A stretch of DNA of 40,976 nucleotides from a virus. The stretch covers positions 1 to 40,976 of IMG/VR virus record IMGVR_UViG_3300000117_000065; one strand, 5' to 3'. Made by a program: the position numbers and the translations under genes. Shown here in pieces: positions 1 to 40,976 of the stretch; position 1 is the stretch's first letter, and each line of letters begins with the position of its first letter. Under the pieces are notes generated by a model. It had not been told where the DNA came from. It made no database searches and saw only the letters and a program-made list of their open reading frames with translations.

Positions 1-150
1 AGGAACCGAGATGCAAGGCGTCATTGATGAGATGCTGCTGGAGACTGTCAATCTGTCTCGCATGTTCCGTGATACTACGATACCTGCCTCAGCCGTTCTC
101 GAGGATGATAAAGGGGATGCTTATGTCCCTTATGATGAGATTCCTTCCGA
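1..150. repeat. Terminal overlap, left copy (contig circularises)
   Basis: Bases 1-64 equal 40791-40854 and bases 65-150 equal 40891-40976. The two copies differ only by a 36-base insertion in the right copy (40855-40890). This is the signature of a circular or circularly permuted genome assembled past its own start. A true short terminal repeat is possible but less likely, because the repeat lies inside a gene. Confidence 0.9.
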
Positions 151-280
151 GGAGATCTCCAGTATCGAAAACCTGATCCTTTCCAATAACCGCAGGGTGA
201 CTCAGCGCAAGGTAGAGAAAGCCTACGCTGCCTACCTGATTAATGATCCTGAGTTGTTCCTGCGCCTGACTTCGGAATAG
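1..280 (+). CDS. C-terminal part of internal virion (ejection) protein, T7 gp15-like; continues from window end
   Basis: This is the 3' end of the gene that starts at 39391 and crosses the contig junction. The reading frame is the same as at 40791-40976, and the first in-frame ATG at 11 is only internal. It ends with TAG at 278-280, two bases before the next start at 283. Joined through the junction the protein is 559 residues, or 571 with the 36-base insertion present in the other copy. The neighbours (gp13-, gp14- and gp16-like genes) place it in the ejected inner core, which in T7 forms the channel for DNA entry. The gp15 assignment rests mainly on gene order, size and helical, Gln/Ala/Glu-rich composition. 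Confidence 0.75.
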   Translation, partial: GTEMQGVIDEMLLETVNLSRMFRDTTIPASAVLEDDKGDAYVPYDEIPSEEISSIENLILSNNRRVTQRKVEKAYAAYLINDPELFLRLTSE

Positions 281-282
281 TC

Positions 283-3200
283 ATGCCAACAATCAATGAA
301 TTCATAGCCCAGGCCAACCAAGAACAAAACACTTCATCCCTTAATGGTACCCAGGTAGAGAACTGGCTGTCTGGTGCCGACAAGACCAGGAAGCTGCAAC
401 TCAACTTTGAAGCGGGTACTCAAGAGGATGCGGACCAGCAAGCCCGTATCTTCAACCTGCAGCTGCGTACAGGTCTGCCACAGGACTTCATATCCCGCAA
501 TCTGGATACCGTAGAGGCTGAAGCCAACCGTGTGACCTTCGATGCTGAGGAGTTCCGTCAGACTTCGCCTGTGGTTGCTGACTGGCTTTCACAAGATCCC
601 AATCGTTCATCCATTGCTCAAGACGATCTATCCAACCTGTCACTGATGGAAGCCAGCCTTCGTGCTGCCAACCAGGACTACAAGGATCGAACTACCCTGG
701 GTGAGCGTGTCATGAATCGGGTGAAGGAAGGATTCTTGAACCTTGGCCAAACCATTGATGTTCTCAAGCGGATGCCGGACATCACCAGAGGTTTGGAGGC
801 AGAAGCTACCGGCGACTTTGTGATGGCATATGATCCTGCCGGGATTCCTATCTATGCCTCTCAAGTTGTTATCAAAGATGAACAGCTGGCATTCCTGGTA
901 CAGGAAGCCATTGGCACTGGTGAAGCTCAATCCCGGGAACTGGCAAAGAATGTCGCACTGACTCAGGCGCATCTGGCCAATATCGAGAAACGCCCTGCCA
1001 CGGTAGCCATGCTGGGTTCTGAATCAGTCGGTGAGATGCTGGATGCTTTTGCAAAAGATCCATTGGGGATTATTGCTGATATTGGTATCACATCGTCCAC
1101 ACAGCAACTACCAGCCATAGCTCTGACGGTGGCTACCCGTAATCCTGGTGTAGCAGTGGCCGCAGCGGGTGGTAACTCGTATGCCCTGGAACTTGGTCAT
1201 GGGATTATTGACTACCTGGGCCGTCAAGGGGTGGACGTATCGGATCCAGAGGCAGTGGTGGAAGCCCTAAAAGATGAGTCTGTGGTCAATCGTGCTTTGG
1301 CTTATGGCCAGACTCGCGGTGTGATTGTCGGTTCACTGGATGCCTTGTCTGGTGGTGTGGCCGAAAAGTCACTGATTCCTACCAATATGATCGCTTCCCA
1401 GACGGGCAGAGAGGCGTTGAATACCTTTGCTGCCCAGCCAGTGGTCCAGGGTTTGATGGGTGCTACAGGTGAGGCGGGTGCTCAGTTGGCCACCACAGGC
1501 GAAATTGAAGGCCCGGGTGAACTCTTTGCTGAATTCATTGGCGAGTTTAGCCAAGCCCCCATTGAAGCGGGTGCCTTTGCCCTGGATCGAGTTAGGAAGC
1601 CACCACAGGTTATTCAGGACGCTGCTCGAGCAAAAAGGGCTGTAGAAGCTGCAAACCTGATGAATGCCATGGATGAGGCTGCCCGGGAGTCCAAAACCAA
1701 AGAGCGAAGCCAGGAAGCGTTTGATGAACTGCTCAACCAGATGAAACAGTCTGGTGATATTGAAAGCGTGTTTGTTCCGGTGGATGAGTGGAATACCTAC
1801 TTCCAGTCCAGGGAGATCGATCCTCGATCATTCGCTGAAGAACTGATTGGTGATTCACAGCCTTACCTTGAGGCGCTGGCCACAGGTGGAGATATTGCCA
1901 TTCCTTTGGACAAGTATGCATCTCGCATTGCCGGCAGTGAGTTCCATGTGGATCTGGTTGCCAACCTTCGCTTTGATCCCAATGACATGACCTTGAATGA
2001 GGCTCAGTCCTGGGAAGAAACAGCCCCTGAGATCGTTTCTGAGTATCTGGGAAGCACTGTCCAGGTGGCTGAAGATCAATCAGCAGCGGTGTATGAGGAC
2101 GTGCTGGGACAGCTTTTGGCAGCGGGTACTGAGCGATCTGTGGCAGAAGCCCAGGCCAAACAGGTGCAATCCGTGTTCCGTACCCTGGGTGAGCGCAGCG
2201 GTGTGGGCGCTCAAGAGCTCTATGCTCAATATGGTTTGGAGATCGCCAGACAGATCCCCGATGCTCTACAGCCTTTTGTTGAGGAGACTGATACTACCCT
2301 GGATCCACTCATTGATCGAGTGCGTTCTGGTGAAGCCCCTACGGATCTTGAGATATTCGGACCATCATTGATCGACTTTGCCAGAGAGCAAGGTGGTTTT
2401 ATAGAAGATTCAGAATTGTCTGCCCGGGATGCTGAACTGGCGCCAAGGCTGCCTGGTCAGATCAATTTACTCCAGGAGGAAGGCCGAACCCTGGATGATA
2501 TGGCAGAACTGGCTGCGGAGGCTGGATTCATCCAGGAGCGCGACATTGAGGCTTTGCTGGATGCTATAGATACTGAACTGGCCGGTGGCCGTGTATCAGC
2601 CCAAGGGGCGCTCAATGAAGATTTGTTGGGTGTCCGTGATGCCATGACTGCCATCGAGGATCGACTTGGCGAACTGGGTGTGGACATCGAGCAAGCCACC
2701 AATGAAGAAATCAAAGCCATATTGATCGGCCAGCCCAATGTAAATGACCAGGATGCTGGCAATCCATTCAGCCGGTTCTTTAGGCAGATATTTAGTTCTG
2801 ACCAGCAAAGGACTGATGTAGAGCCAAGAAATGGTGGCTCCAGGGTAGAGGCTATCAGCGGTGAAAGCAGAATTCTTTTCCAGAAAAAGGATCAAGACGA
2901 TAAGCGCGGTCAGATCCAGTTCACTGACAAGGATGACGCCGGCAACCGTCGATTCCGTATCACCCTGCTTGAACAAGCCAACCTGTCCACCTTCCTACAT
3001 GAAACTGGCCATATGTACCTGGAGATCCTGGGTGATCTGGCAGAACGTGAGGATGCGCCTCAGCAGATCCAGGATGACTATCAACAAGCCCTTGAGTGGA
3101 TGGGGGTATCGAACCGTGATGCCATTGGTACCGAACAACATGAGCAATGGGCTCGAGGCTTTGAGGCCTACCTGAGAGAGGGTAAGGCGCCAAGTCCAGA

Positions 3201-6200
3201 GCTACAGTCTGTATTCTCACGATTCAGAGCCTGGTTGATCCGTATCTACAAGGAACTGAAAGCCCTGAACGTCACCCTGACAGATGAAGTACGTGGTGTT
3301 TTTGATCGCCTGGTAGCTACTGATGAAGAGATCGAGGCTGCCGTTCAACTCCAGCGCTATGGTGAGATGTTCACTGAGGCTGAAGGTCGCGCCATGGGCA
3401 TGAGTGAATCTGAGTATGAGGCCTACCGAAAGTCTGTTGAAGATGCCCGGGTTGAGGCTGAGGCAGATGTGGCCAAGCAAGCCATGTCTGAGATCTCGAG
3501 GGAGAACCAGAAGTGGTGGAAGGAAGCCCGGGTTGAGATGCGCGAAGAGGTTGCCCAGGAGATTTACTCGGTCCAGGTATATCGAGCCTTGTCCTTCCTG
3601 CAAAAGGGTGTGTTACCTGATGGCTCAGAGATTGATGGCGTCAAGCCCGTCAAACTGGATAAAGCTGTCCTGGTTGAGATGTATGGCCAGCCTTTCCTGA
3701 AACGCCTGCCTAAGCCATGGATCTACACCAGAGAGGGTGGCGCCCATCCGGATACCATTGCCCCCATATTTGGGTATCAGTCCGGTGATGAGATGATTCG
3801 CGCCCTGGTCAATGCCCGTCCGATGAATGATGTGATCGAGGCTGAGACTGATATGCGAATGCGCCAAGTCTATGGTGATATGCGTATTGATGGGACGGTA
3901 CCTGAGAAAGCCATGAATGCACTGCACAATGAGAAGCGTGTGGATGTCATGATGCGAGAACTCAGGGTATTGAACCGTAATCGTGTTTCACGTGAAACGA
4001 TTCCTACCCGTCAAGTCATTCGCGCAGCGGCTCAGAGAATCATTGGTGAGAAGCGTGTTCGGGATCTGAATCTGAATACCTACCGAGTGGCTGAGGCAAA
4101 AGCTGCAAGGGAAGCCTTTGAACTGGCTGCCCAGCAAGACTTTGATGGTGCCTCTGAGGCCAAGCGTAAGCAGTTGCTGAACCATGAACTGTATCGACAA
4201 GCTCAGGCTGCCAAGGAAGCCTCTGAGAAGAACAGAGAGCGCGTCAACCGATTCAGCAAGAAAAGCTACCAGGAAACCTTGGGATTGGCCGGTGCGGACT
4301 ACCAGGACCAGATGAACGCCATTCTGAATGGGTATGAGTTCAAGAATATACCTCTGAAGCGCCTGGATCAGCGTGAGAGCCTGCGAGAATTCCTTTCCAG
4401 GCATGAATCGGATGTCCAGCCATTGGAACGCCCAGCCTATGCCCAGGATGATACCCAGGACGCTGAGAATCGCTCTGACAGCCGTTCCCAGTCTCTGGAG
4501 TCCTTGGCTCAGGAGGCAGAGCTTAAAAACTGGCGTAGCCTCACTGTGAACGAATTGCAGGGAGTTAGGGACAATGCTGAGATGATCTGGCATTTGGCCA
4601 AGTTGAAAGACCAGCTGTTGAAGAACGCTGAGTTCAAGCGTGTCCAGGAAGCTGCTGAGACTGGTCGGGACTCAATCAATGATAATGCCAATCGCAAGGT
4701 CATCCAGTCACTACAGAGCGAGATACCCTGGAATAAGGTCAAATCTGGCGTATCAGAGTATCTGGCTAAGTCCAGGCGTGTGCCTCAGATTATCCGTGAG
4801 ATGGACGGTGGTAAGGACAATGGGGTGATGTGGCAGCTGTATGTTCGCCCTATCAACGAGGCAACCAGCACCTATACCTCCATGATTCAAGAGCACTCCA
4901 AAACCTTTGGTGCGCTCTATGACAAGTATTACACCAAGTCTGACCAGGGCAAGATGCTCAGGAATGCGGTGAAATTCGACTCCATAGGGGTCAGCATGAC
5001 CAAGGACGCCATTTTGTCTGTGGCCATGAACTGGGGCAACCAGGTGAATAGAAACCGTCTGATGGCCGGTGAGGGCTGGTCACAGCAGCAAGTCCAGACC
5101 ATATTGGATACCCTGAATGCCAAGGACTGGGCTTTCGTTCAAGAAGTATGGGACTACCTGGATACCTACAAAAAGCCATTTTTCGATAATCACAAGGCCA
5201 TCTTTGGTATTGCGCCAGAGGAAGTGGAAGCGGATCCATTCACGGTAACTACTCGAGATGGTGAGACTATCGAGATGCGTGGTGGTTACTACCCAGTGAA
5301 GTTCGACAATACCCGGGCTGTGGTAAGGCCTGAGCATCAAATGAAGGCTGAGGCGCAACGTGCGATACCTGTGACAGCCAGAACCAAGGCAAGCGCCTCA
5401 TACAGCCGTGTGCAAGGTCGAGTGGCTATCCCTATCAAGCTATCCGTCATGGGGGTGGTCAATCAGCATGTGTCTGAGACCATTCACCATATCGCCTTTG
5501 ATCAACCATTGCTGGATGTGGCCAAGGTGCTGGCCAGACCAGAACTCTCCCAGGCGATTACTGAGAACTATGGCAAGGTCATCTATGATCGCCTTTACCG
5601 TCAGCTTGTGGATGTGAAGTTTGGTGTAGAGCCAGCCAAGGGTTCCTTTGAGCGATTTATTGATCACACTAGGAATGGCGCCTCAGTCGCTGGTATGGCG
5701 CTCAGTGTGACCACAACTTTGCTGCAGCCACTTGGTCTATCTAACAGTGTGGTATCACTCAGGAACGCAGATGAGCCTGTCTCAACGGGTTATTACTGGC
5801 TGATGAAGGGTTTGGCACGTATGGCCGGTGATCCTCGCCAGTTGCAGAAGAATGCTGCCTGGGTAACCAGTAACAGTGAATTCATGCGCTATCGACGTAT
5901 CAACCCATCCAGAGAGATCGGTGATGTCATGAATCGCATCCGGAAGAAAGGCTGGCGCACCCAGATGGATGCAGCTGGATTCTGGGCAATCGCCAATACC
6001 CAGTTCTGGGCTGTGGATATGCCTACCTGGTATGGGGCTTATGAGAAAGCCAAGACTGCTGGTGAGGATCATGTGACCTCAGTGCAGCTGGCTGATCAAA
6101 CTGTCAGAGATGCCCAAGGTGGCGGTGAGTTGATCGATCAGACTGAGTTCCAGCGTGGTGGTCCGTACATGCGAGTATTCACCAACTTCATATCCTATGT

Positions 6201-6708
6201 GGCCACTACTTGGTCAATTCAGGCTACCCGCTTCCGTACCACGGACTTCAAGGATCCAGCCCAGGTATTCAACTATGCCCATGACATGATGATGCTCATG
6301 GTAGTTCCGGCTGTGGGTTCAGTGCTCCTGGATCTCATTGCCTCGGCTTCTCGAGGAGATGATGAGGACGATGAGGGTATCCCAGAGAAGATCGCCAGAG
6401 AGACAGCCATGATGTACATGGGACCATTTGTGGGTGTTCGTGAACTACAGGGTGTGGCGCGAGGCTTTAGTGATTATGCCGGTCCAGCTGGGTTGACCGT
6501 CTTTGGAGATACCCATTCCTTCATCCAACAAGCCGAACAGGCTGAGGCTGATGAGGCTTTCTATCGATCTACCGTAAGACTTGGCGGGATTCTATTCCAC
6601 CTACCTGCCGTTCAAATAGACAGAACGACAAGGGGTGCTCATGCGCTTTATAATGGCGAAACTGACAACCCAGGGGCATTGCTCTTTGGACCACCACGCG
6701 AGGATTAA
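283..6708 (+). CDS. Giant internal virion / DNA-ejection protein (T7 gp16-position) with HExxH metallopeptidase-like motif
   Basis: A 2141-residue protein in the position of T7 gp16, directly after the gp15-like gene. I see no lytic-transglycosylase signature at the N terminus. An HETGH motif at about residues 906-910, with flanking sequence typical of large polyvalent phage proteins, suggests a zinc peptidase-like domain. Long charged helical stretches follow, for example around residues 1270-1325. Near the C terminus there is a hydrophobic segment at about 2003-2023, then an acidic patch (GDDEDDE). Gp16-type proteins are ejected into the cell envelope and form the inner end of the DNA conduit. 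The ejection role is inferred from position and size; proteolytic activity is inferred from one motif. Confidence 0.8.
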   Translation: MPTINEFIAQANQEQNTSSLNGTQVENWLSGADKTRKLQLNFEAGTQEDADQQARIFNLQLRTGLPQDFISRNLDTVEAEANRVTFDAEEFRQTSPVVADWLSQDPNRSSIAQDDLSNLSLMEASLRAANQDYKDRTTLGERVMNRVKEGFLNLGQTIDVLKRMPDITRGLEAEATGDFVMAYDPAGIPIYASQVVIKDEQLAFLVQEAIGTGEAQSRELAKNVALTQAHLANIEKRPATVAMLGSESVGEMLDAFAKDPLGIIADIGITSSTQQLPAIALTVATRNPGVAVAAAGGNSYALELGHGIIDYLGRQGVDVSDPEAVVEALKDESVVNRALAYGQTRGVIVGSLDALSGGVAEKSLIPTNMIASQTGREALNTFAAQPVVQGLMGATGEAGAQLATTGEIEGPGELFAEFIGEFSQAPIEAGAFALDRVRKPPQVIQDAARAKRAVEAANLMNAMDEAARESKTKERSQEAFDELLNQMKQSGDIESVFVPVDEWNTYFQSREIDPRSFAEELIGDSQPYLEALATGGDIAIPLDKYASRIAGSEFHVDLVANLRFDPNDMTLNEAQSWEETAPEIVSEYLGSTVQVAEDQSAAVYEDVLGQLLAAGTERSVAEAQAKQVQSVFRTLGERSGVGAQELYAQYGLEIARQIPDALQPFVEETDTTLDPLIDRVRSGEAPTDLEIFGPSLIDFAREQGGFIEDSELSARDAELAPRLPGQINLLQEEGRTLDDMAELAAEAGFIQERDIEALLDAIDTELAGGRVSAQGALNEDLLGVRDAMTAIEDRLGELGVDIEQATNEEIKAILIGQPNVNDQDAGNPFSRFFRQIFSSDQQRTDVEPRNGGSRVEAISGESRILFQKKDQDDKRGQIQFTDKDDAGNRRFRITLLEQANLSTFLHETGHMYLEILGDLAEREDAPQQIQDDYQQALEWMGVSNRDAIGTEQHEQWARGFEAYLREGKAPSPELQSVFSRFRAWLIRIYKELKALNVTLTDEVRGVFDRLVATDEEIEAAVQLQRYGEMFTEAEGRAMGMSESEYEAYRKSVEDARVEAEADVAKQAMSEISRENQKWWKEARVEMREEVAQEIYSVQVYRALSFLQKGVLPDGSEIDGVKPVKLDKAVLVEMYGQPFLKRLPKPWIYTREGGAHPDTIAPIFGYQSGDEMIRALVNARPMNDVIEAETDMRMRQVYGDMRIDGTVPEKAMNALHNEKRVDVMMRELRVLNRNRVSRETIPTRQVIRAAAQRIIGEKRVRDLNLNTYRVAEAKAAREAFELAAQQDFDGASEAKRKQLLNHELYRQAQAAKEASEKNRERVNRFSKKSYQETLGLAGADYQDQMNAILNGYEFKNIPLKRLDQRESLREFLSRHESDVQPLERPAYAQDDTQDAENRSDSRSQSLESLAQEAELKNWRSLTVNELQGVRDNAEMIWHLAKLKDQLLKNAEFKRVQEAAETGRDSINDNANRKVIQSLQSEIPWNKVKSGVSEYLAKSRRVPQIIREMDGGKDNGVMWQLYVRPINEATSTYTSMIQEHSKTFGALYDKYYTKSDQGKMLRNAVKFDSIGVSMTKDAILSVAMNWGNQVNRNRLMAGEGWSQQQVQTILDTLNAKDWAFVQEVWDYLDTYKKPFFDNHKAIFGIAPEEVEADPFTVTTRDGETIEMRGGYYPVKFDNTRAVVRPEHQMKAEAQRAIPVTARTKASASYSRVQGRVAIPIKLSVMGVVNQHVSETIHHIAFDQPLLDVAKVLARPELSQAITENYGKVIYDRLYRQLVDVKFGVEPAKGSFERFIDHTRNGASVAGMALSVTTTLLQPLGLSNSVVSLRNADEPVSTGYYWLMKGLARMAGDPRQLQKNAAWVTSNSEFMRYRRINPSREIGDVMNRIRKKGWRTQMDAAGFWAIANTQFWAVDMPTWYGAYEKAKTAGEDHVTSVQLADQTVRDAQGGGELIDQTEFQRGGPYMRVFTNFISYVATTWSIQATRFRTTDFKDPAQVFNYAHDMMMLMVVPAVGSVLLDLIASASRGDDEDDEGIPEKIARETAMMYMGPFVGVRELQGVARGFSDYAGPAGLTVFGDTHSFIQQAEQAEADEAFYRSTVRLGGILFHLPAVQIDRTTRGAHALYNGETDNPGALLFGPPRED

Positions 6709-6711
6709 ACA

Positions 6712-9345
6712 ATGACCGTTCCAAGCACAACAAACCGCTGGCAGTACACAGGAAATGGTTCCACTACTAGCTTTGCCTACACTTCAAAGATATTTTCATC
6801 ATCGGATCTTGTTGTTATCAAGACCGATGCTAATGGTGTTGAAACCACCTTGGTTCTAAATACTGATTACACGGTATCTGGCGCTGGTGATTCCAATGGT
6901 GGAACAGTGACTTATCCAGTATCTGGTTCGGCACTTCCATCTACCGAAACGCTGACCATTAAGCGCGTTTTAGCTATTACCCAAAATACCAGTATTAAAA
7001 ACCAGGGAGCTTATTATCCAGAAATTCATGAGGATGAATTTGATAAGTCTAGGATGATTGATCAGCAACAACAGGGTGAAATTGATCGATCAATACGGTC
7101 ACCTGATTCCGAGGCTGGTGGTGATGACTTTTTGCTTCCACCAGTATCTGATAGAGCTGGAAAGATTTTATCATTTGATGCTAATGGTAATCCGGTAGCT
7201 ACTCTTTCTGAAGATGTTGACCCTGTTTATGTGGATGCGCGGATAACAAGGGTACGATATACCACAGATATTTTAACTACTTCTACCGGTGCTACTACCG
7301 GGGATATTTACGAATCCACCCATTACGATTTAAACAAAACAACTGGTTCCGGTGCTAAATGGCAGTACACGGGAACAACAACTGTTGGAAAAGCTGGAAC
7401 CGTAAACGCTGACGGGTATGTGTATGATGCGGACGGTAAGCAGTTTGATCAAAACGCAAGTGTTTTTTCTTTAAGAGCTTACGGTGCAGGCTCTGGCTCA
7501 AGTTCTGCTGATGTTGCTGCAATGACCGCGGCAATTGCTAGAGGGAAGAAGATTGTCGGTGACCCTAGTCTGTCTGTTAATTTTGCGACTTCTAGCTGGA
7601 CTTTAACAAGTGGCATTAAGATAGATTGGCGAGGCGCATCAATTACTTCTACTATTACACCATCGGGTAGTTCGTCATCCGACGAAGATGACGACAACAT
7701 GATTTTCTTATTCGATGGTACAGCAGAAAGCAATCGAATCAGCGGTATTGAGCTATTTAACGGAAAGTTCACGGGGTCAGATTTGTTGCTCCATGCGTAC
7801 AAGTTCCGAAGATGTTACAAGCCCAAAATCTACAACAACGATTTCACAGGAATGCTAAACCTTGTAACAACTTACGCTACAGACATTCCTAAAGTTGATG
7901 TTGGCACAGACGATGAACGTCCTGATGTTTCTCAAGATTTAACTGACTACTTAAACAGTTCTGTTCGTTCACATGGAAACACAGGGTTAGGCAGTACAGT
8001 AGATTACGATGATGCCGATGCAAGCGTGGGAGGCGGGGCGGCTGAACGGCACAGGTGGTCGTTAGATTTTCAGGTGAGCGGAGCAACATACGAATACTAC
8101 AGACAAGGGATTGTTTGGAAAGGTGGCGGTTCTGATCAGTCGCTTGATGGAGATATAGATAATGACCGGTGGGCAAGAGGAAGTATTGTCGCCTGTACTG
8201 TTAGAGATATACACCGGGGGGGTATATGGGGTAACAATGGAATCGTTACAGTCTCAGGTGCTTGTCAGGCTATACGGTGCGGTGATTTCGGTATTCACGG
8301 CGAGGGTGATAAAGGTTCCAGTTATACGGGGAACTACATAGAAGATTGTTCGTCTGGTATAGGTCAATTTTCTTATGGTACTGCAACTTATACGGGAAAT
8401 ACCGTTGTACTCAATGATTCTACGCTTTATAGCAATGAAAAACTGTTTTCACACGTTAACTCAAGCAGCGGTGACGCGGGGCAGCTTACGGTCACGGGGA
8501 ATACATTTATATGCAACGATTCAACCATCGTCGGAAGATTGACTTTCCAGCGTGACGCTATTGCTAAATTTAACAACAACACTTTAATCAACTGCAAGCT
8601 TGAATGCACAGGTACAAATCACGGTAAAAGGTATATTCAGAACAATGAATTAACGTACACCAACAGCAGTATATCTGGCTTATCTGCATTTACAGCCATT
8701 GATCTAGGTGGCATTAATACAGATGGGGACGATATAGGAGGTATCACCGGGAACACTATTGACGCTTCTGCTATCACCCTTCCTTCTGATTGCGTGGGTA
8801 TCAACATGGAAGCGGGTAGCTCGGTACTTATGAAAGCTAATGACAATACTATCGTTGGTGGGTGGGACGTGGAAATAGCGTACCGTGATACTGCGTCTGG
8901 CGGTAATAAAAGATTCATCATACGCAACAACACTCTTGAGTATGGGCGAATATATTGCTTGTCAGACGGTTTCCTAAATGCCAATGCCCAACTTGGAGGT
9001 AATGTTGATCTTGCTAATGGTAAGCCTATTTTTAACGCACACCCTGAGTTTGGAGCGTATAACAGGGGATGCAGAGAAGATTATGACGATGTGTCCAACG
9101 GTGGTGTAGAGGGATGGATTGTCACTTCTGTTGGAGCAGCTTACAAGGAAGTCTATACAAGCTCTAACACCTATGCCAAGTATGAATGCGTAAAAGGCTC
9201 GGACAATAATTTTTATTGGGCTAAGCAGGCGCTGTCTGCGAGTTCGAGTAATGACCCCGTTTCAGGTACAGATATATCTAGTAAATGGGCTAAATATGAG
9301 AGCGCTGAGGCTACCATTAAAGATCGCGGGGTAATTGCAGCCTAA
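6712..9345 (+). CDS. Tail spike / tail fibre, T7 gp17-type N terminus with beta-helix body
   Basis: An 877-residue receptor-binding protein starting three bases after the giant ejection gene. The N terminus (NRWQYTGNGSTTSFAY onward, about residues 1-150) matches the tail-fibre anchoring domain that joins T7-like fibres to the tail. From about residue 250 (SLRAYGAG, a typical opening of phage pectate-lyase-like spikes) the protein is rich in Asn/Gly/Thr/Ser turns, as expected for a right-handed beta-helix. The last 80 residues contain a Tyr/Trp-rich module (YAKYECVKGSDNNFYWAKQ) resembling small chitin/carbohydrate-binding modules. Base composition looks more AT-rich than the preceding gene, which suggests a swapped host-range module. 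Any depolymerase activity is unproven. Confidence 0.85.
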   Translation: MTVPSTTNRWQYTGNGSTTSFAYTSKIFSSSDLVVIKTDANGVETTLVLNTDYTVSGAGDSNGGTVTYPVSGSALPSTETLTIKRVLAITQNTSIKNQGAYYPEIHEDEFDKSRMIDQQQQGEIDRSIRSPDSEAGGDDFLLPPVSDRAGKILSFDANGNPVATLSEDVDPVYVDARITRVRYTTDILTTSTGATTGDIYESTHYDLNKTTGSGAKWQYTGTTTVGKAGTVNADGYVYDADGKQFDQNASVFSLRAYGAGSGSSSADVAAMTAAIARGKKIVGDPSLSVNFATSSWTLTSGIKIDWRGASITSTITPSGSSSSDEDDDNMIFLFDGTAESNRISGIELFNGKFTGSDLLLHAYKFRRCYKPKIYNNDFTGMLNLVTTYATDIPKVDVGTDDERPDVSQDLTDYLNSSVRSHGNTGLGSTVDYDDADASVGGGAAERHRWSLDFQVSGATYEYYRQGIVWKGGGSDQSLDGDIDNDRWARGSIVACTVRDIHRGGIWGNNGIVTVSGACQAIRCGDFGIHGEGDKGSSYTGNYIEDCSSGIGQFSYGTATYTGNTVVLNDSTLYSNEKLFSHVNSSSGDAGQLTVTGNTFICNDSTIVGRLTFQRDAIAKFNNNTLINCKLECTGTNHGKRYIQNNELTYTNSSISGLSAFTAIDLGGINTDGDDIGGITGNTIDASAITLPSDCVGINMEAGSSVLMKANDNTIVGGWDVEIAYRDTASGGNKRFIIRNNTLEYGRIYCLSDGFLNANAQLGGNVDLANGKPIFNAHPEFGAYNRGCREDYDDVSNGGVEGWIVTSVGAAYKEVYTSSNTYAKYECVKGSDNNFYWAKQALSASSSNDPVSGTDISSKWAKYESAEATIKDRGVIAA

Positions 9346-9413
9346 TGTGCCGACAAGAAACAATGACTGAACTCCGTTCGCTACACGCGCAACTGGATCG
9401 GATAGGGGGCTGA
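9345..9413 (+). CDS. Possible 22-residue micro-protein after the tail spike
   Basis: The start codon overlaps the tail-spike stop (TAATG), and the frame reads MCRQETMTELRSLHAQLDRIGG. The stop codon TGA falls exactly in the loop of the terminator hairpin at 9405-9420. Translational coupling through TAATG and the amphipathic MTELRSLHAQLDRI stretch favour a real gene. At this length it could equally be chance. Confidence 0.35.
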   Translation: MCRQETMTELRSLHAQLDRIGG

Positions 9414-9427
9414 TGCCCCCTTCCTTT
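9405..9427 (+). terminator. Rho-independent terminator ending the late operon
   Basis: A perfect 6-bp GC stem, GGGGGC (9405-9410) with GCCCCC (9415-9420), has loop TGAT and is followed by TTCCTTT. It lies between the rightward tail-spike gene and the leftward early operon, so it ends late transcription at the convergence point. There is no T-run on the other strand, so it looks one-directional. Confidence 0.8.
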
Positions 9428-9950
9428 AGTGAACCCCAGATGGTTCATCATCAAGATCTAAATCATTCTGATCTTCGTCATCGTCCGGTTCTGGATCCGG
9501 ATCGTTCATTTTATCCACTAGGTCACCGCCAGACACTTTGATTTGAGCAACATCCTGGAGTAGAGCTCTCAGGTCAGATACATCATGCTCTGAGAATTCT
9601 TTGGCTGCACAGTTGAAAGCAAGCTCGATCATACCTCCACCAAGACACTTAAACTTAAACTTGCTGAGATCGCAGTTTTTCAGAATCACCATATCGATTT
9701 CAACCGTACAGTATCGAACCTTGGCTGTGCTTTCACACATTCCCAGGTATGGGTACATCAGGTCTTTATCGTCATTGGCTCGCCAGAATGTAGCTGCGTT
9801 GTTTCCACCAATCAAAGTACGAAGTGGTGTTGCGCCGGCACAAGTGAGTACGATGGCAATATCCAGAGGAACAGCGCCATTTTCCCCTTTGCCTTCCTTC
9901 CTGAATTTCAGGTTTTTTATTTCGCCCTGTGGGGCATTGATGTCAAGCAT
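9426..9950 (-). CDS. Early protein of unknown function with acidic C-terminal tail
   Basis: A 174-residue protein, the last gene of the leftward recombination operon, with a strong AAGGAGG site before its ATG at 9950. The first 130 residues look like a compact beta-rich fold with several Cys residues. Residues from about 145 onward are almost all Asp/Glu/Pro (PDPEPDDDEDQNDLDLDD). An acidic tail on a small protein beside an annealing protein and exonuclease recalls single-stranded-DNA-binding proteins that recruit partners through their tails. I do not recognise an OB-fold signature, so the function is not assigned. Confidence 0.75.
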   Translation of the reverse strand: MLDINAPQGEIKNLKFRKEGKGENGAVPLDIAIVLTCAGATPLRTLIGGNNAATFWRANDDKDLMYPYLGMCESTAKVRYCTVEIDMVILKNCDLSKFKFKCLGGGMIELAFNCAAKEFSEHDVSDLRALLQDVAQIKVSGGDLVDKMNDPDPEPDDDEDQNDLDLDDEPSGVH

Positions 9951-9974
9951 GGGTGTAATCCTCCTTTGCTTGGG

Positions 9975-10188
9975 TTATTGAACTGTGGTTTCGATGGTGA
10001 TCTTGACCTTCACAATTTCCATATCCTGGAATAGGTCATCCTGGGCATAGAGTTCTTTCCTGAGCTCTCGGCACTCTTCCCTGGTGGTGCAGATAGACCA
10101 ATCCAATGGACACTTGGTGCCCTTAATTCTAAGAGCCCAGCCATCATGGCCCCCATCGGTTTGATCTGTGCTGAAGGAATCGTTTCAT
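9975..10188 (-). pseudogene. Small conserved-looking gene with a +1 frameshift near its start
   Basis: Reading leftward, an ATG at 10188-10186 follows the stop of the preceding gene, but its frame stops after 14 codons. Skipping one base after ATG AAA opens a frame to TAA at 9977-9975. That frame contains GGHDGWALRIKGTKCPLDW and CTTREECRELRKELYAQDD and ends KVKITIETTVQ. This continuous protein-like sequence has no ATG or GTG start near its beginning; the first TTG is well inside. A sequencing or assembly base error, a real disabling mutation or programmed frameshifting would all explain it. The intact product would be about 70 residues, function unknown. Confidence 0.55.
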
Positions 10189-10191
10189 GGA

Positions 10192-11202
10192 TTAGAAGTT
10201 TAGAGTCACCCTGGGCAACTTACCTTCAACAATGGCATTGAGGACATCAACGGCATCGGATTCACTGATGCCAATCTGCTCAACCAGGGCATCAAAAACA
10301 TCCTGACCGCATTTCTGCCTGTGAGCATCATCAGCTTCCCGGGCTTCACGCTCTGATTTTTCAGCGGCCTCACGGTCTTGCTGTTCCTGGATAGCCTTTT
10401 TACGGGCATCCTCGGCAGCCTGAGCCTCACGTTGCCTGGCCTCTTCAGCTTCACGCTCTGCGCGTTCTGCCTGGTCTTTGAGATCCTGTTCGCGCTGGGC
10501 AGCTGCTTGACGTTCCTGCTCGGCTTTTTCCTCAGCCTCACGTTTTGCCTTATCTTCAGCCTCTTGGCGAATCTGTTCTTCCCGGGCTTTCTGTTGGCGC
10601 TCCTCTTCCTCTCGGCGTAGGCGATCCAATTCAGCTTTCTCAGCTTCAGCCTTTGATTTGGCTTCAAACTGCTTGTTGAGTTCAGAAAGGGTGTAGGCCT
10701 TCAAGGTAGCGGCTTCTTGCTCAAATTCCTCGAGAGAGTCATCCACAGTGAATTCCTCCACCATTTGGATCTTCTCTTTGATCTGAGCAGAGGTATCGTG
10801 CTCAGTGAAACTGGTTGCTGAATTGCGAAGCCATTCCAGTTTTTCCTGGTGAGCAGCAATGCGATCTTTTTCACGTTGCTCGATCTCATCAATGGGTTTC
10901 TGGTGTACCAGGATCATCCCTTCAAGCTGGGCGGTGATTTCTTTGGCCTTGGCATCAATCGCTCTGCCATAGTCCAGAGAGGCCTGTTTGGCAGCCTTAC
11001 GGGCATTCTCGATAGCGGACTTGGTTTTCCGGATCTTGAACACATGGCTTCTGGCATCTTTGTTGCCCTGCTTGTCCTCATAGTCAAAGACAGCGGAGCT
11101 ATTGAGTTTTTCCAATTCATCCAGTTGAGCCTGGAATGGATCGAATACGGTGATGTTGGTTGCATCGAAAGGGATCAGTTCACCTTCTACTGGTTGGTTC
11201 AT
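10192..11202 (-). CDS. Coiled-coil early protein of the recombination operon
   Basis: A 336-residue protein. The middle half (roughly residues 165-300) is an almost uninterrupted Glu/Lys/Arg/Ala coiled coil with repeated RREEEER and AEEKAEQER-type heptads. The N-terminal 130 residues look globular, and the last 45 residues (CGQDVFDALVEQIGISESD onward) form a small non-coiled domain. Its start overlaps the exonuclease stop by four bases and has a GGAGA site. Similar coiled-coil proteins often sit beside Erf or YqaJ genes in phages, where a role assisting recombination is suspected. No catalytic motif is visible. Confidence 0.8.
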   Translation of the reverse strand: MNQPVEGELIPFDATNITVFDPFQAQLDELEKLNSSAVFDYEDKQGNKDARSHVFKIRKTKSAIENARKAAKQASLDYGRAIDAKAKEITAQLEGMILVHQKPIDEIEQREKDRIAAHQEKLEWLRNSATSFTEHDTSAQIKEKIQMVEEFTVDDSLEEFEQEAATLKAYTLSELNKQFEAKSKAEAEKAELDRLRREEEERQQKAREEQIRQEAEDKAKREAEEKAEQERQAAAQREQDLKDQAERAEREAEEARQREAQAAEDARKKAIQEQQDREAAEKSEREAREADDAHRQKCGQDVFDALVEQIGISESDAVDVLNAIVEGKLPRVTLNF

Positions 11203-11840
11203 GATTTTTTCTCCATCATGGATTTCATTTGAGCCACCAGCTGATCCAACTCAGCAAGAAAGCTGATTACTTCTTGGCACATATCAGCTGCTTTGTTGGG
11301 ATCAAGTTGGTAGCGGACACACTTGTATGCCAACTCGGTAGGGAGTCGGTCATCAAAGGATACGAAGTCACACCACTTCCTATCAGCACAAGCCATCTGG
11401 CAAGTCATCTGCCATTCGTACTTTGGATCGATACGGCCAGTCATCAGGAATTCGATGTGGGTAGCGGTATTGGGAACCTTGATCTCAAGCATTCCATCAT
11501 CGCCAACCAAACCATCTGGGCTGGCGCCGAACATAGGAATGGATGGGTGATCGATAAAGGCTACCTCCTGGACCATACTGCCAGTCTCGCCTTCATACGT
11601 GCCTCTGGCTATGGGTTCCAGATCAATGCCACGCTGCATAGGTGCGCTGACAAAATTCTCAGCCTGGGTACCGGAAAGGCGCTCACACAGCAATTCCATA
11701 CGGTAGTTCTTACGGGCTGCAGCCTCACCAGATCGGATGGTGGCCATAACATCAGCCACCCGGGAAGCGGTTACCTTGCCTAGTCTCATTTGTCTCCAGG
11801 CCTCTGTGCGTTGTTCAACTTCTGATTGATGGTGCGTCAT
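11199..11840 (-). CDS. YqaJ-type viral recombinase / lambda-exonuclease-like nuclease
   Basis: A 213-residue member of the YqaJ/lambda Exo family within the PD-(D/E)XK nucleases. The opening QRTEAWRQMRLGKVTASRVA is the family's typical N-terminal signature. The catalytic core is visible as GASPDGLVGDDGMLEIKVP (Asp, then Glu-x-Lys at about residues 108-124), followed by a helix with WQMTCQMACADRKWCDFV. These enzymes resect one strand of duplex DNA so that an annealing protein can pair the exposed strand. Here that partner is the Erf protein two genes upstream. The homing endonuclease gene overlaps its first 26 bases. Confidence 0.9.
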   Translation of the reverse strand: MTHHQSEVEQRTEAWRQMRLGKVTASRVADVMATIRSGEAAARKNYRMELLCERLSGTQAENFVSAPMQRGIDLEPIARGTYEGETGSMVQEVAFIDHPSIPMFGASPDGLVGDDGMLEIKVPNTATHIEFLMTGRIDPKYEWQMTCQMACADRKWCDFVSFDDRLPTELAYKCVRYQLDPNKAADMCQEVISFLAELDQLVAQMKSMMEKKS

Positions 11841-12312
11841 GTAATTTTTTCCTCATATTTTGATAAGCAATGGAGGCCTCTTCTGGTGTATCGAAAGTAC
11901 CTATGGTTATCAGTTTTTTGTTTGCGGTAATTCTGGCAGAGAATCTTTCTGATTTATGGTTTCTTCTAACCCCTGCTGGTAAACCGCTTCCATTGATTTT
12001 TTTGCAATGGTTTTGGGTATTAGAAAGGGGTGTGGCAGCACGAAGATTGCTTATCCTGTTGTCCGTAGAATCGCCATTTATGTGGTCGATCATTTTTGGT
12101 AAATAGCCATGAACATATAAAAATGCCAGCCTATGAGCTTTATATTTTTTACTGTTAATTGTGATTACCAGGTATGATCTCCCGCGAGATTTATTAATAC
12201 ATCCAGCGGGTTTTCCCTTCTTCTCAATATGGTGTTTATTTACATTCTTCCAGAAGAACTCACCTGTTTCTGGTTTGAATAAAATCAGATTTCTGAGAGT
12301 CTTCCTGTTCAT
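11815..12312 (-). CDS. HNH homing endonuclease with AP2 DNA-binding domain
   Basis: A 165-residue free-standing homing endonuclease. The HNH nuclease occupies about residues 60-100 (HRLAFLYVHGYLPKMIDHIN, then GDSTDNRISNLR). It is followed by an AP2-like domain at about 110-155 (GVRRNHKSERFSARI, IGTFDTPEEASIAYQNMRK). The gene is visibly more AT-rich than its neighbours and separates the annealing gene from its exonuclease partner. Its 3' end overlaps the exonuclease start by 26 bases. This is typical of a mobile nuclease that cuts endonuclease-free alleles and spreads by repair. Whether it is active cannot be read from the sequence. Confidence 0.92.
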   Translation of the reverse strand: MNRKTLRNLILFKPETGEFFWKNVNKHHIEKKGKPAGCINKSRGRSYLVITINSKKYKAHRLAFLYVHGYLPKMIDHINGDSTDNRISNLRAATPLSNTQNHCKKINGSGLPAGVRRNHKSERFSARITANKKLITIGTFDTPEEASIAYQNMRKKLHDAPSIRS

Positions 12313-12317
12313 TAAAA

Positions 12318-13091
12318 TTACCCTTGTTTTAGACGTTTCTTGGCAGCGTCTTTAGCCTTGATTAACTGGTTACGGCCAAAACCATCACCATCGAGATCCT
12401 TGTATCCAGCCCTGTAGTCAGTTTCAAGCTGTTCCAGGGATTGAGCATTGACCACCTTGGCTATCCAGTCCTCAGCCTTATCGGAAAGCTGAGATTCCTG
12501 AGAGCTTTCACCATCATCATCTTCATCAGCAGTGGTGATTCCCAAAGCGCCAATCAAGGTATAGCGTTGAAGGTAGCTGACAGTAGATGCCACGGCCTGT
12601 ACAGCATTCTTGGATCCAGTAGCATCTGGCTGGGCAGACATCTTGTTGGATTCGCTATGCCCCATTCTGTGAGTCACAATACAGGTAATGGTGATGCTGT
12701 CAGCGTGTTCCTGCTCGAACCGATAGGAAAGCCCACAATCAGCCAAGTGGCCTCTGATGGCTTTCACAATAGAATCCAGGGGCGCATACATATAGTTATG
12801 GCCTTGCTTGGTTTTAGGGATAGATGGGCAGTTACGCTGAAACATGGATAGCGCATCATAGAATTCTGCTCTGGCTATCTTGGTATCATGGCGCTCTTTG
12901 AGATCCATCAACCTCTCAAGCTGTTCGATGTCAGTGCCTTTCTCCAGAGCCAACTGCAAAAGATTGTCTGGGCTGGTCGCTACCTGTTGTTGGGTATGAA
13001 TTGGTGCAGGTGGTGTTTCATCAAATGGAATGATGTCTGAGGTATCAGCTTCTTCCACTTTTACGTCTTGAGTGTTTTCTTCATCTTGCAT
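12318..13091 (-). CDS. erf: ERF-family single-strand annealing protein
   Basis: A 257-residue protein with the ERF signature. A helical segment (LERLMDLKERHDTKIARAEF) leads into FYDALSMFQRNCPSIPKTK, then YAPLDSIVKAI, then the hallmark VSYLQRYTLIGALGITT around residues 165-185 and an acidic DEDDDGE linker. ERF proteins form rings that anneal complementary single strands, which in P22 helps circularise injected DNA and supports recombination-dependent replication. The first 50 residues are an acidic, probably flexible extension. An AAGGTAAG site precedes the ATG. It works with the YqaJ exonuclease downstream, with the homing endonuclease lying between them. Confidence 0.92.
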   Translation of the reverse strand: MQDEENTQDVKVEEADTSDIIPFDETPPAPIHTQQQVATSPDNLLQLALEKGTDIEQLERLMDLKERHDTKIARAEFYDALSMFQRNCPSIPKTKQGHNYMYAPLDSIVKAIRGHLADCGLSYRFEQEHADSITITCIVTHRMGHSESNKMSAQPDATGSKNAVQAVASTVSYLQRYTLIGALGITTADEDDDGESSQESQLSDKAEDWIAKVVNAQSLEQLETDYRAGYKDLDGDGFGRNQLIKAKDAAKKRLKQG

Positions 13092-13097
13092 GGTTAC

Positions 13098-13595
13098 TTA
13101 CCTTGATTGGTTGTAGTCAAAGTTGTGCTCATCAGCCTCAGATTTGAATGGGTGTGGATCAGTCTCGCAACTGAGCACGTATTCAATCCTGGGTTTGAGA
13201 GGTTCGAGTTCGGTGGTGAAGTAGAGAACCAGTTCCTGATTAATTAGGTCAGATAGTCTACGCTCACCTTCTTCAGCTTCATGGAGTTCCTGAATGCTGA
13301 TCTGCTTACAAAGCAGTTTTGGCCATAGCTCATCAGCATGGTGGTCGTTATACATCCATTCAGCTATGACATCGGAACGGTTTTCAAGAATCCATTCAGT
13401 AATCACACCTGAATCCCTGGTTTGCTCAAGGGCATCTCGAGCATCATCAATAAGGGAATCTACCAAGCTAGTAGCTGCGCCTTGGCGTTGTTTATCGTGA
13501 AAGGCTTTATCAGCAGCCTTGGCTACTAACTCAGTATTCTTGGTTGGATTGAGTGCATCAATCGCACCCTGCATCATAGGGTTTGAGCTAACCAT
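13098..13595 (-). CDS. First gene of the leftward early operon, unknown function
   Basis: A 165-residue protein from the ATG at 13595. I prefer this start over a TTG at 13640 because it has a GAGG site about eight bases upstream and because the TTG lies inside the promoter/operator. The sequence is acidic and helical, with VDSLIDDARDALEQTRDSG, then a Trp-containing stretch (EWILENRSDVIAEWMYNDHH). As the first transcribed gene after the divergent promoter it could be an early regulator or an accessory recombination factor. No known family is recognised. Confidence 0.75.
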   Translation of the reverse strand: MVSSNPMMQGAIDALNPTKNTELVAKAADKAFHDKQRQGAATSLVDSLIDDARDALEQTRDSGVITEWILENRSDVIAEWMYNDHHADELWPKLLCKQISIQELHEAEEGERRLSDLINQELVLYFTTELEPLKPRIEYVLSCETDPHPFKSEADEHNFDYNQSR

Positions 13596-13631
13596 CTGTG
13601 TGTCCTCGTTTTCAAATTTACTGCTAACCGT

Positions 13632-13670
13632 TGTTGACAATGTTAATTATGATGCCACATAATGTCAACA
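13632..13670. promoter_or_regulatory. Divergent early promoters within an inverted repeat (candidate operator)
   Basis: TGTTGACA at 13632-13639 is mirrored by TGTCAACA at 13663-13670. Each arm contains a perfect TTGACA -35 box, one per strand. Rightward, CATAAT at 13658-13663 lies 18 bases from its box and would drive the helix-turn-helix gene. Leftward, TAACAT (13645-13640) lies 17 bases from its box and would drive the recombination operon. The two promoters overlap face to face, so a protein bound to the repeat would affect both. That the arms are an operator rather than only two -35 boxes is inference. Confidence 0.7.
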
Positions 13671-13701
13671 CTGTTTCCAATTTTAATTATTTGAGTTGAT
13701 T

Positions 13702-14187
13702 ATGAACAAAGAGCAAATAGTTCTACTACTAAAAAGACCAGAAACAAATCTCAGCGAGATTGAGAGGGAAACTGGCATCACCAGGCCAACACTGAGAGCT
13801 ATCCGTGATGGTAGTAAAAATATTGATTTGTTCGATAAGACGCTAAATCTGCTTAGCTACTTTAGAAGCAAAGGGTTGGTTGATGGAATCGACTTGGAAC
13901 AGCTTTGTATTCGTGTAAATGTCGGAATTGATGATGTTGCTATTACTGGGATAAATGGCTTGGTGAGCGCTCAGGATATAGAAAAAATTCAAGATAAAGC
14001 TGTTTCTGGCGTTAATTATAAGAACGGTCCTGGGGTTTACACATTTGAGTGTGACTTCATTCCGGCTTTGTATGGAGATGGAAACAAGTTCATTGAAAGT
14101 GAACGATGGGATTTTCGATTAATAGGTTACGAAACTAATGAATGTAGCGCTGAGAATAGTACCAGTGCAGCCAGTTCGACCAACTAA
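13702..14187 (+). CDS. Helix-turn-helix transcriptional regulator, repressor-like
   Basis: A 161-residue protein from the ATG at 13702; an in-frame TTG at 13696 is less likely. Residues 16-37 (NLSEIERETGITRPTLRAIR) form a clear helix-turn-helix, and the rest has no recognised domain. The tail is Ser/Asn-rich. It is transcribed away from the recombination operon across a symmetric promoter region, the usual arrangement for a phage repressor or Cro-like switch protein that controls both directions. No LexA-type self-cleavage motif is visible and no integrase is present, so lysogeny cannot be assumed. Confidence 0.75.
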   Translation: MNKEQIVLLLKRPETNLSEIERETGITRPTLRAIRDGSKNIDLFDKTLNLLSYFRSKGLVDGIDLEQLCIRVNVGIDDVAITGINGLVSAQDIEKIQDKAVSGVNYKNGPGVYTFECDFIPALYGDGNKFIESERWDFRLIGYETNECSAENSTSAASSTN

Positions 14188-14203
14188 GTTTAATAGACAA
14201 AAG

Positions 14204-14302
14204 ATGGTTGAAGTGACTTGCCCCCGATGTCATAAGCAAGTATCTGGGGTTCGTTCATGCAAGTATCCAACCTGCCCAAGAAACCGCAATGATGAATTTT
14301 AG
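14204..14302 (+). CDS. 32-residue putative zinc-knuckle protein
   Basis: The frame opens MVEVTCPRCHKQVSGVRSC and ends TCPRNRNDEF. It carries a CxxC pair followed by a C-x5-C pair with an intervening His, a plausible single zinc-binding ribbon. The stop overlaps the start of the next gene (14289), suggesting translational coupling. The upstream site is weak. The cysteine spacing is the main reason to regard so short a frame as real. Confidence 0.5.
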   Translation: MVEVTCPRCHKQVSGVRSCKYPTCPRNRNDEF

Positions 14303-14492
14303 TATGCAGCCAAGACAATCTGGAAAGTCATTCCAGGTATCAGTATGGCTGTGCAAGCAAGTGCTTCACTGGATCTGTTTCTATCGCCCATCCAATGAGG
14401 ATACCCGGGAAGCCATGGTGGTTATCTTTGGTAAAGAAGTTGTAGACCAGGCCGGCAGAGAGCTATGCCAACCAATACAGGAAAAGAAGTAA
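14289..14492 (+). CDS. 67-residue protein of unknown function
   Basis: It starts at an ATGATG overlapping the end of the zinc-knuckle frame and ends in a TAATG shared with the next gene, so it sits inside a tightly coupled run of small genes. The sequence includes QPRQSGKSF near the N terminus, which superficially resembles a P-loop but lacks the rest of an NTPase, and a hydrophobic Trp/Cys-rich stretch (VSVWLCKQVLHWICF) that could lie in a membrane or protein core. No family is recognised. Confidence 0.55.
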   Translation: MMNFSMQPRQSGKSFQVSVWLCKQVLHWICFYRPSNEDTREAMVVIFGKEVVDQAGRELCQPIQEKK

Positions 14493-14659
14493 TGACCAAA
14501 GACCAGAAGCAACTCATTGATGACTGCTTAAAGCGCCAGGATCGCCTCACAGACTGGGAGCGAACCTTCGTGAATAACCTCTCTAACCAGAGTAAAATCA
14601 GCCCAGATCAGGAAACGCACCTAAACAAGATCTGGGATAAAGCGACTGAGGAAGGTTAA
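14492..14659 (+). CDS. 55-residue conserved-type small phage protein
   Basis: The ATG at 14492 shares its A with the previous TAA and has an AGGAAAAGAAG site, so I prefer it to the in-frame ATG at 14465. The product is helical and hydrophilic: DRLTDWERTFVNNLSNQS, then a Lys/Asp-rich end. The pattern DWErtF..nl..q..l....e..L..Iw is familiar from small early proteins next to replication genes in several phages, but their function is not known to me. Confidence 0.6.
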   Translation: MTKDQKQLIDDCLKRQDRLTDWERTFVNNLSNQSKISPDQETHLNKIWDKATEEG

Positions 14660-14719
14660 AGAAATCTTTACTCAGTGATTGACGATTAAAAAATAGGAGA
14701 GTAAATTTCAATCCGTCCC

Positions 14720-14820
14720 AAAAAGACGAAAGCCCCACTGAACGGTAAACAGTGAGGCCTTCGATTTGAGGACACCAGAGATGATTGTTGAGGCCTTCTC
14801 TGATGCAGTGCAATTAAGCG
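14720..14820 (-). ncRNA. Candidate minus-strand small RNA of about 100 nt
   Basis: A self-contained leftward unit in a gene-free region. It has a consensus -10 box (TATAAT, read leftward at 14832-14827), a predicted start near 14820 and a terminator hairpin with a T-rich tail ending near 14720. The transcript would contain a CAGAGA...TCTCTG stem whose loop holds AAGGCCTCA. The same nonamer recurs as the 5' arm of the terminator. No open frame fills it. It could be a regulatory RNA; targets are unknown. Confidence 0.5.
14732..14758 (-). terminator. Intrinsic terminator of the candidate small RNA (leftward)
   Basis: GCCCCACTG (14732-14740) pairs with CAGTGAGGC (14750-14758) around a 9-base loop with one mismatch. 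Read leftward the hairpin is followed by TTTCGTCTTTTT (14731-14720). No T-run exists on the rightward strand, so it acts leftward, although no leftward protein gene lies to its right. Confidence 0.65.
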
Positions 14821-14826
14821 AGAGCA

Positions 14827-14854
14827 ATTATACCGCATCAATTTCCCCCCACAA
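14827..14854 (-). promoter_or_regulatory. Sigma70-type promoter for the candidate small RNA
   Basis: Read leftward: TTGTGG (14854-14849), a 16-base spacer, then a perfect TATAAT (14832-14827). The -35 box is weak but the -10 is consensus and sits about 70 bases before a matching terminator. Confidence 0.5.
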
Positions 14855-14859
14855 TACCT

Positions 14860-15130
14860 TTTTCTCTGGCGTCAGACGGGTTTACCCCACGGCATGACGT
14901 TAATCCTGCGTGGCGTAGCTGGAGAGCAATAAACTTTTTACCAAAAACCCAGGCGCTGACCTACCACTGTCAACCTGGTACCCATTTAAAGGTTTGTATC
15001 TGATCCATTGATCAGAGGAACGGTGAACAGATTGATCCCTTTCACTGGTTGGCATAGTAAGTCCAACAACTTAGTACCCTGCCATTGGCTACCCTGATCA
15101 GGTTTTAAAGGGGAAAAGAGTGGTTATTGG
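14860..15130. other. Noncoding stretch with no gene seen
   Basis: No credible reading frame occurs on either strand, as stops are frequent and no start has a good site. Short inverted repeats are present: CCACG-type arms around 14875-14905, and TGATCAG twice near 15015 and 15095. The right end carries the AAGAGGA site for the gene at 15151. The stretch may hold structured RNA, control sequence or a replication origin. I see no iterated repeat strong enough to call an origin. Confidence 0.4.
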
Positions 15131-15150
15131 TTTAATAAGAGGATTTTGAA

Positions 15151-15666
15151 ATGGAGAATGAATTGGGGTTATCGTCAGCATTATTCAGTTTATGTGGACG
15201 ATATAGATACGGGCTTTTTAGAGTGAAAGGAAGTCCGTTTTCAGAAGCAAAAGCACTTGGTTTTATTATGCTGAACCCATCAACTGCTGATGGTGAGAAA
15301 GACGATCCAACCATAAAACGCTGCATGTCTTTTGCTGATTCATTTGGTTATCAAGGGATTTTGGTTGCCAATTTATATTCATACCGGGCAACCGACCCCA
15401 CAGATTTATGGGTCGAGCTCGATCCTGTTGGGCCATTCAATGATGATCATTTAAGACAGGCTTTAAGAGCAGCCGAAAAAGTAGTGTGCGCTTGGGGAAC
15501 CAACGCTGAGGATAGCCGTGTCGATGATTTTTTAAATATTGCAGAAGATGAAGGTATTGATCTTTATTGTCTTGGTATTAACCAAGATGGATCACCAAAG
15601 CATCCGCTTTACTTAAAGGGAGATTCACAGCTAATACCATTTAAACTTTTCAAGGAAACATCATGA
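15151..15666 (+). CDS. DUF1643-family protein
   Basis: A 171-residue DUF1643 protein. The family hallmark GFIMLNPSTADGEKDDPTIK is followed by a conserved RC, then FGYQGILVANLYSYRATDP around residues 40-85. A later VVCAWGTNAE motif and a C-terminal PKHPLYLKGD complete the pattern. The biochemical function of the family is unknown; members occur in phages and near DNA-modification or restriction genes. An AGAGGA site precedes the ATG. It begins the rightward early/middle operon, and its last four bases overlap the next start. Confidence 0.88.
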   Translation: MENELGLSSALFSLCGRYRYGLFRVKGSPFSEAKALGFIMLNPSTADGEKDDPTIKRCMSFADSFGYQGILVANLYSYRATDPTDLWVELDPVGPFNDDHLRQALRAAEKVVCAWGTNAEDSRVDDFLNIAEDEGIDLYCLGINQDGSPKHPLYLKGDSQLIPFKLFKETS

Positions 15667-15845
15667 AATACATTGCAATAACCAACGATGATCACGAATA
15701 CCCAGGGAGAGTCATCTTCTACTCATTGGGTGCTAGTCGCAACACAGCCATGAATCTAGCTTGCCTGAATGGCTATAAACCCCATGAATTGATGATTGTC
15801 ACTGAGGCAGTAGCGGCATCTAGAATGAAGCATTGGAGTAACTGA
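15663..15845 (+). CDS. 60-residue protein of unknown function
   Basis: It overlaps both neighbours (four bases upstream, one base downstream), so it is clearly embedded in the operon. The product starts MKYIAITNDDHEYPGRVIFY and has a mixed alpha/beta character. No motif is recognised. Translational coupling to the DUF1643 and DUF5131 genes suggests co-expression rather than a specific role. Confidence 0.65.
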   Translation: MKYIAITNDDHEYPGRVIFYSLGASRNTAMNLACLNGYKPHELMIVTEAVAASRMKHWSN

Positions 15846-16735
15846 TGAGCGACAAGACTGAAATCGCCTGGTGCGATTCAACTTTCAACGGGTGGATGGG
15901 ATGTACCAAAGTTGGTCCTGGATGCGATCACTGCTATGCAGAGCGCGACATGGATCACAGGTACGGCAAAGTGAATTGGGGTGCTGGAAATCCTCGATCG
16001 CGGACTTCTGAAGCCAACTGGAAAAACCCTATCAAATGGAACAAAAAGCCGTTCTACGAGTGTGGCAACTGTGGATGGCGCGGAGAACAAAAAGAAATGG
16101 TTCCATGGGATGATTCTTATGGATCAGTTATTTCATGCCCTAAATGTCATCAAGGACAATTTAAGCATGCTCGAAGGCGCGTTTTCTGTTCTTCCCTATC
16201 TGATGTATTCGATAACGAAGTAGATCCAGCGTGGAGAATGGATTTATTTAGCCTGATTGCGAAAACGCCCAATCTCGACTGGTTGCTTCTCACCAAGAGA
16301 ATCGGAAATGTCATGCCGATGTGCTCTAAAGACAGTCTCATGTTTGACCTTATATGCGAAAGAGTCTGGCTGGGCATTACCGTAGTAAACCAGCTGGAAG
16401 CAGATCGGGACATACCTAAATTAATGCAGGTGCCAGCCCATATTCGATTTTTGAGTATGGAGCCCTTGCTTGAATACGTTTCCTTAGATGCAGCTGTAGG
16501 CTATGACAAAGAAATAAGCGGCTTTGATCCATTTGCTACAAGGGCAAGCTGGGTCATCACTGGCGGGGAATCAGGCCCAGGGCATAGAGAATTCAATCCT
16601 GATTGGGCTCGATCCTTACGCGATCAGTGCAAAGCAGCCGAAATCCCCTTCTTTATGAAACAGATGTCAGCTGCCAGTCAAAGATCCATGCCTGAAATCC
16701 CAGAAGATTTGCAGGTAAGGAAGTTTCCCAAATGA
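15845..16735 (+). CDS. DUF5131 (phage Gp37/Gp68-like) Cys-cluster protein
   Basis: A 296-residue DUF5131 protein. The N-terminal IAWCDSTFNGWMGCTKVGPG leads to Cys20, Cys27 and Cys30 (C-x6-C-x2-C, followed by YAE), an arrangement resembling Fe-S/radical-SAM-like clusters. Around residues 73-101 two CxxC pairs (CGNC, CPKC) form a zinc-ribbon insertion. The later segments LLLTKRIGNV, RVWLGITV, IRFLSMEPLLE and WVITGGESGPG are family signatures. The activity of DUF5131 is not established; a nucleic-acid or nucleotide modification role is often suspected. It sits with two DNA methyltransferases in one operon. Confidence 0.9.
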   Translation: MSDKTEIAWCDSTFNGWMGCTKVGPGCDHCYAERDMDHRYGKVNWGAGNPRSRTSEANWKNPIKWNKKPFYECGNCGWRGEQKEMVPWDDSYGSVISCPKCHQGQFKHARRRVFCSSLSDVFDNEVDPAWRMDLFSLIAKTPNLDWLLLTKRIGNVMPMCSKDSLMFDLICERVWLGITVVNQLEADRDIPKLMQVPAHIRFLSMEPLLEYVSLDAAVGYDKEISGFDPFATRASWVITGGESGPGHREFNPDWARSLRDQCKAAEIPFFMKQMSAASQRSMPEIPEDLQVRKFPK

Positions 16736-16896
16736 CATCTGATCAGTACCAGGAATTCAAAGAGCGCCATAACCTCTGCGATAGAGAGATGGAGCTTTTG
16801 GATGTTGAAGTCAGCCCTTGGCTGAAAGAGATACAGGAAAACCAAAATGACGCAACTGGAACAGACCCAGAAGCTGATCAATCAGCTGCAGGATGA
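16732..16896 (+). CDS. 54-residue acidic small protein
   Basis: The ATG overlaps the DUF5131 stop (ATGA). The frame runs to TGA at 16896 and overlaps the following replication gene by 50 bases in another frame. It starts MTSDQYQEFKERHNLCDREM and is helical and acidic. The coupling and composition support a real gene, but the long overlap and lack of a recognised family limit certainty. Confidence 0.5.
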   Translation: MTSDQYQEFKERHNLCDREMELLDVEVSPWLKEIQENQNDATGTDPEADQSAAG

Positions 16897-17314
16897 AGGC
16901 GCTGGCGCTGGATCCCTGATCGCCCATCAGTGTGAGCTCACAGCTATGCTCATTGATAGGTTGGATGAACTTACTGTGGTGGGTATGACCAGGAAGAAGA
17001 AGCCCACAGGCAAGAATCCGGTCACCATTGATACCTATTTGGCTAAGTGCAAAGAAGAAGAAGTCCAGGCCATCCCAGCTGATGATGCTGTATTCAAATA
17101 TGCCGCTGATGCAGGTATCCCCAGATCATTTATTGAGCTCTGCTTTAAAGAATTCGTAGAGCGTAATCAGGAAAACAAGAAGCGCCAGAAGTCATGGCCA
17201 CAGACCTTCCGGAACTGTGTAAGGCAGGGATGGTACAAGCTCTGGTTCCATGATGGCGTAGAGTACAAATTAACCAGTGCAGGAATACAGGCTCAGAAAA
17301 AACATGCAAGCTGA
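16847..17314 (+). CDS. DnaT-like replication protein (probable helicase loader/partner)
   Basis: A 155-residue protein whose C-terminal half carries the DnaT/phage-replication signature. AADAGIPRSFIELCFKEFVE is followed by a basic KKRQKSWPQTFRNCVRQGWY and KLWF, matching the FR..V..NW.KLW pattern of primosomal DnaT domains that bind single-stranded DNA. The N terminus is helical, with a basic linker (RKKKPTGK). It lies immediately before the DnaB helicase gene, with an 11-base overlap. The likely role is therefore to direct that helicase onto phage DNA. The loader role is inferred from domain and position. Confidence 0.78.
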   Translation: MTQLEQTQKLINQLQDEGAGAGSLIAHQCELTAMLIDRLDELTVVGMTRKKKPTGKNPVTIDTYLAKCKEEEVQAIPADDAVFKYAADAGIPRSFIELCFKEFVERNQENKKRQKSWPQTFRNCVRQGWYKLWFHDGVEYKLTSAGIQAQKKHAS

Positions 17315-18707
17315 ACAGAATTTAAAAAAACCACCACATAGTATCGAAGCTGAAAGGGCAACCCTGGGGGGTGTAATGCTAACGGATATTGCTTTTGATG
17401 CTGTCCGTGAAGTAGTAGGCAGTGGAGACTTTTTCCTTCCACAGCACCAAATCATATTCCAATGCCTGGAACGGGTATCGGAAAGGAATGAACCTTTTGA
17501 TCCGGTGACCTTGATGGATGATCTTCATGAACGTGGGGAATTGGATAAGGCTGGCGGTTCTGCGTATGTGTCAAACCTTGCAACCAGTACCCCAAGTGCG
17601 GCCAATGTGGTGTCCTATGCTCGAATTGTCAAAGAGGATTCAATACTCCGCGGCCTGATCACATCAGCCAACCAGATTGCTGATATGTGCTACAACGATG
17701 CATCCTCAAATCTGGAAGAGAAAATTAACATGGCCCAGCAAATGGTCATGGAAGTTGGTCATATTGATAGATCCAAAACTGATCTGGTGGATTTTGAATC
17801 AGCAACCAAGGCCATGATTAACCTGGTGGAAGAACGCTATGACTCGGATTCCTCGATCATAGGGGTGTCATCCGGTTTTTCAGATCTCGACCAGGTGACA
17901 TCTGGACTGCCAAAGAAAGACTTGCTGATCATTGGCGGTAGGCCTTCCATGGGCAAGACATCACTGGCTCTCAATATGGCTGAGAGTGTGGCCAAGGATG
18001 GGCATCTGACCATTGTATTCAGCCTCGAGATGGACACTGAGAGCCTGATGCTCAGGCTTTACTCTAACCAGGCGAACATTCCTATCAAGCGACTCAGGAA
18101 TGGCAATATCGAGCAAGAGCACTGGGATAGCTTGGCCAAGACCATGACCAAGATCAAAGACATACCATTGTTCATTGATGAAACCCCAGCCATGACACCA
18201 TCTCAGATACGGTCCAGGACCAGACGTATCCACAGAGCCACCGGACAACCTGTTGGGTTGATCGTGATTGATTACATCCAGCTGATGAAAGCCACCAACA
18301 AAGCGAGCAGCAGAGAGGCTGAGATCTCGGAAATATCCCGAAACCTCAAAGCCATAGCCAAAGAGTTTGATTGTCCTGTAATCGCTCTGAGCCAGTTGAA
18401 CCGAGGCCTGGAAGCCAGATCATTGGATCAGCGCCGGCCAAGGATGTCAGACCTCAGAGAGAGTGGCGCCCTGGAGCAAGATGCTGACACCATCCTGTTC
18501 ATCTACCGTGAAGCGGTTTATGACTCAGCTACCCATCATCCTCATAGAGCAGAAGTGATTGTTGGCAAGCAAAGGAATGGTGAACTCGGTACCGTGTATC
18601 TCCAAGAGGAACTGAATTACTGCAGGTTCCTGAATATCAAGCCACAGGATCTGCCGTTGAATGAACCTGTGCAGCCAGAAGAACAAGGTGGGTTGGACTA
18701 TGAATAA
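17304..18707 (+). CDS. dnaB: DnaB-type replicative DNA helicase
   Basis: A 467-residue helicase from the ATG at 17304; an upstream in-frame GTG at 17277 is less likely. The N-terminal domain opens PPHSIEAERATLGGVML, the canonical DnaB start. The RecA-like domain has Walker A (GGRPSMGKTS, about residues 211-220), Walker B with LIVIDYIQLM (about 318-327), then ISRNLKAIAKEFDCPVIALS, and the arginine-finger/H4 region with SDLRESGALEQDADTILFI. Length matches bacterial DnaB. It unwinds phage DNA for the host polymerase, since no phage DNA polymerase is encoded here. Confidence 0.96.
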   Translation: MQAEQNLKKPPHSIEAERATLGGVMLTDIAFDAVREVVGSGDFFLPQHQIIFQCLERVSERNEPFDPVTLMDDLHERGELDKAGGSAYVSNLATSTPSAANVVSYARIVKEDSILRGLITSANQIADMCYNDASSNLEEKINMAQQMVMEVGHIDRSKTDLVDFESATKAMINLVEERYDSDSSIIGVSSGFSDLDQVTSGLPKKDLLIIGGRPSMGKTSLALNMAESVAKDGHLTIVFSLEMDTESLMLRLYSNQANIPIKRLRNGNIEQEHWDSLAKTMTKIKDIPLFIDETPAMTPSQIRSRTRRIHRATGQPVGLIVIDYIQLMKATNKASSREAEISEISRNLKAIAKEFDCPVIALSQLNRGLEARSLDQRRPRMSDLRESGALEQDADTILFIYREAVYDSATHHPHRAEVIVGKQRNGELGTVYLQEELNYCRFLNIKPQDLPLNEPVQPEEQGGLDYE

Positions 18708-19788
18708 AATCATTCAGGGCGACTGCCGGGACGTCATGCGGGATCTGATCACCAAAAAAGTAAAGGTTCAAACCTGTGTTACTAGCCCCCCTTATTTTGG
18801 GTTACGTGATTATGGAGTAGATGGACAGATTGGCCTTGAGTCCTGTATGGAAGAATTTTTAGAGTCTATGGTTGAAGTATTTAGTCTGGTTCATGATCTT
18901 TTGGATGATTCCGGAACACTTTGGCTTAACCTCGGGGATAGTTATTCTGCTGGAGGCAATGGCGGCCAAGGAAGTGGATCTGGATCATTCCATGGCCATA
19001 AGTCTAGGGGTAATGTTGATCTTGCTGGAAAGCCTAAAAAAACACCTGGATTCAAACCAAAACAACTTTTGGGCATTCCATGGAGAGTTGCTTTTGCGCT
19101 TCAAGATTCTGGCTGGTACCTAAGACAAGACATAATCTGGTCCAAACCGAACCCAATGCCAGAGAGTGTTAAGGATCGATGCACAAAGTCACATGAGTAT
19201 ATTTTTTTATTGAGCAAATCGAAAAGGTATTTTTTTGACCATGATTCGATTAAAGAAAAGGCTAGTTACCCTGAAGGACCAAATTCACCTGAATCTATAG
19301 CATCACCTTATGGTCAAGGATTTAGCCGAGAATACAAATCCCCAGATGGCTGGGATACCAGTGTTGGCGAGGGTGGACATGGAACCATCCACAAAAAAGG
19401 TCGAGAAAAAGGAAACAGAAAAACCTTCAGAGGTGGTGGCGCTTACACACAGGGCGGCTCATTTGATAATCAATCGGATGCTGAAAATAATAGTCAGGGT
19501 AATGAACCAAATATTTCCGGGTTAAGAGGCAAGCGTAGTGTTTGGACTGTAGCTACAAGGCCTTACTCGCAAGCGCATTTTGCTACTTATCCTGAAGAAC
19601 TTATTGAGCCCTGCATTCTGGCTGGGTCAAAACCAGGGGATATTGTGTTTGATCCTTTCATGGGATCAGGAACTACCGCAGCTGTGGCGCAGAGGTTGGG
19701 ACGTAATTACCTTGGGTCAGAGCTTAATCCTGAATACTTTGATCTTCATGATGATCGAATTGGAACCCAACCAGGTATGCCGCTATGA
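18700..19788 (+). CDS. Beta-class DNA methyltransferase (N6-adenine or N4-cytosine)
   Basis: A 362-residue enzyme from the ATG at 18700, with an AAGGTGGG site and an 8-base overlap with the helicase. The catalytic motif TSPPYFGLRDYG is near residue 28-39 and the SAM-binding motif DPFMGSGTTAA near 318-328. This IV-before-I order defines the beta class. A long variable region between them contains a Gly/Ser-rich stretch (GGNGGQGSGSGSFHGH) and IIWSKPNPMPESVKDR, typical of these enzymes. SPPY alone does not decide between N4-C and N6-A. No matching restriction gene is present, so it is likely a solitary methylase protecting phage DNA. Confidence 0.93.
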   Translation: MNKIIQGDCRDVMRDLITKKVKVQTCVTSPPYFGLRDYGVDGQIGLESCMEEFLESMVEVFSLVHDLLDDSGTLWLNLGDSYSAGGNGGQGSGSGSFHGHKSRGNVDLAGKPKKTPGFKPKQLLGIPWRVAFALQDSGWYLRQDIIWSKPNPMPESVKDRCTKSHEYIFLLSKSKRYFFDHDSIKEKASYPEGPNSPESIASPYGQGFSREYKSPDGWDTSVGEGGHGTIHKKGREKGNRKTFRGGGAYTQGGSFDNQSDAENNSQGNEPNISGLRGKRSVWTVATRPYSQAHFATYPEELIEPCILAGSKPGDIVFDPFMGSGTTAAVAQRLGRNYLGSELNPEYFDLHDDRIGTQPGMPL

Positions 19789-19931
19789 AACACATTGACC
19801 AGCTAATGCTTGCTGTCATTAAGGACACCCAGGCCAAGGCCAAAGATCCCAACTGCCCCAGGTATCAGAAATTCAAGCGAGAGATGGAGATTCTTTTCAA
19901 GGGGGTGAAGGGTAGTAGGGGTAATCGATGA
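19785..19931 (+). CDS. 48-residue basic small protein
   Basis: It is squeezed between two methyltransferase genes with ATGA-type overlaps at both ends. The product starts MKHIDQLMLAVIKDTQAKAK and ends in a basic FKGVKGSRGNR. The tight translational coupling supports expression. The function is unknown; a DNA-binding accessory is only one possibility. Confidence 0.6.
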   Translation: MKHIDQLMLAVIKDTQAKAKDPNCPRYQKFKREMEILFKGVKGSRGNR

Positions 19932-21169
19932 TCTATGGATCATTATGCTCTGGCATTGAGGCGGCTACAGTTGCCTGGGATCCACTTGGTTGGAGTCCAG
20001 CGTTTTTCTCAGAGATAAAACCTTTCCCGTCATCGGTACTTGACCACCACTATCCCGATGTTTCGAACTATGGAGACATGACTGAATATGAACGATGGAA
20101 ACGAACAATTATCAATCTTCTCGTTGCAGGAACACCCTGCCAAACCTACTCAGTCGCCGGACTTAGAGCAGGATTGGATGATCCGCGTGGTGACCTCATG
20201 CTTACCTTTGGTGCAGTTGCTGACCAATATCGCCCCCAGTGGATTTGCTGGGAGAACGTCCCTGGTGTCTTGTCATCTAACGAAGGAAGGGATTTTGGAA
20301 CCTTCCTTGGGATGCTGGCAGAAATCGGGTATGGGTTCGCCTACCGAGTTCTTAACGCTCAATACTTTGGAGTTCCACAGCGGCGCCGTCGCGTGTTCGT
20401 TGTCGGATATTTTGGAGACTGGAGACCACCTGCAGCGGTATTGTTTGAGCGCCACAGCTTGTCAGGGGATATTGCGCCGAGCACAGGAAAGGGGAAAGAC
20501 ATTGCCGGAACCCTTGATGCAGGCTTTGGAAGAAGGCGTGGAAGCGGAATGAACCCAAACCAGATTGTTGCCGACCCAGGGGGTGAAGATCTTTCTCATG
20601 CTTTAAGTGCGAGAGATGCTAAAGGCCCATGCAGCAATTTAGCTCAAGGAACTCTGGTATGTCATGGCACCCAGGATCCATTGGTATCAGACAATGCCTT
20701 CCCTTTGGGTACCAACAAAGGCCAAGAGAACGCTGTTTTTGGTATCCCTGGTAACTGGGTAGGAAGAAAGCCAGAGAATGGTGGTAACCAGGTGGAACCA
20801 TGCTATGACGAATCACCGTGCCTAACCAAGACAGACCGCCATGCAGTAGCTATTCAAGAGAATCAAAGGGCAGAGGTTAGGCTGACCGAATCAGCACCAT
20901 CATTGGCAGCTGGAGGAGGTAAACCTGGGCAAGGTTATGAAGCTGTTCTAAATCGATCTCAGGTAAGACGATTAACACCCATAGAGTGTGAGCGCCTTCA
21001 GGGGTTTGAGGATAACTACACCAGGATTCCATACAGGAACAAATCAGCTGAAGAGTGCCCTGATGGGCCAAGGTATGAAGCGCTTGGGAACTCAATGCCA
21101 GTTCCTGTAATGCGTTGGATTGGATCAAGGATTGATATGGTAGATAAGATATTGAGGAAAGCGGCATGA
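19928..21169 (+). CDS. C5-cytosine DNA methyltransferase (Dcm-type)
   Basis: A 413-residue m5C methyltransferase. Motif I is GSLCSGIEAATVAW near the N terminus. Motif IV is AGTPCQTYSVAG with catalytic Cys71, motif VI is CWENVPGV near residue 106, and motif VIII is VPQRRRRVFVVG. The C-terminal motifs IX/X are RRLTPIECERLQGFED and ALGNSMPVPVMRWIG. Between VIII and IX lies a long target-recognition region of about 150 residues. All catalytic motifs are intact. It probably methylates phage DNA against host restriction; the target site cannot be deduced here. Start and stop overlap the neighbours by four bases each. Confidence 0.95.
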   Translation: MIYGSLCSGIEAATVAWDPLGWSPAFFSEIKPFPSSVLDHHYPDVSNYGDMTEYERWKRTIINLLVAGTPCQTYSVAGLRAGLDDPRGDLMLTFGAVADQYRPQWICWENVPGVLSSNEGRDFGTFLGMLAEIGYGFAYRVLNAQYFGVPQRRRRVFVVGYFGDWRPPAAVLFERHSLSGDIAPSTGKGKDIAGTLDAGFGRRRGSGMNPNQIVADPGGEDLSHALSARDAKGPCSNLAQGTLVCHGTQDPLVSDNAFPLGTNKGQENAVFGIPGNWVGRKPENGGNQVEPCYDESPCLTKTDRHAVAIQENQRAEVRLTESAPSLAAGGGKPGQGYEAVLNRSQVRRLTPIECERLQGFEDNYTRIPYRNKSAEECPDGPRYEALGNSMPVPVMRWIGSRIDMVDKILRKAA

Positions 21170-21633
21170 AAAATCTCTGGTTCATCCGTAGAGGCATGTC
21201 CCTGGTTCCCGCCAGTGAGGACACAGCTGATCGCATGAAGCGCGTCAAAGAGGGACGCATGTGCCAAGTTGAATTGGTTCAGCCCAGGAACATCAAATTC
21301 CATGGCAAGTTCTTTTCCCTACTCAACTTCGCTTTCCAGTATTGGGAGCCTGAGCATGAAGAACTCAATGGTATGACCGCTGAGAAAGACTTTGAGCGAT
21401 TCAGGAAGGACGCCATCATTCTGGCCGGGTATCGCCATGCGGTGGTCAACCTGAAAGGCGAGGTTCGCTATGAGGCAGATTCCATAGCCTTTGGGAATAT
21501 GGATGAGGAAGAGTTTGGCAAGCTGTACAAGTCAGTGTTCAACGTACTCTGGAGGCTTGTTATGTCCAATGTCCCAGGCATGACAGAGCAAGAAGCTGAG
21601 AATGCGATCAACCAGATGCTGGACTACGAGTGA
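21166..21633 (+). CDS. DUF1367-family protein
   Basis: A 155-residue protein matching the DUF1367 pattern. The N terminus has a basic helix (TADRMKRVKEGRMCQVELVQ), then PRNIKFHGKFFSLLNFAFQY, the family's most conserved stretch, and a C-terminal VFNVLWRLVMSNVPGMTEQE. DUF1367 genes are common in the nin-like or replication regions of lambdoid and other phages, often near NinG, which is also present about 1.2 kb downstream. The family's role is unclear; a nucleic-acid-related role is assumed from context. Confidence 0.82.
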   Translation: MKNLWFIRRGMSLVPASEDTADRMKRVKEGRMCQVELVQPRNIKFHGKFFSLLNFAFQYWEPEHEELNGMTAEKDFERFRKDAIILAGYRHAVVNLKGEVRYEADSIAFGNMDEEEFGKLYKSVFNVLWRLVMSNVPGMTEQEAENAINQMLDYE

Positions 21634-21955
21634 AAATAATATTTCCATTTCTATTGAAATAACTGGAAACATCATTTACATTAAGCCCATGATTGATCAC
21701 GTAATCCTTAACGACATAAAGACTCTGAGAACCAAAGGTCATTGCCTGTACTACTACCAAGGCAATTTCTATTATCCAATGGATGTTCATGGATCTGATG
21801 TCGGTAGGATAAAGGGAGCCATTCGAAAGTTTGAGAAGAACAATGCTGAGATGGTTACTCGAGACAGATCATCACCTGGTTACAAAACAAAAGTTGAGCT
21901 CTTTGATGAGCAGATAGGAGAAGCGGCACGAAATACCGTATTGCAGATTCACTGA
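21602..21955 (+). CDS. Small protein of unknown function, start uncertain
   Basis: The frame is open from an ATG at 21602, inside the DUF1367 gene, but those first codons read as the shadow of that gene. The next ATG is at 21689 and gives 88 residues starting MIDHVILNDIKTLRTKGHCL. The intervening codons read ISISIEITGNIIYIK, which looks protein-like, so the true start may lie between and may be a non-standard codon. It includes a beta-rich YYYQGNFYYPMDVHG stretch and an Arg/Lys-rich helix. No family is recognised. Confidence 0.6.
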   Translation: MRSTRCWTTSENNISISIEITGNIIYIKPMIDHVILNDIKTLRTKGHCLYYYQGNFYYPMDVHGSDVGRIKGAIRKFEKNNAEMVTRDRSSPGYKTKVELFDEQIGEAARNTVLQIH

Positions 21956-22098
21956 ATTTCGTCATTGGCCAGTTAAGCTTGGGTGGTAAGACTTACACCT
22001 TCTTTGGTCGTACCAGGTCTACTGTGGAGGCCAGGGCAATGACTTTCGCTGGTGAGCAATATCTCAAGCCTAGTCAGATCCAGGAAAAGTTCTGCTAA
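21928..22098 (+). CDS. 56-residue protein, apparent ACG start
   Basis: The frame from ACG at 21928 to TAA at 22098 starts KYRIADSLNFVIGQLSLGGK after the start codon and continues TYTFFGRTRSTVEARA, ending QIQEKFC. It is preceded at good spacing by AGGAGAAG and overlaps the previous gene by 28 bases, as usual in this operon. Only the start codon is unusual. A single T-to-C change would turn an ATG into this ACG. It may be a sequencing error, a rare true ACG start or a damaged gene. No family is recognised. Confidence 0.5.
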   Translation, partial: TKYRIADSLNFVIGQLSLGGKTYTFFGRTRSTVEARAMTFAGEQYLKPSQIQEKFC

Positions 22099-22142
22099 CG
22101 CTGTATTCAGAGGCGCAGCGCGTCCTCTGCAATACGAGTGTT
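22097..22142 (+). promoter_or_regulatory. Long near-perfect RNA hairpin before a small gene
   Basis: AACGCT (22097-22102) pairs with AGTGTT (22137-22142), GTATT (22103-22107) with AATAC (22131-22135), and CAGAGG (22108-22113) with CCTCTG (22124-22129). CGC/GCG closes a 3-base loop. About 20 base pairs form with one GU pair and a few single-base bulges. No T-run follows, so it is not a standard terminator. It begins at the stop of the preceding frame and ends four bases before the ATG at 22147. Confidence 0.65.
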
Positions 22143-22146
22143 AGAG

Positions 22147-22296
22147 ATGAAAATGAATAAACCTGAACCAGTAGAGCCGAACTCAGATCAACTCCGGAAT
22201 GCTCAAAGCATGGGTTGGGAGTACCTAGGTGATGGGCTGTTCAGTAAAGGTGATTTGATGGGTTGGTTCTACGTTGGTGGATTTTGGAAAGAATAA
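22147..22296 (+). CDS. 49-residue protein of unknown function
   Basis: It starts just after the 46-base hairpin and ends in TAATG shared with the next gene. The product begins MKMNKPEPVEPNSDQLRNAQ and ends with an aromatic, Gly-rich stretch (GWFYVGGFWKE), with WEYLGDGLFSKG in the middle. The composition resembles a small soluble protein with a beta-hairpin. No family is recognised. Its initiation region is partly enclosed by the hairpin. Confidence 0.6.
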   Translation: MKMNKPEPVEPNSDQLRNAQSMGWEYLGDGLFSKGDLMGWFYVGGFWKE

Positions 22297-22832
22297 TGAT
22301 CAGGAATTTTTTATATAGGTTGACAGCCAACATGCCATGCCGGTTGATCAATCGTGGTGATGATAATGTGAATCCTATCCGGTATCTCGAGAGATACTAT
22401 GTTGGAACCTTGTTCGGATTCACCTTCTACCTTCACAGGTTTGTAGCTTCGGATGGTGATGAGTGGGTGCATGATCATCCCTGGAATAGTATAGCCATCA
22501 TCTTGATTGGTGGTTACCAAGAGGAAAGGATGCTCTACCTGGACCAGCAATGCGGTGGATGGAAGGCTAAGTTCAAACATCTGAAGCCTTTTATGATCAA
22601 CATTATTCGGGGTAAGGACTTCCATAGGATTGTTGAATCCAAGCCCGAAACCTGGACGCTGTTCATTCATGGGAAGCGCTTCAAGTCTTGGGCATTCCTT
22701 CAAGATACATCAGATATGGTGGTCTACCACCAGCCATACACTTTTGATGTGGATAAGCCTTGCCGCTGGTACCAGGAAAACCCTGTTCTTGGTAAGAATT
22801 CTGATCGAGCGCCATTCCCTTACGATGGCTAA
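22296..22832 (+). CDS. Cupin-like protein of phage type
   Basis: A 178-residue protein starting at TAATG; an upstream extension in the same frame lies inside the previous gene and is rejected. The motif LHRFVASDGDEWVHDHPWN (about residues 47-65) and a later IIRGKDFHRIV, then TWTLFIHGKR, supply His/Asp residues in the order of a cupin metal site, with glycine turns between strands. Related cupin-like proteins occur in several phages, but their substrate is not known to me. A metal-dependent beta-barrel is inferred from the motif; the reaction is not assigned. Confidence 0.7.
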   Translation: MIRNFLYRLTANMPCRLINRGDDNVNPIRYLERYYVGTLFGFTFYLHRFVASDGDEWVHDHPWNSIAIILIGGYQEERMLYLDQQCGGWKAKFKHLKPFMINIIRGKDFHRIVESKPETWTLFIHGKRFKSWAFLQDTSDMVVYHQPYTFDVDKPCRWYQENPVLGKNSDRAPFPYDG

Positions 22833-23454
22833 TTCAAAGAAGCGGTGTCGATACTGCAAAAAGTATTTCCCATCGGATCAGATGATCAATATCAATGGCA
22901 GCAACTACTGTTCCATGGATCATGTGATTGCCCAGGCAACCAAGGATAAAAATCACAATGCTGAGGTTGCCAAGAAAGCCAGATCTAAAGAAGCTAGTCA
23001 AAAGAAAAAAGAGTTCAATGAGAACGACTACCGCTACCAGTACAAGTTGACTTTGGCTAGATGCCGAAGGCTGGCAAACCTATTGGATGCCCATCTTGGT
23101 TGTATCTGCTGTGATGCCCCCAGGAATGGGGTTCAATTCTGTGGTGGCCATTACAAGACAGCTGGTGGCAATCCAGAGCTTGCCCTGGATCTGAGAAACA
23201 TTCATGGACAGCGAAACAAAACCTGTAACGAGCAGAAGTCTGGCAACATCGAGGGTGATAAGCACTCCCATGGATTTACTGAAGGGCTTAGGCGGCGATA
23301 CGGCCAGGAACTGGTTGATTGGCTTGATGGTCCCCATGAAATGAAGCAGAACACACCACAGAGTCTGATCGCGTATCGAAAAGAGGTTAATGCTGAGATA
23401 CGTCGATTGGAATCTGGCTTACCCCCATCCAAAGATTGGAGAGCACTTCCATGA
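22825..23454 (+). CDS. ninG: NinG/Rap-type recombination protein
   Basis: A 209-residue NinG-family protein from the ATG at 22825. The N-terminal zinc finger (CRYCKKYFPSDQM, then YCSMDH) precedes a basic helix (KKARSKEASQKKKEF). The HNH-like core is seen as CICCDAPRNGVQFCGGHYK and ALDLRNIHGQRNKTCNEQKS. In lambda, NinG (Rap) is a structure-specific nuclease that resolves recombination intermediates. Here it could act on joints formed by the Erf and exonuclease system. It overlaps the cupin-like gene by eight bases and ends in ATGA with the next gene. Confidence 0.9.
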   Translation: MANSKKRCRYCKKYFPSDQMININGSNYCSMDHVIAQATKDKNHNAEVAKKARSKEASQKKKEFNENDYRYQYKLTLARCRRLANLLDAHLGCICCDAPRNGVQFCGGHYKTAGGNPELALDLRNIHGQRNKTCNEQKSGNIEGDKHSHGFTEGLRRRYGQELVDWLDGPHEMKQNTPQSLIAYRKEVNAEIRRLESGLPPSKDWRALP

Positions 23455-23747
23455 GCAAAAATAAAAACAACCAGGAACCTGAATATACCCAAATAGGCAG
23501 GTTGGCCATGCGCCAAGAGTCTGGCTACTGGAATGCTTATTATGCCCATAAGCACCACATGAAGGATGCTGTGTTAATTGGATCAATCCGAATGGCAGCC
23601 GTGATGAGCAACAAAGAACGCAAGAAAGCCTTCATGGATATGATGAGGGATATTGTCAGCGACATCATTGAATCTGAAACTGGAGTAAGGCCGAAGTGGG
23701 GTAGTGAAATGGCTGCTCCGGAAATTGAGCGAACCGGAAACTGTTAG
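23451..23747 (+). CDS. 98-residue protein of unknown function closing the middle operon
   Basis: It starts by ATGA overlap with ninG. The N-terminal 20 residues are polar (MSKNKNNQEPEYTQIG). The middle is helical, with IGSIRMAAVMSNKERKKAFM, then MMRDIVSDIIESETGVRPKW. Its place at the end of the ninG operon recalls the position of small late-gene regulators in lambdoid phages. I see no helix-turn-helix or antiterminator motif, so this remains only a positional hint. Confidence 0.65.
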   Translation: MSKNKNNQEPEYTQIGRLAMRQESGYWNAYYAHKHHMKDAVLIGSIRMAAVMSNKERKKAFMDMMRDIVSDIIESETGVRPKWGSEMAAPEIERTGNC

Positions 23748-23773
23748 GACGCTCGATCAATACGATTGACTTA

Positions 23774-23801
23774 TTGCCAATTTCCCTGTTAAGAGTAGAA
23801 T
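23774..23801 (+). promoter_or_regulatory. Candidate promoter of the lysis cassette
   Basis: TTGCCA (23774-23779), a 16-base spacer and TAGAAT (23796-23801) lie in the 83-base gap before the lysis genes. The predicted start is about 23 bases before the ATG at 23831, which has a GGAGG-containing site. An overlapping TTGACT at 23766 could pair with TTAAGA instead. Confidence 0.45.
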
Positions 23802-23830
23802 TGCCAAAACCAATAACGGAGGCAGGCAGG

Positions 23831-24166
23831 ATGGCCGGCGATACTGATGTCCTATGGCAGCGAGTAGATGAGCACAGTAAAAGACTTGGTGATGTTGAAA
23901 CTCAAACAAAAATGAATGCCCAAACACTTGGACAGCATGCTGAAGAGTTTCGCAGAATGAATAAAGAGATTGCCTCTAATCATACTGCTGTCATGCATGG
24001 CCTTGATGGCTATTCAAAAAAAGTCGATCTCGTTATTGAAGATTTTCATAAACGCCAAGGTGCCAAAGAGGCCAAGCAGTCTGTCTCCGTGGACTTCAAG
24101 TGGGCAATAGGCACCATCATTGCCGTAGTCGCAGTAATCGTAGCCATTTATGCAGGCACCCATTGA
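23831..24166 (+). CDS. Coiled-coil protein with C-terminal membrane anchor, lysis-associated
   Basis: A 111-residue protein from the ATG at 23831, preceded by ACGGAGGCAGG. Residues 1-80 are a hydrophilic helical/coiled region (WQRVDEHSKRLGDVETQTKM). The C-terminal segment WAIGTIIAVVAVIVAIYAG is one clear transmembrane helix. This XhlA-like layout is common next to phage lysozyme genes, where such proteins help membrane disruption or act as accessory holins. It overlaps the lysozyme start by one base. The exact holin role is inferred. Confidence 0.72.
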   Translation: MAGDTDVLWQRVDEHSKRLGDVETQTKMNAQTLGQHAEEFRRMNKEIASNHTAVMHGLDGYSKKVDLVIEDFHKRQGAKEAKQSVSVDFKWAIGTIIAVVAVIVAIYAGTH

Positions 24167-24720
24167 TGATTGATTACCTCGATCACAAGCGAGAACACCT
24201 TATCCGTGGCGAAGGTTCAATTAGTCATATGTATTTGGATACCGTAGGTCTGGTGACTGTCGGTGTCGGCAATATGCTTTCAGATGCAGTGTCTGCCGCA
24301 GCACTTCCTTTTGTACGGAGATCCACTGGGTCAGCTGCTAATGCTTTTGAGATTGAAGAAGAGTTTGACCTAGTTCGAGCTCTTGAGAAAGGCATGTTGG
24401 CTCAACGCTATGAGGACTTCACTTCCCTGGATCTACCAGAGATCGAGATTCATAGGCTTCTTGATGACCGCATTGAAGAATTTGAGTCTGGACTGATAGA
24501 GGACTTTCCCGGCTATGAATCATTCCCAGAGGAAGCCCAGATAGGTCTATTGGACATGGTATTCAACCTGGGTCGATCAGGTCTGAATCGAAAGTTCCCT
24601 ACATTCTGTCGAGCAGCCAGAGAGCAAGACTGGATGACTTGTGCTGAGGAGTGCCAAAGGCGTGGCATATCTGATGCGCGAAACCAGGAAACACAGGAAC
24701 TATTTGAGTCTATCTCATGA
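24166..24720 (+). CDS. T4-type lysozyme (endolysin, GH24)
   Basis: A 184-residue muramidase from the ATG at 24166. A longer upstream frame only copies the previous gene. The catalytic triad is visible as Glu16 (RGEGS), Asp25 (YLDTVG) and Thr31 (LVTVGVGN), with the same 9- and 6-residue spacing as T4 lysozyme Glu11/Asp20/Thr26. A later AQIGLLDMVFNLG matches the conserved C-terminal lobe. No signal peptide or SAR anchor is seen, so release should depend on a holin. It cleaves the glycan strands of peptidoglycan at the end of infection. Confidence 0.92.
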   Translation: MIDYLDHKREHLIRGEGSISHMYLDTVGLVTVGVGNMLSDAVSAAALPFVRRSTGSAANAFEIEEEFDLVRALEKGMLAQRYEDFTSLDLPEIEIHRLLDDRIEEFESGLIEDFPGYESFPEEAQIGLLDMVFNLGRSGLNRKFPTFCRAAREQDWMTCAEECQRRGISDARNQETQELFESIS

Positions 24721-24938
24721 GCGATCAGCCAACCTGGAAGAACCGCAGACGCTACCTACTGGCTCTGACAGCGTTCTCCATAGGCGTGATCGTTTACATC
24801 CTCTGGAAGGAATTGGATAGCCCTACTGCCCAAACAGCCATCAACATGGCCTTCTGGTCCCTGATACTCCAATTTGGTACCTATGTTGGCGGGGCTGCCT
24901 GGGAAGATATAAGTCTGCAAAAGGTAGGTGGTCGATGA
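24717..24938 (+). CDS. Holin-like membrane protein
   Basis: A 73-residue protein with a basic N terminus (WKNRRRYLL) and two hydrophobic segments, LALTAFSIGVIVYILW (about 14-30) and AFWSLILQFGTYVGGAAW (about 45-62), joined by a short polar loop. Size, topology and position between lysozyme and spanin genes fit a class II holin that permeabilises the inner membrane to release the endolysin. Start and stop overlap the neighbours by four bases. The assignment rests on topology and context. Confidence 0.78.
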   Translation: MSDQPTWKNRRRYLLALTAFSIGVIVYILWKELDSPTAQTAINMAFWSLILQFGTYVGGAAWEDISLQKVGGR

Positions 24939-25372
24939 TCAGCCCTTTCGGATACTTCAAGATTGCTGGTGTGGTTGGAATCATCACAGTCTGCTACTTG
25001 GGGTACAACCATTACACTGGTCTGATCGAGGCCAATGCCGCCCTCAGAGAAAACAATGCCAATCTGGAGACAGCCATTGAGCTTGAGAAACAAGCCTTTG
25101 AAGCTGCTCAGAAGTCTATCGAAGAACATGAACAAGTTATCAACCAGTTCGAGGCCGATATAGAACACTTGCAGGTAGTGATTCAGGACGCCTCCAGACA
25201 AACCAGGAGAGTCAACGATGTCTTTGCATCCCATGATCTCACTATGCTCGCATACGAAAAACCAGGCCTTATTGCTAATAGGATTAATGCTGGCACTGCC
25301 CAGCTGCTCACTGCTCTCGAATGTGCAACCGGATCCAGTGACGGTTCATGCAGTACAGACGGAGATCCCTGA
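24935..25372 (+). CDS. i-spanin (Rz-like inner-membrane subunit)
   Basis: A 145-residue protein with one N-terminal transmembrane helix (YFKIAGVVGIITVCYLGY, about 7-25), followed by a long periplasmic coiled coil (ANAALRENNANLETAIELEK through about residue 100). This is the type II membrane topology of Rz i-spanins. The o-spanin gene starts inside this gene in another frame, as in lambda Rz/Rz1, which strengthens the call. It spans the periplasm with its lipoprotein partner and fuses inner and outer membranes at lysis. Its presence implies a Gram-negative host. Confidence 0.85.
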   Translation: MISPFGYFKIAGVVGIITVCYLGYNHYTGLIEANAALRENNANLETAIELEKQAFEAAQKSIEEHEQVINQFEADIEHLQVVIQDASRQTRRVNDVFASHDLTMLAYEKPGLIANRINAGTAQLLTALECATGSSDGSCSTDGDP

Positions 25373-25589
25373 GCCCCCAAAGCCTGACCTACCCTTGCCG
25401 GCGCCAGTCAACCAGGTGCCAATCGAATGGGTAGTCATCTCCAGCAATGAATTCCAGTGTACGGGCGATTTTGTCTTTATGGCCATGACGCCTGGTAATT
25501 ACGAAGATCTTTCCCGTAACCAAGCTGATCTGCTCAGGTGGATCGAAGAAGCCTCATACCAGTTAGATTACTATCGAGAACGCGAGTAG
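25218..25589 (+). CDS. o-spanin (Rz1-like outer-membrane lipoprotein), partly embedded in the i-spanin gene
   Basis: A 123-residue frame that begins inside the i-spanin gene and runs 217 bases past it. A signal segment (ALLLIGLMLALPSC) ends in a lipobox whose Cys would be lipidated. The mature part is Pro-rich (IPEPPKPDLPLPAPVNQVP), typical of o-spanins, then has a longer C-terminal domain (LSRNQADLLRWIEEASYQLD). The ATG at 25218 or the one at 25233 may be used. The C-terminal extension makes it larger than lambda Rz1. Confidence 0.82.
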   Translation: MSLHPMISLCSHTKNQALLLIGLMLALPSCSLLSNVQPDPVTVHAVQTEIPEPPKPDLPLPAPVNQVPIEWVVISSNEFQCTGDFVFMAMTPGNYEDLSRNQADLLRWIEEASYQLDYYRERE

Positions 25590-25625
25590 TGTCTGGCAGA
25601 TGCACTGATCGAGGGATATTAGCTC

Positions 25626-25706
25626 ATGCACCTATCATGTGAAGTTGCGTACCTTCGTGAAATCTGCAAGCCTGGGTTTTCTTACTGGTTCCCGCATAAG
25701 CAGTAG
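25626..25706 (+). CDS. Possible 26-residue peptide
   Basis: An ATG at 25626, preceded by GAGGGATATTAG, opens a frame reading MHLSCEVAYLREICKPGFSY and ending WFPHKQ. It occupies most of the gap after the o-spanin gene. Nothing else supports it, so it is listed as a candidate only. Confidence 0.25.
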   Translation: MHLSCEVAYLREICKPGFSYWFPHKQ

Positions 25707-25757
25707 CCTCGCTGCCGGCGAAAGAGGGGCAAACTTTAACCAAATGAGGAAAATTAT

Positions 25758-26054
25758 ATGACTACATCAATGTACTTTATCCTGGGTGCCTTCATTGTCA
25801 TCCTTGTAGTGGATTACTTTTTCATTGCAAAACCAAGAGGCCAGAAGTGGCCTGGATCTCCAGCAAAAGCAGTGATGGGCATGTTCCTTTTGCTGTTGGT
25901 GATCTTTTTGACCGCTTGCCAGACCTATGAACTGGATTACCCTGAAGCCAATGAGAGAGAGCCTGTGAGTGCGCCTATTGGACATACGATAGTCTGCGCC
26001 CAGGGTGATCCCCTTTGTGTGCCACCAGAGGAAGAGACCGATGACGAAGGATGA
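25758..26054 (+). CDS. Small membrane protein with lipobox-like second segment
   Basis: A 98-residue protein with a TGAGGAAA site. Two hydrophobic segments are visible, MYFILGAFIVILVVDYFFIA near the N terminus and MGMFLLLLVIFLTAC at about 40-54. The second ends in a lipobox-like LTAC. The rest is acidic and Pro-rich with two Cys. It lies right after the spanins but outside their overlap. It could be an extra lysis factor, a superinfection-exclusion membrane protein or a lipoprotein. The family is not recognised. Confidence 0.6.
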   Translation: MTTSMYFILGAFIVILVVDYFFIAKPRGQKWPGSPAKAVMGMFLLLLVIFLTACQTYELDYPEANEREPVSAPIGHTIVCAQGDPLCVPPEEETDDEG

Positions 26055-26553
26055 ACTGGGAATTGTTGCTGATATACATACTGTTGAGTTTCTTCAAGAG
26101 GTTGCGGAGAAGCTAGAGGGCGAGTCTGTCTATGCCTCAGAAGAGTTCGAGGATTGGAGCTTCGATGAAGATGAAGTGATTCTGGCTGTCACCACAGATG
26201 GCAAGATAGAGATCCCTGATGACTGTGATTGGCAGAGAGCAGCACTGTACATCTGCAAGCTTTGTGGCTGGGATACGGACTACTTGGCCGAATGTGCTGT
26301 GAAGTCTGGTGATGGTCCAGGGCCGTTCAATCACTACATAGCCCTTGCCTGGGTAGACTCAGAGCAAGAGTGGTATGGATTCAACTGCTGGTCTTATGGC
26401 GAGGCTGTACGCCTCCCAGACATTGTGGCCGGCAATTACGAAATCAATGATGGTAACTGGGCTGCAGAGGTTACTGTGAACCGCCACCATGTATTGACTG
26501 ACTGGGTGAATGGTAGACCTCAATGGTATGGAGGGTTGCCACCACGGCGCTGA
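26041..26553 (+). CDS. 170-residue soluble acidic protein of unknown function
   Basis: It starts at ATG 26041 (MTKDELGIVADIHTVEFLQE), overlapping the end of the membrane-protein gene; an in-frame upstream start is less likely. It is rich in Trp, Asp, Glu and Tyr, with segments CDWQRAALYICKLCGWDTDY and SEQEWYGFNCWSYGEAVRLP, suggesting a compact globular fold with paired cysteines. No catalytic motif is recognised. Coupling to the membrane-protein gene suggests joint action. Confidence 0.65.
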   Translation: MTKDELGIVADIHTVEFLQEVAEKLEGESVYASEEFEDWSFDEDEVILAVTTDGKIEIPDDCDWQRAALYICKLCGWDTDYLAECAVKSGDGPGPFNHYIALAWVDSEQEWYGFNCWSYGEAVRLPDIVAGNYEINDGNWAAEVTVNRHHVLTDWVNGRPQWYGGLPPRR

Positions 26554-26611
26554 TAAGGTACTTTGGCTGTGCCGTATCAGTTAAAACTAACCAAACAGAG
26601 AGGAAGATGGA

Positions 26612-27037
26612 ATGAGAAAATTTTTCAACCACATATCTCTGATAGTAGCGGTAGTCTTGATCATGCTTGCATTCGCAATGCCGGCATCCTCAGAGCAACT
26701 GACACTTGATGAGCCTGCCCTGGTACTCACGATAGAAAAGATCCCGATTGTTGCTATTGAGCCCGCCAGTGATGGCGAGCCTCAGCTGGTAACCGTATCG
26801 GAAATCTACGTGCTTACCGTCACAACACAAGATCAAAGCTATTTGCCAACCGACTACCAACACCAGGTAGCGCCCCAAGTGAGGAACGCTAGCTATATCT
26901 ATAGCTTGGAAGAGGTTCCCAAACAGGCAACGCTCAGTCATAGCGTAGATGGCTTTGCTCAGACTTCCGTTACTGGCTACAAATACATCGATCCAGGCGA
27001 TTACACTGAAACGATGTATCAGGTGCCAGACATCTGA
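26612..27037 (+). CDS. Exported protein of unknown function
   Basis: A 141-residue protein with a classic signal peptide. A basic start (MRKFFNH) is followed by the hydrophobic core ISLIVAVVLIMLAFAMP and a probable cleavage after ASS. The mature part is beta-rich, with repeated IEKIPIVAIEPAS and VSEIYVLTVTTQDQSYLP patterns and no Cys. A GAGAGGAAGATGG site precedes the ATG. It is the last gene before a strong terminator and the tmRNA. An exported phage product in this position could act in the periplasm during infection, for example in exclusion. This is inference. Confidence 0.65.
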   Translation: MRKFFNHISLIVAVVLIMLAFAMPASSEQLTLDEPALVLTIEKIPIVAIEPASDGEPQLVTVSEIYVLTVTTQDQSYLPTDYQHQVAPQVRNASYIYSLEEVPKQATLSHSVDGFAQTSVTGYKYIDPGDYTETMYQVPDI

Positions 27038-27063
27038 GACTAAAGCAAATAGATATTAAGAAA

Positions 27064-27088
27064 GCCCTGCTCAATGCGGGGCTTTTTG
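27064..27088 (+). terminator. Rho-independent terminator after the lysis/accessory operon
   Basis: GCCCTGC (27064-27070) pairs with GCGGGGC (27076-27082), with one T-G wobble and a 5-base loop, followed by TTTTTG. It separates protein-coding transcription from the tmRNA region, so the tmRNA probably has its own promoter or depends on read-through. Confidence 0.85.
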
Positions 27089-27119
27089 TGGTAACATCCT
27101 TTCCATAGCTTGGCAGCTA

Positions 27120-27470
27120 TTATGACTGTATGAAGCGAAGAGGAACTATTGAGGACGCGGGTTCGACTCCCGCCAGCTCCACCATGAGCGCTTGACCGCC
27201 AAATCTACCTCTCACACCTATGGGTGCCAAGTAGGTCACTCGCGGGACAATTCAAGCGTTCTTGATGGGGCTGATCTGGATTCGACTTGGTAGCAAATCA
27301 ACGTGGACAGTCCGGCAATGTGAAAGCCGATAGGGTTGGGAGTTCCTGGCCGCAGAAGCAACTTAAAGTAATCGCAAATGACGATAACTACGGAGATGAT
27401 CGCCTAGCCGCGTAATCGCTCCCAAGGCTTACCGCCCCCATGTGCCTTGTCACCCAAGGGGGCAACCTTT
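27120..27470 (+). ncRNA. ssrA: Circularly permuted (two-piece) tmRNA
   Basis: The tmRNA parts occur in permuted order. First is the acceptor piece. The P2 3' strand CTATTGAG is at 27146-27153. The T-arm GCGGG-TTCGACT-CCCGC is at 27157-27173, acceptor strand CAGCTCC at 27174-27180 and ACCA at 27181-27184. After an 82-base intervening segment the coding piece begins GGGGCTG (27267-27273). This pairs with CAGCTCC and continues into GATCTGGATTCGAC, the tmRNA 5' signature. CTTGGTAG (27286-27293) pairs with CTATTGAG to rebuild P2. The tag frame follows at 27374-27415. A downstream H-type pseudoknot has CAAGGC/GCCTTG and GCCCCC/GGGGGC. The intervening ends carry a 10-bp inverted repeat (27186-27195/27252-27261). 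The outer ends are approximate. Confidence 0.93.
27374..27415 (+). other. tmRNA tag reading frame, ANDDNYGDDRLAA
   Basis: GCA (resume codon) through TAA encodes ANDDNYGDDRLAA. It begins like gammaproteobacterial tags (ANDxNY) and ends LAA, the ClpXP-recognised degron end. It has an unusual GDDR insertion between the two. The preceding AGTAATC matches the usual context before the resume codon. Tagging of stalled nascent proteins for proteolysis follows from established tmRNA function. Confidence 0.9.
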
Positions 27471-27473
27471 CGT

Positions 27474-27572
27474 AGGGGGATAGCTCAGAGGTAGAGCGTG
27501 GTTGTATCCAGGCCGGCTAAATGGATACATTTGATTACAACAAGGCCGTAGGTTCGATCCCTACTCCCCCTT
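27474..27572 (+). tRNA. tRNA-like element with aberrant anticodon region
   Basis: The acceptor stem is AGGGGGA/TCCCCCT (27474-27480/27565-27571), the D-arm GCTC-AGAGGTA-GAGC (27483-27497) and the T-arm GTAGG-TTCGATC-CCTAC (27548-27564), all with perfect stems. Between D- and T-arm lie 50 bases instead of about 23. In them GTTGTA/TACAAC (27501-27506/27536-27541) and GTATCCA/TGGATAC (27504-27510/27522-27528) compete, and no standard 7-base anticodon loop is evident. CCA is not encoded. It may be a degenerate or insertion-bearing tRNA, or a tRNA mimic. Confidence 0.55.
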
Positions 27573-27636
27573 TCCCTACCTCTGCCATAGGTGGTAAACT
27601 CGTTGCCACCCAGTTAACAACGATTAACAGATCACA

Positions 27637-28164
27637 TTGGCAGAAACAGTCATCAAGCCCAGAAGTAGGCAAATGCAGGAATTCTGCAAACATCTTGTTG
27701 CGGATGAGAACTACTGTGGGACATCAGCTGCTATCAAGGCGAACTACTCAAAGAAAACAGCCCGAGTTAAAGCCAGCCAGTTATTGGCCAGAGATGATGT
27801 GAATGCGTACATCGAGCATCTGAAGGCTGAAAGGAACCAAAGGATCAAGGTTGATGCTGATTACGTCCTGGTGAAGCTACAGGGATTTGCTGAGGCAGAT
27901 CTGGCAGCCATCATGCAAGAAGATGGTCAGTACAAGAAACTCAGGGAGTGGCCGAAAGAGATCCGTCAGATGATCAATTACATCGAGATGGGTGAGGACG
28001 GTAGGCCAATTAAGGTCAAACTGGTGGACAAGCTGAGATCCACTGAGCTACTGGGTAAGCATACCTCCGTGAAGGCATTCTCTGAGATTGTTGAGCACAA
28101 AGCGGATCCGGAACTGGTAAGAGCGTTGAAGGATGGCCAGGGAAGATTACAAAGATCCGAATGA
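27637..28164 (+). CDS. Terminase small subunit
   Basis: A 175-residue protein in Terminase_2 style, using a TTG start at 27637. The next in-frame ATG at 27673 would remove part of the conserved N terminus. A helical DNA-binding start (RQMQEFCKHLVADENYCGTS) is followed by AAIKANYSKKTARVKASQLL, the family's helix-turn-helix-like motif for recognising the packaging site. The C terminus is an oligomerising helical segment. It overlaps the large subunit by 32 bases. The small subunit binds pac or cos DNA and presents it to the motor. Confidence 0.85.
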   Translation: MAETVIKPRSRQMQEFCKHLVADENYCGTSAAIKANYSKKTARVKASQLLARDDVNAYIEHLKAERNQRIKVDADYVLVKLQGFAEADLAAIMQEDGQYKKLREWPKEIRQMINYIEMGEDGRPIKVKLVDKLRSTELLGKHTSVKAFSEIVEHKADPELVRALKDGQGRLQRSE

Positions 28165-29668
28165 ACAATTAGCCTATGAGTGTGGGCAGCTATCTGGTCA
28201 TCCCCTTGACTGGATTATGTTCGCTTTCCCTTGGGATACCGATGAATCCATTCAGCTGGTAGAGCTCCAGGAACCCTGGGCAAGCCGATATAACTGCAAG
28301 TACGGACCAGACGCCTGGTTCTGTAAGCAAATGGATGACTGGGGTGAACATATTCGCGCCCAGGGCTTCAACGGCAAGGATCCAGTAGAGCCTTACCAGG
28401 ACGCCACATCATCTGGTCACGGTATCGGTAAGTCTGCTGGTACTGCCATGATCATTCTGTTCATACTGAGCACCAGGCCTTTCTCCAAGGGTACGGTGAC
28501 AGCTGGTAACTCTACTCAGCTGAGAACCAAAACCTGGGCAGAGCTTGGTAAGTGGAAAGCCAAGTGTATTACTGGTCACTGGTTTAGCTACACCAATTCC
28601 TCCAGCAACATGACGATCAGGCACAAAGACTATGCTTCTGATGTCTGGGGTGCGGTTGGTTATACCTGTAAGGAAGAAAACTCAGGCGCCTTTGCTGGGC
28701 AACACGCTGCGGACTCGAGTTCGTTCTACATCTTCGATGAAGCATCCGAGGTACCCAACAAGATCTGGGAAGTGGCCGAAGGTGGTTTGACCGATGGTGA
28801 GCCCTTCTGGTTTGTCTTTGGTAACCCTGTACGCGCCACTGGTCGATTCAGGGAATGCTTCAGGAAGTTCCGTCACAGGTGGAAGCACAGGCACGTAGAC
28901 AGCCGTACAGTGCAGATCACCAACAAGAACCAACTCAATGAGATGGTCAAGGATCATGGAGAGGATTCGGATTACGTCAAGGTTCGTATCCGTGGTGTGT
29001 TCCCATCCCAGTCTGTCAGACAGCTGATCCCAGAAGATCTGGTCTACGCTGCCCGGGGCCGGCATCTCAATGAATCCCAATACAGCTTTGCACCCATGAT
29101 TCTGACCTGTGATCCCGCCTGGGAAGGTGATGACCAACTGGTGATAGGCTTCAGGCAAGGCCTGTACTACGACATCCTTGAGAAGATCCCCAAGAATGAC
29201 AATGATGTGGTGATCGCCAACAAGCTGGCCAGATACGAAGATGAGCTCAAGGCAGATGCTGTGTTCATCGATCTTGGTTATGGCACTGGGATCAAATCAG
29301 CTGGTGACACTATGGGTCGGTCCTGGACCTTGGTGAACTTTGGTGAGAAGTCCAATGATCCTGGTTGCTTCAACAAACGTGCAGAGATGTATGAGTTAGC
29401 CCATCAATGGCTCAAGGACGGTGGCGCCATACCAGATGATGATGAACTGGTAGGTGATCTGACCGCATTAGAGACAGTTCCCAGGCTCGATGGAAAGATT
29501 CAACTCGAGTCCAAAAAGGACATGAAGAAGCGTGGCCTTCCATCAACGGACTGTGGTGATAACCTGGCTTTGACCTTTGCCCATCCTGTGGTGAAAGTAG
29601 AGCAGAACATCCATGATGATTTCCAAGTCGGAAAGGCTGTTACCGATTACAACCCTATTGACCTATAA
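28133..29668 (+). CDS. Terminase large subunit (packaging ATPase/nuclease)
   Basis: A 511-residue packaging motor. Walker A is SSGHGIGKSAG (about residues 92-102) and Walker B is FYIFDEASE (about 198-206). The C-terminal RNase H-like nuclease shows its acidic residues in ILTCDPAWEGDDQ (about 322-334), VFIDLGYGTG (about 376-385) and STDCGDNLALTF. It pumps DNA into the prohead through the portal and cuts it. The T7-like tail with this terminase is compatible with headful or defined-end packaging, which cannot be decided from one contig. Confidence 0.95.
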   Translation: MAREDYKDPNEQLAYECGQLSGHPLDWIMFAFPWDTDESIQLVELQEPWASRYNCKYGPDAWFCKQMDDWGEHIRAQGFNGKDPVEPYQDATSSGHGIGKSAGTAMIILFILSTRPFSKGTVTAGNSTQLRTKTWAELGKWKAKCITGHWFSYTNSSSNMTIRHKDYASDVWGAVGYTCKEENSGAFAGQHAADSSSFYIFDEASEVPNKIWEVAEGGLTDGEPFWFVFGNPVRATGRFRECFRKFRHRWKHRHVDSRTVQITNKNQLNEMVKDHGEDSDYVKVRIRGVFPSQSVRQLIPEDLVYAARGRHLNESQYSFAPMILTCDPAWEGDDQLVIGFRQGLYYDILEKIPKNDNDVVIANKLARYEDELKADAVFIDLGYGTGIKSAGDTMGRSWTLVNFGEKSNDPGCFNKRAEMYELAHQWLKDGGAIPDDDELVGDLTALETVPRLDGKIQLESKKDMKKRGLPSTDCGDNLALTFAHPVVKVEQNIHDDFQVGKAVTDYNPIDL

Positions 29669-29682
29669 ACTACTGTTTTTCG

Positions 29683-29711
29683 TTGAAATAATCTGATAAG
29701 GGAATAATAAT
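29683..29711 (+). promoter_or_regulatory. Candidate promoter for the structural genes
   Basis: TTGAAA (29683-29688), 16-17 bases, then TAATAAT (29705-29711) lie in the 74-base gap after the terminase. The following gene has an AGGAGAT site. No phage RNA polymerase is encoded, so host-type promoters are expected. Confidence 0.5.
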
Positions 29712-29742
29712 CACGCAAACTGGCGCATAGGAGATATGCGAA

Positions 29743-30042
29743 ATGTGTGATCCCGTCACAGCAACCGTAGCAGCCATAGGGGTAGTTGGCGGTGCAGCAG
29801 CCACGAAAGCATTGGCTCCATCAGCCCCAAACATCGAGCAGCAAGCTCAGGCAACCCAGACCGAACCCAACCCCCCAGCCCAGATCAATGATCCTGCAGC
29901 TGTTCAGTCAGCGCAGCGTGATCGTAGGCGTAGAGCCACAGCCTTTGGTAGACGATCTACTATCCGCACAGGTGCTGGTGGTGTCTCTGCGCCAGCTGCC
30001 GGCAGCCAGACTGCCCCAACCAAAACATTGCTTGGTAGCTAA
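29743..30042 (+). CDS. Small virion-associated protein with MCDPVTA N terminus
   Basis: A 99-residue protein opening MCDPVTATVAAIGVVGGAAA, then a low-complexity Gln/Pro/Ala region and a basic RRRRATAFGRRST segment. The gp14-like ejection protein at 38913 starts almost identically (MCDPVTAAVGISAVGAG), suggesting a shared N-terminal membrane-active or targeting segment. Small proteins like this commonly sit just before the portal gene in podoviruses. The function is not established. Confidence 0.75.
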   Translation: MCDPVTATVAAIGVVGGAAATKALAPSAPNIEQQAQATQTEPNPPAQINDPAAVQSAQRDRRRRATAFGRRSTIRTGAGGVSAPAAGSQTAPTKTLLGS

Positions 30043-30044
30043 CC

Positions 30045-31727
30045 ATGGCCGATAAGCCTATCCAGGAATCAGCCCGTAAGCGTATGGAAAAGCGCTACTC
30101 AGCGCTGAAGAAAGAACGCCAGCAAGGCTGGGACCAACACTGGCGGGAACTGGCTGAACAGTTTGCTCCTCGCCGTGGTCGATTCTTGTGGGAACGTGCC
30201 AATGATGGTCAGAAGAAACACCAGAGCATCAACAACTCGAATCCTCCCCGGGCATTGAGAATCCTTGCCTCTGGCATGATGGCTGGTCTGACTTCCCCTG
30301 CTCGCCCCTGGTTTAGGCTTGCAACCCCAGATCCTGAGATGATGGAATTCGGTCCGGTACGTGACTGGCTCTACCAGGTGGAAGTTCGCATGAGAGAGAT
30401 GTTTGCGAAAACCAACCTGTACAAAGCCTTGCCTGGTGTCTACACAGAACTGGGTGCCTTTGGTACGGGATCTCTGGCCGCCTTGGAAAGCAATACCAGT
30501 GTGATGCGCTTTGAACCTCTGACTATTGGTAGCTACTACCTTGCTCAGAATGATGAGCTTGCTGTGGATACGCTCTACCGTGAAAGACGCATGACGGTTC
30601 GCCAGCTGGTGACCAAGTTTGGCAAAGATAACCTGTCAGAGCGCGTCAGAGCCATGATCAATAGTAACCAGTTTGATCAATGGGTCGATGTGGTTCATGT
30701 GATCGAACCTAACAAGAATCGCATCTACGGAAAGCTGGATAGTCAGAACATGCCTTTTGTCTCATGCTGGTATGAGCAAGGTGTGAATGAATCCGATAAA
30801 GATAGGTTTTTGGCCAAGTCTGGATTCAATGAGTTCCCTATCATGGCACCTCGATGGGAAACCACGGGTGAGGATGTCTACGGTTCATGCCCTGCCATGC
30901 TTGCCCTGGGTGATGCCAAAGAGCTTCAGTTCCAGATGCGCCGCAAAGCCAAGGCCATCGATAAGCATGTTGACCCCCCCATGGTTGGCGACATCTCGAT
31001 CAAGGGTAAACGAGCTTCCCTGGTCGCTGGTGATATTACCTATGCGGACTTCACCAAGACGGGTGGCAATGCTGGATTCATGCCGGCCTATACCATCAAG
31101 CCAGAGCTTCAAGCATTGCTTTTGGACATTAATGCTACTGAGGAGCGTATCAACGATACCTTCTACGTGAACCTGTTCCTGATGCTGGCCATGAGTGATC
31201 GACGCGAGATGACAGCCACTGAGGTTGCAGAACGCCATGAAGAGAAGCTATTGATGCTGGGTCCGGTCTTGGAGAGCCTGAACGATGAGTTGCTGGATCC
31301 GCTGATTGATCGCGCTTTCTCGATCATGCTCAGGAACGGCCTGTTACCTCCTCCACCAGAAGAACTGATGGGTGTGGATCTAAAGGTGGAGTACATCTCT
31401 ATCCTTGCCCAGGCTCAGAAGATGGTGGCTCTCGGTTCGATTGATCGCCTGATTGCCCATGTTGGCAATGCTGCCCAGGCCGATCCATCTGTTCTGGATA
31501 AAATTGATTTCGATCAAACTGTGGATGAGTACGGTGAGATGCTGGGTACGCCTCCTGGTGTAATCCGTAGTGATGAGGACGTAGCAAAACTCCGTGAGGA
31601 GCGCGCCAGACAAGCCCAGGCTGCTCAAATGGCTGCTTCCATGCAACAAGGTGCCGATATAGCCAAAACCCTGTCAGAGACAGAAACAGGCGATACTGAT
31701 GCCCTATCCCTTTTAACTGGAAGCTGA
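30045..31727 (+). CDS. Portal protein (head-tail connector, T7 gp8/BPP-1-type)
   Basis: A 560-residue portal subunit. The N terminus (KRYSALKKERQQGWDQHWRE) and LASGMMAGLTSPARPWFRL (about 76-94) are highly characteristic of T7-like head-tail connectors. Later motifs include YTELGAFGTGSLAAL and a long C-terminal helical region with an Ala/Gln-rich tail. Twelve copies form the ring through which DNA enters and leaves the capsid and to which the tail adaptor binds. The gene begins two bases after the preceding stop. Length is typical for the family. Confidence 0.93.
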   Translation: MADKPIQESARKRMEKRYSALKKERQQGWDQHWRELAEQFAPRRGRFLWERANDGQKKHQSINNSNPPRALRILASGMMAGLTSPARPWFRLATPDPEMMEFGPVRDWLYQVEVRMREMFAKTNLYKALPGVYTELGAFGTGSLAALESNTSVMRFEPLTIGSYYLAQNDELAVDTLYRERRMTVRQLVTKFGKDNLSERVRAMINSNQFDQWVDVVHVIEPNKNRIYGKLDSQNMPFVSCWYEQGVNESDKDRFLAKSGFNEFPIMAPRWETTGEDVYGSCPAMLALGDAKELQFQMRRKAKAIDKHVDPPMVGDISIKGKRASLVAGDITYADFTKTGGNAGFMPAYTIKPELQALLLDINATEERINDTFYVNLFLMLAMSDRREMTATEVAERHEEKLLMLGPVLESLNDELLDPLIDRAFSIMLRNGLLPPPPEELMGVDLKVEYISILAQAQKMVALGSIDRLIAHVGNAAQADPSVLDKIDFDQTVDEYGEMLGTPPGVIRSDEDVAKLREERARQAQAAQMAASMQQGADIAKTLSETETGDTDALSLLTGS

Positions 31728-31728
31728 A

Positions 31729-32049
31729 ATGGCTAAAGCAAACGACGAAAAGCAACTACAACAACTGGCTGATAATGAACGCCTCCAGGAAGAACAGCAG
31801 CTGGCTGATCTTGCCTGGTTGATGGAGCAAGCCCAGTTTCGTCGGTTTATGCATGACTTCCTGGAACGAGCCCGAGTCTTTTCACTATCGATGACCGGGA
31901 ACAGCTGGACATTTTTCAACGAGGGTCGAAGATCCTTGGGGAATATGTACTTCTCTGAAATCACTGAGCATACGCCTGAGTTGTATCTCAAGATGATGAA
32001 TGAGGCACTTTCACGTAAACAACTGAATGAGGAAATTTCCGATGGCTGA
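31729..32049 (+). CDS. Bbp19-like small structural-region protein
   Basis: A 106-residue protein starting one base after the portal stop. The C-terminal half, with FRRFMHDFLERARVFSLSMT, then FFNEGRRSLGNMYFSEI and ELYLKMMNEA, is the Bbp19-type conserved pattern found between portal and scaffold genes in BPP-1-like phages. The N terminus is a Gln/Glu-rich helix. The family's exact function is unknown; its constant location suggests a capsid-assembly role. Confidence 0.8.
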   Translation: MAKANDEKQLQQLADNERLQEEQQLADLAWLMEQAQFRRFMHDFLERARVFSLSMTGNSWTFFNEGRRSLGNMYFSEITEHTPELYLKMMNEALSRKQLNEEISDG

Positions 32050-32767
32050 TGACAACGCTGGTGGACAAGATACCACTGATGCCGGCGCCGATTCTTCTGT
32101 TGAAGAAACTGGAACCATTCTGGGTGGTGAAGAAACCACTGATGATACCGCTGCACAAGATAAGGATGCGGGATCTGATGATGATTCTACCCAGGATGAT
32201 GACGGTACTGGCGCTGATGACGATAAAGACAAGGATTCAGATGACAATGACAGTGATGACAAAGATGGCGACGATGAGGAAGATGATTCCGAAGCTGAGC
32301 TATTTGATTCATCCAAGCTGGAGTTGCCTGAAGGATTCGAGATGGATGCTGATCTCATGGGAGAATTTGAGCCACTTGCGAAAGAGCTCAAACTTACTCA
32401 AGAGCAGGGTGCTAAGTTCACTGAACTTTACACTCAAGGCGTTCAAAAAGTCTTTGACAACATCCTTGCCCAACAAACTGCCGCTATTCAGCAATGGGCG
32501 AAAGATACCCAGGCAGATACAGAGATTGGTAATGCCAACTATGAAGAAAGCACTAAGCTGGCTTCTAAGGCTATCCAAACCTTTGGCTCTGACAAGCTGA
32601 AAGAGGCGTTGAACCAAACAGGTATGGGCAACCACCCTGAACTGGTTCGCATGATGGTCAACATCGGAAAAGCGATCTCGGAGGATTCATTTACTGCCCC
32701 TGATGCAGGAACTGGGCAAAAGGATGATCTCTCCTCGATCTATGATCACCCAACATCCAAAACTTAA
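32042..32767 (+). CDS. Scaffolding protein (capsid assembly)
   Basis: A 241-residue protein from the ATG at 32042; an upstream in-frame start belongs to the previous gene's end. The N-terminal 95 residues are extremely acidic (repeated DDD/DSDD stretches). They are followed by a helical C-terminal part (LTQEQGAKFTELYTQGVQKV, then a Gln-rich helix). The highly acidic, helical composition and location directly before the major capsid gene are standard for podoviral scaffolding proteins, which guide prohead assembly and then leave. Confidence 0.85.
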   Translation: MADDNAGGQDTTDAGADSSVEETGTILGGEETTDDTAAQDKDAGSDDDSTQDDDGTGADDDKDKDSDDNDSDDKDGDDEEDDSEAELFDSSKLELPEGFEMDADLMGEFEPLAKELKLTQEQGAKFTELYTQGVQKVFDNILAQQTAAIQQWAKDTQADTEIGNANYEESTKLASKAIQTFGSDKLKEALNQTGMGNHPELVRMMVNIGKAISEDSFTAPDAGTGQKDDLSSIYDHPTSKT

Positions 32768-32779
32768 TGGAGAACGATA

Positions 32780-33769
32780 ATGGCTGAATTAAGCGTTACA
32801 AATCCTACGCTACTGGATCACGCCAAGCGCCTTGATCCTGATGGCAAAATCGCGCCTATCGTCGAGATTCTCACTGAAACAAATGAGATCCTTGAGGATA
32901 TGGTATTCCTGGAGGGCAACCTTCCTACTGGTCACCGGACTACTATCCGTACCGGCCTACCTACACCTACCTGGCGTAAGCTGTATGGTGGTGTGCAACC
33001 TACCAAGAGCACCACAGCGCAAGTGACTGATGCGACTGGTATGCTGGAAGCGTATGCCGAAGTTGATAAGGCTCTGGCTGACCTCAACGGCAACACCATG
33101 TCTTTCCGTATGTCAGAAGATCGGGCTCACATCGAGGGCATGTCCCAAGAGTTCGCCCAGACTTTGTTCTACGGCAACGAAGAGACCGAAGCTGAAGCCT
33201 TTACTGGCTTTACTCCACGCTTCAACAGCACAAGCGCTGAATCTGCGGATAACGTGATTGATGCTGGTGGTACTGGTTCGGACAACACTTCCATCTGGTT
33301 GATGGTCTGGGGTCCACGTACCTGCCACGGTATTTTCCCCAAAGGCTCACAGGCTGGTATGCAGGTAACTGACAAAGGCCAAGTGACCATTGAGGATGTG
33401 GACGGTAATGGTGGCCGTATGGAAGCCTACCGAACTCACTACCGCATGGATGGTGGCTTGTGTGTCCGTGACTGGCGCTATGTGGCTCGCGTTGCATCTA
33501 TCGATGTCAGCGATCTGAGCTCTGCTACCAACCAGAAAGCACTGATCAACTACATGATTCAGGCTTCTGAGCGTATTCCCAACTTCTCCGCTGGTAAGGC
33601 TTGCTGGTATGTAAACCGAACCATCCGTGAGAACCTGCGTCTGGGTATCCTTGAGAAGATCTCAAGCAACCTGACCTGGGAATCCGTTGAGGGTCAACGA
33701 GTCATGATGTTTGATGGTATCCCCGTCAAGCGCTGTGATCAGCTGACTAACAGCGAGGCTGCATACTAA
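32780..33769 (+). CDS. Major capsid protein (BPP-1 Bbp17-like, HK97 fold expected)
   Basis: A 329-residue major head protein with a GGAGAACG site. The N terminus (NPTLLDHAKRLDPDGKIAPI) and the segment GNLPTGHRTTIRTGLPTPTW are characteristic of BPP-1-like major capsid proteins. They are followed by the E-loop-like stretch and IWLMVWGPRTCHGIFPKG. Codon usage is regular and optimised-looking, as expected for the most expressed gene. An 8-bp hairpin overlaps its stop codon. The HK97 fold is inferred from family membership. Confidence 0.93.
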   Translation: MAELSVTNPTLLDHAKRLDPDGKIAPIVEILTETNEILEDMVFLEGNLPTGHRTTIRTGLPTPTWRKLYGGVQPTKSTTAQVTDATGMLEAYAEVDKALADLNGNTMSFRMSEDRAHIEGMSQEFAQTLFYGNEETEAEAFTGFTPRFNSTSAESADNVIDAGGTGSDNTSIWLMVWGPRTCHGIFPKGSQAGMQVTDKGQVTIEDVDGNGGRMEAYRTHYRMDGGLCVRDWRYVARVASIDVSDLSSATNQKALINYMIQASERIPNFSAGKACWYVNRTIRENLRLGILEKISSNLTWESVEGQRVMMFDGIPVKRCDQLTNSEAAY

Positions 33770-33784
33770 GTTTCGGCTTAGTAT
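33763..33784 (+). terminator. Hairpin at the capsid gene stop codon (attenuator-like)
   Basis: ATACTAAG (33763-33770) pairs perfectly with CTTAGTAT (33777-33784) around TTTCGG. The UAA stop is inside the left arm. It is followed by the AT-rich TTAAATTT rather than a clean T-run. It may reduce read-through, or stabilise the capsid mRNA 3' end, so that capsid outnumbers downstream products. Confidence 0.5.
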
Positions 33785-33814
33785 GTTCCCTTAAATTTAC
33801 AGAGGAGAATTGAC

Positions 33815-34270
33815 ATGATTCTTGATGAACGAAACGAATTTGCAGATGCCACAGCACTGGGTACGTCTACTGGACTATCCTTGCTTGGTGATGTGCTAAA
33901 TCTCCAAGATGCCCGTGACATCGGCAATGGCGAACCGCTTTACCTGGTGATTCAGGTGACTACTGCGGTGACCTCTGGTGGTGCCGCCACGGTATCTTTC
34001 ATTCTGGCGTCTGATGCTCAAGCTGCTATTGCTACCGATGGTAGTGCGACTGAGCACCTTGCATCAGCTGACATCCCGAAAGCCACACTCACAGCTGGTT
34101 ATACCGTTGTGCTGCCTGTACCACCCGAGGGTGATGCGTATGAGCAGTATGTTGGTGTGCTGAGCAATGTGGGTACCGGTGCGCTGACTGCAGGCGCTGT
34201 GAATGCGTTCCTTACGCATGATGTGGCTCGCTGGAAGTCTTACGCTCAGTCACCTAACGTAGTGCCTTAA
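33815..34270 (+). CDS. Bbp16-family capsid cement/decoration protein
   Basis: A 151-residue protein with an AGAGGAG site. The sequence ILDERNEFADATALGTSTGL, then LGDVLNLQDARDIGNGEPLY, and a beta-rich Thr/Ala/Val body match the Bbp16-like cement proteins found directly after the major capsid gene in BPP-1-like phages. These form trimers on the outer capsid surface and stabilise the expanded head. The alternating beta pattern (VTSGGAATVSFILASDAQ) supports an immunoglobulin-like or jelly-roll barrel. Confidence 0.88.
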   Translation: MILDERNEFADATALGTSTGLSLLGDVLNLQDARDIGNGEPLYLVIQVTTAVTSGGAATVSFILASDAQAAIATDGSATEHLASADIPKATLTAGYTVVLPVPPEGDAYEQYVGVLSNVGTGALTAGAVNAFLTHDVARWKSYAQSPNVVP

Positions 34271-34308
34271 TCGGTACTGAACTGAAACTACTCTAAGGGA
34301 GCACCACT

Positions 34309-34671
34309 ATGAGTAAGTCAAAGACAGTTCGGGTTATAGCCACTCGTTTAGGTTTTTACCGAAACAATCGCCGCCGACCTGGATCCGAGTTCGATTACGA
34401 GCTTGCTGAAGGGAAGGAACTGCCCACTTGGGTTGAAGAAGTACGTCCAGGCCAGAAGCCTGTGGCAGCACAGACTGTCCAGGCCAATGATCCTCCTGGT
34501 GCCGTTAAGCCGGCCACAGAGGATGAGGCTGAGGCCATCAGAGAGAAACTGAGAGCCGCTAACGTGCGTTTTCATCCCCGTCTTGGTTTGCCCAGGCTCA
34601 AAGAGCTATTGGCCAAGCATGAGGCTGAAAGTGGTGGTTCTGATGGTGGTGGAGAGTCTACCCCCGACTAG
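34309..34671 (+). CDS. 120-residue basic structural-region protein
   Basis: Its start has a good AAGGGAG site. A beta-hairpin-like N terminus (VRVIATRLGFYRNNRRRPGS) resembles short conserved segments in phage head proteins. The middle is a Pro/Ala linker, and the C terminus contains a helical HeH-like segment (PRLGLPRLKELLAKHEAES) of the type seen in small DNA-binding or capsid-associated domains. It ends in Gly/Ser-rich sequence and is followed by a terminator. The function is not established; a head or head-tail role is likely from position. Confidence 0.7.
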   Translation: MSKSKTVRVIATRLGFYRNNRRRPGSEFDYELAEGKELPTWVEEVRPGQKPVAAQTVQANDPPGAVKPATEDEAEAIREKLRAANVRFHPRLGLPRLKELLAKHEAESGGSDGGGESTPD

Positions 34672-34679
34672 GAAACTTA

Positions 34680-34708
34680 GCCCCAGGTAACACTGGGGCA
34701 TTCTTTTT
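34680..34708 (+). terminator. Rho-independent terminator inside the structural operon
   Basis: GCCCCAG (34680-34686) pairs with CTGGGGC (34693-34699) around GTAACA, followed by ATTCTTTTTT. It lies 15 bases before the next gene and probably gives a step-down in transcription between abundant head proteins and lower-copy tail genes. Confidence 0.85.
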
Positions 34709-34723
34709 TCAGAGGATTCGATT

Positions 34724-35056
34724 ATGGAAGGACTGATTAACATGGCTCGAGAGCCAAAGTCCGAAGATGAAAAGATGGATTGTTGCATTGATGATGACAA
34801 CAAATATCCATGGGGACTGCGTATTCATCTTCGTGAAGAGGAGATCGAGAAACTTGGTCTGACCGAGATGCCTGATGCAGGTGACAAGATCCTGGTGACT
34901 GCCATGGTCAGTGTTGCTGAAGTTGGTCAACGTGAGACTAAGGATGGCACTGATCGCAATATGCAGTTGCAGATCACTGATATTGCCCTGGGCCATGCTC
35001 AGAGCAAGCTGACGGATGAAGAAGTCGGCAAGAAGATTTATGACGCGGAGAGCTAA
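34724..35056 (+). CDS. Small head-associated protein (possible capsid staple)
   Basis: A 110-residue protein from ATG 34724 (AGAGGA site); the ATG at 34742 is an alternative. The conserved-looking core YPWGLRIHLREEEIEKLGLT, then MPDAGDKILVTAMVSVAEVG, resembles small proteins annotated as capsid staple proteins in related phages. The rest is charged. Its place between decoration and adaptor genes fits a head-completion or stabilising role. The assignment rests on pattern memory and position. Confidence 0.65.
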   Translation: MEGLINMAREPKSEDEKMDCCIDDDNKYPWGLRIHLREEEIEKLGLTEMPDAGDKILVTAMVSVAEVGQRETKDGTDRNMQLQITDIALGHAQSKLTDEEVGKKIYDAES

Positions 35057-35058
35057 TC

Positions 35059-35706
35059 ATGGCTTTGTCAGTTGTTGGAGTCTGTAACCTTGCCCTATCC
35101 CGGGCTGGCCATGTGGAGACTATTGCCTCCCTGAGTGAGGCGTCCACAGCTGCCCAGAAATGCAACCTGGTGTATGAGCACACCAGAGATACCCTTCTCC
35201 GTGATTTTGTCTGGAACTTCGCTACCCGTATCGTGACGCTCTCTGTGGTTACAGGTGCGACATTCAAAGGTTGGGACTATGTGTACCGGTACCCTTCTGA
35301 GTGTTTGTATGCTCGACAAGTAACCGATGAGGCGGGAACCAGGATGCGCTGGTATCAGACTGATCCTACTCGGGATGACCGTATCCTGAAGTGGACGCCT
35401 CCCAAGGTGCCTTACCAGGTGTCTGGTGATGATTCAGGAAAGTTGGTATTGACCGACATGGAAGATGCCTACCTGGTGTACACAGAGAAAGTGGCTGATA
35501 CCAACTTCATGGATGATGCGTTCCTGGATCTGTGGGCATGGAAGATCGCTATGGAAGTGGCGCCAGCACTCAGGGTTAAAAGGGATGTGCTTCAGTTTAT
35601 ATCCAATGGCTTCCGAGAATCCCGTATTCAGGCAGAGGCTTTGAATATGAATGAGCAGCAAAAAGATGAGGATCAGGAATCGCCATCTATTCAAGCAAGG
35701 TGGTAA
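35059..35706 (+). CDS. Tail adaptor (T7 gp11-like tail tubular protein A)
   Basis: A 215-residue protein with the adaptor signature. SVVGVCNLALSRAGHVETIA at the N terminus and RDTLLRDFVWNFATR (about 49-63) are characteristic of gp11/gp4-like adaptors. Later segments include a conserved YRYPSECLYARQV and MEDAYLVYTEK. Twelve copies attach below the portal and form the upper ring of the tail tube. It precedes the nozzle gene by three bases, the usual podoviral order. Length is typical. Confidence 0.92.
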   Translation: MALSVVGVCNLALSRAGHVETIASLSEASTAAQKCNLVYEHTRDTLLRDFVWNFATRIVTLSVVTGATFKGWDYVYRYPSECLYARQVTDEAGTRMRWYQTDPTRDDRILKWTPPKVPYQVSGDDSGKLVLTDMEDAYLVYTEKVADTNFMDDAFLDLWAWKIAMEVAPALRVKRDVLQFISNGFRESRIQAEALNMNEQQKDEDQESPSIQARW

Positions 35707-35709
35707 TCC

Positions 35710-38457
35710 ATGCCCATCGATCTGCAGCAAGCATCTCTTACCGGGGGCGAGCTTTCCCCATCTCTTTATGGTCGAGTTGATTTAGCCCGATACGCGACAT
35801 CTCTACGCACTTGCCGAAACTTTATACCCAGGCCTTTTGGCGGCATTGATAACCGTCCTGGTACTGAATATGTTGCTGAGGTTAAGGATTCAAGCAAAGA
35901 AGTTGTTTTGATCCCTTTTCAGTTCAGTCAGACCCAGAACTATGTTCTCGAATTCGGTGATCTGTATATTCGTATATACACAGGTGGCGCCCAGGTTGAA
36001 AGTGGCGGTTCACCTGTAGAGGTCACAACTCCATACCTTGAGGCTGATCTACCTAACTTGAGGTTTGCCCAGTCAGCAGATGTACTGACCATTGTTCACC
36101 CAGACTATTCGCCCAGGGAACTGGCCAGAGTGAGCGCTACCAGTTGGACACTAAGCACCTTTGATTACACCAATGGACCTTTTCTGCCATTGAATTCAGA
36201 TACTTCGATTCGAGTCTATGCGGATGCTGATCGAGGATCAGTGACCATCAACTCCACTGAGGACATCTTTACTTCTGATCATGTAGGCGGGTTGTTTTAT
36301 ATGGAACCTGCCGATCTGAGCAAGGTTGCACCATGGGAAGCCAACAAGCAGATTGCTGATGTGGGCTCTAATCCTCTTGGTGAGATTCGCAGAAACGATG
36401 GTAAATACTACAAGTGCGTCACTAACCAAACCGCTTCTGGTAATGAGATCCGTACTGGCAACATCCCGCCTACCCATGATCAAGGGGTAGCTGAGGACGG
36501 TGATGGTAATGCGATCACAGCTGATACTACCACCTATGCTTCCAGGGCTGGTGTGGAATGGGAATACCTTCATTCAGGCTTCGCTATTCTTGAGATCACA
36601 GCGTTTACTGATGCCAAGAACATCACAGCCCTTGCGCTAACCAAGATCCCGTCAGATTGCGTATCTGATGGAGGTGCAACGCTCACAGCCAGAGATGGTG
36701 GTGGCTTTGCTGGTGATGGTAGTACCAAACAGTTTTCTTTAAGTGCGGCATCATCAAGCGTTCCTGAGAGGTGGCTGGTCTATGACGATACCGGGTTTGT
36801 TTACGATCCAGAGGATTACGAGGTTGATTCCTCTGGTAACACCATCACCTTCGATACAGCGCCGGCAAGTGGCCGTACAGTCTCTGTGGATGAGTATGCT
36901 TCAACCGATGCGATCACCAGCTTCTGGGCGTTTGGCGCCTGGTCAGATGAGTATGGGTACCCAAGTGCGGTTTCTTACTACTCGGATCGCCTCACCTTTT
37001 CCAATACACCAAACTCTGAGCCTCAGACTACTTGGATGAGCAAGGTGTCGAATTACGTTGATTTTGGCAAGAATGTGCCATTGATCGATGACGATGCCCT
37101 AACCTTCACTATCAACTCGAGACAGATCAATCCCATTATCGATTTGATACCTATGCGGGATTTAATTTTGTTTACCCGGGGATCTATCTGGAACCTTAGA
37201 AGCACACAAGGCGGAATCATTGCCCCTGATACAGTTCGTGCGGATCCCCAGTATTACAATGGCGCCCTACCAGGTGTGCCTATTGTGGTGATTGGGAATA
37301 CCATTCTCTATGCTCAGACTCAGGGTGAGTCTATTCGTGATTTAGCCTATACCTTTGATTCAGATGGATATGAAGGTGATGACCTAACCCTTCTGGCAGA
37401 ACATCTGTTTGCTGGATACCAGATTGAGGATATGGCTTTCCACCAGGTTCCTTATCAGGCTTTGTGGGCCATTCGCTCTGATGGAAAGTTGTTATCCATG
37501 ACTTACCTGAAGAAAGAAAACGTGATTGGCTGGGCTCGCCATGATACCGATGGCACTGATGAGTTTGAGCGTGTATGCGTCATTCCAGAGGGATCAGAGG
37601 ATTATTTGTACGTGGTGGTGAAGCGAACCATAAATGGTGCTACCAAGCGCTATATCGAGCGTTTAAAGTCCCGTCGATACACTGACATCAAAGATGCCTG
37701 GTTTGTTGATTCTGGGCTTTCTTATGATGGCGAGAACAGCAATGCTTCACACAACATGACGCTGACGGGTGGATCAGATTGGGATGTAGATGAATCGCTC
37801 ACACTAACGGCCTCTGGGGGATCCACACCGTTCTCAGCATCAAGTGTTGATGACATCGTGTATATGGCTATCGGTTCTGACTCGGTGAGGGTTCGTATCA
37901 CCGCTTACACCAGCACCACTGTTGTTTCATGTGTGCCATTGGCTGATGTCCCTACCGCTTTACAAGGTGTGGCTACATCAACATGGACGTATCAGGCCGA
38001 TACGATGTCCGGACTGGATCACCTGGAAGGTAGAACAGTTTCCGTCCTTAGTGATGGCAATGAAGAGGAACAGAAAACAGTCTCTTCTGGATCCATTACC
38101 TTGGATCGACCAGGTGGCAAAGTGATTGTTGGTCTACCTATTCAGGCCGATGCAGAGACTCTGGAGGTCAACCTTGCTCAAGAATCGATAGCAGCCAAGG
38201 CCAAGATTATCCCATCAGTCTCCCTAGTTGTTAGAGACTCCAGAGGCATCTTTGCGGGGTCAACATCCGACAAGCTCAAAGAGTTCAAGCAGCGAAATAC
38301 TGAGAACTATACAGATCCAGTGAATACGTTGACCGGGATTGCCACCATACCCATTGATTCAACATGGGAGAACACTGGCCGGGTATTCATACGCCAGAAC
38401 GCACCATTGCCATTGAGTATCCTTGGCATCATTCCGAAGGTGGAAGTCGGTGAGTAA
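35710..38457 (+). CDS. Tail nozzle (T7 gp12-like tail tubular protein B)
   Basis: A 915-residue protein. The N terminus (LQQASLTGGELSPSLYGRVD, then LARYATSLRTCRNFIPRPFG and GIDNRPGTEYV) is highly conserved in T7-type nozzles. The body is beta-rich, and a repeat-like Gly/Thr/Ser region occurs toward the C terminus. Six copies form the tail tip, through which DNA passes, and carry the tail spikes. The segment LRSTQGGIIAPDTVRADPQY in the middle is another family landmark. The gene is longer than T7 gp12 (about 794 residues), as in BPP-1-like phages. Confidence 0.92.
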   Translation: MPIDLQQASLTGGELSPSLYGRVDLARYATSLRTCRNFIPRPFGGIDNRPGTEYVAEVKDSSKEVVLIPFQFSQTQNYVLEFGDLYIRIYTGGAQVESGGSPVEVTTPYLEADLPNLRFAQSADVLTIVHPDYSPRELARVSATSWTLSTFDYTNGPFLPLNSDTSIRVYADADRGSVTINSTEDIFTSDHVGGLFYMEPADLSKVAPWEANKQIADVGSNPLGEIRRNDGKYYKCVTNQTASGNEIRTGNIPPTHDQGVAEDGDGNAITADTTTYASRAGVEWEYLHSGFAILEITAFTDAKNITALALTKIPSDCVSDGGATLTARDGGGFAGDGSTKQFSLSAASSSVPERWLVYDDTGFVYDPEDYEVDSSGNTITFDTAPASGRTVSVDEYASTDAITSFWAFGAWSDEYGYPSAVSYYSDRLTFSNTPNSEPQTTWMSKVSNYVDFGKNVPLIDDDALTFTINSRQINPIIDLIPMRDLILFTRGSIWNLRSTQGGIIAPDTVRADPQYYNGALPGVPIVVIGNTILYAQTQGESIRDLAYTFDSDGYEGDDLTLLAEHLFAGYQIEDMAFHQVPYQALWAIRSDGKLLSMTYLKKENVIGWARHDTDGTDEFERVCVIPEGSEDYLYVVVKRTINGATKRYIERLKSRRYTDIKDAWFVDSGLSYDGENSNASHNMTLTGGSDWDVDESLTLTASGGSTPFSASSVDDIVYMAIGSDSVRVRITAYTSTTVVSCVPLADVPTALQGVATSTWTYQADTMSGLDHLEGRTVSVLSDGNEEEQKTVSSGSITLDRPGGKVIVGLPIQADAETLEVNLAQESIAAKAKIIPSVSLVVRDSRGIFAGSTSDKLKEFKQRNTENYTDPVNTLTGIATIPIDSTWENTGRVFIRQNAPLPLSILGIIPKVEVGE

Positions 38458-38920
38458 GGTTGAAGTGGTTCCAGTCAAGCTTTCCCATATTGATTATGTG
38501 GCTGAAAACATGCGCCAAGCGGATATTGATGAGGTCATGGCGGCCTCTGGTAGAGAGCCTAAGCGAGCCTTATCCCTTGGTGTGCTATGTTCACCACAAA
38601 GCTGGACAATGCTGGTAGATGGCAAGCCTGTGGCTATTGGCGGGGTATTCTCTATTAATGTGATCTATGGTGAAGGCGTACCCTGGATCTTGGGGACTAC
38701 GGATCTTGAATCCAATATGAAGTCCTTCCTGAGAATATCAAAGGAATACCTGGAACTGGTACTGAGGTATCATTCCTACCTATCGAACTATGTTGATGTG
38801 AGAAACGAGTTGGCGATTAAATATCTGAAGTGGTTGGGGTTTTCTATCGGTGAGCCTGAACCATTCGGATTCATGAAAAAGCCGTTTCGTAAATTTGAAT
38901 TGAGGGCTGACCATGTGTGA
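38450..38920 (+). CDS. Gp13-like virion assembly protein with acetyltransferase-like fold
   Basis: A 156-residue protein from a GTG at 38450 (GAAGGTGGAAG site), which overlaps the nozzle stop; an upstream ATG lies deep in that gene. The segments VDGKPVAIGGVFSINVIYGE and PWILGTTDL, then YVDVRNELAIKYLKWLGF with a final GFMKKPF, are the T7 gp13/GNAT-like pattern. In T7, gp13 is needed for proper assembly of ejection proteins. The usual acetyl-CoA loop is not obvious, so enzymatic activity is doubtful. Confidence 0.82.
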   Translation: MSKVEVVPVKLSHIDYVAENMRQADIDEVMAASGREPKRALSLGVLCSPQSWTMLVDGKPVAIGGVFSINVIYGEGVPWILGTTDLESNMKSFLRISKEYLELVLRYHSYLSNYVDVRNELAIKYLKWLGFSIGEPEPFGFMKKPFRKFELRADHV

Positions 38921-39380
38921 TCCGGTAACCGCTGCTGTAGGGATAAGTGCTGTAGGCGCTGGTGTAACTGCGTCCAGTCAGATGGCTGCTGGTGACTACA
39001 ACGCAGCAATCGCAGAACAGAACGCCCAGCTGGCTGAGAAAGATGCTGAATCAGCACTGGCTTTGGGCGTTGTTGAGGAGAATCGCTACCGTAGGAATGT
39101 TCGCCAGCTTCAAGGAAGCCAAGCCACAGCAATCGCCGCCAATAACCTGGAACAGACGGGTACGCCTCTGGACATCCTGACAGACACTGCCTTGATTGGT
39201 GAGGTAGATGCTTTGACCATTCGGAACAACGCCATACGTGAAGCCTATGGATTCTCTGTGGATGCTGCGAACACCAGAGCCCAAGGGCAACTGGAACGAT
39301 TCAAGGGGCGCTCACAGGCCGCTGGGACTATCCTGGGTGGTGCTGGTGATTCCTTCTCTACCTTCAAACTGCTTTCATAG
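38913..39380 (+). CDS. Gp14-like internal virion (ejection) protein
   Basis: A 155-residue protein opening MCDPVTAAVGISAVGAGVTA, a small Ala/Gly-rich segment probably able to enter membranes. It is followed by a helical body (NAQLAEKDAESALALGVVEE) with a conserved-looking ANNLEQTGTPLDILTDTALI. Size, composition and position between gp13-like and gp15-like genes match T7 gp14, which is ejected first and forms a pore in the outer membrane. Its first residues resemble those of the protein at 29743. Confidence 0.85.
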   Translation: MCDPVTAAVGISAVGAGVTASSQMAAGDYNAAIAEQNAQLAEKDAESALALGVVEENRYRRNVRQLQGSQATAIAANNLEQTGTPLDILTDTALIGEVDALTIRNNAIREAYGFSVDAANTRAQGQLERFKGRSQAAGTILGGAGDSFSTFKLLS

Positions 39381-39390
39381 GGGATGACTG

Positions 39391-40976
39391 ATGCCAACTA
39401 TCCCAAGACTCGAATCCCCACAAGTTACTGATTCAGGACCAACAGGTGCTCGTATCGGTGTACGTGCTGATGCCCAGGATCTGGGTGCTGGTATTGGTCA
39501 AGGTATCTCTAATGTTGGTGGTACGGTAGCCAGATTTGCCCTTGAAGAGAAGCAAAAGGCTGACTCCCTTGCAGTGACAGATGCTGATGCCCAGCTGGCC
39601 GAATGGGAAAACAGCCGCCTGTATGATCCTCAGAGTGGCGCCCTGAATACCCGGGGTAAGGATTCCTTTGAATTGCCTGATACCGTCATGGAGGAGTATC
39701 GCCAGTTTATTTCTGGTATCGAAGCCGGCCTTGGCAACGATGCTCAACGTGAAGCCTTCAGAAAGCTATCCCAGGCTCGAGGTCTTGATATTGATCGAAC
39801 CATTCAACGGCATGTAGCTTCTGAGTACCGTCAGTATGACCAGCAAGCCACAGATGCTGCTTTGGCAAGTAGCCTGGAAGCCGCAGCGGAGCATTACACT
39901 GATTCAGATCGAATCAATACAGAGCTCACCAGGCAGCGTTCCTACATCATGGCTCAGGCAGCGCGTACCGGCGAACCAGCTGAGGTTACCAACCTGCGTA
40001 TTGCCGAGGCTGAATCAGCAACCCATGTGGCTGTCATTGATCGCATTCTGGCCGATAAGGACTATGAACGCGCCCAGGAATACTATGAAGTCATGGGTGA
40101 TCACATCAATGCTTCTGTGAAGCCACAGATCGAGTCAGCTTTGAATACTGGCCGTATCAGGGGTGAATCCCAGGCCAAGGCTGATACATTGGTGGAAGAG
40201 GGCAAAACCCGCGAGGAAGCTCTTTCTGAGGCTCGAGACATCGAAGATCCTGAACTGAGGGATGAAACGGTTCGGCGTGTAAATACTCGTTATGATGAGA
40301 TCCAGGCTGTGGAAGCTGAGGCTGAACGCCTGTCTATCGATAATGCCGTTGACCTGATTACCAATGGTGGTTCGGTTGATGACATTGATCCTCTTCAATG
40401 GAATGCCATGGATCAAGAAACTCGCTCCCAATTACGTGCTTTGGAAGCCCGTGGAGAATGGTTTCAGGATGATGCTCGCTGGTATGAGTTTATTCAGAAG
40501 TCCGAGTCTGAGATTGCTGGGATGAACCTCTATACCGAACTACGTCCTTATGTCGATGACCAGCACTGGGATAGAGCTTTGGCCATGCAAGCCGATGCCA
40601 GAAGCAATGACGCCAATGCATTTACAAATACCATCACTTTCAGGCAGAGACTTGAGAACAGCCTGCAAGGCACTGTTTTTGATGATGTTTCTGATCTGAA
40701 TAAAACGGATGCTCAACGCTATGCTCAACTTGAGAACGAAGCGGCCAGACGCATTGAACTGTTCGAGGCCGACAAAGGCGACAAAGCCACAGGAACCGAG
40801 ATGCAAGGCGTCATTGATGAGATGCTGCTGGAGACTGTCAATCTGTCTCGCATGCCGAGGAGATCTCCAGTATCTATGACGAGATTCCTTTTCCGTGATA
40901 CTACGATACCTGCCTCAGCCGTTCTCGAGGATGATAAAGGGGATGCTTATGTCCCTTATGATGAGATTCCTTCCGA
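39391..40976 (+). CDS. Internal virion (ejection) protein, T7 gp15-like, N-terminal and central part
   Basis: It starts at ATG 39391 (ATGCCAACTATCCCAAGACT) and stays open to the window end; the rest is at 1-280. The predicted protein is helical and rich in Ala, Glu, Gln and Asp, with an N-terminal PRLESPQVTDSGPTGARI and no cysteine-rich or catalytic motifs. Gene order (gp13-, gp14-, gp15-, gp16-like) and size (about 560 residues against about 750 in T7) support an ejected core protein that builds the periplasmic conduit. The right-end copy carries a 12-codon in-frame insertion. Confidence 0.8.
   Translation, partial: MPTIPRLESPQVTDSGPTGARIGVRADAQDLGAGIGQGISNVGGTVARFALEEKQKADSLAVTDADAQLAEWENSRLYDPQSGALNTRGKDSFELPDTVMEEYRQFISGIEAGLGNDAQREAFRKLSQARGLDIDRTIQRHVASEYRQYDQQATDAALASSLEAAAEHYTDSDRINTELTRQRSYIMAQAARTGEPAEVTNLRIAEAESATHVAVIDRILADKDYERAQEYYEVMGDHINASVKPQIESALNTGRIRGESQAKADTLVEEGKTREEALSEARDIEDPELRDETVRRVNTRYDEIQAVEAEAERLSIDNAVDLITNGGSVDDIDPLQWNAMDQETRSQLRALEARGEWFQDDARWYEFIQKSESEIAGMNLYTELRPYVDDQHWDRALAMQADARSNDANAFTNTITFRQRLENSLQGTVFDDVSDLNKTDAQRYAQLENEAARRIELFEADKGDKATGTEMQGVIDEMLLETVNLSRMPRRSPVSMTRFLFRDTTIPASAVLEDDKGDAYVPYDEIPS
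40791..40976. repeat. Terminal overlap, right copy with 36-base insertion
   Basis: It duplicates bases 1-150 except for 36 extra bases at 40855-40890. The insertion is a rotated copy of 131-166: its first 20 bases equal 147-166 and its last 16 equal 131-146 with one T-to-C change. It keeps the reading frame. It may be a strain variant, a short tandem-repeat expansion or an assembly artefact at the circle junction. Confidence 0.85.

Follow-up and report, generated by a model that had tools for sequence, protein, structure and literature searches.

A circularly permuted ssrA gene in a 41-kb podovirus contig and its extra hairpin before the resume codon

The DNA analyzed here (the window, a whole linear virus contig of 40,976 bases) carries a phage-encoded, circularly permuted ssrA gene whose most informative feature is an extra hairpin before the resume codon. 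Phage tmRNAs usually are seen as occasional host captures. The account that we favor, and hold with considerable confidence, is that this gene comes from a phage-borne branch marked by the hairpin, that its most probable donor was another phage, and that it would trans-translate with host factors. Two-piece tmRNAs in phages have already been published; the basic kind is known, and it is the lineage that appears new. None of the open-access papers searched describes a phage-borne branch with an additional hairpin ahead of the tag. A distinct branch in phages whose host groups mostly use a one-piece tmRNA would make ribosome rescue a lasting phage function. It also raises questions about the role of a hairpin next to the resume codon, the variation of the tag spacer, and the transfer by phages of the permuted form between bacterial groups.

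Identity and structure of the permuted tmRNA gene

An earlier note, made from the sequence of the window, had proposed a permuted tmRNA at 27120-27470 and had named Infernal with Rfam models and ARAGORN in permuted mode as the check, with scores below threshold as grounds for rejection. Both programs were positive. ARAGORN called a permuted tmRNA (tmRNA*) at 27092-27506 with the tag ANDDNYGDDRLAA, and the Rfam model RF04321 (tmRNA_permuted) matched 27124-27415 over model positions 1-213 with 102 bits (E = 6.2e-19), far above chance and above the gathering cutoff of 47 bits. The one-piece model RF00023 matched in two partial stretches whose order is exchanged, one truncated at 50.1 bits and the other scoring 32.5 bits, under the cutoff, as expected of a permuted gene; a single contiguous 5'-to-3' match to this model was not obtained at the locus. 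The betaproteobacterial model RF01850 (gathering cutoff, 84) gave no gathering-level row for the window in the Rfam scan, and a separate permissive scan omitted overlapping clan matches; the phage relatives L173, L190, and L197 pass this beta_tmRNA model. The parts of the gene and its downstream neighbor are as follows.

About 27124-27184, + strand: acceptor piece, comprising the 3' strand of P2a, the T-arm, the 3' acceptor strand, the discriminator A, and an encoded CCA (RF04321 alignment, ARAGORN)
27124-27129, + strand: P2a strand of the acceptor piece, GACUGU, which pairs with 27307-27312 and overlaps the phage-typical UGUAUGAAG motif
27157-27173, + strand: T-arm with a 5-bp stem and a UUCGACU loop (RF04321 alignment, 60-homologue comparison)
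27174-27184, + strand: 3' acceptor strand CAGCUCC (27174-27180), followed by A and by CCA (27182-27184)
27185-27266, + strand: intervening segment (connector) of 82 nt, whose ends form a 10-bp extension helix in the predicted precursor
G27267 to about 27470, + strand: coding piece, comprising the 5' acceptor strand GGGGCUG (27267-27273), a D-like loop, the P2 strand, the pre-tag region, the tag, and the pseudoknot (ARAGORN, RF04321, RF00023)
27307-27312, + strand: P2a strand of the coding piece, ACAGUC (60-homologue comparison)
27313-27329, + strand: P2b/PK1 first-stem hairpin, CGGC...GCCG (RF04321 consensus structure)
27334-27351, + strand: GGUUGGG-AGUU-CCUGGCC, the additional 7-bp hairpin that precedes the resume codon, absent from the Rfam model positions
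27374-27415, + strand: tag frame, with resume codon GCA at 27374, ANDDNYGDDRLAA, and stop codon UAA at 27413-27415 (ARAGORN, resume-context comparison)
27392-27422, + strand: P5-like hairpin containing the tag end and the stop codon (RNA fold)
27423-27463, + strand: post-tag H-type pseudoknot containing CCUUGUCACCCAA (read from the sequence)
27474-27572, + strand: downstream tRNA-like gene (RF00005, 46.7 bits)

The pairing of the acceptor stem and P2a was assessed across 60 distinct phage homologues. In the acceptor stem (GGGGCUG with CAGCUCC), 408 of 420 cells were paired (97.1%; best of 500 shuffles, 368), and P2a was paired in 338 of 360 cells (93.9%; best of 500 shuffles, 294), with several compensatory pair types in the two helices. 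The alanine identity pair G3.U70 corresponds to G27269.U27178 and was G.U in 60/60 homologues. The post-tag pseudoknot has CAAGGC/GCCUUG as stem 1 (27423-27428 with 27444-27449) and GCCCCC/GGGGGC as stem 2 (27434-27439 with 27458-27463). Duplex folding paired the connector ends, 27186-27195 with 27252-27261, in a 10-bp helix of -16.1 kcal/mol, and comparable helices were found in seven other phage genes examined. Judging from this fold, the helix may plausibly present both cleavage sites in pre-tRNA fashion.

The elements named in the earlier note were therefore borne out: an acceptor piece with T-arm and CCA upstream of a coding piece starting with GGGGCTG, complementary acceptor and P2 strands, and a pseudoknot after the tag. 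The boundaries that it proposed, 27184 and 27267, are consistent with the predicted fold. The note had overlooked the additional hairpin ahead of the resume codon.

The extra hairpin and the relatives of the gene

The distance from the coding start to the resume codon is 107 nt in the window versus 83 to 96 nt in sampled alphaproteobacterial, betaproteobacterial, and one-piece genes. Phage genes are bimodal in this respect, with distances either up to 93 nt or of 105 to 113 nt. The 7-bp hairpin, an insert with no counterpart in the Rfam model, makes up the surplus length in the window, and the same hairpin was seen in the long phage genes (about 18 loci). It changes on both strands, with GGUUGGG/CCUGGCC in one form and GAUUGAG/CUCGGUC in another. 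A blind pattern search of IMG/VR with the hairpin alone returned 65 exactly matching viral contigs, and all of the matches lay within tmRNA coding pieces. ARAGORN called permuted tmRNAs spanning the element in 45 of these contigs and standard tmRNAs in none; in the other 20, the sequence immediately after the element contains the resume codon and tag of a tmRNA.

A regular-expression scan found the hairpin in 0 of 64 bacterial tmRNAs. The bacterial search was extended to genomes at up to three mismatches, covering 385 genomes of an alphaproteobacterial class and 398 of the Pseudomonadota phylum (783 genome searches, with a few genomes counted in both sets), and it returned 3-mismatch matches only, at about the frequency of reversed-pattern controls. 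The 11 listed matches, all with three mismatches, were attributed to chance on this basis.

Related phages, which the earlier note had suggested searching for the same locus, carry permuted tmRNAs in at least 7 named cases (phages of Stenotrophomonas, Xanthomonas, Acinetobacter, and Alcaligenes) and in more than 120 IMG/VR contigs. BLAST detected tmRNA-like acceptor pieces in phages of Stenotrophomonas, Xanthomonas, and Alcaligenes; ARAGORN and RF04321 identified permuted genes in five of the phages found in this way and then in Acinetobacter phage BUCT628 and Xanthomonas phage X1. A stricter permuted-gene pattern had no matches in IMG/VR, and two looser, gapped-pattern scans gave 89 contigs, 82 of them with an ARAGORN permuted tmRNA. 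Since the first viral relatives were gathered by sequence pattern, this set is biased towards similar genes. The named phages comprise Stenotrophomonas phages Marzo (Menderavirus), QDWS359, and DLP_6, Xanthomonas phages Rb1 and X1, BUCT628, and Alcaligenes phage QDWS595. Like the window, they have a permuted gene, several have UGUAUGAAG, and their tags include long-spacer forms such as ANDNVFGAKTLAA, but the five genes measured (L133 to L137) are without the extra hairpin. Closer likeness was found in IMG/VR: L151, L173, L190, L197, L199, and the 65-contig set have permuted genes with the extra hairpin and UGUAUGAAG, about 68 to 74% identical to the window. These relatives differ from the window in belonging to other phages, several of them of 90 to 354 kb, and in their tags, and those tested had no match to the window terminase.

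Among bacteria, clearly permuted tmRNAs were found in 37 of 41 genomes of the class of an alphaproteobacterium, in 13 of 300 of the order of Herbaspirillum, and in 1 of 369 of the class of an Erwinia genome (Gammaproteobacteria). Three further RF04321 matches in the gammaproteobacterial sample, at 47 to 49 bits, proved to be one-piece genes. The bacterial genes covered by RF04321 (merged from RF01849, RF01850, and RF01851; Alphaproteobacteria, Betaproteobacteria, and Cyanobacteria) share with the window the order acceptor piece, connector, coding piece, as well as the tRNA-like domain, the resume codon and tag, and a beta-type post-tag pseudoknot. The window differs from them in its extra 7-bp hairpin, its UGUAUGAAG acceptor-side motif, its phage carrier, and its connector, which is 82 nt long versus 4 to 58 nt in the bacterial permuted genes examined.

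A tmRNA database update counts 79 unique phage tmRNAs (PMC11915505), and another survey counts 53 two-piece phage tmRNA structures, with marine or aquatic samples accounting for 50 (PMC9004378). As described there, Methylophilales phage Melnitz likewise encodes a permuted tmRNA whose nearest kin are not host genes. The Melnitz gene differs in being alphaproteobacterial/SAR11-like and linked to a glutamine riboswitch, and the passages of that account consulted make no mention of an extra hairpin (PMC9004378).

Descent of the gene

The search with the hairpin alone gave viral contigs, all with the match in a tmRNA coding piece, and chance-level matches in the 783 Pseudomonadota genome searches, and phage-to-phage acquisition therefore is the best explanation of the window tmRNA; this lineage is well supported. 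The best global alignments of the window, in a comparison restricted to permuted genes, all were to phage tmRNAs (68 to 74% identical). UGUAUGAAG occurs on the acceptor side of 37/78 and 3/5 phage tmRNAs and of 0/64 bacterial ones. Of the trees with imposed constraints, the one that joined all phage genes and the window in a single clade had the highest likelihood of those tried. The earlier note had suggested transfer from another lineage or an independent permutation. Transfer is upheld but redirected, in that the closest relatives are the tmRNAs of other phages and not the alpha- or betaproteobacterial chromosomal genes sampled.

Independent permutation, in which a one-piece gammaproteobacterial ssrA was captured by a phage and then permuted on its own, is highly improbable. 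The coding start, GGGGCUGAUCUGGAUUCGAC, is close to the one-piece consensus, and the free tree, which is weakly resolved (173 columns, short sequences, no starred set around the window), puts the window, along with three other permuted phage genes, close to the base of the one-piece genes (93/96); a window-plus-one-piece grouping was not rejected by the AU test (p = 0.57), nor was window plus alpha (p = 0.16). However, CAUGUAG, found at the acceptor-side position in 30 of 32 one-piece genes, is missing from the window gene, and the pseudoknot motif CCUUGUCACCCAA is of a beta type common to permuted genes (7/14 permuted genes of a betaproteobacterial order, 12/78 phage tmRNAs) and was seen in 0/32 one-piece tmRNAs. 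UGUAUGAAG and the extra hairpin, both absent from the 32 one-piece genes sampled, and the high-scoring alignments, which are to phages alone among the permuted genes compared, likewise disfavor this origin. We regard it as very unlikely that the gene came directly from the chromosome of a bacterial host, be it a betaproteobacterium or another, that has a permuted tmRNA. Such donors exist in the order of Herbaspirillum, as counted above, betaproteobacterial-order genes, L268 for one, have a match to the post-tag CCUUGUCACCCAAG, and some phage relatives pass the beta_tmRNA model. Against this, the AU test rejected window plus beta (p = 0.032), though the beta genes themselves are not one group; the hairpin and UGUAUGAAG are absent from the sampled bacterial genes; and the 783 genome searches held no real hairpin match.

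Overall, phage-to-phage acquisition is favored for the window. A wider proposal, which we offer tentatively and think rather unlikely as a whole, is that phages keep their own two-piece tmRNA branch, with a phage-only hairpin and fast-changing tags (some of 26 to 32 aa), that it is passed among unrelated phages and hosts, and that it may have seeded the patchy permuted ssrA of some Burkholderiales. If true, phages would not just receive permuted tmRNA but also supply it. Separately, the phage gene L196 was observed to group with the Burkholderiales-order permuted tmRNAs L269, L271, and L272 (support, 83/82), a hint of phage-mediated spread.

Tag, proposed role, and surroundings

The tag ANDDNYGDDRLAA keeps an AANDxxY-like start and the LAA end. 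The earlier note had called its GDDR insertion distinctive. This holds for the exact peptide, of which a pattern search found no second copy in IMG/VR or about 85,000 GTDB species genomes, but not for the layout: AND..[YF]GxxxLAA recurs in L181 (ANDSAYGEESLAA) and in BUCT628 (ANDNVFGAKTLAA), and one-piece gammaproteobacterial tags such as ANEENYGEDAIAA have similar inserts. In the classical tag, AANDENY-A-LAA, the stretch corresponding to the spacer is a single A. Engineered DAS+4 tags have four residues between the SspB and ClpX sites and give rapid degradation with SspB and stability without it (PMC8138137). We hypothesize, by analogy, that the natural GDDR spacer may act like the DAS+4 insert.

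Long tags of 26 to 32 aa were predicted by ARAGORN for the phage permuted tmRNAs L148, L153, L161, L166, L169, L172, L200, L204, L207, L209, L215, L220, L224, L230, and L232 and for some loci of the hairpin-search set. Several share a common core such as FDF(S/T)AMSFTGN, for example, ANDNAFDFTAMSFTGNTVANDSKFALAA, and, among the matches listed, the long frame follows a resume context of the normal UAAA type.

The proposed mechanism is as follows. A single transcript would fold so that the acceptor stem and P2 join the 3' (acceptor) and 5' (coding) parts. Host RNase P would cut at G27267 and a tRNA 3' nuclease at the CCA ending at 27184, and the 82-nt connector would be lost to leave a two-piece tmRNA. 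Charging with alanine by host AlaRS would proceed via G3.U70, with carriage by host SmpB and EF-Tu. The charged RNA would enter stalled ribosomes, translation would resume at GCA 27374, and (A)ANDDNYGDDRLAA would be appended, presenting both classical degradation ends, the AANDxxY SspB-type site and the LAA ClpX/ClpA site, with the longer GDDR spacer between them. During infection, this might keep ribosomes free and remove truncated proteins while mRNA is destroyed. The gene form, its intact elements, and the covariation are demonstrated here; we infer processing, charging, SmpB use, tagging, ribosome rescue, and any benefit.

Portal/connector, terminase, head, tail, and lysis genes indicate kinship with epsilon15-like podoviruses; with the ARAGORN and RF04321 results, this gene set agrees with the earlier note, which had placed a two-piece, permuted tmRNA in a podovirus of 41 kb. 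On one side of the RNA genes is a gene without assigned function (26612-27037), on the other the gene for the terminase small subunit (27637-28164). The window ORFs scanned included no recognizable SmpB, SspB, or integrase. In terminase relatives, no tmRNA was present near the terminase (60 loci) or anywhere in the viral records searched whole (17 records); the tmRNA is therefore an accessory gene here and could be a passenger that is kept only transiently. A scan of the + strand upstream of the tmRNA gave no sigma-70 promoter-like site.

Two other readings of the RNA's role were weighed, and both seem quite unlikely, to about the same degree. The RNA might be a decoy or inhibitor that titrates SmpB or competes with host tmRNA instead of tagging. 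Phage tmRNA-like molecules that inhibit host tmRNA have been published (PMC4131195), among them the tag-less molecule of mycobacteriophage DS6A, with a reported decoy role (PMC4131195, PMC11915505). A decoy role is less likely here because the complete tag is kept, from its resume context to the LAA end and the stop codon; moreover, 45 of 53 distinct phage tags keep the AA end, which a pure decoy would not need. Alternatively, the gene might be a degenerate passenger, a pseudogene or functionless transferred RNA gene, possibly serving as a recombination target. The disruptive 22-nt insert in the adjoining tRNA, the terminase relatives without the gene, and the negative promoter scan fit this reading, but none of the key elements is damaged, even where other family members have altered both strands of a pairing, and no integrase was recognized in the scanned ORFs.

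Several minor observations concern the surroundings and the named phages. The tRNA-like gene at 27474-27572, absent from the earlier note, reads as tRNA-Gln(UUG) only with a 22-nt anticodon-loop insert (27508-27529, CCAGGCCGGCUAAAUGGAUACA) removed, and ARAGORN called it only with introns allowed. The insert and tRNA patterns had no copy in IMG/VR, and the tRNA-Gln(UUG) of the relative L011 was not closely similar in a by-eye comparison. No riboswitch reached gathering level in the Rfam scan of the window. A group I permuted intron-exon arrangement was dismissed, as a permissive Rfam scan of 26901-27900 gave no intron match and the connector has only 82 nt. By eye, a terminator-like hairpin, AAAGCCC...GGGCUUU with a U-run, lies just upstream of the tmRNA at 27061-27086; the terminator scan did not report it. 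Klebsiella phage Kp4866-6 (OK490421.1, L367) was rejected as a relative, having no ARAGORN gene and T-arm/acceptor/CCA sequence of the one-piece type only, which probably is what remains of an attachment site from a prophage that had integrated into ssrA. Many phage records are without tmRNA annotation, including most of those of the named phages; the permuted tmRNA is unannotated in MZ593728.1 (L366), PQ569993.1 (L134), ON331942.1 (L135), KU682439.2 (L136), and OQ427096.1 (L368), and in ON331942.1 an antisense hypothetical protein overlaps the gene. In Alcaligenes phage vB_Af_QDWS595 (L137), the permuted tmRNA is directly followed by an ARAGORN tRNA at 1084-1160 with anticodon TTA, which would read the stop codon UAA.
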